DNA of 64,000 nt from Cinnamomum chago (lineage: Eukaryota; Streptophyta; Magnoliopsida; Laurales; Lauraceae): the NCBI GenBank assembly GCA_038049695.1, contig CP142455.1:31099501-31163500 (forward strand), in the 5' to 3' direction. Both the position numbers and the translations under genes were made by a program. Positions 1-64,000 of this stretch are shown one piece after another. The notes beneath the pieces are model-generated. The model ran no database searches and was not told where the DNA came from. It worked only from the letters and a program-made list of their open reading frames with translations. Each line of letters begins with the position of its first letter. The first letter of the stretch is position 1.

Positions 1-25
1 TTCAAAAAAATGCTCCAGCAATATA

Positions 26-2877
26 TCAAGTTTGTGCCGGTGGATTGCGGCAACTTTGCCGGTTATGCCCCTTCTCCTTACAGTTACCACAAGTCACTAC
101 CCTTCGTTGGCGACCACGATCTTCAGTCCGAATCTTGTTCTTCTTCGGCCGCCCTGGCTGTTTAGTGGCTCGTGGTGGGAGAACTCGTTCATCACTTATG
201 TGCTCCCATTGTTTACTGTCACGGGTAGCATGTAGGACTTCACTATACATCGTGCGATATACATTTGAGAGGTACCAATTTTCACAGAATTCATATGGAT
301 CATAGTTTCTAACTCTCATTGAAGCCAATGCATGAGCACACGGGATCCCCAATATATCCCACTTTCGACATGTGCAAGTCTTGCGTTCAACATCGACGAC
401 ATCCATGTACTCCGCTGATTGTACCTGAAACTCAACTAGGCCAGCCACACGAACATGCAGTCGTCTGGCTTCTTCCATTTCTTTTTCCAGCACTTTCTCT
501 GCATACGGTGTTAGACGACTTATAACTGCTTGCGATTCAAGATGCCGCTTCTGGTAAAATTCCATTAGTTTGGCTCGTATTTCCTCCACCTGTTTTGTAA
601 TAGGAAGGACTCTCGTGTCCTTTAAGAGGCTATTTGTGCATTCTGCTGCGTTGCTAGTGAGCATGTCATACCGGCGTCCATCTACATATGCATTGGCCCA
701 ACGTTGCCTTCCAATTGAATCAATGTAAGTGAATGCCTCTTCGCTGATACTCGTATATCAGTCATATATGCATCGTACTCAAACGGCCTGTTCGCTTTGG
801 CGGCACGCCAAAATTTCATAACAATTGCCGCATCACTGAAAGCCACCCTGATATTCTCGGCGATGTGACGACAACAATAACAATGCTTTGCAGAGGGTAT
901 GGTGTTCAAGAGAGCTGGAATAAGACCTTTTTGGCGGTCAGGCACAATAGTCAAATTGTTAGGCTCACCCAGCGCTATATGCAAATTTACAAGGAACCAC
1001 TCCCAACTATCACGTCGCTCGGATTCCGCAAATGCAAAAGCAATTGGGAGGAGCTTATGATTGGCATCGTGTGTAACAGCAACGAGCAAAACACCGGGAT
1101 ACTTCCCTCGAAGATGTGTCCCATCTACAGCAATCATTGGTCTACAAGTATTCATGAAAGACCTTAGACAAACTCCGAATGCCCAAAAAAATCTTCTAAA
1201 ACGGTCTTCAGATGTGGTGTCTATGTTTGTTACTATGCCTGGATTGGTCCTCTGTAGTTCAATACAGTAACTAGGCAGCATTAGAAATGACTCCTCGTAA
1301 GATCCTCGCACTGCACGCAAGGCTATCTTCTTTGCCATATGTGCCTTCCTGTAGGTAATAGTTGTCCCAAATTCCAGTTGGTAGTCGTTCATGATCTCTT
1401 TTGGCTTCAGATTCGCATTTTGTCGGATTCTATCAATGATGATCTCCGCAATTAGCAATGCTGACGCCTGTTTATGTGCCATCCCCATCATTGGCTTCGA
1501 GCATTTATGGACTCGATTATACGTACGCACTTTGAATTGTGGTCCTGATTCCACAATGGAGGCATGAATGCGCCAGGGGCAATTCTGATCTTTACAGCAT
1601 GCTGTCACTTTGTACATGTTGGTCCTCAAGTGCTTCAGAGTAAAGTTTTCATAGATTGCAAACTTGGCCAGAGTCTTCCAGAACGTGTCGCGATCAGGGA
1701 ATTCACGCCCAATCCACATTTCCCGTGCTGAATTGTTTCCAACGTCTGCACTCAATTCTTTAGGTACCATGTTGTCGACGAAATGAACACCTGAATGTTC
1801 ACTTGAAGGACATGCATTGTCTGCTGGATTAGCCCCAGCAACGTTGCTTTTGTCCGCGCCCATCACAACCACTGGAATTTGCCCGATGAAATTATTTTCA
1901 ATAAAATGATTCCCATCACCATACTTTGCCACATCCTCTACGTTATCAACAAATGCATTGTTGACTAGATTAGGGCCGACAATGTTCCTACTATCTGCAG
2001 CCATCACAACTATTGGTACTTGTCCGGTTAGATTTTGTTCATTCAATTGATTCTCAACATCATACTCTGCCCCTTCATCTATATTATCAACACATGCATT
2101 GTTGGCTGGATTAGATACAACAACGTTCCTTCTGTCCACACCCATCGCAACAACTGGATTTTGTTCGGTGCAATTAATTTCATCAAAATCATTCTCATCA
2201 CCATACTCTGCCCCATCCTCTACATTATCAACATCAATTTCTTGACTTGTAATGTCCCGACCTGTTGAAAAATGCATGTCATTATCTTCTTGGAGATCGA
2301 CGGTAGGAAGCTCTGGAACGGCTGTCCCGTCGTTCACTTCTTTTCCCTTGCAATTTAATAATACACCCCTCGATTTCCCAAGATAAGAATGATGCTTGTC
2401 ATTCCTCTGAAACCTACAATGCATCAACATTATAGCAAAATCTGTGTGAGCAATTGGGATTAATATATGATAAATATTTAATTTAAAATACAAAAAGTTA
2501 ACATACCTTGATTGTTCTCCTCCTCTGCATTGTCCATTGTTCGATCTGTTAGAAACATATAAGTATAACCCATTTGTATCCCGACCCGATGCTTTCATCA
2601 TTCTGTTTACATCATTATCATCTTCAATGCTAGCTAGTGCAAATGCACGCCCATTGTGATGAAGGTATTGTATGCTTAAACTTTCAGTCGATGAATCCCA
2701 ATTAGATGCTTCAATTGCTTCGGCAACCAATGACCCATATGTTATGTCGGTTGATAAATACCTCATCTTCTGCTTTCCTCCATTATAGACGGGCCGCATC
2801 ATATCAAACTCAAAGTTTCCATCGTAGTGGAATATGATTAGGATATCACAATCTGACATGCTGTTTATAAATAACAA
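26..2877 (-). pseudogene. MULE (MuDR-type) transposase, frameshifted
   Basis: This gene would encode a Mutator-like transposase that cuts and inserts its own element. Reading from 2877 downward there is an N-terminal PB1-like stretch (starting MSDCDILIIF), an acidic variable linker, a MuDR DNA-binding region (REFPDRDTFWK, then CCKDQNCPW), and the MULE catalytic core with D in AVDGTHLRGKYPG, D in VPDRQKGL and the CYCCRH motif. The reading frame shifts by one base near 745-760. The following frame (26-664) carries the SWIM zinc finger (CTCRKWDILGIPCAHAL) and a CCHC knuckle (CGNCKEKGHNRQSC). A 93-bp GT/AG intron at 2414-2506 is an exact multiple of three and lacks a stop, so the frame also reads through it. 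The frameshift makes the copy inactive unless it is a sequencing error. The terminal repeats were not located; the 3' end probably lies outside the window. Confidence 0.85.
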
Positions 2878-3285
2878 TTATTAAGTTTATACAGTGGTGG
2901 AAACAGAAGGTAGATATGTATGGATAAACAATGCCCATGGTCAAAGGGCAAGTGTATGTTTAAAGTAGATGCATTATGATATTCCAAAGGTTGTACTAAA
3001 TACACAGACTATATACAATTTGAACCACAGAGCAAAATACAAAGATGAAAACTAAATACGACAGTGTAGGAGCGTATCCACCTTTTAAAGAGCTTGAAAT
3101 TTTATCCACCTTTTATCCACCTTTTAACAATCCATGTGCTGTTAAAATTTTATAGATCTAGAAAAATGAAATACTCGAAAAACAATTAACATGGGGCATG
3201 AATGTTCTGTTTTAGTATAGGCTAAATAAAAGAAGAGATGTGATGCCTGTACTGTCAAATACAACCACATTTAAAACCCTAAACC

Positions 3286-3290
<5 letters not shown>

Positions 3291-3318
<28 letters not shown>
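3291..3318. repeat. (AT)n microsatellite
   Basis: Uninterrupted alternating AT for about 28 bases. Confidence 0.95.
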
Positions 3319-4565
3319 TAAACTATGTTAAAATTGAAGATGGGAGTGTCACTTTAGGAGAAGATATCCACGTTTTAGAACTCTAGATGTACTTGGGTGC
3401 CATTTTTTGGGAGAATAAAAAAATGCACATTTATAGCTCTACACACAAAAACGTATGTGAAGATTAAAAAGATGGGAGTGGTTTTTTATGAGCAAATATC
3501 AACTGCTCACAACTAAATATGCACTTCGCTGACAATTTCTAGGACAGATCAAGGTTGTTGATTACTTGTTTAAGGATGTTAAGACATAAAAGGAAGAATA
3601 GTAATCAACAAGTTCGGTAACTGTCGAGTTTTGGGGAGTTTTGGGGAAAACATCAAACTAATAATAATAAACATTAATGTGTGTACCTGCCTTTTCAAAG
3701 AGTGCAACCACCACCATTAATAGAGAACTCGAAGACTTGTAGTGGATTTTCCAGCCTCCAGAAGGGTTGCTCGCACCAGACAAGGTGAACGATGTAAACG
3801 GAAAAAGCAAATGCAACGATGGGTTTTAAGTGTAGTTACAGATGATAGTCGATATCGACTATGTCACTAGAAGACAAAAAAAAAAGGTAAACGTCAATTA
3901 AGGGCCCATTATGTCCGCCGTTTTCTAGTGGGGCCAAATTTAATAATACCTCATTTATGAGGGTTTTTTCAGGTTAAATCCCCTTGTTTTTATATAGAAC
4001 GACAGTTTTTTAAATCCATGGAATAGTTGACAACATTAACAAAGCCCAATCTCATCTATAAAGTATATGCTTTATGAATACATTATTCTCTGTTAACAAA
4101 CAATTAAATGGAACTAATAACTATTTTCTTTCCATTTTGTAAATCTTATTGACATAGATTCGAGCCTTATGATCATTAGATCAGTGATATAATTCTCATG
4201 TCCTGTGTGCTTATTTTCTCATGGTACAATCATCATCATACGAATCTCCAAATCTGTAGTCCACATCCTGTTCGTGCTCTTAAATAATTACAATATAAAA
4301 TTGACACCACATAGAGTGGATGATTAATTTAAAAAAAAAAAGAAAAAGAAAAGAAGAAAGCGATTCAGAAGAAAATTAACCTACTGGAGACACTCTGTTA
4401 TTTGTTTGGGTGGTTAAATGTTAGCCAATGATCTCATCCACGAAACTCGAGTCAAAGATAAAGGTAACAGTCACCTTATCTCTTATCTCTTATGATTCAA
4501 ATGCATGAGATAATGATAAATTTGTATTCAATTGTATTAGATAGACGTGTATTGCGTTAACTCTT

Positions 4566-4625
4566 ATCTACAGGATCACTGCTATAAATTCTGTCATCTA
4601 TAGGATCACTGCTATAAATTTTGTC
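4566..4625. repeat. 30-bp tandem duplication
   Basis: Two adjacent 30-bp units containing GGATCACTGCTATAAATT, differing at two positions. Confidence 0.9.
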
Positions 4626-5233
4626 AATGTATTATAAATACCGTATATTTATATAACGAAGAATATCACCTGATTAGGAAAAACCTGAAAATACTATGAT
4701 AAATTGAAAAGAATGTTGAAGCACACAATGCCACATATAGTCGAATTCCCTTAAATGCCAATAACATTATTAGATCAAATATAAAAATGATGCAAGCAGA
4801 ATGTGAGAAGATCGTGATACTAATATAATAAAATAGGTAAATAATAAAAGCTATATAAAAAACTATTCAATTCGCATGATATTTAGCCATGCTAGCTTCC
4901 TTGAAATGGATACCCATAATTTTTAGTGGCTCCAATATTCAAAGTTGGACCTAATCTTGTAGAGTTAGATAATCTAGAGACTCATGATCAGATCCCTGAT
5001 TCTATGATTTGGGACCCTGGACCCACATTTAAGAAACCCATTAGAGCAATCACTCAAGAGTACCACATTCTAGAGGGTCATCAAGAGAAGTGGGCCCCAC
5101 AAGCCCCGGGGGTTCTTTTTGCAGTTCCGGTAACATGAAAAAACCATTATCTTGTTTGTAATTTGTCCCTCGCTGTCTCTTTGCGCTCGCGAACTCCATC
5201 GCTTCGTTTCTCTGCCGAAAAAAAAAAAAAACA

Positions 5234-6147
5234 ATGGAGGGAACAGGAACAATAACAACTGCGCTTCATCGCTTCTCTCCCTTCTTCTCTATCTCTTCTC
5301 ACTCGAATCTCTCGCTCTGCAACAAATCTCCTCTCACAAAGACTCCATTCAAATCCACCAATGGGTTTCTCTCTCTCCGAGCTGTCAACAGCGCAGTGAA
5401 AGACAAGAGACCCAATCCAAACCGATCAGGTAACTGTTAAACCGCTTCTTCTTGGATAGATTTCACTTGGGTTTCTCTTTTTTTTGGCATATGGTCGCCC
5501 GTGCTGTGCTCGCTTGCTATTGGTAGCGGTTTCTGGGTTTCTGTAAGTGTCCCAATACGAGTTCTTTTTTGATGAATGGGGTTTGGGATTTCATGGGATT
5601 TTGGGAGTTGGAAGAAGACCCAGACCTGAATTCGGGTGGTTTTTTCCATCGCCGGCGCGCGTTAGCATTGTGGGGCTGCTCTGCTAACGTGCGCCTGTGA
5701 GTGATGATGTCGAGGAGCTAAACCAATGGCCTAGCTTCAGTGGTACAGGGAGTCAATCGATGTGTTGATGGAAATTTTTTTTCGGCTATAAAAAATGATT
5801 TGGGTGTTTTCGTTTTAGTGGGTTTTTTTTTTTGGTTGTACATTGTATATATTTTGGATCTTTGTGAGAGAATCGTTGAGCAGCCACAAAGGTAGAATCT
5901 ATATGATGTCATAGTTTTTATATTGTTTTTAGAATTATTCAAGGCATTTAGGATGGATGGTGCTGATATTATATTTCTTTTTGTTGTTGTAGCTTCTGCA
6001 GTGAGATTGCTGCGGATAGAACAAGGTGGTGCATTTGCAGACCTTCTGAATGACAAAGGGAAGAATTCTGGCGAGAATGAGATGGGTTACGTTGAAAGGA
6101 CACTAGGGTTACGCACCCGAGATTTGGATGATAGAGATATCAGTTTG
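5234..6147 (+). CDS. RsmB-like rRNA methyltransferase, exons 1-2 (NusB domain)
   Basis: These are the first two exons of a gene resembling plant NOL1/NOP2/Sun-family proteins with an N-terminal NusB domain (bacterial RsmB homologues, which methylate a cytosine of 16S rRNA). Exon 1 (5234-5429) begins at the first ATG after a CT-rich leader and encodes a Ser/Thr-rich, basic segment with little acid, typical of a plastid transit peptide. It ends TCAG/GTAACT in phase 1. Exon 2 (5993-6147) follows TTGTTGTAG and encodes SAVRLLRIEQGGAFADLL and ERTLGLRTRDLDDRDISL, the start of the NusB-like helical domain. It ends before GTATAA in phase 0, so the 117 codons join cleanly. The next expected exon and the SAM-binding catalytic domain were not found in the window. 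Either the intron is very long and filled by the transposons that follow, or this is a truncated copy. Family assignment rests on remembered similarity. Confidence 0.6.
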
Positions 6148-8173
6148 GTATAATTGCTTTTAAGATTCCTGTCCTATTTTATATAGTTTATTTATTTGTT
6201 TGTTTTTGAATCTATGAAATCATTTGCTTTATATGTTAGAAACATGCTTTTATAATATGTGGAAACACCATTCTAGTTTATAATGAAGGAAATTTGTTAA
6301 CTCTCAGCTGAAAATCATAGTCCTTATTGGTGACCCAAACAACTGATTTGATGCATGGAGCATCGATAGGCCAATCCTTAGATAAAAATTTTAAGAATGA
6401 AATTGATAGTAAAAATAGAGTACGCTGAATGATTCATATGCAGAGGAACAGACTGCATAATTTAGGTGGTTGGTGTTCTGCATTGTTTGACACATTTTTC
6501 AGCCATGATGGTGTACGGGAATTAGAAACCTACCAGATGATATGTTTAATGAGAGTATGAGACTGGAAAAGAGAACCCCTGCAGGTTTTGTGACTAAAAT
6601 GCTATTATGTACCATATAACCAAAATTGAATTTCGTTTTGTTGCACCATGAATACCCAGCCATCACCCTAGTAATTCAAAGCCCAACATAAGTCAAGATC
6701 CAATATTCAGTTGTAATTGATATATTTCACCCTTCTACTCTTTATTAGATCCTCCGGGGGAGCTCATTTGACCATCAATTCCTATGGATTCAAAGCAAAT
6801 GTACGGGCCCTAAATAAAATCACTGTAGGGCTCGCATTCACTGCCATAGATTGAAGTTTGAAAAGCCCCTTAAACCTAGTACAAAGTTCTAGTGTATTTC
6901 TTAGAGCCTAGATGGTGGATGGCCGTCCACAAAAGCGGGACCCTGCATTAAAAGCATGGACCAAAATCTCCGCATACCAGATGTGCAGGGATTCCAATGG
7001 TGGAAATTACCCATAATTCAGGTGTTGTATGATTAGATCAAATGAGATTTAATAATTTCTTATTTATTAACCCACGTAGAGGTGGACAGTTCATGTAATT
7101 GATGATTAAATAAGCATCCAGGACCCCTTGGGCTGGGTTCATGTTTCGTGTATGTTTTAGTCATTGCAGGCACAGATATCGGATTAAGATCTGGTAAGTT
7201 AATTTTTGGGGTCATTATCACACTGCAAGTACGAGGAAGTTTTCCTTATATTTTGCACTGCCATCTTCATGGTGCAACAATATATATGAAAGTTCTCAGA
7301 GCTACCTTGTACTTTCTGAAGATTTCTTTTCTTTTACTATCAAAATATTTTCTTACCCTTTTGGATGGTGAATGGACTAGTTCAACTTGTTAGACTTTGA
7401 AAGTTGATTTTCCAGCGGAATGTTTTGTAAATGGGCTTGACGCATTGAATCCCGAAATCAGGGCAATGAGTGGACCTGAGAAACCCCAAATCTACGTCCA
7501 AAACCTTATCAAGACTTGGACTCGGTAGTCCATCTCGATAGACATCATACACATTAGGGTTGTATTGTACATAGTCAACAACATCCAGTGAGGATCAACT
7601 TTGTCTAATCTGATGGACTGTAAATGTGCTTCCATACTGCAAACCTAGATTCAAATTGAATGAGGCTCATTTGTCCATCTGATGAACATCCCATATTTCG
7701 AGGGTTTAAATTCTTAAAAAAATTTACATTATAAGGCCATTCTTGAAGGGTGAGGGCTCAGTAATGTTACATGGGGGAGCCAGCTATTAGTATCTCTAAT
7801 CTTATAGGAGTAGATATAAGGTGTCTCAGATGTTTTCTATTCATTTATCTCCTGTCAAGATAACCCTTTATAGCCTGTTGGTGAAGTTGTGTTTGCATAT
7901 TTCTGATTTGTATAATGGGGAACATTGCCTGCTCAGCTCTTTTATTTTTTATAGTTTTTTATTTTGTAGTTTTAATAACTTTTTCACTAAAACTATATTT
8001 GGCTGATTCTTTTTTTTTTAAATAAATTTTTAATGACAACTTTTTATTTATTTATTTATTTATTTATTCTATGGAGAGAAAGATGCCAACAAAAATATTA
8101 AGTGCACATTGGTTACAACTCTTTATGTTACAGGAGACAAACATTGTTGAAGGTGCAGTTTGTTGGAGATGTT
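6148..8173. other. Intron-like sequence, no gene seen
   Basis: AT-rich sequence with stops in all frames. Consistent with the second intron of the RsmB-like gene, but no downstream acceptor and exon could be matched. A TTTA microsatellite lies at 8043-8068, just before the hAT insertion. Confidence 0.5.
8043..8068. repeat. (TTTA)n microsatellite
   Basis: About six consecutive TTTA units. Confidence 0.9.
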
Positions 8174-8189
8174 ACCTTGATCAATGATG

Positions 8190-8345
8190 TAAATATCGAC
8201 CGATACGAAGCGTTTCGGCCGATATATCGGGCGTGGCGGTACCACAAAGTATTTATCGGCCGCCACGGGATATCGCACCCGTGGCGGCCCGTATCGGCCG
8301 ATACATGCCGCCACGCTACGTGGCGGCCGATACGACATGGGGGGG
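8190..8345. repeat. Left subterminal palindromic repeats, outer hAT
   Basis: A GC-rich patch in AT-rich surroundings, built from variants of GTATCGGCCGATAC and GTGGCGGCC in both orientations. In hAT elements such subterminal motifs are transposase binding sites; that role here is inferred. Confidence 0.8.
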
Positions 8346-8639
8346 TTTTACTTTTGGATTTTTTACCCATCTCTTTCATCTCTTCCCCTCTATGGTTGCT
8401 GTTTTCACCTCTTTGTGGTCCCAAGTGTCTCCCAAATCCCTCTCTTCAAGATATCTTGCCACCAAATCACCAACAATCCATTATTGAAAGAAATCTAAAG
8501 ATTCAAAACAAGATTCTTCATTATGGTATATGTGATTTTTTTTTCAACTTTTGAGATTATCATTTATCACTCTCTAACTACTATGAATCACAACATAATG
8601 GCATCATTGTGTTGTTTTATTGTAGATCCATGCTTCCTT

Positions 8640-9650
8640 TTGATCTTGCGTGCATATCTTTTGTTTTTTTTTTTATATATTGTTATTTTTATTTTCGGAT
8701 TTATGTTATTTAAAAAAAAAAACATTATCACTTATGGAAAACTCATGAAACAACTTGAAAATAGCTTCATATTGTTAGATCTATGTTTCCCATAGATCAC
8801 ATCAACACATTTTGAATGTTTTTTGATTTTCCTCTATTTTTTATTTTCGGATTTATTTATTTTTTGAAAAAAAAAATGTGAATACTCATGGACAACCCAT
8901 GAAACCACTTGGAAATTGCTTGTAAATGATAGATCTATGTTTCCCATATATCAATCCATCACATTTTGAATTTTTATTGATTTTTCTCTATTTTTTATTT
9001 TCAAATTTATTTTTTTTTGAAAAAAAAAATGTGAATATTCATGGACAACCCATGAAACCACTTGGAAATTGCTTGTAAATGATAGATCTATGTTTCTCAT
9101 AGATCAATCCATCACATTTTTAATTTTTATTGATTTTTCTCTATTTTTTATTTTCGGATTTATTTATTTTTTGAGAAAATAAATGTGAATATTCATGGAC
9201 AACCCATGAAACCACTTGGAAATTGCTTGTAAATGATAGATCTATGTTTCCCATAGATCAATCCATCACATTTTGAATTTGTATTGATTTTTCTCTATTT
9301 TTTATTTTCGGATTTATTTATTTTTTGAAAAAAAAAATGTGAATATTCATGGAAAACCCATGAAACCACTTGGAAATTGCTTGTAAATGATAGATCTATG
9401 TTTCCCATAGATCAATCCATCACATTTTGAATTTTTATTGATTTTTCTCTATTTTTTATTTTCGGATTTATTTATTTTTTGAAAAAAAAAATGTGAATAT
9501 TCATGGACAACCCATGAAACCACTTGGAAATTGATTGTAAATGATAGATCTATGTTTCCCATAGATCAATCCATCACATTTTGAATGTTTATTGATTTTT
9601 ATCTATTTTTTTATTTTCGGATTTATTTATTTTTTAAAATAAAAATAATT
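8640..9650. repeat. ~154-bp tandem array in hAT leader
   Basis: Six to seven head-to-tail units with a period of 153-155 bp (CTCTATTTTTTATTTTCGG recurs near 8832, 8986, 9139, 9293, 9447 and 9602). Each unit includes a T-rich tract, an A-run, CATGGACAACCCATG and the palindrome-like AGATCTATGTTTCCCATAGATC core (split here by one substitution in some units). The array lies between the left end and the transposase start, in the 5' untranslated region or first intron. Confidence 0.95.
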
Positions 9651-12280
9651 TTTAATATTTGAATACCAATCAAATGTCTTGAAAATGGTTCCTATATTTG
9701 TGATATAAGTTTCCTCTAACATGTTTCTTTGTTTTTTTTAAATTTTTAACATACTAGTATACTACTTGTTTATATTTATAGGCAGCCAGGTATTCAATTT
9801 CAGTCCATCTGTCTTTGCCAATTGATAAGTGAAAATGCCTCGTGATATTGATCACGCATGGAGCTTTGGTGAGGCAGTTGAGAATAATAGGTTGAAAATC
9901 AAATGCAAGTTCTGTGGAAAAGTGACCCATGTGGGCATTACAAGATTCAAGCACCACTTGGGCCACATATCTGGCAATGTTGCTAGCTGTATCGAAGTAC
10001 CGAGGGAAGTAAGAGAACAAATGAAAGCTTTTGTTGGCCAAAACAAAGCTAAAAAAGTAGAGATAAAAGAAAAGAGGCGGCAAGATGTTGATGCTGCCCG
10101 TTATGATGTATTTGAGGATGAATATTTTGATGAGGAGGAAGATGCACAGATGGAGGTTGCACGCCGAGAGTCTTTGATGAGTCAACAAGAAGAATATGAA
10201 CGTCGTGCATTTGCTGGAAGCAAATATTATGATGCAGGGGGCTCATCGTCTACTGTGCCAAGCAGGGGCAAGGGCTTTGCGGGGTCCATACGTAGGGCAT
10301 TTAGCACACGGGAACGGGATGCTGATGTAGAAATTATCTCTACAAGAAGAGCAATTCCTCCCCCTGTTGATCCTCTAGCACATAGAAAAGAGGGAGCTAA
10401 ACAACCAAAAATATCAAGTGTTATGAAAGGGGTAATGAAGGCTGCAAGAGATAGATTGGCCAAAACTACAGCAACATGGCTAATTCACAAGAACATACCA
10501 CCTACAGCAGTAGATTCCCCATATTTTCAGACTATTCTTGATGTTGCCGCCGAAGCTGGGCGGGGTATATAAGCGCCCTCCGTATATGATGTGGGCACTA
10601 AATATCTTGAAGAAGAATATAAAGAAATAAAGGCTTGGGTGGAAAAATTTAGACCCATGTGGCAACAGAATGGTGTTGCCATAATGTGTGACGGGTGGAC
10701 CAGCGGCACCCAAACACAATTAATAAACTTTTTAGTGTATTTAGTCGCTGGGACCGTCTTTGTGAAGTTCATTGATGCATCTGAACATAGACGGACAGCC
10801 ACATATATATACTCTTTTATGGATAAAGTTGTAGAGAGTGTGGGAGAAGAGTATATTGTACAGATTGTTACAGATAATGACGCCAATTGCAAGGCAGCAG
10901 GTTTGAAATTAATGGAGAAGAGGACCCATTTATTCTAGACCCCATGTGCAGCACACTGCATAGATCTCATCTTGGAAGAGATTGGAAGGAAGACAAAAGT
11001 GGCTTCATTGATCAAGGCATGTAGAGGAATTACAAGATTTATATATGATCATTCATGAGTGTTAAGCTTGATGAAAAGATACACAAATAACCATGCCTTG
11101 CTGCGTCCAGGATTAACAAGGTTTGCAACCCATTTTCTGGCTATGGAAAGCCTTGTAAAGTTTAGAACGGAGCTCATTCAGATGTTTGCATCAGAAGAAT
11201 GGCTTCGTTCGAGATGGGGCAATGCAACTAGTGGTCCGGAGTTTGAAGTCCCAAACTTGATGAGAGACAATAAATTTTGGAAGAAAGTGAAGAAGATATT
11301 AAAGGTTTTTGAGCCTTTAGTTAAAGTGTTGCGGCTTGTAGATGGTGATGACAAGCCGACAATGAGATTTATATATGAAGCAATGGATCGGGCAAAGCAA
11401 TCCATCGTGGAAAATGTTAGATATCACGAAAAATATATAAAGATTATTGATGCCCGTTGGAACGATCAGTTGCACCATCCATTGCATGCCACAGGTAATT
11501 AATATATATCTTTGAATTTGATACTTTTTTGTTTTCCTAACTAATGTATTTATTATCTTGCTTGCTCACAGTACATTCTACATATTTATAATGTAGGTTA
11601 TTTTTTGAATCCCGAATTCTATTACCGCAATGTCGAACTACACACCGAAGCAATAGATACGGACTTGCGGGTAGGATTACGGGAGGTGTTGAAGAAATTG
11701 TTAGGTCCAGATGATCAAATTGATGCCATACAAGAGGTGAGAGGGTGGTTACTTAAGAGAATTTAATTATGTTGTAGGGGTTTACTGACTTATATCTAAT
11801 TTTCACATTGTAGATATCTATATATACACAAAGGAGAGGAACCTTTGCTGACCCTCTTGTGATACGATCGATTGGAAAGATGTCACCTGGTATGACTATG
11901 AACAAAAGACATATCCACATTGTAGATATCTTGTGATACGATCTAATTTTCTTTATTTATTTTTTGCATTTCAGCTGATTGGTGGATGAATTTTGGAGAG
12001 AGTGCTCCACATCTAAGGAGTGCGGCTGTTCGCATCCTTAGTCAAACTACAACATCTTCTAACTGTGAAAGAAATTGGAGCACTTTCTCTTTGATCCACA
12101 CGAAGGTCAGGAATCGGCTTACCATGCAAAAACTCAATAAGCTTGTATATTGTCATTATAATCTGAAGTTGAGAAACAAAATTAGGGAGAGAAGGGTAAG
12201 GGATAGTCCTGATTATTGTCCCATTAATTTGGATCACATATTTAGAGACGACGATCCCTTACTCCCATGCATGGTTTAAA

Positions 12281-12375
12281 ATCTCGGTCTCGGTCGTGGT
12301 ATCGGCCGGGCCGAAAAACCGATATGATATCGGTATCGGTCGCGGATATCGGTCCGTCTCGGTCATCGCGGTGTG
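12281..12375. repeat. Subterminal repeats at the inner hAT 12.3-kb end
   Basis: Repeated CTCGGTC and TATCGGTATCGGTC-like units in both orientations, lying directly inside the terminal repeat and next to the transposase 3' side. Probable transposase binding sites by analogy with other hAT elements. Confidence 0.75.
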
Positions 12376-12669
12376 AATTTTTTTTTTAATCCAAAAAAAT
12401 TTGCAAAAATATCCAAAAAATCCAGAATATTAGAAAATGCTGGAAAACTATATTTTTTTTCCATTAGTAACAACAATAAATCAAAATCTCGGTCACCTTA
12501 AGTTATGAGTCCTGTCTGTGTCGCAGACTCGCAGTTCACTGTCTTTTTTCCAGTATTTCATATAATGCAAACATTATTGATGCTCTACTCATGATCAATT
12601 CATTAGTGTCAAATATAAGAAGATAAAAATAACATATCAATCATCATTTAATACTAACTTAATCATCAA

Positions 12670-12755
12670 ATAAAGACTAGAGAGACTGGAGAGTACTAGT
12701 AGAGACTAGTGGAGACTGGAGAGTACTAGTAGAGACTAGAGAGAGACTGATGAGT
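12670..12755. repeat. Short tandem repeat GAGTACTAGTAGAGACTAG
   Basis: Two main units of GGAGAGTACTAGTAGAGACT with partial AGAGACT copies around them, just downstream of the inner transposase stop codon. Confidence 0.85.
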
Positions 12756-12787
12756 ATGAGACTATGAGTGTATGACAGATTGACAGC

Positions 12788-15700
12788 CTAATACCAAGTG
12801 GAGTGTCGCCCTGGCTCGATATCATCATCATTATCATTTCTTCGGTATTGGCTAAAAAGATATGCTCCATACTGCTGTGCAGCACTAGCACTACCATATC
12901 CATAACCATATTCAGATTGTTCTTGATAAGATGATGAACTATCTTGATCCCCTGTGTCTGTGGATTGAGAGGGTTGGTTGTAATCATATGGCATGAAATA
13001 GTTATGAGGGGCATAAATAGGTCGTCGAGAAATTGGTGGGGGAAGCCTCCCTTGCTCAATTAACATCTGTTCAATAGAAATAATTGGTGTTGGTGAAGGG
13101 GGTACCCAATTAGGGTCATATGAATAACCCTCATGCTGTCCATACATGGCACCTTGTTGGCCAACATAATCCCCATGTTGTCCATACATGGCACCTTGGC
13201 CAACATAACTTCCATGATGACCATGAGTAGCGGCGCCGGCGCTACTACTACCCCCTGCCTCAGTCTGTCCAACATGTCTGACATAGCCACGGCGAGGATC
13301 TAACTCAGTAGCATGAGGAAAATGCTCAACTGTCTCATAAGTGACAGGCTCATCATCTCTGTAATGACCCTCATCCCCGGGAGAGTCAGGTGGAATTCCT
13401 GCTGATGATGAAGAAGTAGAAATACTTGACTCACTCTCTTCATCCACCTCCTTTCCCCTTGGCTCACTTGTATTAGGTGCACGCCCCTGCTGCATTGTCA
13501 AGTTTATTTCTTCTATCCTTTCTGCAGCCCTCACTGGCTCAGGCCTTTCCCCAGTCAATTCCTCTATCAACTGCTCAAACTCTGGGTCTTGGTCTAACAC
13601 CGGTTCTTCTTGTTCCTCCAACCATTGACCTAACACAGTATCCTCTTCTGAAAAGATATAGTCCAAATTAATTGGACAGAAATAATCCCGGTGATCCTCA
13701 AACTGTCTTCTCCTTCTATTTCTACTCCGGAGTTTGAGGTTGTAGTGAATGTAGACCAATTTATTTAGCTTTTGCATTGTCAATCTATTTCTTGGTCTTG
13801 TGTGGATAAATGAGAATGTGCTCCAGTTTCTTTCACAATTGGAAGACGATGTAGTTTGACTAAGGACTTTAATAGCAATCGTCCTTAGTGCAGGAGCACT
13901 CTCTCCATAATTCAACCACCATTCAGCTGAAAAAAATAGAAATGATATTAAAGTCAATAAAAAAATAATAAGTCCTTAAATAATATAGAGATGACATTAC
14001 AATCAATACCAGGATTGGTCTGTGTCACAGCTCTCCGTGCAGTCGTCGTTCCAAAGCTTCCAGCCCGTACATTGTATATGTCAATCTGAAGATATTAACG
14101 TAGAAAAATAAATTAGAGAAATTACAATGTTATATACTTTTTTCCTTAATTATCCTACATTCCTACCTGATTAGTAGCCCAAATTGCTTCATCTGTACTC
14201 TCTGCCAATCTTTCAATTACATTTTTTAGTCCCAAACGGATTTCATTAGATATGTGTCCATCTATAAATTGGGGATTAAAGAAGTATCCTGTAACAGTAA
14301 AACCAATGAATTTTAGTCATTGATAAATTAATGTAGTAAGGATTGAGGACTGAGGAGAGAATGGAGAGTTGAATACAACAATTCAAGTGTTAAAGACTTA
14401 AAGGATATTCTTCACTTACCGGCAATGTGTAAATCATGTTTTAATTGTCGTCCCCATCGATCGTCGATGATCTTCCAAAACTTTTTGTAATATTTACAAT
14501 CTCCTTGAATAGCCAGCTTTGATCTCTCCATGGCCTCATGTAAGAAGCCCATTGTTGGCTTATCATCGCCATCAACCAATCGAAGAACCTTTATTAAGGG
14601 TTCAAAAACATTTAAAACACCCTTCACATGAGGCCAAAACTTGTTGGACTCAATTGTTTTACATACTTCAACAGTAATGGGACTTGGCCTTTTTCCCCAT
14701 TTTGAATTCATGAATTCATTTGATTTTATCAATCGGAGAAGTCCTTCTCTATACTTGTAAACACTTTCGATAGCAATGAAGTTGGTGGCAAATCTAGTGA
14801 TGCCAGGCCGTAGTAATTCATGGTTGTCTGTATGCATTTTCATCATGGAAATGAGTCTATATGATTGATAAAAAAAATTGGTGATCTTCTTTATCTTACC
14901 AATCACAAACTTCATGACTTTTCCTTTTGCAATATCTTCAAGCATTAAATCCAAACAATGTGCTGCACATGGAGACCAAAAAATCCTTGGCCTTTGTTTC
15001 ATAAGCATCGTTCCTGCAGCCTTCATGTTTGCAGCATTGTCGGTAACAACCTGAACTACACAATCTGCCCCAACTTCTTCAATCACCTCATTCAATAACT
15101 TATTAATATATTTTGCATCTTGAATGTAATCAGTTGCATCAACTGATTTGATAAACACCGTACCCATAGACGAGTAGACTAGAAAATTCAAGAGATGACG
15201 GTGTGTGATGGTCGTCCACCCATCGCACATTAGTGTACAACCTCTTTCCTTCCATGCCCATTTGAAAGTTTGCACCCAAGCCTGCAACTCTTCATACTCT
15301 TTCTCAACACATACATGCCCAATCTCATAAGGGGTAGGTGCCTTTATACCTGGACCATGTTCTGCAGCTGCATCTAACATGGTGGTGAAATAAGGAGATG
15401 ATGCCTTGTTGGGAGGAATGCCTCCGTCCAAAAAAAACTTCCCAGCGGCTCTCACTAGATGTTCTCTTGCTTTACCAAGCCTACCCGTTAATGCTTTTAT
15501 AATGCCGGACTGCTTTGATGTTGGTTTTCTATAAGAATATGGGTCAGTTGACCCCACTTGCTGAGGTGCACGTGTAGGAGTTCTTTCAATCTCCTCAATG
15601 TCTGGATCTCGACGGGGTTGTTTTTTACTAAATGCCCGACGCAAACTTGCTCCCCCAAGTTCGGATGACCCACCCTGCTCATATTGGCTACCTCTAGAGG

Positions 15701-16088
15701 CTGCTTCATATTGCATTTTTCTTCTCTCTTCCTCCTCTTGAAGTGACCTAATACTTTCTTTCCTAGCCTTCCTCATTTCCAGGTCTTCATCGTCATCATT
15801 ATCGGAGGAACTAAATACTTCTTCTCTACATGCATCAAATTCCTCAGTTCTTCTTTTTTGTTGTAACTCTTTTTTTTTTGTTGATGCATTTAGGAGCTCC
15901 CTCATTTCAGCAGTTACATTTGGTGGCACTTTATGACATTTTATCACCTGTCCTGTTACATGCCCCAAATGTTGTTTCAATCGAGTAATCCCGCCATTGA
16001 ACACTCTTCCACAATAATTACATTTCACTCTACTTTTGCTTCCAGCTGGTTCACCATGGTTCCATGCCGGATCTATTGAACGCACCAT
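12788..16088 (-). CDS. hAT transposase, intact, four exons
   Basis: Exons 16088-14420, 14288-14167, 14085-14010 and 13926-12788, all with GT/AG borders. Lengths 1669, 122, 76 and 1139 nt sum to 3006 nt, giving 1001 aa and a TAG stop. The start is the ATG of MVRSIDPAWNHGEP, just after a probable leader-intron acceptor. Domains: BED zinc finger (CNYCGRVF...HLGH) near residues 15-50; charged linker; DUF659/RNase H-like core with MCDGWT, VVTDNAANMKAAG and SPCAAHCLDLMLEDI; C-terminal dimerisation region with SSNCERNWSTFS supplying the likely catalytic E; then an acidic and Gln/Tyr/Gly-rich tail with repeated GAMYGQH units. The core D, D and E positions expected for hAT enzymes are present. It would cut and join at the CATGG-type ends. 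Splice sites were chosen by eye and by match to the outer copy. Confidence 0.9.
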
Positions 16089-16189
16089 CTTGTTCCTATA
16101 AAATAAGAAATCCATGCAATACAGCAATAGTAATACACTAATACTCTTAAGAACAATTATTTTTAGGAAAATTCAAGATTTAATAAAAT

Positions 16190-16990
16190 CATTTTCAATA
16201 TCCTAAATATATAGATCTAACATAAAAGTATGTAGATCTATCATTTACACACCATACAATAAACATTAATCATTAAAAGAACATATTTATGATGAAATCC
16301 CCAAAAAATGATATATTATAATTCAAATATTAAAAAATCCGAAAATAAAATAATTAAAATAAAAATCTAAATCATGTTTATGACTATGAGTAGATGTAGA
16401 TCTATCATCTACACACTATTAATAAGCCTTTGGTTTCACAAATATCCTAACAAGTAATAACAATTAATTTTTGAAAAAAAAATTAATAAAATCATTTTCA
16501 AAATCCTAAATATATAGATCTAAGTTCTAACATGAAAGTATGTAGATCAATCATTTACACATCATACAATGATCATTAATCATTAAAAGAACATATTTAT
16601 GATGAAATCCCCAAAAAATGATATATTATAATTCAAATATTAAAAAATCCGAAAATAAAATAATTAAAATAAAAATCTAAATCATGTTTATGACTATGAG
16701 TAGATGTAGATCTATCATCTACACACTATTAATAAGCCTTTGGTTTCACAAATATCCTAACAAGTAACAAAAATTATTTTTTGGAAAACAAAAATTAATA
16801 AAATCATTTTCAAAATCCTAAATATATAGATCTAACATAAAAGTATGTAGATCTATCATTTACACACCATACAATGATCATGAATCATTAAAACAACATA
16901 TTTATGATGAAATACCCAAAAAATGATATATTATAATTCAAATATTAAAAAATCCGAAAATAAAAAAAATTGAAAAAAAAAGTTCAAAAT
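16190..16990. repeat. ~300-bp tandem array in inner hAT leader
   Basis: About two and a half units with a period of 302-315 bp (CCTAAATATATAGATCTAA recurs near 16201, 16504 and 16817). It occupies the same place relative to the transposase start as the 154-bp array in the outer element. Both share GTAGATCTATCATTTA-like cores, but the units differ. Confidence 0.9.
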
Positions 16991-17309
16991 CATGTGTATG
17001 AGTAGATCAAGCATGAAAGTATATAAATATAACTTCTAAATGAAGAAAACAACACAATTACACAAGTGAGTAAGTGACATACATCTATGTTTCATCTATA
17101 TAAAAAAAAAATAATAAACACATAACATGCTTTAAGAGTTTAAGTTGATTTCCTCTTACCTTAAATAATATTTTCTTCAAAAAATATAAGTGAGATTTGG
17201 AAATATGGAAGAGAGAAGGTGGCTGCTGCTATGGGGCTTTGAGAAGAGAGGAGAAGAAGATGAAGATGGGAGAAAGAATAAAAAAAAAAATTAGGGTTGG
17301 AAGGGCTTT

Positions 17310-17492
17310 ATATTCATCTCGGCCGATATCTCGGCCGAGATGAAAAAATGCCCGAGATGGCCGAGATATCGGCCGAGATGGCCGATATTTTGAAGAATCT
17401 GGGCCGGATCCGATATCTGCGCGAGATATTGGACCGGTCCAGGCCGAGACCGGTTCATCTCGGCCGAGATGAACCGGTCTCGGCCGATTTTT
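17310..17492. repeat. Subterminal ATCTCGGCCGAGAT palindromes, inner hAT
   Basis: At least eight variants of the palindrome ATCTCGGCCGAGAT and half-sites CCGAGAT/GGCCGATA fill about 180 bases inside the right end. GC-rich block in AT-rich context; probable transposase binding array. Confidence 0.85.
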
Positions 17493-18764
17493 TCATCCAT
17501 GCTCCCATGGCTAGCCGAGATAGAGGATCCACTGCTAGATTCAGATCCGGGGTTTCAGGAAACGGTTCAAGAGTTGATAGGTGAGGACATGGGTGAGGCA
17601 CCTGCAGAAGGTCAGCCACCTCAGGGAGAAGGCACCAGTAGTAGGACTAGGAGGAGTGGGAAAGAACCTGCTTCTGAGAAAGCTAGTTCCACCACAGTCT
17701 CTTCAAGTAGCCATGGTGGAGGAGATGGAGGAGGAGACAGTGGGACAGGTGGTACTAGTGAATACTATCAACATGATGAAGACGATGTCATTCCTGTAGA
17801 GGAAGTACATGAGTTACCTCCATCTGAAAGATTTGATCCAAGCCGTGGTTATCAACGGCGCCGAAGAGATTCACCACCTGGGGCTGGAGGTAGTACTGAG
17901 CAAGGAAATATGGGTGGAGATTTTGGAGGACAACAAGCGGCATCATGGACTGATTCGTGGAACCCTAGTTACAGTGGACAAGGACCCTCACACTCACAAT
18001 ATTTTGACTTTTTTCCATATGGTCAAGTACAACAAGGAGAAGAACAGTCTTCAACTTCGGGGTCCTACTCATATGGTGACTATGGTGAAACACAATATGG
18101 TAGATATCCACCTGGACCACCTCCACCTCCTCCAAGTTCCTATGATGTGGGTGCGGCTGGCTTCTTTGGATTTGTGGATCCCAATACTCATCAATATCAA
18201 ATTCAATATGGTGCCAATAGAAATGGTAACACTAACACTGTGGGGATGAGGATAACCATAGCCCCTTGAATCTTGGTAGACATTCCTTTTGGTGGTGATC
18301 AAGGTATTCCTAATTTCCTATTTCTTTCACTAACTCTCTACTCTCTTTGTCATTTCTAAATTGGTGTTGAATGTTGATTGTTGATCACTTCATAGTTCAT
18401 TCACTTGACTTGATTGAATTTGAACATTGAATGCTGAAGTATTGATATTTGATTGTTCAATGTTCACTAATGACCTAACTCTTAAGTCTTCTTAATTCAT
18501 ATGCCTTTATTTCATGTTCTAATTTTTTTTTAATGAGCTTTCCATTACTTTTTAAGTTAACATGACTAAGAAACATGAATACATGTGAAAAAACTAATCA
18601 TTACTATTATTTTCTATTTATACAGCGATACAGGACCTCATATATTGAGGGCACCGCTACGCCCCCTTTTCTTACTTACTTTTGCAAAAGAACCACATTT
18701 TCTTTCATTTTACAATTTTCTGGATTTTCTGGAATTTTTTCAGATTTTTTTGGCGATTTTTTAA

Positions 18765-18868
18765 AATCGCACCGCTACGCCACTACGTATCCCCGATACG
18801 CTACGTATCGCCCGCTTCGTATCGGTTTGGCGGCGGGCCGATACGCCCGCCGCTACCGCTATTTTCAT
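18765..18868. repeat. Right subterminal repeats, outer hAT
   Basis: Variants of CGCTACG, CGTATCG and GGCGGGC in both orientations, ending in the terminal repeat. Very similar to the ends of the short element at 21834-22461. Confidence 0.8.
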
Positions 18869-18881
18869 CCATGACCTTGAT

Positions 18882-20355
18882 CATTTGATACTCTCATTGT
18901 GCAATTATGAGAATATGTTTAGAGACGTGGAACTTCTTCTCTTAGAGGTATATGAACTGAAAGTTGGACAAAATTGGAAGATGATTTCATTTGTACGTCA
19001 TGACAGTTAATTGAATATATATTATGGGAATTACATAAGCCATGAAGTACACAAGATTGGAGAGTTCCTTTAAGCTGTGCTAATTGTCTTGAGCACAAGG
19101 TTTCCAGTTCAAGCTGGTAAACCTTTCAGGATAAAAAACGAGAATTAACACAGTACCACACTAGTACAAAGAAGCTGAGTAGACCCTCAGAAGAATCTGG
19201 TTAGGCTATGCCAAATGAACATTATTTGAATTGGATTCCAGTAGATCATTAGAACAATCTTTCTCATACACTGTTGAGGAGATCCTATGGAGAGGAGATG
19301 GGCTCCCTAGATATCCATCGAGGTTCCTGATCAATGTTGTGTCTTGATGAGCGAAACAACTTGGTTTTGTTAAAGAAGGTTTCCAGGTACGTAGTTTGAT
19401 GGTAGTTATGATGAAGATTTTGAATGATCTGGAGCCCTTGATTAAATATATATGGAAACCAAGAAGGATTTGTTGATGGCTAACTGTGTATAAGAAAAAT
19501 CTAGAGAAGGTCATCTGAAGGGGTGTTAGACAAATGAGAAAGAAGAGAGCTGCTGTAGCGTGTATGGTGATCTGAACTTATAGTGCAATATATGAGAGAT
19601 GATCTGAGATTCGGGTATGGATGAGAGATTCAAATAGCTGTCATGAGCATGGAGGATCTTGAAGAAAGGATTGTGAGTATGTGATTGAAGTAGTTAAAAT
19701 TGATGTGATAGAATTTGAGATATCTAACTGTTACATTCTTTAGGTCAATATAAATTTTTTTTAAGAAAATATGATTTTTGAATTTATAAACAGAAAAAAT
19801 GAAACTAGACCATGGGATTATGTTTGATTACTTGAGATATGAATAAAAGATTTAGGAGAGGGTGGTAGCTAACTTAGAAAAGGATAGTGAAAGAATCATG
19901 AAAGGAGTGCTTTGTTATGGCATCCATTGAGATGGAAAAAAGATAAACTGACCTAAGTTAAATGGAAATAACCGGAAGCATAGCAAAAGAGGAAATAGAT
20001 GGAAAATTGGAGATATGAGAAGAGAGATATGATGCAACCGAAACCAAATTTTTTTATGATGAACAAGAAGACAGAGAAAATAGTAATGAATAAACATAAC
20101 TTGGAGTACAGACAGTTTTTGATGTAAATTGGAAGGGGTCACTCAAAATACATACTAATTGGACTGGCCTGGATCAGATGTATGCTAATCTGGATTGATC
20201 CAAATCAATCTGAGTCAGACTAGTTTTCCGGTTGAAGTTCTAGCAATTATAAGTGATTACATAACAGTTCTGTAATCAGTGAGTTACTGTAAGACACTAC
20301 CTGGATGAGTCTGAAACCCAAACTTCCAAGCTACCAACAAATTTATTCACCATTT
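18882..20355. other. No gene seen
   Basis: No convincing coding frame or bounded repeat. Several frames are moderately long but show no known domain. May be old transposon sequence or intron. Confidence 0.4.
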
Positions 20356-20359
20356 CTTG

Positions 20360-20720
20360 GCATCACCCTTATTACCCAAAAGATAAAGATACTAACACCG
20401 AACCTTCCCGGCAAAAGCTCAATGAATGAGTATATGACGAACAGACTCTGCAGCACATGAACACAAAATGCATCCATTTACCACTGTACCGTGATGTCGC
20501 TTTCAAAGATCATCAACTGCTAAGATCTTATCATTAGATGCAAGTCCAACAGCAATAACCTGGGAGCCTTAATTTTCCAAAGGTTAGAGAAACCTCCTCG
20601 ATTGAGGACCCCATCCATGAATTGAAGAGTAACATAGACAGACTTTACTGAAAAGACTCCAAAAGAGGATGAACCTTCCAAATAGGCAGGCAGTCATCTC
20701 CTACGGTCAGGAAAAATATG
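20360..20720 (-). mobile_element. LINE ORF2 3' fragment (zf-RVT region), decayed
   Basis: Read on the minus strand, frames with stops give pieces such as FSVKSVYVTLQFMDG, NLWKIKAPR, DKILAVDDL and CILCSCAAESVRHILIH. This is the order of the zinc-binding domain at the end of plant L1-type reverse transcriptases (FSVKS...W..KAP...KILT.D.L.KR...C..C...ES..HLL). Stops and frame changes show it is a dead fragment. No target duplication was found. Confidence 0.65.
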
Positions 20721-21825
20721 GTCTGCAACTCATCTAGCATAAAGGTCTCCTTGATGAGGTTTTTGTGCTGTTCTTTGGTCATTATGGGAGAAGCAGAATT
20801 AGCACACTTCAATGGATAAGTCATCGGTGCCTAGTGAGGTGGCTTAGATGGCAGAGTGAAAGGCTATATCTTGGGTCGTTGTTAATAGCCGTAATGGTCT
20901 GTCTTCGAACAGCCGATTGGCCGCTCATAGTATTTTCTGCATTTTGTATTATTTTTTTGTATTTTTGTCATTTTGACGTCATCTAAGGTTAGCTGGGGGA
21001 GTTGTAAAAAGTGCAATGTAAACTTTCACCCACAAGGCCAAAATATTTGATCCCATGTAAAATAAATTTGAGAAACGAAAGAGAAATACAATTTTTTGTA
21101 TTCTTTCTCCTATTTTCTGTATTTCAATTATTGTGAATTCCTCCTAAAATTTTCACAAATTTTGTCCTATAGAAGGGTTCCCCATGAAATTGAGTGATGA
21201 CCGGTGGGTGGGACCCTTGGGCAGATGCATGCCGTATGGACTTGAATGTCCCTGTATGGCTTGGAAAGCCTATGTATGGTCCTTGTAAGGCCTTGGTGGG
21301 CACAATTTCCATGTGGTTTGCTGGATTGGTGCACCGGACATCTTCCCCTTGTGCTTGGGCCCATGTGGCCCGTAAGAGGTTCTGGTAGGATGGTGTAACA
21401 TGCCTCAACACTTGTTAGAGGTGCTAGATGCCTTGGAAAAGGTCAGTAGGAATTTGCTTGGAAAAGGTGAAAATCCAGGTGGCCCATGTGTTGGTTATTT
21501 CTGGTAGGCACGCGGGGGGGCGGGCGGGCGGGCGGGCGGGCGCAAGAAAGTGATCCAGAAGATAGAAGTTCTGTAGAGAGTGTTCTGGAGATATGAGAGA
21601 GTTGTAGAGATTTTGGTTGTAATCTTTGTAAGTGCTTGTCCCACAATTTTGATTAATATGAAAATGACCGGTGCCATCTTAATCAAGTTATCTATGTGTT
21701 GCATCTTATCTTTCTCTTCGTGTGTTCTTTCCTTCTTATGACTTGTAATTGGTGATTGAGTGGTTGGCTAAGCTATTGGAGCCTATTCTACCACACGCTA
21801 TAAGTGACGTAGAAAATTACCCTGT
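20721..21825. other. Unassigned sequence, possible LTR remnant
   Basis: No gene recognised. The part from about 21480 to 21720 (GTAATCTTTGTAAGTGCTTG, then a T/C-rich stretch) resembles the 3' part of a copia LTR, but no partner or ends were found. It contains a GGGC microsatellite. Confidence 0.3.
21512..21541 (+). repeat. (GGGC)n microsatellite
   Basis: About six consecutive GGGC units after a G7 run; able in principle to form G-quadruplex structure. Confidence 0.9.
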
Positions 21826-21833
21826 GACAATAG

Positions 21834-22461
21834 CAATGATGAAAATAGCGGTAGCGGCGGGCGTAGCGGCCTGCCCGCCAAAACGCTACGTAGCGGCGTA
21901 GCGGTGCGATTTGGAAAAATCGTCAAAAAAATATGAAAAAATTCTAGAAAATCTAGAATGTTGGAAAATGAGAGAAAATGTATTTTTTTTGCAAAAGTAA
22001 TAAGGTAAGGGGGCGTAGCGGTCCCCTCACTGTATGAAGTCCTGTATCACTGTATAAATAGAAAATAATAGTAATGATCATTTTTTTCACATGTGTTCAG
22101 GTTGCTTAGTTATGCTAACTTAGAAACTAATGAAATGCTTATAAAAGAAAAAACTATGTCATCTACTAAAGGGGGTGTCTAATAGGATGTACTTAAAGAA
22201 GAATCATTGAGAAGAACTCCCTGTATCGACTGTAATACGGTGAGATCATGTGCCTTTTGGTGTTCTTTTAAACATAAAAGGGTAGAAGAGTTGTGTAGAA
22301 ACGTTATTTGGAGAGAAGAAGAAAAGAAATAAGTCTTATTATGCATTTAAAAAAAAAAATTTGGAAAGTAGGAATTTTTCTCACCCCGTAGCGGTCGTAG
22401 CGGTCCCGTAGTGGATGTAGCAGCCGATATAGCGGTGTAGCGGCCGCTATTTTCATTCATG
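21834..22461. mobile_element. Short non-autonomous hAT derivative (628 bp)
   Basis: Perfect 8-bp duplication GACAATAG at 21826-21833 and 22462-22469. Ends are CAATGATGAAAATAGCGG and, inward on the other strand, CATGAATGAAAATAGCGG, the same family as the large hAT elements. Subterminal regions are rich in GTAGCGG units. The segment from about 21895 to 22130 matches, in opposite orientation, the right part of the outer hAT (about 18565-18785), including a shared stretch with ACTATTATTTTCTATTTATA. There is no coding sequence, so it would depend on a transposase in trans. Confidence 0.92.
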
Positions 22462-22469
22462 GACAATAG

Positions 22470-22822
22470 GCCTCACAGTCGTGTCTTGGGGCCTTGGGTC
22501 TAACCAAAGGATTACTTGGACGAGCACACACCCATTTCTTAGATAACTAATAACAAAAATTTCCACGAAGGAAGCAGGCAAATATCATGACCTCCAAGAA
22601 CTGCATGCACGTGTTGCCCTATGAATCTTTTTTAATGTTTCTTATCTAACTAAACCCTATCTTTAATTCTAACCATCAATTAAATTCTTTTCTATTATTA
22701 TCAATTGGAGGATTTTATTTAATAGTGTTGGGCAGTTTAGGGTCTTTTATGTAAATAACGGTAAATACATGGTCCTTTATTGCAAATACTCAAAATATGA
22801 TATATTAATGGGACGTTCTATT
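22470..22822. other. No gene seen
   Basis: AT-rich spacer between two mobile elements, with no coding frame or clear repeat. Confidence 0.4.
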
Positions 22823-23675
22823 GGCACACAATTTTTCTCTCTTCCCCCACACATTTAAAAAAAAAAACCATGTGAAATTACCTTTTTGCCCACCCTCTAC
22901 CTTTTTCTCTCCCCACCTCCCCTTGACCTCCAGCTCCGGCCTGGACCGGCGCCGGCCGGTCCCTCTCCTCTCCCTCCCCACTATTTTCTCTCTCTCCTCC
23001 TCCCTTTCTTTCCTCCCACCCTCTCCCTCTCCACTGTTTCTCCCTCCCCATCTCTCTCCATCTCCTTCTTTCTCTCCCTTCTCCCCATCTCTCCCTCTCC
23101 CTTAATTTCCCTGGCCGGTGGCAGATCGGATAGCCGGGCGATTGCAATGATCACTAGGTTGCCCGATCTGCCGCTGGCCAGGGAAAGGAAGGGAGAGGGA
23201 GAGACGGGGAGAAGGGAGAGAGATAAGGCGGGAGAGACAGGGAGAAGGGGGAGGGAGAGAGTGGGAGAAGGGGGAGAGAAAACAGTGGGGCAGGGAGAGG
23301 GAGTGGGAGAGAAGAAAACAACAGGGGAGGAAGAGGGAGAGAAGGGGAGGAGAGGGATCGGCTGGTGCTCGCCCATCTAGGCGGAGCCAGAGGTGAAGGG
23401 GAAGGTGGGGGGAGAGAAATGGAGGAGGAAAGAGAGAAAACAGTGGGGAGGGAGAGGGAGAGGGAGAGAGGGAGGGAGAGAGAAAACAGTGGGGAGGGAG
23501 GAAGGGAGGGAGGAGAGGAAGAGAGAAGGGGAGGAAAGGGATCGGTTGGCGCCGGAGGTGAAAGGGGGAGTGGGGAGAGAGAAAGGGAAATGGTGGGCGA
23601 AAAGGTAATTTCACAGGGGGATTTTTTTTTTTTTTTAAAATGTATGTGTGGGAAGAGAAAATGTATGTGTGGGTC
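22823..23675. mobile_element. Fold-back element, purine/pyrimidine-biased arms
   Basis: Two long arms in inverted orientation. Outer parts match (left CACACATTTAAAA...GTGAAATTACCTTTTTGCCC; right GGCGAAAAGGTAATTTCAC...TTTTAAAATGTATGTGTG). The centre is a near-perfect hairpin, 23109-23129 against 23163-23183 (CCCTGGCC...GCAGATCGG). The left arm is CT-rich and the right arm GA-rich and longer, with repeated GAAAACAGTGGG units. No target duplication could be fixed, so the outer limits are approximate. Likely a fold-back or MITE-type DNA transposon; open frames here are low-complexity artefacts. Confidence 0.75.
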
Positions 23676-23801
23676 GACAACTCCTCTCTTTCTCTCATAT
23701 TCTTTTCTTTTCTTCTCTAGTTTGTCCCTTTTTCTGTTTATTCATAATTTCTTTGTCTTCACCACAAAATCCTTGATCCACAAGAATCTACATATTCAAC
23801 T

Positions 23802-24325
23802 TGGTATTAGAGCATTGCAGATGTAGGGATCTAGTGGACCAGATCTGAAAAAGGAGAAGATTTGGAGGGTTTCTTGCCCCAGCCGAACAGTAGCCTATGT
23901 TTGGCTGCGTCGTTTTTTGCTACAGGTGAGTCGACTACTCTGTTGACTTATGGATTAAAGTTGCTGGAGTGTGTGACAACTATTTGAGTGCTATTAGAAG
24001 AACAGTAATGATGATTGATTGGGGTTATCAATCACTCGACGTGATAAAATCCCTCAAACAATGAGTCTATCCTTTATGAACAAGTCGAGCGTCCCTGGAT
24101 CTGCTCGTCAGAGTTGGTACTGCAGTGGATTGGGGGATTATTATCGGATACACACAATAACTACTCAGATTGGGGGATTATTATCGGATACAGAGAGAAA
24201 GAACAGACACTTGCTCGAAGTCACAAAAGCTCTCGTAATTGAAATGAATGTTCCAAAGTTGTTTCGGTCGGATGGTGTGTTAATAGCAGCATTCTTAATC
24301 AATAGGATACCTTCAAAATAGTACA
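23802..24325 (+). mobile_element. Ty1-copia remnant with primer-binding site
   Basis: TGGTATTAGAGC at 23802-23813 closely matches the copia primer-binding site complementary to initiator Met tRNA, and the sequence before it reads like an LTR 3' end. Downstream, without a gag gene, a short frame ends in ERKNRHLLEV...FLINRIPSK, the part of copia integrase after the DDE core. So most of gag, protease and integrase is deleted. A 24-bp segment beginning GATTGGGGGATTATTATC is duplicated near 24128 and 24170. Dead element. Confidence 0.75.
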
Positions 24326-24925
24326 AAACTTTTAGCTCATTTTCAAAAAAGTAGATGAAGATTTGAATATTATTTTAAGAGTATAATAGTTTTCTATATT
24401 TCTTTCAATCAAGTTCTCATGATAAGAAAAATTGAGCACAAAAATACCCTTATGTCGTTTTTCAAAATTTCCCTTTAATATATCATTTAAGAGAAATGAT
24501 CAAGTCCAACCCAAATAACCTAGTGGGGCCCACTTTAGCAACCTTTATGCACAGATGGTTCAAAAGGGTTTATATGGATTCCAAACGATTGAAAAACTAG
24601 CTTCATTCAATGGTTATGATCATCAAAATCAAGTTGAAATTTGGGCCATGAATAATTTTGGCATCTCCTAGTCGATTGAGCGATCTGAAGGTAACCCACC
24701 ATCAACATTTGACCATGAGGCCCATGAAGTGTTTTTAGGGATGAAAGAAGGTTAAGAAAAGACAAAAAATTCTCATAAGGGTAAATATCTTTTTCCAAAA
24801 AAAATATGAGAAGGACCTGATTGAAAGAAATATGGAATTCTTTTATATTGTTTTGAAATATTCAAATCTTCATGTACTTTTTTAAAAATGAACCATAAGT
24901 TTTACACTTTTTTGAAATTCTCCCT
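24315..24925. mobile_element. MITE-like element with ~150-bp inverted ends
   Basis: The left end (about 24315-24465) and right end (about 24780-24925) are inverted copies; shared blocks include AGATGAAGATTTGAATATT, ATATTTCTTTCAATCA and ACCCTTATG. Its left border touches the copia integrase fragment. Target duplications are not clear, so superfamily is open (a Mutator-type end is possible). Confidence 0.65.
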
Positions 24926-25094
24926 TTATTTATTTATTATTTTTAGCCACATATATCTACTTATGCAGGCACCCCTGTCCTTTGGTTAAGACAATGTGCA
25001 ACTTCATCCATGAAAGAGATATAGACTGGTAAAGGGTCAAGGTCCTAACAGATTTCTAATAAGGAATTCAATGGAAACTTATAAATAGATCCAA

Positions 25095-26340
25095 GAGGAT
25101 TTTACGGGAAAAGTCCCGAAATATAGCCATATATCCCAAAAGGTCCTCGCAAATTGTGTAGCACCAATGAGGTCACTCAAGCCTTATTTCCTTTTTTTTT
25201 TTCAACTTTGCTAGCGTCGCTCGTCAATGTCTAGCGCCGCTCGTCAGCGCATCTCCTAATGTACAATTTGCTAGTGGGGGAGATGGAGAAATATACATAA
25301 TTTGCTATATCGTCACTCGTCAGTCTCACTTGGCTTCCAATTTTAGGGAGGCAGCAAGAAAATTCCTTCTGGCTCTTAGTAGTTCTACTACATGTGAGAT
25401 TGTACTTTAAGCTAATTTTAGAAATAATCACTTGATTGCAGTCCTCACGATGCACAATTCCAACACAACTGCCCCAGTCATCCATAACAGGAACTGCAGC
25501 ATCCCTATAGAAACGCATCACCGCTTTCTTCAAGTCCAAGCTAACTTGCAAGGGACTAGCTTCTTTAAACAATGTCATATACTTCTCAAATGGATCGCCC
25601 AATGATACCTAATTGATAAGAGATACTAAGAAACATTGAGGAGAAGAACAACAACAAAGTATGAAGCAAAAAAGAAGCAGATGAGACACCTGAGGGAGTA
25701 GGTAAGGACAAAACAGTGAGCCGTTGAATCCAGATAAAGCCTCGATGCGTACAACAATCTGCAGCACAGTGACGCATAAATAAACTCATGCGGCCTATTT
25801 TAAATATGTAAAATATAAGAATGCAATGGGATGCAGATAATTTATCTTCCATTATGTGTTATTTATTAATAAATGGCATAGACAAGCAACAATACAAGAC
25901 GCAGCACTGGAGCCCACTTTCAGTATATAATTTATTCATTCAATGTTTTCTAGCATGTAATGGACCACTTAATATCTTCCCCACTAAAACACTCTACCCA
26001 CATAATTGACAATTACACTAAATAACCCAAATTTAACTGGGGCAAAAGGGTAGAACCAAGAATATAAACAGTCATGGCTCATCATGTTCTGACGAGTGAC
26101 GATATAGCAAATTGTGTATATTTCTCTAGCTCCCCTACTAGCAAATTGTGTATAAGGAGATGCGCTGACGAGCGACGCTAGTGTCGCCCTCATCAGACAC
26201 GAGCGACACTAGCGTCGCTCCTATCAAAGTTGAAAAAAAAGAAGGAAACAAGGCTTGACGGACCTCATTGGTGCTACACAGTTTGCAAGGACCTTTCGGG
26301 ATATATGGCTATACTTCGGGATTTTTCCCGTAAAATCCTC
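25095..26340 (-). mobile_element. Pack-MULE carrying CBS/PPR gene fragments
   Basis: Perfect 9-bp duplication TAGATCCAA at 25086-25094 and 26341-26349. The ends are perfect inverted GAGGATTTTACGGG / CCCGTAAAATCCTC and extend into long terminal repeats: 25095-25323 (229 bp) and 26089-26340 (252 bp). The size difference is mainly a block of GCGACGCTAG/GTGTCGCTCGT palindromes near the inner side. Long inverted repeats with a 9-bp duplication define Mutator-like elements. The interior (25324-26088) lacks a transposase and instead carries exons of a host gene with their intron, the definition of a Pack-MULE. The element would need a MULE transposase in trans; the broken one at 26-2877 is not shown to be related. 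Confidence 0.93.
25432..25758 (-). pseudogene. Captured exons of a CBS-domain/PPR protein gene
   Basis: Two exons read on the minus strand. Exon at 25758-25690 (23 codons, ends FCPYLLPQ) follows an acceptor CTGCAG; an 81-bp GT/AG intron follows; exon at 25608-25432 (59 codons) begins VSLGDPFEKYMTLFKEA and includes the CBS-domain signature AVPVMDDWGSCVGIVHR. This closely resembles plant proteins with PPR repeats followed by a CBS pair (Arabidopsis CBSPPR1 type), recalled rather than searched. The PPR part and the second half of the CBS region are absent. Because the intron is retained, capture was from genomic DNA. Both exons are open, but no complete protein can be made. Confidence 0.75.
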
Positions 26341-26349
26341 TAGATCCAA

Positions 26350-27255
26350 TCAACCACAACCACATAAGAAGAAGCACAATTTTTTAATATGAAAAACTCA
26401 AATGGGGAAGACCACGAGACTTATACCCAATCCAAGGAAAAACCAAGCACTAATAACTTTGAACAGTTACAAGATATACTCACAGACCATTCCCCAATTG
26501 AAGTCAACCTAAAGGACTGTAGTTCTTCTTGCGATGACTCGCCGTTCACTGTTTGCCTGTGCTTGAACCAGCAACCCACCTTGATGCCTCTCAAGATGCT
26601 TCGATCAACAATGAAAGAGTAGAAGAACTTCTTCTTGAAGTAGCAGCACCAAACTCTCAAGAATTCTCTCGAAGGATGCACTAGGTTTTGGATGGAAGAG
26701 AGAGTTCTAGGGCTGCTCAGGAAGTGTTTTTATTGCCTAGAATTCCTGCATAGGGTTTCCAAGTTCAATTGGAACTCAAACAGATAGGAGAGAAAAAATA
26801 GGTAGGGTTTCTGAGAATCCGAACTGACCGGGCAACATTCGCGAAGTTAGGTCGACCCAAAATATGGTTGGGTCGACCGAACATTGATTCTGTCTCAAAA
26901 CCTAGAGACAAACTGTCCACTAGCTTGACCGAAGCCTGATCTCGCTCGACCCAGACTGGGTTCTGTCTCGAGCATGCGGCTACTTGATTGTGGAGCTTCG
27001 AAATTTTCTGTTTTTCTTTCTCCAATCTCCATGATGACCAACCACTACAGTCCAAAACTAAAAATACAAAATTACCATTCTATTTGGAGATGAGTTTTGT
27101 CCCGAAACCAAGAATTGCCCACCAAAAAACTAACAATCCACAATGATGTTACCGCTCTCTTTTCTTCATGTGATGACTGGTTCTTTTAATGTAAATAAGA
27201 AATATACGGTGAATACTTCTTTAAGTTATTGTGCAATATTCTTTTCTCATATATG
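26350..27255. other. Unassigned sequence, possible LTR material
   Basis: No recognised gene. A frame at 26389-26622 is open for 77 codons but matches nothing known to me. From about 26840 to 26960 there are GGTCGACC-type palindromic motifs similar in style to those in the LTR sequences at 32.9 and 59.5 kb. Confidence 0.35.
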
Positions 27256-27258
27256 CAG

Positions 27259-28135
27259 CCTACATGTTATGTACTTACATGAAGCACTGTTTATTCAGTA
27301 GTTGCTCTGTGGGTGGTCATGTATCCAATGATGAAATTGAACAGACAATAATGGACCTTGAAACAGGAGACTTTTGTAAGGATAGTCAATGTGAATTTTG
27401 GTGATTTTCCTTCGCTAGTCACCCTTTTTTAATGGTCTTACAATAAAATATTTAAAATTGCCTGACCATCCATGTGGGTCCTGCTAGCGTTCTGTGACGG
27501 AGAGGATAATTCTGACTTTCTGTGCAGCCCTCTCTTCTATCATCTGGTGCGATATTTTTTCCATGTGGAAAAGAAAAGAATGAATTGATTTTCCCCGATA
27601 AAGAGGACTTCAATTTTCTATGGGAGGGGTGGGAGTGCAGTGTTCACTCTCCTGTAGAATTGGAAATCTTGTTTCTCAGACTGACTGTTAATATATTTGT
27701 GTAGCGTGTGTTACTAGTCTACAGGGTCCAAGCTTAGTAACATTTTCCTTAATCCTAGTCCTCGCATGATTGACTTCGTCTTGATGACAATGATTTGTCC
27801 AGGTAACTAACTCAGATGAAGTGATCCAGAACTCACAATTGATAGATTGCTATCACACCTTGAATGTGGATGGGAAGACGTTTAGAAAGGTATCAAGAGA
27901 ACAATTTGATCAGGTAGCTGATATTGTTGCCATTGTGCGACAATATGCATTGATACCCGAAGAAGAGGCAACAAGTCTGTGTTGTATGGTCTCCAATACC
28001 TGCATAAAACCCTTGACGCTGCCATACCTACGACATGTCCCTGCCATGCCCAGGCCAGGAATCATAGATCATGAGAAAGCCTGTATCCAAGACTTCCTGG
28101 CATCTTGGAGAAAATGCAAGGATTCTTCTTCTTGA
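27259..28135 (+). CDS. 3' exons of an unidentified gene
   Basis: Two stretches look like real exons. The first (about 27259-27375) follows an acceptor TATGCAG and encodes CSVGGHVSNDEIEQTIMDLE, ending before GTAAGG. The last (27804-28135) follows TTTGTCCAG and encodes a well-composed 110-residue C-terminus with DCYHTLNVDGKTF, EEATSLCCMVSN and TLPYLRHVPAMPRPGI, ending in a stop. Between them another short exon may lie near 27520-27690. I do not recognise the family; there is no signal peptide or membrane segment. It lies on the same strand as the RsmB-like exons but does not fit the rest of that protein. The copia element sits about 450 bp past the stop. Confidence 0.45.
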
Positions 28136-28260
28136 TTCCCTATGAATCTTAGCCCTTGGAAGAAGGCCTCCCATCAAAAGGTACACACTGACATGTATTT
28201 ACATGATAAAGATGTCTTTTACTTTGCTGTAACAATAGTTATTTATATGCTATGTTACAA

Positions 28261-28447
28261 ATTTCCCAGCAAATCTTTAAATCATCTTACATTTAGATAA
28301 AAACAGTTTAATTTTTCATGAGCACATAAAGCAGTTTCATGTATTATGAAATGTTATGAATTTCCCAGCCAATCTCTAAATCATCTTACATTTAGAGAAA
28401 AATAGTTTAATTTTTCTTGAGCACATAAAGCAGTTTCATGTATTATT
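28261..28447. repeat. ~99-bp tandem duplication
   Basis: Two adjacent units (from 28261 and 28360), each with ATTTCCCAGC, ATCATCTTACATTTAGA and GCACATAAAGCAGTTTCATG. Lies in the likely 3' untranslated or downstream region of the preceding gene. Confidence 0.9.
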
Positions 28448-28582
28448 TTGTTTATTTGTGTATATACCATTATAGAATGATGGTGAAAAGTTATGAGTAT
28501 ATATGACCATGCTGAAAACTGATATTGACTTTCATAATAATCAGGAGGATGATATTCCTGAGACTTGTAGTTACACACTTTT

Positions 28583-29381
28583 TGTTGGTCTCTTAGTGCT
28601 TTAAAGAACTTTATTATAAGTGTTTTGGTTTTCTCTTTATTGTTTAGAGTCCCACATCAGTTGTGGAGAACTCTCTTAGAGTCATTTTTTAATGTTTACA
28701 CACATCACTATGGTGTAAGTCTCAGAGAGAAGACCTAGGTAGTGGTGCCCACTGCCCACATACTTCCCACACACGTGCGCGCCGTCTGTGGCAAGGCGGG
28801 CCGAGCGTTGCATTGCGTGGCGGGCAGGCCCGTCCTACATGTGCTTGCATTATTTTTAGGTCTTAGTTGGGTTGGATTTGGGTTGACTTGGATTTGACCC
28901 AGATCTGCGAGGCCTAGTAGCTCTTGTGTCCGTTAGAGACGGCTTTTCCTCTTTAAAGCGGAATAATAGCTACCCGTTGGGATATCCGTTGCGTAAGCCA
29001 GGTATCCATTGAGCATTGTTAATGTGCGTATCCGTTGGGAATTAAATCCCCACCGGATCCTTACCAAGGAAACCCCTATATCAAGGATATCCGGGTAGGG
29101 ACCTTCTCATCCCTTTCTTCTCCTTCTCTCCTTCTAGTTTCATTCGAGTTCTTTTCATAGCTGCTACACGACTATGATTTCGGGGATTCTAGATTCTCAT
29201 CCATTCGAGTGCACGAGTGGTGGAGATCCATTTGCACTTGTGTGGGGGTGAAATCTGCCTAAAGAAAGCGTTTCTAAAGACGTGATTCGGCTACCATATT
29301 GTTCAGTCAATTCTTTCTTTTACTTATTTTCTAATTTTTTTTAATTTATTTACAATTTCCGCAAAACATTTTTTTCCAACA
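28583..29381 (+). repeat. 5' LTR of the copia element
   Basis: Starts TGTTGG and ends CCAACA. Shares with the 3' LTR stretches such as GAGTCCCACATCAGTTGTGG and AGAAAGCGTTTCTAAAGAC. Confidence 0.93.
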
Positions 29382-29532
29382 GTTTAGGTATATTTTTTGC
29401 GGTCAAATTGTTCATAAATTAAAATGACTGCTCGGGAATATTACCCTAAGGTTTTCAGTTTTGAGGGTAAGGACTTCAACATGTGGAGAATGAAAATGGT
29501 GCATCTCCTCAAGGTTATGAAAACTCTATATG

Positions 29533-30041
29533 TAGAGCTGTCAAAATGCCATATGACCCGTTAACACGACACGAACCCACTCGATATTAACGTGTTTGGG
29601 TTGTTAACGGGTCAAACCCGTTAACACATTAAGTTAGCGGGTCGTGTATGAATTAAACCAGTAACCCGTTAACAACCCACTTAACCCATTAAAATTTTTT
29701 TAGTCCCTAAGTGTAGCTAGAATTAATTTATATTCATAATGAAGACATTGAAATTTATTGTTTTATAGTGGGGTTTTAGGTGGGATTCACTCGAGATCCT
29801 CACTTACAGTTTCATGTGGCTTATATATTTTTGTATGGATTTTCTTTCAATTTTTTAAATAACTTAATTACTTATGGGTTAACAGGTTGGGTCGTGTAAC
29901 CTCTTAAATTAACGGGTCGTGTTCGGGTTGGATTTTTTGACCCGTTAAAGTTAACGGGTCATGTACGGGTTGAGGTGATTTTAACACGAATTCGTTAACC
30001 AGTAACCCGAATTCGTTAACACGACACGATTGATAGCCCTA
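29533..30041. mobile_element. hAT-type MITE (509 bp) in copia gag
   Basis: Perfect 8-bp duplication TCTATATG (29525-29532 and 30042-30049). Ends TAGAGCTGTCAA and TTGATAGCCCTA are inverted copies with two mismatches. Subterminal regions are dense in GGGTTAACGGGT-type palindromic units on both strands. No coding sequence. Ends differ from the CATGG hAT family at 8-22 kb, so this is a different family. Confidence 0.93.
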
Positions 30042-31354
30042 TCTATATGTGCTATTAATTGATTGTCCTAAATCATATGGAGATGGGCCCGCTGGTACCT
30101 ATGAAAATGAAAAATGGAAATCCGATGATTTTGATTGCAAAAATGAGATTTTGAACCATTTAGATAATTCGTTATATGGCATATTTTCTAAATTGAAAAC
30201 CGCCTAGGAATTATGGGATGCCTTAATAAAAGAGTATGCTACTAAGGATACGGGTACCAAAAAGTATGCTATTGAACAATTTTTGAACTTTCAAATGAAA
30301 GAAGGAAAGTCAATGATAGCACAAGTTAGAGATTAACATAAAATAATTCATAAAGTCCAAAATGAAGGAATGGAATTACCTGAACAATTTGTAGTTGGCA
30401 ATACCATTCATAAACTCCCACCATCATGGAATTGAGGACTTTGGGATCTTGAAACACAAGAAAAATGAGATGACATTTGAAGATTTCATAGTCCAACTCA
30501 GAATCCAAGAACATCATCGGGATTGTGATTCTAAGAGTCAGGATTCTGAGCATGTGGGTAAGGCCAATCTTATTGAGGCAAAAAATGATTAGAGGAAGCC
30601 CAAGCCCAAGCCCAAGCCCAATTCTTTTCAGGGGAAATTCCAGAAGAAAAAATCGGAACCAAGCCCTTAAGCTCCGCAAGGATATTGCCAAGAGAAAAGA
30701 TGCAGAATATTTTATCTGCGAAAAAAGGGCCACTATGCAAAGGAATGTCGCTATAGGAAAAACATTAAAGGCAAATATCGTGTCAATCTTGTGGAAGAAA
30801 ATCTTATGGCTGTAGTGAGAGGTGAACTTGGTCAGCAATTATAGAGATTGGTGGGTTGACCCAGGCGTAACCTGGCACATCTGTAATGACCGAAGTGCGT
30901 TCGTCTCCTATGGGCAAGTTGGAGATTGACAAGAGCTCTACATGGGTAACTCCTCTACGGCCAAAGTAATTAATCAGGGGAAAGTCATTCTGCACCTCTC
31001 ATCTGGCAAGTGTCTGACTTTGACGGAAGTGCTCCACATGCCCGAAGTGCGGAAGAACTTGGTTTCTAGTTCGGTGTTGAGCAAAAATGGGTTCCAATTA
31101 GTCTTTGAGGCAAATAAATTTGTTGTTACCAAAAATGGAGTGTTTGTAGGGAAATGCTACATATCCGAAGGCCTTTTCAAGCTGAACGTAAATACTATTG
31201 GTAATAAAATTGCCTCTTATTCTGCTTATATTATTGTGTCTCTTGATTTATGGCATGCTATATTAGGACATGTAAATTATTCATATTTGAAAAACATGAT
31301 GGACTTAGGGATGATTTCAAACTAAATTCTTGTGAAATTTGTGTTCAATCAGAG

Positions 31355-34216
31355 TGTCACATCCCGGTCCCGAATCACCCTGGCCTAGGGTAATCCCCGA
31401 GATGTGTCACACGTACTCCCATGTACTATACCTGTCCCGAGCCAAATACAACACACGAAGGAGAGAAAACAACTTCCCACACACGTGAGTTAGAACTCAC
31501 TAAAACACATTAAAGCAATTAATTATAGCGGAAGCAGTAGTTCATTCATGTGAGGTATCAAATTCCCATTCAGTCCATTTAATATTTCAAGTTAATACAA
31601 AAGAATTATACGAATATATACACTGTTTTACAAAAGATGTATAAAGAACCCTATACAATGACACTACCAAAAGTATCAACAAAAGAATAATTAACCTAAG
31701 TGTGGCCCACACAAAAAGGGGCTAGCCACACCCACAAGAGTTCTCCAAAAGATGATTTCGCTCTCTGGGAAAGACAGATCTATTTGGCCTCAGGCTCTGG
31801 CCACTCCTCTAATCCTGAAGGTACCTTTGAGGTAACCTTCTCTCCCTTCTTGGTCTCCTGAGGACCGAGGGCTGGACCTGTGACTGTGACACCAAGAGTA
31901 GTATCATCACTACGATGAATGAGCAAGTATAGGCAATAATAAGGAAATACATAATGTATCAAGTTGAATTTAAGACGGATAAATTAATAGATGTCAACGA
32001 TAAGTATTAACTAGGCAAGTTGTGCAAAAATGAGTAATTCATGCATTGTTAATCAAGTATAATGAAAACATACAAATTGGCTACTGCCTTAAGCTCATCC
32101 TCTTAAATGAGAGCGAATCTAGTTTGGATGTCACCAGCAGCCCGGCCAAGGTTAGCTGGCTACTCGGGTCTGGAGTTCCCGTGCTCCAGATGACTTACTA
32201 CAGTAGTCTTCGAATAACTAAACCGAGTTTAACCCCGTCAAGTATCACAAGGTTGAAGCTAAGTAGTGCTGACTCGATCGAATCAAGTAATAATCGAATA
32301 AAAATAGGATTTGAGTAAGTTGATATTTCACTTATCTATAATCAAATCGAATATTAGTCACATTTTTCGCGAATACTTACTCAATCCACATTTCTAATGA
32401 ATACAAGTTCTAGTATATAATGCTTACAATATGAATTAAATGTAAACAATCGAATTTCAATGGACATCTCGAACACTAGTGATATAATAAATCTATAGAT
32501 CAGAATTGATTGTCAATAAAATTATGCTCCAATATGAAATGCAGTAACTCAAAGGAATCAAGGTATTTTACGAACTAATATTAAACTATTAGTTATAGTC
32601 TCCAATACGAGGTACGTTTAGAGAAATCAACGCATTACTACCTTATTGGTGTTACATGTATGGAAAATACGTAGAATTTCCCAAACTAACCTCCATGGCA
32701 TAGTGTTGGACTAATGAGTAACCATTGGCCAATTATTAAGATTGACGGTTCCATTTTAGGGTCGTAAAGTATCAAGATTTCTAAATTCGTATGGGATAAG
32801 GGTAAGCACCCTAATTATCAATTTGGACACTGAAGATGGGTTAAAATAGGTTGAGGATGACAATTCACCCTAAACTTGGGTCGGAAGAGGCCCAGTTGAC
32901 AGCGTCAGGTTCGCTCGAGCGGACCCTATCCAGAAGGTGGGTCGCTCGCGCGCTACACTTCGTTCGCTTGAGCGAGGGTTCCAGAGAGATGGTCGCTCGA
33001 GCGGACCAATGTTCGCTCGACCAGACCCATCCAGAGAGGTAGACGATCGAGCGATCTCTTTGTTCGCTCAACCCTTAGCTTCAGAAAGGGGTTCGCTCGA
33101 GCGAAGTGTCCAGTTCGCTCAAGCGAAGTGTCCAGTTCGCTCAAGCGAACTGTCCAGAAATCCTGCTTCAAGATTTCTCTTCTATTATTTCTTCCATTCA
33201 TTCTCATATCCTTCCATCATTAAACCTGCACAAGCAAATGGAGCCTTCATGCTCCCATTCCCCACATAACACCATTCAATCCATCATTTATATTTCATCA
33301 AAATTATAAGACACAAGAATCCATTCATTTATTGAGAAATAAATCATGAAAAGAATTTCTTTGGAATCGATGGCAATAAGTCATCATATAAATCCATATT
33401 AAAGCTTATACTTGCCTCTATTAAGCTTTTCTAAACTTTCTCACACACTTGACCTTAGAAAATCCAAAAGCCCCAATCTACCAAACCCTAGAGCCACAAA
33501 TACATATGAAGAATAGCATGAATAGATATGCATGATTACTTTAGAGTCTTTTGACTCCCTACAACATAAAAACATACATCCAAAGAGGTTTTTGGCTCTA
33601 ACCTTAACAAGGAGCCCAAATGTGAGAATGGTGGAAGGGGATGGAGCTGACTTCTAGTTTCACAAGGAGATAGGAAGGTGAAGATGAAGAAGATGAAGAG
33701 CTTCTCTAGCTCCCAAGACACTTGCACTTACTCTAGTAGTGATTGAAAGGAAGAGAAGAAGAGGAGAGGAAGAGTAGAGAGAAAGAGATGGAAAGGAATG
33801 AAAGAGGAAGGGTTGAGTCTTATATAAGGATAAAGTTAACATTTTTGCAAGAAGGTCCACTGACATTGTATATTCTCATTTTGAGTCCAATGGGGGTCCA
33901 AATATTCAACGGTTGGTCAAATGAAGTAGTGCCAAACATGAAAATCGACACACTCGTCGAAATACATGCGGTGACGCCAATATGACGTGCAGACTATGAA
34001 AAATGCAAAAACTCATATTTACGAAAAAGGCCTTTGACTCAACTCAATTGAGTCAACTTGGTTCCCACTCACCTATTTAGGGTTCAAGACTCAACTAACT
34101 CAGTCTATAAGGGTTAATAAACACTAAATAGCATAGTTAGCAATTAAACACCATTAATTTGGCTAAAACACAATTAATTAGTGCTAATCAAGATTAAATC
34201 GGGTCGGGGTGTAACA
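31355..34216 (+). mobile_element. Solo LTR (~2.9 kb) inside copia integrase
   Basis: Perfect 5-bp duplication CAGAG (31350-31354 and 34217-34221); element begins TGTCACATCCCGG and ends GGGGTGTAACA. No polyprotein, primer site or internal LTR pair is visible, so it is read as a solo LTR left by recombination. A TATA-like TATATAAGG near 33822 preceded by a GA-rich block and followed by about 390 bp to the end fits a plus-strand LTR promoter. Length and end sequence suggest a Ty3-gypsy (Tekay-like) family; this is inference. Confidence 0.82.
32905..33165. repeat. TTCGCTCGAGCGAA palindrome cluster
   Basis: About ten variants of TTCGCTCGAGCGAA, several separated by (G)TGTCCAG or CCAGAGAG, within the solo LTR upstream of its TATA-like box. 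The last copies, near 33091-33150, are spaced about 26 bp apart. Confidence 0.9.
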
Positions 34217-37185
34217 CAGAGTTTTCAAGAAAACCTTTCAAAAGTGTTGAAAGATGTTCTGAACTTCTAGGTTTGATCTATAGTGATATTTGTGAATTAA
34301 ATAATATTATCACTAGAGGTGGTAACAAATATTTTGTAACTTTTATCAATGATTTTTTCCATATTTTCTTGTTCATATTTACTTAAAAACAAATCCAAGT
34401 CTCTTGAAAAATTCAACTTTTCCGTATTGAAGTTGAAAACCAATTAAGGAAAAAGGTTTAGACTTTGAGGTCTGATAGAGGAGGTGAATACCTCACCAAT
34501 GAGTTTGTACAGACCTGTAAAACCCTAGGTATAGCACATGAAGTGACAACCCACGACAAAATGGTGTGGCTGAAAGGAAAAATAGAGTCCTAGTGGAAAT
34601 GGTAAATTCCATGTTGAATAGTTCTGGCCTACCCAAGAACTTGTGGGGGGGAGCTCTCCTTACAGCATGTCACATTCTGATCAGGATACCCTTTAAAAGG
34701 ACTAATGAAACTCCTTATGAGTTATGGAAAGGTAGAACCCCTAACTTAGAATACCTAAAAGTGTGGGGGTGCTTAGCCCATATGGTTGTACCTGGCCCTA
34801 CAAGGACCAAACTTGGACCCAACACCCAAGAGAGTGTTTTCATAGGATATGCTCTCCATAGTAAGACATATAGGTTCCTTATTATCTCTGGACAAGATAA
34901 AGACTCCATCATTGGGTCCAGAGATGCAGTTTTCTTTGAAGATTACTTTCCTTTCAAACAAGCTTTATCTAGTTATTGTAGTAGACCAACCCAAGTTGTT
35001 GAGTCTGAATTTGATGACTTAGTAGCTATTGAACCCTATAGGAGTAAGACATCTAGAAATGAATCTATCTTTGGACCTGATTTTCTAACTTATATTTTGG
35101 TAAACGACCCCACAACCTATCAAGAGGCCCTTAATAGTGAGATAGAATCTATCTTATCCAACCACACTTGGGAACTTATAGATCTTCCTCCGGTCACTAA
35201 ACCTTTGGGTTGCAAATGGATTTTCAAAAAGTAGTTAAGGACTAATGGGTCTATAGAAAAATTCAAAACTAGATTGGTTGCAAAGGGATTCAAACAGAAA
35301 GAAGCGTTAGATTATTTTGATACATATGCACCAGTAACTAGGATCACGACCATCAGAGTCTTGATAGCTATAGCTTCCATCCATAAAATGGTTATCCATC
35401 AAATGGATGTAAAAACTCCATTCTTAAACGGTGATTTAGAAGAAGAAATTTATATGGAGCAACACGAAGGATTTATTGCACTGGGGAAAGAGAACAACGT
35501 TTGTAGATTAATTAAATCCCTCTATGGTCTAGAACAAGCCCCTAAGCAGCGGCATGAGAAATTTGACCATGTTTTGTTAAACGATTGTATTAAAATAAAT
35601 GAGTTAGACAAGTGTGTCTATTTTAAACTCATTGGTAGTTCATGCATCATTATTTATTTATATGTTGATGATTTGCTTATTTTCGGTATTGATTTAAATT
35701 TAGTAGAGAACTCTAAGAAACTTCTATTTTCTAAGTTTGACATGAAGGATATGGGTGAGGCTGATGTGATACTTGGGATAAAAATACATGAACACTCTGA
35801 AGGAATTATTTTATCTCAGCCTCACTACATTGAGGAAGTACTTAAGAGATTTAACATGTTTGGAGGGAATGGTGTTTCCACTCCTTTTGATCCAAATGTC
35901 AAATTAACTAAGAACAAAGGAGATAGTGTATCTTAATTAGATTATTCCAGAGCTATTGGATGTTTAATGTAGATTACGAACTGTAATAGACCTGACATAG
36001 CTTATTCAGTAAGAAAGTTGACCAGGCATACAAGCAATCCCAACAGTGAGCACTGGACGGTTGTTATCCGGGTATTTAAATATCTGATGAGAACCATTGA
36101 CTGTGGTTTGCATTATGAGAGATACCCCTCGGTACTAGAAGGGTATTGCGATGTTAACTGGATATCGGACTCGAAAAAATCCAAGCCACGAGCGGCTATG
36201 TGTTACTTTAGGAAATGCAATCATCTCTTGGAAATCTAAGAAGCAAACATGTATATCCCGATCCACAATCGACTTGGAGATCATTGGCATGGTGTTAGCT
36301 CAAGAAGAAGCAGAATGGTTGAAGAATCTATCGGCCGGCATTCCCTTGTGGTATAAGCCAGTACCAGCCATATCTCTCCATAGCGACTCAAGGTCTGCAA
36401 TAGAAAAGATAAGTAACAAGACCTGTAATGGTAAATCCAAACATATTCATCTAAGGCACAATTTGTTGAGACAATTACTCAAGCAAGGAGTGATTGCAAT
36501 TGATTTTGTGAGATCGATTGATAATTTAGCCGATCCACTAACTAAGGGACTCGTTAGAGAGCGAGTAACCTCTACATTGAGGGGAATGGGACTTGAGCCT
36601 AAAAAGGACAAGTCACCAATAATGGACACCCAACCCGTTTGATTGGAGATCCCATGTGACGGGTTCAATGGGAAAAACGAAGTTATCTTTGGGTGGCAAA
36701 GGCTGGACATTTCAAAATTCTCATTACTTGTGTATATATCCATTCCTATGGTGTGAAATGTTCATATCTTGTATATTAGCCGGTGATACTCTGTTTTTTA
36801 TAAGCAGGGTGTTGTACAGGAGCAACCTTGATAGAGAACACCTATATGAGTGTGGAAGTCAGGCTGCTTCTAATGAGAGGATTAGGCTACTCTCTAGAGC
36901 ACTCATAAATATCGGGATAGCACAAGGCTGTTAATGTGCACGGTTCTATAGGAATCCCTGATTTCTAAGACTGCATGTGTAATAAGTACTATTTACTAAA
37001 TGAACTCTTGGTTCAAGATCCTAGTTCACCAATCACGATAGAGTTTTGGTATTTCAAAATTAATACACTACATAAAGGTTCAAAACTTAGTTCACCTACA
37101 CTTTTGCATAGTCTCTCGGCTTTTCTTGCAGCAACAACTTTTCATTTTCAATACTTTCTTTTCAGTGCTTTAATATGTGGGGGAT

Positions 37186-38015
37186 TATTGGTTTCTTAGT
37201 GCATTAAAGCACTTTATTTTAAGTGTTTTGGTTTTCTCTTTATTGTGTAGAGTCCCACATCAGTTGTGGAGAACCCACTTAGAGTCATTTATTAATCTTT
37301 ACACACATCACTATAGTGTAAGTCTTGAGAGAAGGCTTAGGTAGCGGTGTCCACACACTTCCCACACACTCGTGCTCCGTCCGGCCATGCTTGCGTTGCG
37401 TGGCAGGCGAGCCCGGCTAGGCCCGCATGCGGGTGCATTATTTTTAGGTCTCAGTTGGGTTGGGTTTGGGCCGACCTAGATTTGACCTGTATCTGCGAAG
37501 CCTAGTAGCTCTTGTGTCCGTTAAAAACAGCTTTTCCGCTTCTCTTTAAAGCGGAATAATTGCTACCCATTGGGATATCTGTTGCGCAAGCAAGGGTATC
37601 CATTGAGCATGTTAATGTGCATATCTGTTGAGAATTAACTCCCCAACGGATCCTTAGCTGGGAAACCCGTCTATAAGGGACGTCCGGGTTAGGACCTGCT
37701 CATCCCTTTCTCCTCCTTCTCTCCTTCTAGTTTCATTTGAGTTCTTTTCAAAGCTGCTACAAGACTATGATTTTGGGGATTTGAGATTCTTATCCATTGG
37801 AGTGCACGAGTGGTGGAGATAGTCCGATCAGGAAGTCGTCTTATCTTGGGTCAGACGTCTGGAAATGCATTTTCACTTGTGTGGGGTTGAAATCTACCTA
37901 AAGAAAGCGTTTCTAAAGACATAATTCGGCTACCATATTGTTCGGTCAATTCTTTCCTTATTTATTTTCTTTTTTTTTTTTTTTTTTAAATTACCGTGAA
38001 ACATTTTTTCCAACA
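37186..38015 (+). repeat. 3' LTR of the copia element
   Basis: Starts TATTGG (first dinucleotide changed from TG) and ends CCAACA. About 30 bp longer than the 5' LTR, largely through an extra segment near 37820-37862 that is absent from the 5' copy. Confidence 0.92.
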
Positions 38016-38020
38016 CTTTT

Positions 38021-41000
38021 CCCTACAGGAGTCCTACGTGGAAATCCGATGAGCTGGATGTTCCCATGCTTGATTGGGGGCGACTATTATGTGTCTAAAG
38101 GAGTTCACTGGTATTGGAGGAATCACATTTGGAGGATTGCAATACTCATAATTTTAGGAGGTGGAGAAGGTGGAACTTGTTATTTCTTAAATACCTCTAT
38201 ACAGCCATGTAAACAAAAGCAAGAGGTTCAAAAACAAAGAAAGGATTGCTCATGACAAATTTGATTGTGATTGAATTTGTGGATAAGGCTGTTGACAAGT
38301 GGGCTGTTGACAAGTAGTTGATCTGTGTTCATAATTTTCGAAGTCGAGGAGTTTAGACATCAAGTTCTTAGTTGGCTTCGCCTGATGATGGAGGAGGCTC
38401 ATACAAACCCACACAAGTATCCAATGGAGTTATGGGATTTTAAGGGAGCTCAAAGACTCCTAAAACCCTCACGACCTTGAGCTAATTGAAGCTGAAGAGA
38501 TGGAAAACAATTTTTTGATAAGGCTAGAAGCTTAGTGCTCTGAGTATCACTCTAGAAATTCTGAATCTTGTAAATGAGTAACTGAAGGGATACCAACAGG
38601 CTTTTGTGTTAGTTTGTAGCATCTGGATCAAATTTAGATCAAATGTGATGCCTAGGACTATTTCTAGACTTTATGGTGCCTGGGGCTATTTTTTTATTTT
38701 TGGTGCCACTTCTCAAACCCATGACCTAGGTTTATGGCTTAGTCCCCTAGGAATTTGTTGTTAGTTTTGGCCCCCAGTCGGCACTTGGGGCCAGTTTTGG
38801 CCCCTGTGGCTACCGGGGACATTTTTGGCCCTCTTATGGCACCTAGGGCCCATTTCATCCTTTCATGGTGTCAGGACCAGAAATGGCCCTTCACTGCTCC
38901 TAGGCGTTACATTTTGGACCCTTCATGGCTCTTTGAGGCCTTTTGGTAGTACTAGGTTTTGAGCTATCTTCCCCCCTTGTCTTCTTCAGTTTTTGCTCTA
39001 CTTTTTCCTGATTTGGTTGTCCATTACGTGTCTAAATGCTTTATCGTGACTTGCACTTGCTAATTTTTATCTACAATGGCTTTGTACTTTTCTACGGTAG
39101 TTCTTACGAGCAGATCCTCTATGTCCCCTAATTGTTATCACTTAAAAAAAATCACTTTTAGTGGGTCCACCTAAATGCATGGTAATGAAAGGAAGACATG
39201 ACAATGGCAGGCTTTGGTTGTGAATTAGGGTGTATGAAATATTTGACCAATTAAATGATCTTAGCTTTTAGTTTTAGGTTTTCAAAGTCTATATTTGCAC
39301 AACGTACGAATTTATTGTTACAAAATCTATATTGACTTATGTCTAGATCAGTCTCTGCTGTGCAAACAGATTAGATTTATCAAAGGCGGTCCTTTTTGTA
39401 AAAATTAGAAAGTATCGCCCAAAAAAAGTGAGACAGGTGTAGAGTGCAATGGAACCTTGTAAACACGCCTATTTAAATCGTGATAAGTGCATTTACTCTT
39501 CCTCTTCCACAAAGTATGCTAACAGTTGTGTAGATTTGGTGAATCCTCACTAAAACCTTTTGTTGTAATGATTATAAAGAAAAATCTAATGAAAATGGTC
39601 CATTTAAGTTTCTTGCATGGTTGCTATGTGGGATTTTGGTTTGCATCTTTTTCATGGGGGGTTCTTTGTTTTGCGGATGGTGGAAATTGAGAATTTGGCA
39701 GTCTTCATGCGGGATTCTCTTCGGTGAGAATTTTACCTCAAATTAAAATATTTATGACTCGTTCTCATGGTGGATGCTAAAAACTTATGAAATCACTGAG
39801 ATTTTGACAATCTTTTTAACATTTCAAAAGTCCATATAGCTCTTCAAGTTCCTTGGAGAGTGTGCGGTCAGTATGATTCTAGGCGATGCTGATGCATGGA
39901 GCTCACATGGTTTTATATTTTGATTGGAAGCCCACATGTGGAAAGGAAATTATGTGCAGAGAAATGGGACAACTTGTTTTTGGCTTAGTGACAAAGTATT
40001 TGAATTAAAAGATCAAATACTGAATATCAGTCCCCAAGAGGATTACAGACAGGCTTAACAGCCCACGAAACCAGAAATATTCATGAAAGGCTAAACAGCC
40101 AGCCAGCCCACAAAACCAGAAATGTACATGAAACAGAGATATGAGACAGCAGCAGAAGTTAGGTTCTGCTAGTTAGTGGAGTAGTAACTCCCAAAAACCT
40201 GAAGAGAGAAACCAAAATCTGACTTAGTGAGCAAGAAAGCTGCTCCTTCAGCAAGCTTCTCACAAGTTTTTATCATCTTCATTGAAAATTATGTTTCTAT
40301 CCTCACTCAAATAGGACTCCAAAGTACTGAGGATTCAGTGAGGAAAAATTACACAGAGGTCTAGTATTGGGACCCTTAATTTGCTTCTAGTCCAGGTTCA
40401 AGGCTTGATATTTGTTACTGATACGGTTATAGGTCATTTACCAAATGTGTATTAGGTCCAGGATTGGGTCTAGAGACATTATGGGCCACATTTGGACCGT
40501 TTTCATCTTTACAATGAAGGGACCTTGTTATAAGAATTTTTAAGACGAGATTTTTTGTAAAAAAATATCAATTTCTACTAGACATCTATCACAACTTTGT
40601 TTGGATTTTAGAAGTTGATGTAAGTTGGGAAGAATTAGACGTGAATCATTAAGATGAGAAGGCCTTTCATGTATCGCGAAATTCTGAATCCTAACCCTTA
40701 TGTTGATGATCATTACATATACACTCTTAAGAAAAAAAATTTATAAGGCGCCCGAACTAGTTCAAGTCTATTGGCGGTATATGTATATGGAACACACAAC
40801 AATATGACATGTCACATGTGGCACGCTGACAGAGCATCCGTGCCCTATCACACTCCAGTGGAAGTCGTGGGTTTATTGTGTATACAAATACTAACCATCC
40901 AATCCAAGTAAAAAATAAAAAAAGGAAAAGAACTCGGATGATAGAAGAAGAAGAAAAAGGGCTATTTTAAACCTCCTTTTTCTATGGTGTTTTTAAACCT

Positions 41001-41480
41001 CCTTCAAACAATGAAATATAAGGGCAGGCAATATATGAGGTAGAGTACAAGTTTATTTTTATTTTTCTGGAGACAAGAAGCATACATATTAATCAAAAGA
41101 AAGTGTGAGAGCATACTAAACAAACAAAATGAAGTAAGCCCACCTCCAGTAATATCATCCAATCAAATGGCCCGTGTCTTTCATTTTACCTCCTACATAC
41201 ACATCATGCGAAATTATTGTGATAAAACTCAATGATGACATGTTTATATTAGTCCCAAACAAGGAGCAGTGCCAATTCAAAGAGAATAGGTGTTAGTGAA
41301 GGAATTGGATTAATCGCAGAAACTTCCAGATACGAAAAAGGCGGATCCCAATCCAAAAACCGGGGATCCCCTGATTTTAGCCAACATCCATCCATGGGAT
41401 GTAACGTCCACATACAAGGTGAGATTGATCATAAGTGGGCTATATGTATGAACAAAAGGTGTACAAGGAGCGTGAATAAG
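38021..41480. other. Intergenic, no gene seen
   Basis: No convincing gene. The first 240 bases after the copia element are open in one frame but match no family I know. A degenerate repeat block lies at 38640-38945. The rest is AT-rich with scattered stops. Confidence 0.45.
38640..38945. repeat. Degenerate tandem repeat (GGCACCTGGGGCCATTTTTGG type)
   Basis: Around seven irregular units of roughly 35-45 bp sharing GGCNCCTNGGGGC and TTTTGGCCC. Confidence 0.6.
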
Positions 41481-41582
41481 AAAAATCATGTGTAAATGGC
41501 TGGAAGCAGGTTTTCCTTTCTTTGTTGTAATCTTTGTTTATTCTTTAATAAATCACTACTTACCTTGTAAAAAAAATCATGT
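41481..41582 (+). mobile_element. Strongly 5'-truncated LINE-like insertion
   Basis: An 11-bp direct repeat AAAAATCATGT (41481-41491 and 41572-41582) flanks about 80 bases that end TTCTTTAATAAATC...TTACCTTGT followed by an A-run, like the 3' end of plant LINEs. Target-primed insertion with heavy truncation explains it; the A-rich repeat could also be coincidence. Confidence 0.45.
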
Positions 41583-41939
41583 ATACTTTTAAAAAAGGGA
41601 TTTGAACTGTACAGCTATCATTACATTTAATATTTTCCCCATCAATTGTTGAAGTTTAAAATTTTTCTACACAACTGTTCTTGCGATATCATATAGCCAC
41701 GCACTCGCACAATATTCCCCCATTCGTAACCTTTTAGCCCCCTTTGTTGTTCGGAACAGAGGCGAGGAAGAAGAAGAAAGAGAACGATGGATTAAGACCA
41801 GGCTAGTTTTGGGTTCGGGTAGGTTCTAGGTCAGGTCTGACCCGCTCAGCCAAGAAACCCAGTGGCATTCGACTAGCATGACGATCAGAATCCACCATCG
41901 TCGTAGACCTTACCGGAGAAGAAAGGCAGCGGGGCCCGG

Positions 41940-42870
41940 GGATTTATCTGAGTTTTTGTGAATTTTTTCTGAGTTTTAGTAAAATTTATCTGATTTTTTG
42001 ACATATTTATCTGTGTTTTTGTCAAAGTTATGTGTTTTTGGCAAATTTATATGGGTTTTCTTAAAAATTTATCTGAGCTTTTGAAAAATCTATCTAAGTA
42101 TTTTGGAAAATCTATTTGCGTTTTTTGAAATCTATTTGTGTTTTTTAATTTTCTTTGTGTCTTTCGAAATTTGTTTGCGTTTTTTTCAATTTATTTTTAT
42201 TTTTTAATTTTAACTACGTATTTTGAAACTTATTTGCGTCTTTTGAAATTTTTATTTACATTTGTTGAAATTTATTTGGATCTTTTGAAATTTATTTATC
42301 TGAGTTCTAAACAAATCTATCTCAGTTTTTGACAAAAATACGTGAGTTTTTAACAAATTTTTCTGAAATTTGGAAAATTGGTTTATCTTAGTTTTGGCAA
42401 ATGTATTTGCGCTTTTTTAAATTTTTTTGTATTTTTTAGTTTTATTTACATCTTTTGAAATTTATTTGCATCTTTTGGAATGTATTTGGAACTTTTGAAA
42501 TTTATTTGGATCTTCTGAAATTGATTTTCATCTTTTGAAATTATTTATATTTTTTGAAATTTATTTGGATCTTTTGAAATGTATTTGCGTCAATTTCTTT
42601 GTGTTCTTTTGAAATTTATTGCGTTTTTTGAAATTTATTTGCATTCTTTCGAATTTATTTATATTTTTTGAATTTTATTTGCATCTTTTGAAATTGATTT
42701 ACATTTTTTGAAATTTATTTGGATATTTTGAAATTTATTTGCGTCAATTTCTCTATGTTCATTGAAATTTATTGCATTTTTGAAATTATTGCACTTTTAA
42801 AATTTATTTGCATTCTTTTGAATTTATTTGTATTTTTGGAAATTTGTTTGTGTTTTTTAGAATTTATTTG
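41940..42870. repeat. Degenerate ~20-22-bp minisatellite
   Basis: About 40 imperfect units of TTTGAAATTTATTTGCGTCT type. The first units have the variant ATCTGAGTTTTTG; later ones are TTTGAAATTTATTTGGATC. No coding role. Confidence 0.9.
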
Positions 42871-43084
42871 AAAATCTAATTAATGAGATTTCATCAATCA
42901 TGGCCAATTAAATGGTAGTTACCATTATTAATAGCATATCCCACTAATCGTGGGATATGATTATGAATAAAGAGTAAATTAGACATTTTAGCTCTTCAAA
43001 TTTGAAAAAATGACCTATCACACTATGAAAAAAGATTGTGGATCTAAGGCAATAAAGTGAAATGTTCAGGGACCAGTCGCCGAA

Positions 43085-43640
43085 TGCCCCTAAAACTTAA
43101 AAGTCTTCCAAAGGCTCATTGAGTCTCATCACATGGTGGCTCGGTCTCTAGGACACGTTTATGCATAATGCAGTGTGGTGGAATAGGAGGTTTCGATGCC
43201 TTTTTGGAGGAGCCATCTCGAGTCACTTAGGTTCTGTTTCTTTATAAGAATTTTCATATTGGAATTTTTTGGATACGATGTGAAATTGTCTCTTACTATT
43301 TTCAAATGTCATGGTTCTTCACAATCATTTAAAAATTTCAGGCACCTAAAAGTTCTTAAATAACCTTTAAAATAACGGTCTCAATGACACGTTTATGCAT
43401 AATGGTGGAAGTGGAGGGCCACCCACATGACGAGACTCAATGCCTCTTTGGCAGAGCCATCTCGAGTCACTTAGGGCTTGTTTCTTCATAGAAATTTATG
43501 ATAGGAATTTGTCATGTTGAGATTTTTCGGATATGATGTGACATCTTATTCATTAGTATTTTCAAATGTCATGGCTCTTCACAATCATTTTTAAATTTCA
43601 GCCACCTAAAATATCTCAAATAACCTCTAAAAATCTCGGA
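43085..43640. repeat. ~280-bp tandem duplication of a dispersed repeat
   Basis: Two units share CACGTTTATGCATAATG, GAGCCATCTCGAGTCACTTAGG and TTTTCAAATGTCATGG. Related sequence recurs near 48.4 and 63.8 kb. Confidence 0.85.
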
Positions 43641-46600
43641 AGTCAATCCCCTTTGTTTTTTGGTGGAATTTCTTGATGCACAAGTACAGTGGAGCATTCA
43701 AAAATTCCACCATGCAAAGAATTTTTAAATTCTTCAGACAAGAACTCCAACAATTTCAGTAAAGAAACATGCCCTTGAATTTCTTTTTTACCTACCTGCA
43801 GGGAGTTGGTGGAGTGGCATAAGAAGTGGGTTTGTGGTCGAAACACGTACGCCACAAACATTTGTGTGGGTTTAGCAGGTGTCATCTGGGGGAATAGTCC
43901 TATTGGGTCAAATACCTGAGGGATACCCACGTCATAAGAAGAGGAAGAAGAAGAAGAAGAGGGAAATCTTTCTCCAAAATTTTCACATAAAAATCTATCA
44001 TTTTTAAAATAATTGCTGATCATAAATCAAAACCCCCAAAAGTAGTAAATTTAGAATCAAGGGTGAAAGACCTTCAGAGATTTTCATGACTTTTCTCTGA
44101 TAATGATAATGTACATGTATGAATCACAAAGAAATCTATAAAGAATATCATAATTAAATATTATTAAATAGTTAAATATTATTTTTGTTAATAAAAATTT
44201 CAATTTACAATAGAAAAGAGTATTTCCCGCCCTTTTATTGGGTGGAAGTCTTTACTCTAATCTTGTTTAAAAAAAGATTATCGGAGAACTACTTTTTCTC
44301 CCATGACTAGCGGTGTTCATGGCCCAGTCTAGGCTGGATTGAGGAATATCCATGCCTAGCGTAAGCCCGAGACAGGTCAAAAGTGCCTAGCCCAAGCCTG
44401 CTCATCAGTCGATCGGGCATGGATTTCTATCACTTTTTTTTTTTTGGCTTTCTAATTTCTAATTACTAGTTTAGATAACTAAGCCACTAGACTACATGTT
44501 TACTTATCTGGGCGGGCTGGGCCATGAGGGGTGAAATTGGTGTGTAAATAAAGTCATTTTCCCTCACTCCTATAAGCCCTATATTTGTAATAAAAACCAT
44601 TCGGTTTGCTTATTGAATTACTAAACCTTTAAAAACTTTAGTCTTCAAAAAACTTTAATATATAATTTGTGAATAACATCCCAAAGAGTCAACCAATTAC
44701 AAGAAAGATAAATCCTCAGTGGAAAATTAGGTTGAAGGAAGACTCATTGATGGCAGAAAATTATGAAATCAAGTTTTTGTGGTGTGATCACAAAATTCTA
44801 ACACAGAAAATAGGAGAAATTTAGTAGTCATTCCTCCAATTTGTGTTACAGGGGTTCGCATTTCAAACCTCGTGGATGGAGGTTGTTTACAATTTTTTTT
44901 TTACAACCCTCCATCCGGCCTTAGGTGGTTTTAAACTAAACAAAAGAACAAAAGTACAAAAATTACATATAACACATGACAAAAAGACTGCAAAAACCAT
45001 TCTATAGGCCCATGTCCGAGAGGTTCCTTTTTGCTCGGACATGGGCTTCTGCCTTTGCAAATCTCTGTCCTTCTCCTTTATTTTCTTATTGAAACTCCTT
45101 CGAAGCCTATGTTATGTATGGATGAGTGAGAAACAAATTTTATATGAAAAAAGATCATATCTGTAGTTTTCTTTTTTGCTCGTCAATGAATTCACTTCAT
45201 AAATTGGGCTTTTTCATATTAATTCTTTTTGAGTCTTTATTTTGAATTGTATTGTATGACGCCGATTTACCCTAGTTCGCTATTTTTGTAGTACTAATTT
45301 AGACCATCTAGCATGAGATAAATTGTATTGATAATGACCCCTTAACCAGTTTTTCCATTCATTCATTGTATAATTTTGACTGATAGTAATCTTTGACAAT
45401 CATCACTCATTTATCAAGGACTGTGTGTGTGCAGTCCAAGGGAGTTACTGGTTTATATACCAATGGGTGTTCAAGGTTGTGTCATACCATGCCGGTACGG
45501 AGAACCAGAATGAAGCCAAGAAAGGGGCTTGCACAACCAAGTCTCAAACAAAAACACCCTTACTCCTTTGAGTGAGAAGACAAAGAAGAATTATTGAACA
45601 TTCATTTTGGGTTGAAAAGAGAAGGTAAGGCCGTGAATATCAGTCTCTCCCTTTGGAAGAACATCTCCAGAGGTTGCAGACTGAATTTGGGATGATTAAA
45701 ATGGATGTTGCAGAACTTAGAAACAAAACCTCACCTTCTTGAAGAGATAATTTGAAAAAGGGAGGAATTCTTCTAAGTTTGGAGAGAATTGGAAAGAGTT
45801 AGATGCTTTTGGAGAGAGTAGGAATGGTTGTGTATATCTTTTGTAGAGGATAGGAATGGTGTATATATCTTGAATGGTCACCCAAAGGCCCTATTTTTAG
45901 TTGCCCAAAGGCCTTATTTATAGAGTAAGAGGGAAGTTGTAGCGGTTCCAGGGAGTTACAATTCGAAAATTGGAGCAAAAGCTTATTGATGTGTCGTGTC
46001 TGAGCAGACAGTGTTTTATTGGACATGGAGTCCATGTCTAATTTTGGGATTATTTTTAAACTTGGAGGAGGATTTCATCGTTGTTTGAGCCCTGAATTTG
46101 GACTTCATGTCCACACACCCCTTTTTCCTCGCACTTTGATATCAAATGATCTCTAATGGACTCGAAATTGTGGGAAACCTCCTTGAGATTTATAGTTGAT
46201 CGTCATGGAAGATCTCACATTGGTTTGACTTCTAGAAGTGGGTCAAAGTGGGTCCCAGTGGTTCATGTCTAAAAACCATTCAGACATGGAGACTCAATAT
46301 GTGAGAAATGCGTCCAAATGACCCCAATTGCCTTCCAATCTTAGGAAAACCCTCTCAAAGTTCACCTTTAATCTTTGGAATGGATTTTGTCTTGATGGGG
46401 TTTCTAAAAGTTGTTGAGAGTGGGCTTCAGCCTTCCATATCTACACAGATTTGACTTGAGTTGACTTCACATGTTATTTGCTTGATCCGAGCCCAAATGG
46501 TCTTAATTTAATTTTTGAACTTGTATTTGACCCTTTGAATCAGCTTTTAACAATTGAGAGTTGATAGGATAAGGAGTTCCAATTCATGTTTGTGAGCTAG

Positions 46601-48420
46601 GGTTTAGAGGCCCTTTGGTTGAATTTCAATCCAAATCGCCCCGGATTGTTTTGAAACTTTGGGGAACACCTTGAATATGCATTTTTTGTCACTGGAATGG
46701 GAATTATCTTGATTTGGTCCCTCTAAGCTGTTATTGTGATCCATGTTTGAGAATCTGAGAACTCATTGAAGTCCTTGTCTGAGCATCTTGAACGACATGG
46801 AGTTGGTTTTCACTGTGGAACTTCTCCTTCGACTTCCAATGTCTTTTGAAGCTTTCATTCAGCTGAGTAATGCATTATTGACTCCATGTCTGTGGTGCAG
46901 ACCTTCACACTTGTACTTGTCCGATTATATCTAATGGGGTGCATGTGAGATTTTTTTTTTACATGCCAATACTCATCTGTTAGTTTGTGACTAACATATC
47001 TTTATTTGGGTCTACATAAATAAAGGATTGATTTGAATAATACGACATAAATCTAAAATTAATGCGTACCAATTTCTATCGCATTTGCCTAATCCGAACG
47101 GCTACCTTTAATTGGGAATTTAGTAGACTCCTCCACTACCGCCTTTCGACATGATCTTGATGGGGAAATCAATGTATTAGTATAGAGAGAATTTGTAACC
47201 CCTAAATCCTATAGATAGGATTTAGATTTTTCTTAGCATAGGAAGCACTATTAGGTTAAGAACTTTTCCTAAACACCAAAGATATCTCCATAAGAAGACC
47301 TACCAATGTAGTAGTCCTAATCTAAGTGCCCAAAGCAAGGAGTAGGAGCGGGAGTGCCGAAGCACTAAATTTTAACGACACAATGCTTGTGAGTTTATAA
47401 ACAATTAACTAATGAGCACAAATATATCTTATCCATATATTCAAGTATAAAAAATGGAGAAAAAAATATTAACTTTGCAATTTGATCACATAAAACAGGC
47501 AATAATTAATAAGTCAGAAGAACTTTCTTCATTCAAAAGATAAAAACCAAGCTTACAAAAAAAAGGAAATGCATATAAAACCAAATATTATCCATGGTTT
47601 GCTTCATATTTGATCGAACTACACTTCAAGAACGGTCAAACCACGCTCGAAGACAGTTCTGCTCCGAAAAAGCCAATCCGTGTTTTCGGAGCAGGATCGA
47701 GAGGGCCGAGAGGAGGTTTTTGGGCACTAAGGTCCTAATGAATATCGGTCATCTAAAGTAAGAGGCCCACATTGGCGTGTGGTCATTGGGCCACACTTAA
47801 GCCCAATAATTCTAACATGATCTGTAATATCATTTTTTAAATAAAAAAAAGAGAGAGAGAGATTTTATGATATCTAGTGGAATAATTAGAAGTCAACAAG
47901 CAATAGAAAACATTTGGGGTCAAGTTTTTTCTTCCATTACATAGACAAAAGACTCTACTTTATTAGAAAAAAAAGCTTTTTTAATGTTCTCGTGAATCTT
48001 ATAACTTTGATTTGGTCAGTGAATAATCAGGAATTAGGGTAGAAATGGGACGCACTTACCACTAGCCTGCCCTGTCATTCTCCACCGACAAAAAAGGAAA
48101 ACAAAGACAAAAGGAAAATTTGGCCAGGTCAAGTCTTTAAGTCTCCTCAAGTCTTTTTTTTCTTTTTGGTAAAAGTAATGTCTGCCATTATTTACTTGGG
48201 GAATCTGTTTTAGACTTCACGTGATTCTTGCTATTTAGACTTCCCATGGAACTTGGCTTGCCGCAAGAGCATTCATAACTATTTACAAGCGTTTTCCCTT
48301 TCCACACCATGGGAACTATTTGGAGTCATTTTGTCTGCCGTTAGCTATACAGATTCGACATGATTCGGAAAAAGTCTATCTTATCTTCACTCACGTGATT
48401 CATGGCTTTGGGTCTTTGAC
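43641..48420. other. Intergenic, no gene seen
   Basis: No gene recognised. 45.4-47.0 kb has a less AT-biased texture, as in decayed retroelement sequence, but no ends or domains could be identified. A Ser/Lys-rich frame at 43643-44023 (minus) is low complexity and not credited. Confidence 0.4.
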
Positions 48421-48424
48421 ACAG

Positions 48425-48680
48425 ACGTGGGAACACTACGAGTCTCATCACATGGTGGCACGCGTCTGGGCGTAATGCAGCTTCGTGGAAGTGGAAGGCC
48501 ACACCCATGAGATGAGACTCGGTGAGTATGTGGAAGAGAATTTTATCTTGAAAAATTTCTAAGTATATGTATAATCCAGTGAGTAGAAACTTTTTGATAT
48601 TAGATTTCAATAATGGAATCACATCAGATAGTGTTTTGAAAGGAAATTTCTCTTCATAAATATTTTATTTACTAAACCTA
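48425..48680. repeat. Dispersed repeat copy
   Basis: Shares GAGTCTCATCACATGGTGGC and GTGGAAGTGGA with the 43.1-kb pair and the copy at 63.8 kb; the part from 48590 (ATTTCAATA...ACATCAGATAGTGTTTTGAA) recurs at 63.62 kb. Confidence 0.8.
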
Positions 48681-49504
48681 TTAATTTAGCTTTTATGGAC
48701 CCTAGACAGTGGCTTGATTTGAAAGGTTGTCACTATGGATGGACTTGAAGTGATAAATTATATACACATAAAGTGTTTAATAATTACTAAATGATTAATC
48801 TAATATAAAAAACTTTTATGATTGAAAAAAAAATTTGGTGTACAATTTAACTATCTTTATTTATTTAAAATCTGTTGCATTGTTTAGGATTTTCTAAATA
48901 TTAAATAATATAATATTTTATTAATTATTATATTATTCTAGTCTAAATTATTTTACTCTATTAGTATTTATAGAGAATGAGGAAGTGGTCGGAACTGTAG
49001 AAATGAAAATTTGCAAAATGTGAGATTTCTGCATTACCTAAAGATGAACTCTTTTTTCGCTTCCCCATTCTCTTTATTTTTTTAACTATATATGTTGGAA
49101 TTTTTAACTTGAGCACCTGCCCAGCCCAGGTATTCATCCCTCGGCATCACCGTGTGTGAAACAGCTTATTTATTGAATTTTTTTATATAAATTTAATGTG
49201 CTGGGTGTCTTTTTGACATGGTGTGACGGGTTGTCGTATGGCATTTGTAAATGTCATATTTCTTTATAAAGATTTTAAATTTTGACCCACCTAAAAGGTT
49301 TTAAGCATAAAATAAACGATTTTAGGATTCCACTTTTGTTTGAGAAAATAAAACTCTCAGAAGAAAAATTCTCTCAATTCCACTAAATAAACTTGCGCTA
49401 CTTATGTTATCACGATATAACACTTAGGTGCTAAAGTAGAATATAGAATTCATTTTAAGAAGGGTCTCCATAGACTCATGTCTAGTCACATACAACTTCA
49501 GTAA

Positions 49505-49790
49505 TATATTCACCACAGATGTCCATTCGGTGGGGCCATCCATCCATGGATAAATAAAATAATTTTAAGATTGATTCTGACCGTGGACTCGCAGGTATTC
49601 TCATAGCCCAAAAGAAAATTTGAAATGAGAATAGCGTGGTTGTCATTGATAGTTTTTTTTTTTTATGCTATCTTACTCTTTCCAGTTTCCACACGTTATT
49701 TAACCGTGGGGACCATCACCGGTGGACCCATGATTCTGATGGTTACTTAAAAGTTTTAAGTATCTTTTGCTATTTTATTTTCTCTACAGA
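49505..49790. repeat. RLP-flanking repeat, copy A
   Basis: Shares with copies at 50.1 and 61.2 kb the order: CACCACAGATGTCCA, a GGGCCATC block, TTTAAGATTGATT, a short CT-rich stretch, CACACGTTATT, GTGGGGACCATC and TTTGATGGTTA-like end. Confidence 0.8.
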
Positions 49791-50094
49791 GAAAACTCAC
49801 GGAATCCAAACTTAAGATGAATTGCTTTTGATGCCCCATTAAATTTTTTCAACTAACCATTTATCTCAAAATCTCAAGATGTTAGTACACCATGAATAGT
49901 TTTCAATCATTAGGAAGCCTGAATTATTTTCATTGGATCTGCAAAAATAGATCGTGGGAGAATTCCTGCACTATGCAATTTATCCCAAGGATGTAACACT
50001 TGCGTGAGAATTTGGATTTTAGAGTGACTAAAGAAGGACCTCCAAATTAAGACCCTAGTTTAACCACATATATATACAAGCAAGCTCAGCCCTA

Positions 50095-50335
50095 ATGACC
50101 ACAAATATGCCCATTCTATGAACCATCTATCCATGGATAAATATAGTTTTAAGATTGATTTTGATGGACAATGGCAATGGCACAGCGCAAAAAGGAAATT
50201 TAACATGTCAATTGTGGGGTTGTCATCATGACATGAAAGTTGTTAGATGTTATCTCTCCCTCTTACTACACGTTATTTACGGTGGGGCTGTCAACCGTGG
50301 ACTCATGATCATGATTTTGATGGTCAATTAATAAT
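50095..50335. repeat. RLP-flanking repeat, copy B
   Basis: Second copy, with CTCAGCCCTAATGACCACAA at its start and GATGGTCAATTAATA at its end; about 0.7 kb upstream of the receptor gene. Confidence 0.8.
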
Positions 50336-50954
50336 AATAATAATAATCTTTTATGAAAAAAATAATAATAGTGGTTTTAAACCTTAAAGTTATCTTTGGA
50401 CAATGAAAAGAAAGGTCTCAGACTCGTAGTCAAGATCCAGAAACACGCCTTTCTTTTCTATACTCGAATTACATTACTTTTTTAAAAAAAAAGAAAAAGA
50501 TAAAAGTGAAGGGAAATCCGTTCAGAGTGTTTTATTTGGTATTTGACAATCATGAGCATTCATGCAGAAATTAAGGACATTGTCACTACTCCTACTAATT
50601 TAATTAAAAAAAAAGAAGAAGCCGCTGCTTGAAAAATTACTTTATTAAAAAAAAAGAAAAAAGAAATCGATTTCATTGGTGATTTTCTATATCAAGTGTG
50701 TTGATTATTTTATACAGTGATTGGCCAGATCAAAGGACAAAGGGTTTGCGCCTTTTGCAAAATTTGATGCATAAGGAAAGTAGCTAATGACAATCGATCA
50801 CCCAGAATTTTGTTGATCGAGTGATTTATTTAATAACGTTAAGGGTCATGCATTTGCAATGAGGCCTACCAATTATTGCATACGGAGGTAGGAGGGTATG
50901 TATTCAATGAAATCAGCAAATGTTCTTTTCCATTGTTTTTTCTTATCTCTCTTC

Positions 50955-50962
50955 TATAAATA
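50955..50962 (+). promoter_or_regulatory. Putative TATA box of the LRR gene
   Basis: TATAAATA 63 bases upstream of the first in-frame ATG, in a CT-rich context; spacing leaves a short leader of roughly 30-40 bases. Confidence 0.6.
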
Positions 50963-51024
50963 CCAAGTGATTCTTCTCCTTAAATCTCATCACCTCATCA
51001 GTGTTGCTTGAAACCTATATCCAT

Positions 51025-54000
51025 ATGAGAGCACTACTGATGGATCACCTCAACTCCTTCCCTTTTACTAAAACCTCTTGTTGTTTCCTCCTCTCTCTTA
51101 TTGCCTTTTCGCTGCAGCTGCTTATGCTCTTTGAAACCACGCTCTCCTTTTCCTTCATTGGGAGTCACAACAGTTCTTCATCAAGCTGCCTTCATCATGA
51201 GAAGTTTGCCTTGCTTCAACTCAAGCATGGATTTTTCATAAAGCCCGCCCGCTATAATTCTTCTTCAAAGCTCGATTCTTGGAATCCAGCCACAGATTGT
51301 TGCTCTTGGGATGGCATCACGTGCGATGAGGCCACGGGTCACGTGATTGGGCTTGATCTCTATGAGACTAGTGTTTGGATTGAAGGTCAAATAGACTCTA
51401 GCCTCTTCAACCTTCGCAGCCTCCAAAAACTCAACCTTTCTTTGAACAACTTCTATCCTCACCCAATTCCCTCTGGGCTGGGCCACCTCTCCAATTTAAC
51501 CCATCTGAACCTCTCATTATCAAAGTTTACTGGCCAAATCCCATTCGAAATATCAAGATTGACCAAGCTTGTTTCCCTGGATCTCTCTTCAAGCTACCTA
51601 AAGCTCAAAAACCCAAACCTTACAACAGTCATTGGAAACTTATCCAGCCTCCAAGAACTCTTTCTTGACGGGGTAAACATCTCGGAGGAGCATGGTGGCA
51701 AGTGGGCTCAAGCCATATCCATCTCAATGCCTAATCTTCAGAGGTTGAGCTTACAATATTGTGGTCTTCAAGGACCCATTGATCCATCTCTTTTTCGGAT
51801 TCCTGGTCTATCTCAACTCTCATTGGATGGAAACAATCTCTCCTCCATTGATGTACCTAATTTCTTGGGTGTCTCATCTGCTTTGACATCTCTCACCCTT
51901 GAAGACTGTGGTTTGTATGGAAAAATTTCTGAGAGTATTTTCTTGATGCCAAATCTACAAAAACTTGACATTTCAAACAATCCACATCTCACCATTGATT
52001 TTTCAGAATTTCCTCAAAACAAAGCTTTGCAGAGCTTGTTCCTGGGAAACACTATCTTTCATGAGAAACTATTGAATTCCATCAACAATCTCAAGTTCTT
52101 AAAGGAATTATCGGCTTGGACTTGCAATATCTCAAGTTCATTACCTTCTTCAATTGCAAACCTCACCCAACTTGAGTACTTGGACCTTTCATCAAATAAC
52201 TTCGGTGGTATGGTTCCTTCTTCATTCTCAAACCTCACCCAACTTGAGCACTTGGACCTTTCATCAAATAACTTCGGTGGTATGGTTCCTTCTTCATTCT
52301 CAAACCTCACCCAACTTGAGCACTTGGACCTTTCATCAAATAACTTCGGTGGTATGGTTCCTTCTTCATTCTCAAACCTCACCCAACTTGAGCACTTGGA
52401 CCTTTCATCAAATAACTTCGGTGGTATGGTTCCTTCTTCATTCTCAAACCTCACCCAACTTGAGCACTTGGACCTTTCATCAAATAACTTCAGTGGTATG
52501 GTTCCTTCTTCAATTTCAAACCTCACCCGACTTGAGTACTTAGACCTTTCATCAAATAACTTCAGTGGTACGATTCTTTCTTCAATTGCAAACCTCACCC
52601 AACTTGAGAACTTGGATCTTTCATCAAATAACTTCAGTGGTACAATTCCTTCATCCTATGGAGATAAGCTCAAACATCTCTTTCATTTTTCTCTGCATAA
52701 TAATTCACTTGAGGGTTCTATCCCGTCATCTCTGTTTTCTCACCCAACATTGCAATACTTGGATCTCTCTTACAACCAATTTAGTGGTTACCTTCCCGAC
52801 TCTCATAATGAATCATCCTCAATGCTGGAGGAGATCTACTTGGAGAACAACAAATTGCAAGGGACAATTCCTAGGCTGGTTTTTGAACTCACGAAGCTAC
52901 AATCTCTTTCCCTGTCTAACAACAACTTCAGTGGCACTATAGGACTAGAAATGTTCAAAAACTTCAAAAACATCAGTGAATTTCCAGACATCCTTAAAAA
53001 TCTCACTCGACTGCAGTATTTGGATTTGTCGAAAAATAAAATACATGGTGAAATACCCACGTGGATTTGGGAGGTAGGAAATGGGAGTTTGTATCATCTT
53101 AATCTTTCTAACAACTTCTTTGAGAGCTTTGAGCATCCATTGCCTGAGTTTTCATCAAGTAGTTTAGAAATTATTGACCTTCATTCCAACAGATTGCAAG
53201 GGTCGCTTCCAATCCTACCACATCAAGTTTACTTTCATGACTATTCAAATAACAATTTCTCCTCCATCATTCCAGCCACTATAAACTTCACTTCCACTCA
53301 CTACTTTTTTCTTTCAGGCAATAATGTCAGCGGAGAAATTCCTTCATCAATTTGTAAAGCACGCTTCCTTGAAGTCCTTGATCTGTCTAGAAACAACTTT
53401 AGTGGAAAAATTCCTACTTGTCTCGGTAAAATTGGCAATTCCCTCAAGATTTTGAATTTGCAAAGAAATGCTTTTCAAGGCAATGTGCCTAACACTTTTA
53501 AAAAAGAGTGTGGTCTGAGGACACTCAATCTTGATAGCAATGAACTAGAAGGGCCAATACCGAAGTCATTAGCCAATTGCAAAACATTGGAGGTTATAGA
53601 CATGGGAAACAATCGTCTAAATGATACCTTCCCATTCTGGTTTGATAGTTTATTGGATTTACGTATTTTGATCTTACGATCCAACAAATTTCATGGTCCC
53701 ATTGCTCATTTCCATGCCAAAAATTCCTCATTCCAATTTCTGCAAATCTTTGACATTTCTTCCAATTATTTTGTGGGTATTATTCCTCCAAATTTTTTTC
53801 TAAATTGGGAATTGATGGCAGGAGAAGGTGGTTTAAATTCAAGTTCCAATGTCCAAGTTGTTAAGTACAAAACAAGTTTTGGACTTTACTATCAAGATTC
53901 AGTGATGGTGACGATGAAAGGGCTTGAACTAGAGGTCGTTAAGATCATCACTGCGTTAACCTCAGTTGATCTTTCAAACAATAGATTTGAGGGGGAGATT

Positions 54001-54537
54001 CCTAAATCAATTTGCAATCTCAAGTCACTCCATGTGCTCAACTTCTCACAAAATGGCTTCGATGGCTCAATTCCAGCATCTTTGGAGAATTTAACACAGC
54101 TTGAGTCATTAGATCTTTCAAGGAATAAGTTATCAGGGAATATCCCTTGGCAATTGACGAAGCTCACATTTCTTGCAGTCTTGAATCTCTCAGAAAATCT
54201 CCTCTATGGAAGAATACCACAAAGCCAACAGTTCCTCACATTTACCAATAGTTCTTTCCTTGGGAACATTGATTTATGTGGATTTCCACTATCAACAAAA
54301 TGTGAGGATACTGTGGCTACATCACCATCAACCTTTAGTAGTTTTGGCTTGGATGGAGTAGGAGAAATTGATTTGGAATTCATGTGGATGGGATTTGGAA
54401 TTGGAGTTGCATTTGGGTTCGGAGTGATCTTCTGGACTCTGGCACTATGGAGGAGAGGAAGTAGAAAATACATGCAACTCATTGATAGAATGTTTGTTCA
54501 TAATTTTTCAATGATTGCATCATATGTACACCGGTAA
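51025..54537 (+). CDS. LRR receptor-like protein (RLP, Cf/Ve type)
   Basis: A single-exon gene of 1170 aa from the ATG at 51025 (a second in-frame ATG at 51040 is also possible; both keep the signal peptide). A hydrophobic signal (SCCFLLSLIAFSLQLL) is followed by the LRR N-cap (CLHHEKFALLQLK; CCSWDGITC), about 30 LRRs of the plant extracellular type (LxLSxNNFxGxxP), a non-LRR island ending YYQDSVMVTMKGLELE, four last LRRs, a C-cap (GNIDLCGFPLS), an acidic spacer, a transmembrane helix with GxxxG spacing (MGFGIGVAFGFGVIF) and a short basic tail without a kinase. Such proteins sense pathogen or developmental signals at the plasma membrane and signal through SOBIR1/BAK1-type kinases (family knowledge). 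Seven consecutive 24-residue repeats at 52162-52665 are almost identical, so ligand range cannot be inferred. No stop or frameshift; likely functional. Confidence 0.95.
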   Translation: MRALLMDHLNSFPFTKTSCCFLLSLIAFSLQLLMLFETTLSFSFIGSHNSSSSSCLHHEKFALLQLKHGFFIKPARYNSSSKLDSWNPATDCCSWDGITCDEATGHVIGLDLYETSVWIEGQIDSSLFNLRSLQKLNLSLNNFYPHPIPSGLGHLSNLTHLNLSLSKFTGQIPFEISRLTKLVSLDLSSSYLKLKNPNLTTVIGNLSSLQELFLDGVNISEEHGGKWAQAISISMPNLQRLSLQYCGLQGPIDPSLFRIPGLSQLSLDGNNLSSIDVPNFLGVSSALTSLTLEDCGLYGKISESIFLMPNLQKLDISNNPHLTIDFSEFPQNKALQSLFLGNTIFHEKLLNSINNLKFLKELSAWTCNISSSLPSSIANLTQLEYLDLSSNNFGGMVPSSFSNLTQLEHLDLSSNNFGGMVPSSFSNLTQLEHLDLSSNNFGGMVPSSFSNLTQLEHLDLSSNNFGGMVPSSFSNLTQLEHLDLSSNNFSGMVPSSISNLTRLEYLDLSSNNFSGTILSSIANLTQLENLDLSSNNFSGTIPSSYGDKLKHLFHFSLHNNSLEGSIPSSLFSHPTLQYLDLSYNQFSGYLPDSHNESSSMLEEIYLENNKLQGTIPRLVFELTKLQSLSLSNNNFSGTIGLEMFKNFKNISEFPDILKNLTRLQYLDLSKNKIHGEIPTWIWEVGNGSLYHLNLSNNFFESFEHPLPEFSSSSLEIIDLHSNRLQGSLPILPHQVYFHDYSNNNFSSIIPATINFTSTHYFFLSGNNVSGEIPSSICKARFLEVLDLSRNNFSGKIPTCLGKIGNSLKILNLQRNAFQGNVPNTFKKECGLRTLNLDSNELEGPIPKSLANCKTLEVIDMGNNRLNDTFPFWFDSLLDLRILILRSNKFHGPIAHFHAKNSSFQFLQIFDISSNYFVGIIPPNFFLNWELMAGEGGLNSSSNVQVVKYKTSFGLYYQDSVMVTMKGLELEVVKIITALTSVDLSNNRFEGEIPKSICNLKSLHVLNFSQNGFDGSIPASLENLTQLESLDLSRNKLSGNIPWQLTKLTFLAVLNLSENLLYGRIPQSQQFLTFTNSSFLGNIDLCGFPLSTKCEDTVATSPSTFSSFGLDGVGEIDLEFMWMGFGIGVAFGFGVIFWTLALWRRGSRKYMQLIDRMFVHNFSMIASYVHR
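52162..52665 (+). repeat. 72-bp tandem array coding 24-aa LRRs
   Basis: Seven in-register 72-bp units (starts 52162, 52234, 52306, 52378, 52450, 52522, 52594). Units 1-4 differ by only a base or two; the last three diverge (GGT to AGT in FGG/FSG, SF to SI). Recent unequal exchange is the simplest source. Confidence 0.97.
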
Positions 54538-55230
54538 GATAACGAAGGAGAATACTTGAAAGAAAGATGATGATGAATTTGCAGTGTACACAAGGAATGG
54601 AGTCTATTCATGGATGGTTGTGTCTTTTACTACCAATATGAAATTGTGAAACATGTGTAATCAATACTTTTGTAGTTTATTTTACACTTATAGAAAATAT
54701 GCAAAGCTATTTGTATAAAACCCAATAAAGGTAACTAGCAATTTTATTCAAGTGCGTTTTTTTTCTTTTTTTGAGGTCGTATCTTTTTCTTAAAACATTA
54801 AGGGTATATTTCTATAATATTCGCGGAAAACCAATTATGCAAGACTTTTGCCTCTTCTATGTTTTATTTTTATTTTTCCTGACTCCTCATCTGAAGCATC
54901 TTTATGCAAAATCAAGGAAAACTTAGCTCATTTTCGTGCTTGTCCACGTGCAATAGTGGATGCACCAAGACTACACACTATCAACGCATTCTTAATTAGG
55001 AATAATAAAGAGTTTGATAATAATTGAAATCTTATCTCAATTGGGAACTTGATAGGATTAAAGATGAGATTAAAGTAAGATGATGCGGATAAGAAAAGAG
55101 AAACTCTATTTAATAGGAAACGTAAGGATTCCTAAAACTTCTCCAATTCAAAATTGAAACACGATTGAAATATCAAAATCCTTAAAATTTCTCTCAAAAA
55201 AGTTGAAATTGAAATTGATTTGAGATCCAA
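54538..55230. other. 3' region of RLP gene and spacer
   Basis: Contains the presumed 3' untranslated region with AATAAA at 54724-54729; beyond that no coding sequence is seen. Confidence 0.5.
54724..54729 (+). promoter_or_regulatory. Putative polyadenylation signal
   Basis: AATAAA about 190 bases after the RLP stop codon, in a T-rich region. Confidence 0.5.
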
Positions 55231-55239
55231 TTTCTCATA

Positions 55240-55967
55240 GAGTTTTTTGCATATAACCCCCCCCCCCCCCCCCCCCCCCCCCAGGTTTCCATGATTTGTA
55301 AATAGCCCCCGTGGTTTCACTATTTGTAAATAGGCCCCTACTTTTTAATTTCAATACCTCTCATGTCCCCAAAATCAGGATTTATATTGAAAATGAGAAC
55401 CCACCAAGAGATTTGTATTAAACTTTTATAAAAATGACACATTTGCCCTAATATCCATTAAACAAAAATGAGTATATTATTATCTCCAAAAATATCATTA
55501 TTTATCCCAATCGCCCACGGTCTCTCTCAATAACTTTTTAATGCACAAGAAGCCTAGTCATATATTTTAAAACTTTCATTAATTTAACGGTGGTCGTGCT
55601 TGGATCGAATCAATTATAACCGATTATAAGCACAAGCGTTAATTATCATTATGATCTATTTAGATTTAATAAAATAGAGCATGTATTGATAAAAAAAAAT
55701 GATTTACATATGGTTATTCTCTCCCACTAAATGTAATTATTAATATTACAAGCTTTGAAAAAAATAGTTCCAAACTTTTGAATCTATGCACATGGGGATA
55801 AAGAAATGGGCGAAAGTGTCATTTCACTCTAAAGACTTTTGGTGGTTGGAAGGGTAGGACACGAAAGGTATTAAAACGTAAAGACAGGGGCAAATTTATA
55901 AATACTAAAACCATAGGGGCCTATTTACAAATCATCGAAATCTTAAGGGGGTATATGCAAAAAGCTC
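55240..55967. mobile_element. MULE-type MITE (728 bp)
   Basis: Inverted ends GAGTTTTTTGCATATA and TATATGCAAAAAGCTC continue inward for about 90 bases (ATGATTTGTAAATAG against CTATTTACAAATCAT). Flanks TTTCTCATA (55231-55239) and TTTCTCAAA (55968-55976) are a 9-bp target duplication with one mismatch, the size for Mutator-type elements. No coding sequence. Confidence 0.82.
55257..55282. repeat. Poly-C tract (C26) in the MITE left end
   Basis: A run of 26 C where the right end has only five G, so it is an expanded homopolymer inside the terminal repeat, or an assembly error. Confidence 0.95.
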
Positions 55968-55976
55968 TTTCTCAAA

Positions 55977-58793
55977 TTGAATTGAAATTAGAGTCCAATT
56001 TTGCATTCCATTGTAAAATTGAACTCTAATTTCGAAATCGAATCTTACCGCTATAATATATAATAATTGAATTGAACGGCAAAACGAACAGCAATGCACT
56101 CTGAATTTTAGGGAAAAATGCGAGTAATACATCATGTTAAAAAAAGTTTATATATAGCTACATGTAAAGAATATCAGCGACGCAAGTCATAATCTTTTGT
56201 TTTAGGAAAAATACAAGGAAATCTTATAATACATATGACATCTATAAACCATCTTAACATTTTTCACATGTAGATGTGCTTCATTCTGATTCGAAGTGCC
56301 CATATTGAAATGTGTTAGCCACTTGTAGTTTCAACCCTTGAGAAGATGAAGCACCTCTGATAAGCAAAGAAGCTACTCTGTCATGGCTCCGAACCCAATT
56401 AGTTGATAAATCGGATCCAAAGTGTGAAAATTAGGGCTAATTAAAAAGATTGGTCCTTATTTCCCGAAGATCGAAGTCTGCTGTGAGGATTGTGCGGTTG
56501 AACCTCATTAATCAATTAACTTGCAGAACTTAACATGTAATCGCATTCATTAATCCCGTATGGATATTAAAGTAAGTATGCATTTCGTCCCATTTATATA
56601 TTTAAGTTTCGAAGACAAAAGACATATAAAGTTTATATATACATTATGACCAACTCAAAAACCAAGGTCCTGTAACAAAAGATATACAAAGTAGAATAAG
56701 ACAAGTCTAAAATATCCAAAAGATGTAATCTACGAGGTGTCCCCATGTCTCGCTCACAGATGCCGAGAATGATGACGCTAAGATACGTCATCGGCACACC
56801 ACTCACGTAACTCTTCTGCCTCCCACGACTGATCCTCTGGGATCTGCTTGATGACCGGGTCAACATAGATGGTGCCATTTGCACACAAAGGAATATAGGA
56901 TCAACAATATGTTGGGAAGAAGATAAGCAATATATAATATTCATAATATGTTTCAAAAAAGAATATAGACAATTATATGATTATAAGATAACAAGGCCAG
57001 AAGCTAGGCATATAAGCAAGAGTAAATATAAGAATCAAGTAGCAATATAAGTCCTAGCAAGTTCTAACAAGAATAACCATCCATGTGATATGCAATGCAC
57101 AAGCATTAGGAGACTCCAAAGATGTCCTAGCCATCTCCCGGGGGTATCAGTCTGGCTCTAGTGGTATTCAAAGCTACATACTAGGGATAACAACGTTGTC
57201 CTAGCCGACTATCATTATCTTGCGCCGAGGACAACGTCCTAGCCGACTGCCCACCCTAGTATTTGAGAAGCCGGCCCACTCCACTCAATTGTCATCAAAG
57301 CCATTTTTATTTTATATTTTTTCAGTATTATTCCGTTTAAAAGAAAACTACAACCAAGCTTACAAAGAGATGACGTGAAAGCAATTGTTCTCAATGGCAA
57401 AATTGTTTGATTCAAATTTGGCAATGAGATGAATGAATGAAGTAGGGGACTTACAGTTGTGGTTAATTGATGTATATCTGAGATAACCCATGTTGTATAA
57501 AACTTTTATTCTGAACTTCTCAGGTTTTTCATACTCATATTTCAATTTATTTTACCAAACTCGGCCTTCTGGAACTTCAACTTGGAATAATTCCTGAATT
57601 TCGAGGTATAATCATGCGCAGTTAAAGTTAGAATTTGGATGCTCAGCTCTTCTTTGGCCAATTGGATGTTACTTAGAGAGTATACCTTTCCTTTATTATC
57701 ATCTTGTTGTTAGTATATTATCTTCATGTTGTTATTAAAACTAGGTATGCTTCATGTGTAAATGGTCCCTGATCAACACAATTAAGTTTTCTTGATGGAT
57801 TATTCGATTACCTTTACAATGAACCCGACATCGTACAATTTTGAGAAGTTTTTAAGAGACAACGGCCCATTTAGCAATGGGTATTAGAAGAAGCCAAGCA
57901 AGTTGTACATGTGGCTAAGGAACAACGTTGATGATGTAGTGAAATTATTCTTCCTCTTTATCCTAGATATTATGAAGTCTTCCCGTTCATGGCAGGACAT
58001 TGTGTAGATTATCTTGTAGAAGACCAAAGTTTCAATTTGAGGCCTCCATCCTGCATCAATCTCTACGGAATCAAACATGCCTGAAAATATTTCTCCATGT
58101 GTAATGATTTTATTATTTTTGGTCCTTCCCTTGGAGGAAATATATTATCCATAACCTTAGGACATGTATTGTATCCTTGAGTCTCGTGGATGAAGTATGA
58201 ACAACTAGGCCCATGCTTAGATGATCCAAACTGCTGCTATAATGGGTCCTAACCATATTCAAAGCCTGATCTTCAATGGGTTGAATACTTGGTTGGTCCA
58301 TCCCATGTTTTGTATCTAGGAAGCTAACACTTTATTTTATCTCTATGTTTGCATATTCCTCTCATGATGTAGTTATAGCTTTTATGACTTGAATGAAACA
58401 AGTAAATAGAACGAGTTCAACTTCTTAACAAACCTTCAAATCAGTGTTTAAAACAATTTTTTTTTCCTTTGTAATTGCAGCAGCTTGCACATCAAGTGTT
58501 AAGGACAGTGTCAATATACCTTAATTAAAAGGAGCCAAAAGCTTTTGCTTCAATCTTACAATAGGCAATCAGATTGGATCATGACGCTGTGACAAGGTGA
58601 TCCATTTTCTCAAAACTTCTTATCAAAATAAGGTATAGAAAATCCTTCAAGTCCCTTATCTTACAACATATATTCTCTTTAGTTTGGTAGATGTACGGTA
58701 CATGTTGGAATTAAATATGACAAAATATCCAAAAAATAAAATAAAATAAAAATAAAGTATGAAAGGAAGACGAGGGGTTAAACCCTTCCTAAC
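55977..58793. other. Intergenic with probable gypsy LTR fragment
   Basis: From about 56590 to 57560 the texture (CGTCATCGGCACACCACTCAC, TCCTCTGGGATCTGCTTG, a repeated GTCCTAGCCGACT) resembles internal LTR sequence of Tekay-type gypsy elements, without ends. The rest shows no gene. Confidence 0.35.
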
Positions 58794-58900
58794 ATGCAAG
58801 GGAAAATTATCATCATCATCTTCAAAGTCTTTTCCCAACTATGTTGGGGTCGGCTATACAAATTATATATTTTCCCTTATTTCCTAATGCAAGGGAAAAT
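58794..58900 (+). mobile_element. Truncated LINE/SINE 3' tail with target duplication
   Basis: The direct repeat ATGCAAGGGAAAAT (58794-58807 and 58887-58900), extended upstream by TTCCTAA in both copies, flanks about 80 bases with (TCA)n and CCCAACTATGTTGGGGTCGG, a motif common at the 3' ends of plant SINEs and LINEs. Confidence 0.65.
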
Positions 58901-59479
58901 ATAAAATTTAATATTTTAATTATTTAAAATAATAAATAATAATAAGTGAATTATTTTCAATGTCCATGTCTTTGAATTGCCTTTAGGGACTGTTTGTTTG
59001 TGTTAGAATTAAATAAATAGATTTTACACCATAAATGGTTAAAAATGAAGATCAAAGGTGAATTTCCAGAAAATGAGCATAAAATAATCTTTTCTTTAAT
59101 AGAAATATAATCAAGGGAGGATGAGAAATGAATATTCAACCATCACCCTAGTAATTAAACATAGAAAAGCAAAGGTCATATCTATGTTTTCACCATAAAT
59201 CCTTTACCCCTCACATTTTTAATGATCATTTGATAGAGTTCATTTCACATTGAGCTTTTGTGTTCAATTCCTATAAATCTTATGCAAAGAAAGAAGGCCC
59301 ATGTTTCAAATGTAAATTGAAGTGAGAATGAAACTCCAAAACTTTTTAATTAGTTTCGCTACACTACTAAACCTATGAAAAATTGGTTATTGTCATGGCC
59401 AAAAGTTTACATATCTGGGCAATATTGTAAGACTTAATTTCTAACTTCTGGATTTCTAACTGTATACATATCTGGATTT
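58901..59479. other. No gene seen
   Basis: AT-rich spacer without a coding frame or clear repeat. Confidence 0.4.
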
Positions 59480-60880
59480 CAACCATTTTGCTCTTTCGGT
59501 CAGGTGTCGGTCACGTGTCGGTTGACCGAATGAGTTTCGGTGAACTGACAATAGAATTGTTTCAAAAAATATATGACCGTTGTAATATGACCGTTGAGTT
59601 CGGTTGACCGAGCTCTATATGTTGGTCGACCGACAAGAGATCTGTTGGACACATATTTTCTCTTATAAAAAGAACTCTACCTTGTTTTTGGAGTTGGGGG
59701 CCTTGAGAGTCTCTTTGAAGACCAATCTTGGGAGTTTTTCCGAACATCATTCAAACCCAAAGATCAAGTATAACTCAAGGGAGCAAGAGGAACATCTTGG
59801 AAAGACAAAGCTTGGTTCTATAGTTAAACATCTTAGTTAGCTTTGCTTTTCTCATATCACTTGTTACATGCTAGTTTAACTTATTGGAAAATCTTTTCTA
59901 GCATGTTAACTATGATGTGTTGAATCCTTTATATTATCTTTGATTTATTTATTATTGGATTCATCACTTAGTCTCAAACCAAGTCTTTGCCCTGTATAAA
60001 TCATGCTTACTTCAACTTTCTTGATACTAATTGATGCATGATCTCTCTACTTGGTTGAGTCTTTAGCTAGTTGTTTTTCACGCTATGATCTCATAGGAAA
60101 CCTTTAGGTTTTGAAAAACAACTTTGCTCTTCCATTCCATGTTCTTTAAGATTTAATTTTTCTTACAACTTATATTTCTTGATTAATGAAATCTTTACAA
60201 GTTGTCTTTTGAAAATGAACATGTGATTTGCAATACAACTTCAATTTATCTATCCCTGCACTTTAAACTTTGAAATGCTTTAAGCATATATCATTTGAGC
60301 CTTCTTTTTAACTTTGATTGAAGTTTACACACACACACATCATGTGCATTCATCTTTGCATTACATAGAGTGTTGTGTGAGTTTGTTTTACACTTTCATA
60401 TCCACCTAATTTAAAGGCATTGTAATTGAGCTTATTTTGTATCTTTTAAAGTGTTTGTATAGACATTTTCTTTGAGAAATCATCTTTTGTAAAGGTTATT
60501 GCCTAGCCTTAGAAAAGCATAGTGCAAAGGTTATTGCTCAGCCTTAAAAAAGCATAGTGTATAGGTTATTGCTAAGCCTAAGAAAAGCATGGTGCTAGAG
60601 GTTATTGCTGAGCATTTTGAAAAGCATATATAATGGAAATCCGGTGGGGGTGTTGGATCACAAGCCGGTAGTGGATGTAAGCATTGAGGCCGAACCACTA
60701 TAAATTATTGTGTGATGGTGCATGCTCTGTGGTGACTGCTTTTAGCTTCCGCATTTAGTTTAATTTGATAATCATCACTAGTGGCTAATTGAATTAAAGA
60801 AGTTAAAATTGGTCATAATTGGTCACTAATTTTAAGCTCGCCCTATTTACCCCTCCTCTAGGGTAAGGATTCCGGACTTT
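59480..60880 (+). mobile_element. LTR remnant
   Basis: Features of a plant LTR: palindromic TCGGTTGACCGA and GGTCGACCGA motifs, a TATA-like CTTATAAAAAG at 59661, a tandem block at 60495-60628, and the CGGTGGGGGTGTTGG and TATTTACCCCTCCTCTAGG motifs usual near LTR ends. No terminal dinucleotides or duplication could be fixed and there is no internal coding region. Confidence 0.55.
60495..60628 (+). repeat. ~37-bp tandem repeat in LTR remnant
   Basis: Four imperfect units of AGGTTATTGCCTAGCCTTAG followed by AAAAGCATAGTG. Confidence 0.9.
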
Positions 60881-61224
60881 CAGGTTGGACTGCCGGTATG
60901 GTGTGATAATTTTAACTTGAGTAAGCAGAGATTGACCCTCGGGCATGTGTGTCGAAGTAACGTCCCATTTCTTTGTGGAATTCAAAGAATTTTTGAATTT
61001 TCAAACATGAACTCCTTAAATTCTCCTTCTTAGTTTAACATCCAGAAATATTACCAAAAAAAATAAAGGGGATGAAATTATTTCCTAAATTAGGATAACG
61101 AAAAGGCCCTAACACCACTCATGATCCCTGAGTGTGTTTGCCTACCTTTCGCTTAATGATGTAACAATTATGTAACCATTACACACTTCCTCATTTGCTT
61201 GTCAGTCTTTCCACATACAGGCTC

Positions 61225-61465
61225 AGCCCTATTCACCACAAATGTCCAGTCGGTGGGCCATCATTCTCATATGCTAGTCAGTAGGGCCTGGGAGGAGACA
61301 ATGCTATAGTTGAAACGTGAATAGAGGGTTTGTCATCGTGACAATTGTTTGATGTTATCTCACGCTTTCCACACGTTATTAATCGTGGGGCCCATCATTG
61401 GTGGAGTCATGAGTTTGATGGTCAATTAATAGTTTAAAGTATCCTTTGCCTTTTAATTTTTTGCA
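61225..61465. repeat. RLP-flanking repeat, copy C
   Basis: Third copy, downstream of the receptor gene: CTCAGCCCTATTCACCACAA, CACACGTTATTAATCGTGGG and TTTGATGGTCAATTAATAG, in the same order and orientation as copies A and B. Confidence 0.8.
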
Positions 61466-61511
61466 CGGACTGAACTCAAAAGGCACACACTAAATATGAA
61501 GTCGAGAAAGC

Positions 61512-62953
61512 TAGGATGGCATTTTTAACCCGGCCCGTCCCAATCTGGAGTGTCCGCCCCGCCTCGTATGAGTTTTTCCCGCCCCGACTCTTAGAAGGGG
61601 CGGGGACGGGGCAAAAAAATATACCCCGAATCCGGGGCGGGGTGGGGATGGGTATGTTTCTTACCCCGCCCCATTGCCCAGCCCCATGCACCGCCCCGAA
61701 ATATCGCCCCATGCCCCGCCCCTTAACCCGCCCCGAAATTAATAATCTTCTAATATATATATATATATATATATTTTAGATTTCTTTTATAATAAATAAG
61801 CATATTTATATGTAAATGTATATATTGATTTTATGTTGTTATTAAGGGTTAAGTAGATTGATTGAAGACTTTTTTTAAAGTTAAACATGTAATTGAATAA
61901 ATCCTAGACATTATAAAAGCATATAATATGATCCCATTCCCTCTAATTCAAATTTAATGAAATTAAAATTGTTAAAAAATCTATCTAACTATCTAAGCTT
62001 ATTTTACTTTAATCATATATAATGTTAAATTGTGACATGATAAATCATATTAAATAAGACGAATATAAATATATAATAGAATGATAGATCATGCTTTAAG
62101 CTTATAATAACATATATGATTAGAGATAGCAAGGTAAATTATAATTGGTATGATTCTAATCATACTAATAACAATATAAATTATACTAATTTGATATAAC
62201 ATTATAAGATATATCATGCTATACGCTTATAATAACTTATATGATTAGAAATAGCAAGGTAAATTATAGTTAGTAACTTAATATGATTCTAATCATACTA
62301 ACAACACTATAAATTATACTAATGTTAATTATATGTAATCAACCTCTATTAATAAGTGGAGTTCAATACCAGAAATGAAGTGAAACCATGTATTGATGGA
62401 GTTCATGATATTTTAGAGAGATATTGTCTTTTTTATAAAGAATATCTCAAAGCATATATGATATTTACAAGTGTATGTTAGTGGCCTTCAAGGGCTTAGA
62501 GAAAATCTTATAAGAATAAATCTCACTTTAAAATAAGTAAAATTTCAGAAAAAGGAAAATTTATATTATTAATATTAGATAATTTTAAAAAATTTAAACA
62601 ATCTAACAGTGCCCCACACTTATAAAATATTTATACGGGGAGATCTTTTTATTCTATTTTGGGAGATTTTTTTTAATATTATTAAAGGCATAGAGACAAT
62701 ATAGATGAATCATTCATGTGCCTTTTACCATGTAAAATAAATGAATTTACATTTTTCTTTATAGTCAATTCAAAATTAATTTATTATATTTATGGTTGTA
62801 CCACATCGAGGCGGGGCGCCCCGCGAGGCATGTTGGGGCGGGGACGGGGTATGTAACATACCGCGAATTGCGGGGCGGGGCGGGGACAGGGAGGTTCGGG
62901 GCAGGGACGGGGCAGCCCAATTCCAACCCCGCCCCGCCCCGTTGCCATCCCTA
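61512..62953. mobile_element. Non-autonomous hAT-type element, GC-rich ends
   Basis: Perfect 8-bp duplication GAGAAAGC (61504-61511 and 62954-62961). Ends TAGGATGGCA and TGCCATCCCTA are inverted copies. About 220 bases at the left and 150 at the right are packed with GGGGCGGGG / CCCCGCCCC units; the 1-kb core between is strongly AT-rich with an (AT)n tract at 61752-61775. No transposase is visible. Confidence 0.9.
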
Positions 62954-62961
62954 GAGAAAGC

Positions 62962-64000
62962 TTTTAGAGATGGAGTTATATACATCCAAATTCAAAATAA
63001 TATTATCTTTTTCAATGTTAAGGATTAACCCATGTAAACACAAATAAACGGGCCACATGTAATCACAAGTGGAACCCATTACAGATGCCAACAATTACAA
63101 TTTGGTCATAGAAAGTATAAATATAAAAGCCTCCCTCTTCCATAGGACCCGAACATAGTTTTTGTCACATGGAATTAGTTCCCCAGCATTCCCAATGGAG
63201 GAGTATTACACGAGATGGAGGAACTTTGACACTATTTTAATTGTATGGAATCTTTGTTTTAAAAATGGAACTGGACGGTGACATAAAAATAAAAGTAAAA
63301 TATTGAATTCAATTCTGAAGTGGTAAAATTATGATTTATTCATAAACCTGTCCAATTGAATGATTTTTTACCACTAGAGTGACATTTTTGGATGCGCCAA
63401 AGAAGCTGAAGAAAATGATTAAGTAGAAAAATATAATCGTTCATTTTCTAAACGTAAAAAAGCTCGTTTTTCTAACAACTCAAAAAACGTGAGAAAAAGA
63501 TATTTTTCCTTTTAAAATGTTTAATATTGTAATCCTATAATGCCCCCCTAGATAATTTTATATAAAACACTTTCTAAGTATTTCTAAAATATAGTGACTC
63601 GAAACCTTCTTGACTAATAGATTTCAATATTGGATGAATAACATCAGATAGTGTTTTGAATGAAAAATGCTCTTAATAAATATCATCTTTACTGTAGACT
63701 TTGAAGTTTCAAAGGAAAGACTCAGGAGTCTTTACTTGATTGGGAAAGTGCTTTCTATTCTTATCTTCTTAAGACTCATTCTTATCTTCTTAAGACTCAC
63801 CACATAGTGGTCCGCCCCAAGCATGCGTTTGTGCGTCATACAATCTCGTGGAAGTGGAGTGGAAAATTTTAGTTTCTTCCACAGAAAAAGGCACTTTTGT
63901 TGGGTGTAACATTTGTCGACAAAAGAAAAGAGAAGAAGGCTTTTCTGACGCCAGTGAGGTTTCTTTTATATGGACAATATATTTCATTGACCACATACTT
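62962..64000. other. Intergenic with dispersed repeat copy
   Basis: No gene seen. 63590-63700 and 63780-63870 hold copies of the two halves of the dispersed repeat at 48.4 kb, in changed order. Confidence 0.5.

Follow-up and report, generated by a model that had tools for sequence, protein, structure and literature searches.

The window analyzed here, a stretch of 64,000 bp (C5:31099501-31163500) from a genome searched over 1.06 Gb in 14 contigs, contains at 25095-26340 a complete Pack-MULE of 1,246 bp. It is almost certain that this non-autonomous Mutator-like transposon captured a genomic piece of a PPR-CBS gene, spread with it, and then carried it into decay. As far as sequence comparison goes, the contiguous capture of 765 bp and the presence of the unit formed by the terminal inverted repeats (TIRs) and the cargo at many sites with different target site duplications (TSDs) are both shown.

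The element ends exactly at 25095 and 26340, with GAGGATTTTACGGG at each end. Its TIRs pair with 209 identities over 229 aligned columns (20 mismatches), plus 23 gap columns that sit where the right TIR has a 31-bp tandem repeat; this repeat is the reason why the right TIR (252 bp) is longer than the left one (229 bp). An earlier note, made from the letters of this DNA, had claimed that both ends, the inverted repeats and a perfect 9-bp duplication were visible, and all of these are borne out. The features, in window coordinates, are the following.

25086 to 25094, unstranded: left TSD, TAGATCCAA, also found at the segmental duplicate C5:31270526-31271810
25095 to 25323, plus strand: left TIR, 229 bp, also the end of other elements of the genome
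25321 to 25431, minus strand: cargo, aligning with the beginning of the intron after exon B in the parent, its first 3 bases common with the TIR
25432 to 25608, minus strand: cargo exon B (177 bp), encoding part of a CBS domain
25609 to 25689, minus strand: cargo intron, 81 bp, GT...AG
25690 to 25758, minus strand: cargo exon A, 69 bp
25759 to 26085, minus strand: cargo, aligning with the end of the intron before exon A in the parent
26084 to 26340, minus strand: right TIR, paired with the left one over 252 bp (26089-26340)
26168 to 26226, unstranded: 31-bp tandem repeat inside the right TIR
26341 to 26349, unstranded: right TSD, TAGATCCAA, a perfect 9-bp match to the left one

The five extra inner bases of the right TIR (26084-26088) are common to elements with other cargo. 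These run from AACAT into different sequence, which places the inner edge of the right TIR independently. Inverted pairs of exact 14-mers, at most 10 kb apart, number 289 in the window, and a single one of them, the Pack-MULE, has a perfect 9-bp TSD; there was none across 50 dinucleotide shuffles of the window, pooled. Adjoining the Pack-MULE is another inverted-repeat element (24312-24940), with relatives at ~71-83% in dozens of places among the best 40 of 1425 candidates scored.

Helitrons are not known to have TIRs or TSDs. Gene capture is known in several transposon superfamilies (PMC8903248; this and the other papers are cited here from excerpts), and another TIR superfamily or a Helitron could have carried the fragment, but this is highly unlikely, as TIRs above 200 bp and a 9-bp TSD fit the definition of MULEs, with TSDs of 9-11 bp and TIRs of 100-500 bp (PMC3310237). 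The match to the MULE features in that source extends to the non-autonomous nature of the element and to its gene fragment. More broadly, the Pack-MULEs of rice, maize, Arabidopsis and tomato have long TIRs, a 9-bp TSD, no transposase and a gene fragment, as here. In tomato, their sizes peak at 1,000-1,200 and at 1,300-1,400 bp (PMC3310237), and the 1,246 bp of this element fall between the two. Rice and maize Pack-MULEs favor GC-rich donors (PMC3310237, PMC4858842), whereas the cargo described here is not GC-rich (44-47% in exons, 33-36% in intron pieces). Our literature search for "Pack-MULE" together with "magnoliid" found nothing, and neither did a search for words of the cargo peptide.

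Where does the cargo come from? The genome search revealed a single locus, C2:4301168-4301933, with a match to the cargo but to no part of the TIRs. It covers element positions 227-991 only, at 94% and with two gaps, in a single run that takes in the two exons, the intron of 81 bp and the intron pieces on either side. What the element holds is 765 bp of continuous genomic DNA: the end of an intron, an exon, the 81-bp intron, an exon, and the start of the next intron. Since introns and exons lie in one alignment to the parent, it was DNA that was captured, as the earlier note had proposed, and not a spliced message. Together, the TIRs and the parental DNA cover element positions 1-1246, and there is no transposase inside. 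In the 40 kb around the parent, no TIR match was longer than 25 bp or had an E value below 0.018, the best having 19 bp and an E value of 0.018.

Read along the minus strand, the cargo has an exon of 69 bp (25758-25690), the intron of 81 bp (25689-25609) and an exon of 177 bp (25608-25432), and the exon borders, inner and outer, are AG/GT. The open frame of the window element encodes 125 aa, a length reached by 45 of 1000 shuffles, and the one confined to the cargo 95 aa, reached by 111 of 1000, so that the length of the frames is by itself weak evidence for a gene piece. Exon B has similarity to CBS domains (E value of 1.6e-4 in PDB and of 0.025 in Pfam, the latter below the curated cut-off). 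It is this similarity, and above all the parent gene, that identifies the cargo as a piece of a gene. An AlphaFold model of exon B alone had a pLDDT of 58 and was set aside. Viral contigs provided no relatives of exon B among 32 stretches matching the peptide pattern; their one exact 18-mer match was taken as chance.

The parent locus has, on the same strand, ORFs with PPR repeats upstream (PPR_2, E value of 1.6e-15) and a further CBS piece downstream, and the CBS matches among the parent exons have E values of 7e-4 and 4e-3, with scores under the Pfam cut-off of 24 bits. By their position, as ORFs of the same locus and strand, the PPR and CBS parts would make one gene. This agrees with the earlier reading of the cargo as exons of a CBS/PPR gene with their 81-bp intron. 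In the parent, an ORF of 223 aa (L011:3501-4169, minus strand) separates PPR from CBS exons; we take it to be copia-gag-like, and it suggests a retroelement in an intron. The parent differs from the majority of the element family at 5 of 246 exon sites and at 21 of 515 intron sites (1 of 81 in the 81-bp intron); few exon differences relative to introns are expected if the gene itself is constrained. A protein search with exon B found 23 loci, i.e., the parent and 22 elements, the parent being the one locus of the 23 that lies outside an element. PPR-CBS genes are single in Arabidopsis and in rice (PMC2694836). In the account of that source, AtCBSPPR1 (At5g10690) and its single rice counterpart combine a PPR motif with a CBS domain, like the parent here, and this architecture suggests that the parent and AtCBSPPR1 are orthologs.

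The exons could instead belong to a resident, working CBS-PPR gene with the inverted repeats merely alongside, as might be thought from the open exons and intact splice sites of the window copy. Yet among the ORFs that flank the element between 24.6 and 28.1 kb, the five tested (a subset of the frames) had no PPR or CBS match, the gene that does have PPR exons lies on a different chromosome and lacks TIRs, as the search for the parent proposed in the earlier note revealed, and the TIR-cargo-TIR unit is repeated at 17 loci. The copies in the genome refute the idea, whose probability we consider practically nil.

The Pack-MULE is real, but it does not stand alone: it is one of at least 23 element loci with the same cargo among the best 40 of 393 DNA-search candidates scored, namely, the 22 elements with exon B and one (L043) that keeps part of the cargo only. 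Nearly all of them have the same joins between TIRs and cargo. Using probes with up to 5 mismatches in 24, we found the left join (TIR ...GTCAG, of which CAG is common with the parent, a 3-bp overlap) in 20 of the 23 loci; for the right join (TIR ...GTCAGAACAT, of which AT is common with the parent, a 2-bp overlap) the count was 22. Neither probe matched the parent (7 mismatches) or the 14 loci with other cargo (at least 8). The left join is missing from L029, L042 and L043 and the right one from L040, all four truncated or rearranged, and the left join of L023 is partly deleted. Capture may have occurred by DNA repair or template switching at the 2-3-bp overlaps, although overlaps this short can be due to chance.

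Both ends are present, without interruption, in 17 loci. Taking the best TSD of 8-11 bp with shifts of up to 3, a perfect 9-bp TSD was found in 11 of them, in 10 distinct sequences, one of them common to the window copy and its nearest relative (L012). The others have a perfect TSD of 8 bp (one locus), a 9-bp TSD with one mismatch (three) or a T-rich TSD of 10-11 bp with one mismatch (two). L041, which keeps both ends but is interrupted and has an A-run as TSD, is outside the 17. Ten different perfect TSDs around the same TIR-cargo-TIR arrangement imply that it transposed as a unit, and the check for other elements with these ends, proposed earlier, turned up many, each with its own TSD.

The copy closest to that of the window, L012 (C5:31270526-31271810), lies 146 kb away and has the same TSD and flanks, with identities of 95.8 and 98.8% over 400 bp and of 97% over 5 kb to the right, while the two cargos differ by 2.8%. 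The identical TSD and similar flanks rule out an independent transposition; judging from them, the two copies are one insertion, duplicated with its surroundings. The segmental duplication (22579-31340 and C5:31268053-31276811) is 92-97% identical over the stretches compared and carries the Pack-MULE and part of an LTR element. At 28582-38019, direct repeats (28582-29385 and 37185-38019, 84-87%) flank copia-type pol-like ORFs in what looks like, and we presume to be, an old LTR retrotransposon.

The tree and the counts of divergence used 18 of the 23 loci, as the truncated or interrupted L029, L040, L041, L042 and L043 were dropped. The tree of these 18 copies and the parent is star-like, with end branches of median 0.031 and a parent end branch of 0.027. 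Together with the common joins, this suggests one capture followed by a burst, and the star-like shape and short parent branch suggest that the two were close in time. None of the forks has good support and the tree places the parent next to L023 (81/85); there may therefore have been another source of cargo or later conversion. Captured fragments are commonly amplified: 36% of rice Pack-MULEs (481/1337) are multi-copy, as cited in PMC8277862, and in the tomato family PM-ZIBP a fragment of one gene was amplified to 14 copies (PMC3310237). In that family, 13 of the 14 have tandem TIRs, according to the same excerpts, unlike the element described here; each of its 17 two-ended loci has exactly two occurrences of the outer 115 bp of the TIR.

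The same TIRs delimit 14 more loci (L044-L057), with two groups of interiors, X and Y. Interior X was found in 10 elements and in one broken-up match without TIRs (C11:51620098-51621891), and interior Y also has a TIR-free match (C3:100177936-100178396). The matches to the interiors of the two sibling groups (L068:4098-5892 and L069:4936-5817) are likely to be donors, or else old copies without their ends. None of six ORFs near these sources had a Pfam match.

Movement of the family would have depended on a transposase encoded elsewhere; the analysis found none framed by these TIRs. The window itself has MULE transposase ORFs (MULE, DBD_Tnp_Mut and SWIM domains) on the minus strand at 26-2877, in two overlapping frames. 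They are probably not the partner, as no TIR of the Pack-MULE family is found in the 20 kb around. Inverted matches of 33 bp, partly palindromic, lie on either side of them (about -1014 and 3865), and a search for their TSD gave nothing convincing, only flank repeats of 8-9 bp inside the palindrome.

What happened to the gene piece after the burst? Divergence from the column majority of the 18 copies is 4.3% of sites in exons and 2.8-3.2% in intron pieces. Much of this gap is due to C/G content, as the differences amount to 7.7% (exons) and 6.1% (introns) per C/G site and to 1.25 and 1.15% per A/T site. Changes of the type C>T/G>A affect 118 of 1025 CHG sites, 25 of 360 CG sites and 149 of 3975 CHH sites, compared with 54 transitions at 8323 A/T sites. 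Plant transposons carry CHG methylation, and the CHG peak in the mutation pattern, as in methylated transposons, suggests that the copies are methylated. The short burst would have been followed by silencing through DNA methylation and by neutral decay of the gene piece.

The earlier note had remarked that the exons are still open and could give a chimeric or antisense transcript. The exons are indeed open in the window copy, with frame and splice sites intact; across copies there is no coding constraint, and a useful chimeric protein is therefore unlikely. Counted per copy, we observed 129 nonsynonymous, 46 synonymous and 15 stop changes, where a base-by-base spectrum that ignores sequence context predicts 112, 48 and 8 without selection; if recurrent changes are counted a single time, the numbers are 86, 32 and 5. 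The excess of stops is not made of independent events, because 8 of the 12 in-frame stops are at one Trp codon (TGG), by common descent or repeated hits. Stops are found in the exons of 10 of the 18 copies (one via a frameshift), and L020 lost a donor site. A chimeric protein under selection could be argued from the 7 of 18 near-complete copies, the window copy included, that retain an intact frame together with the four splice dinucleotides. Against it are the nonsynonymous changes, more numerous than expected without selection, the second codon positions, which change most (5.3%), and the frame of exon A, which in the window copy is closed upstream without an ATG, the first ATG being in exon B. 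We give this hypothesis very little credit; intron-like divergence and the counts of nonsynonymous and synonymous changes argue against selection on the cargo exons. The gene piece looks decaying, not working.

The cargo could also act on its parent through antisense or small RNA from a transcript driven by the TIRs, and a regulation of parents by Pack-MULEs has been proposed (PMC3310237). Of the 223 24-mers of the parent's spliced exons A and B, the window copy has exact matches to 53, and the 23 element loci taken together have them to 130. However, the exons diverge as much as the introns or more, and there was one old burst; this bears more on coding than on small RNA, and we regard such an effect as unlikely. 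A broader scenario, in which the TIR family captured at least three different stretches, each with its own burst, and now feeds methylation-linked small RNA to the PPR-CBS gene, seems quite improbable to us.

How Pack-MULEs take up sequence was described as not yet understood in 2012 (PMC3310237) and as perplexing in 2021 (PMC8277862). Here, the parent, both joins, 23 descendant loci and siblings with other cargo are found in one assembly, and the combination of parent, joins and descendants allows the joins and the later decay to be read directly. This makes a useful worked case rather than a surprise: the element is of a known kind and well preserved. Elsewhere in the window, an LRR receptor-like ORF (50971-54534; LRR_1, E value of 6.7e-82) includes in its coding frame 6.9 tandem copies of a 72-bp unit with 95% match (52144-52642), an array suggestive of the recent multiplication of one leucine-rich repeat.
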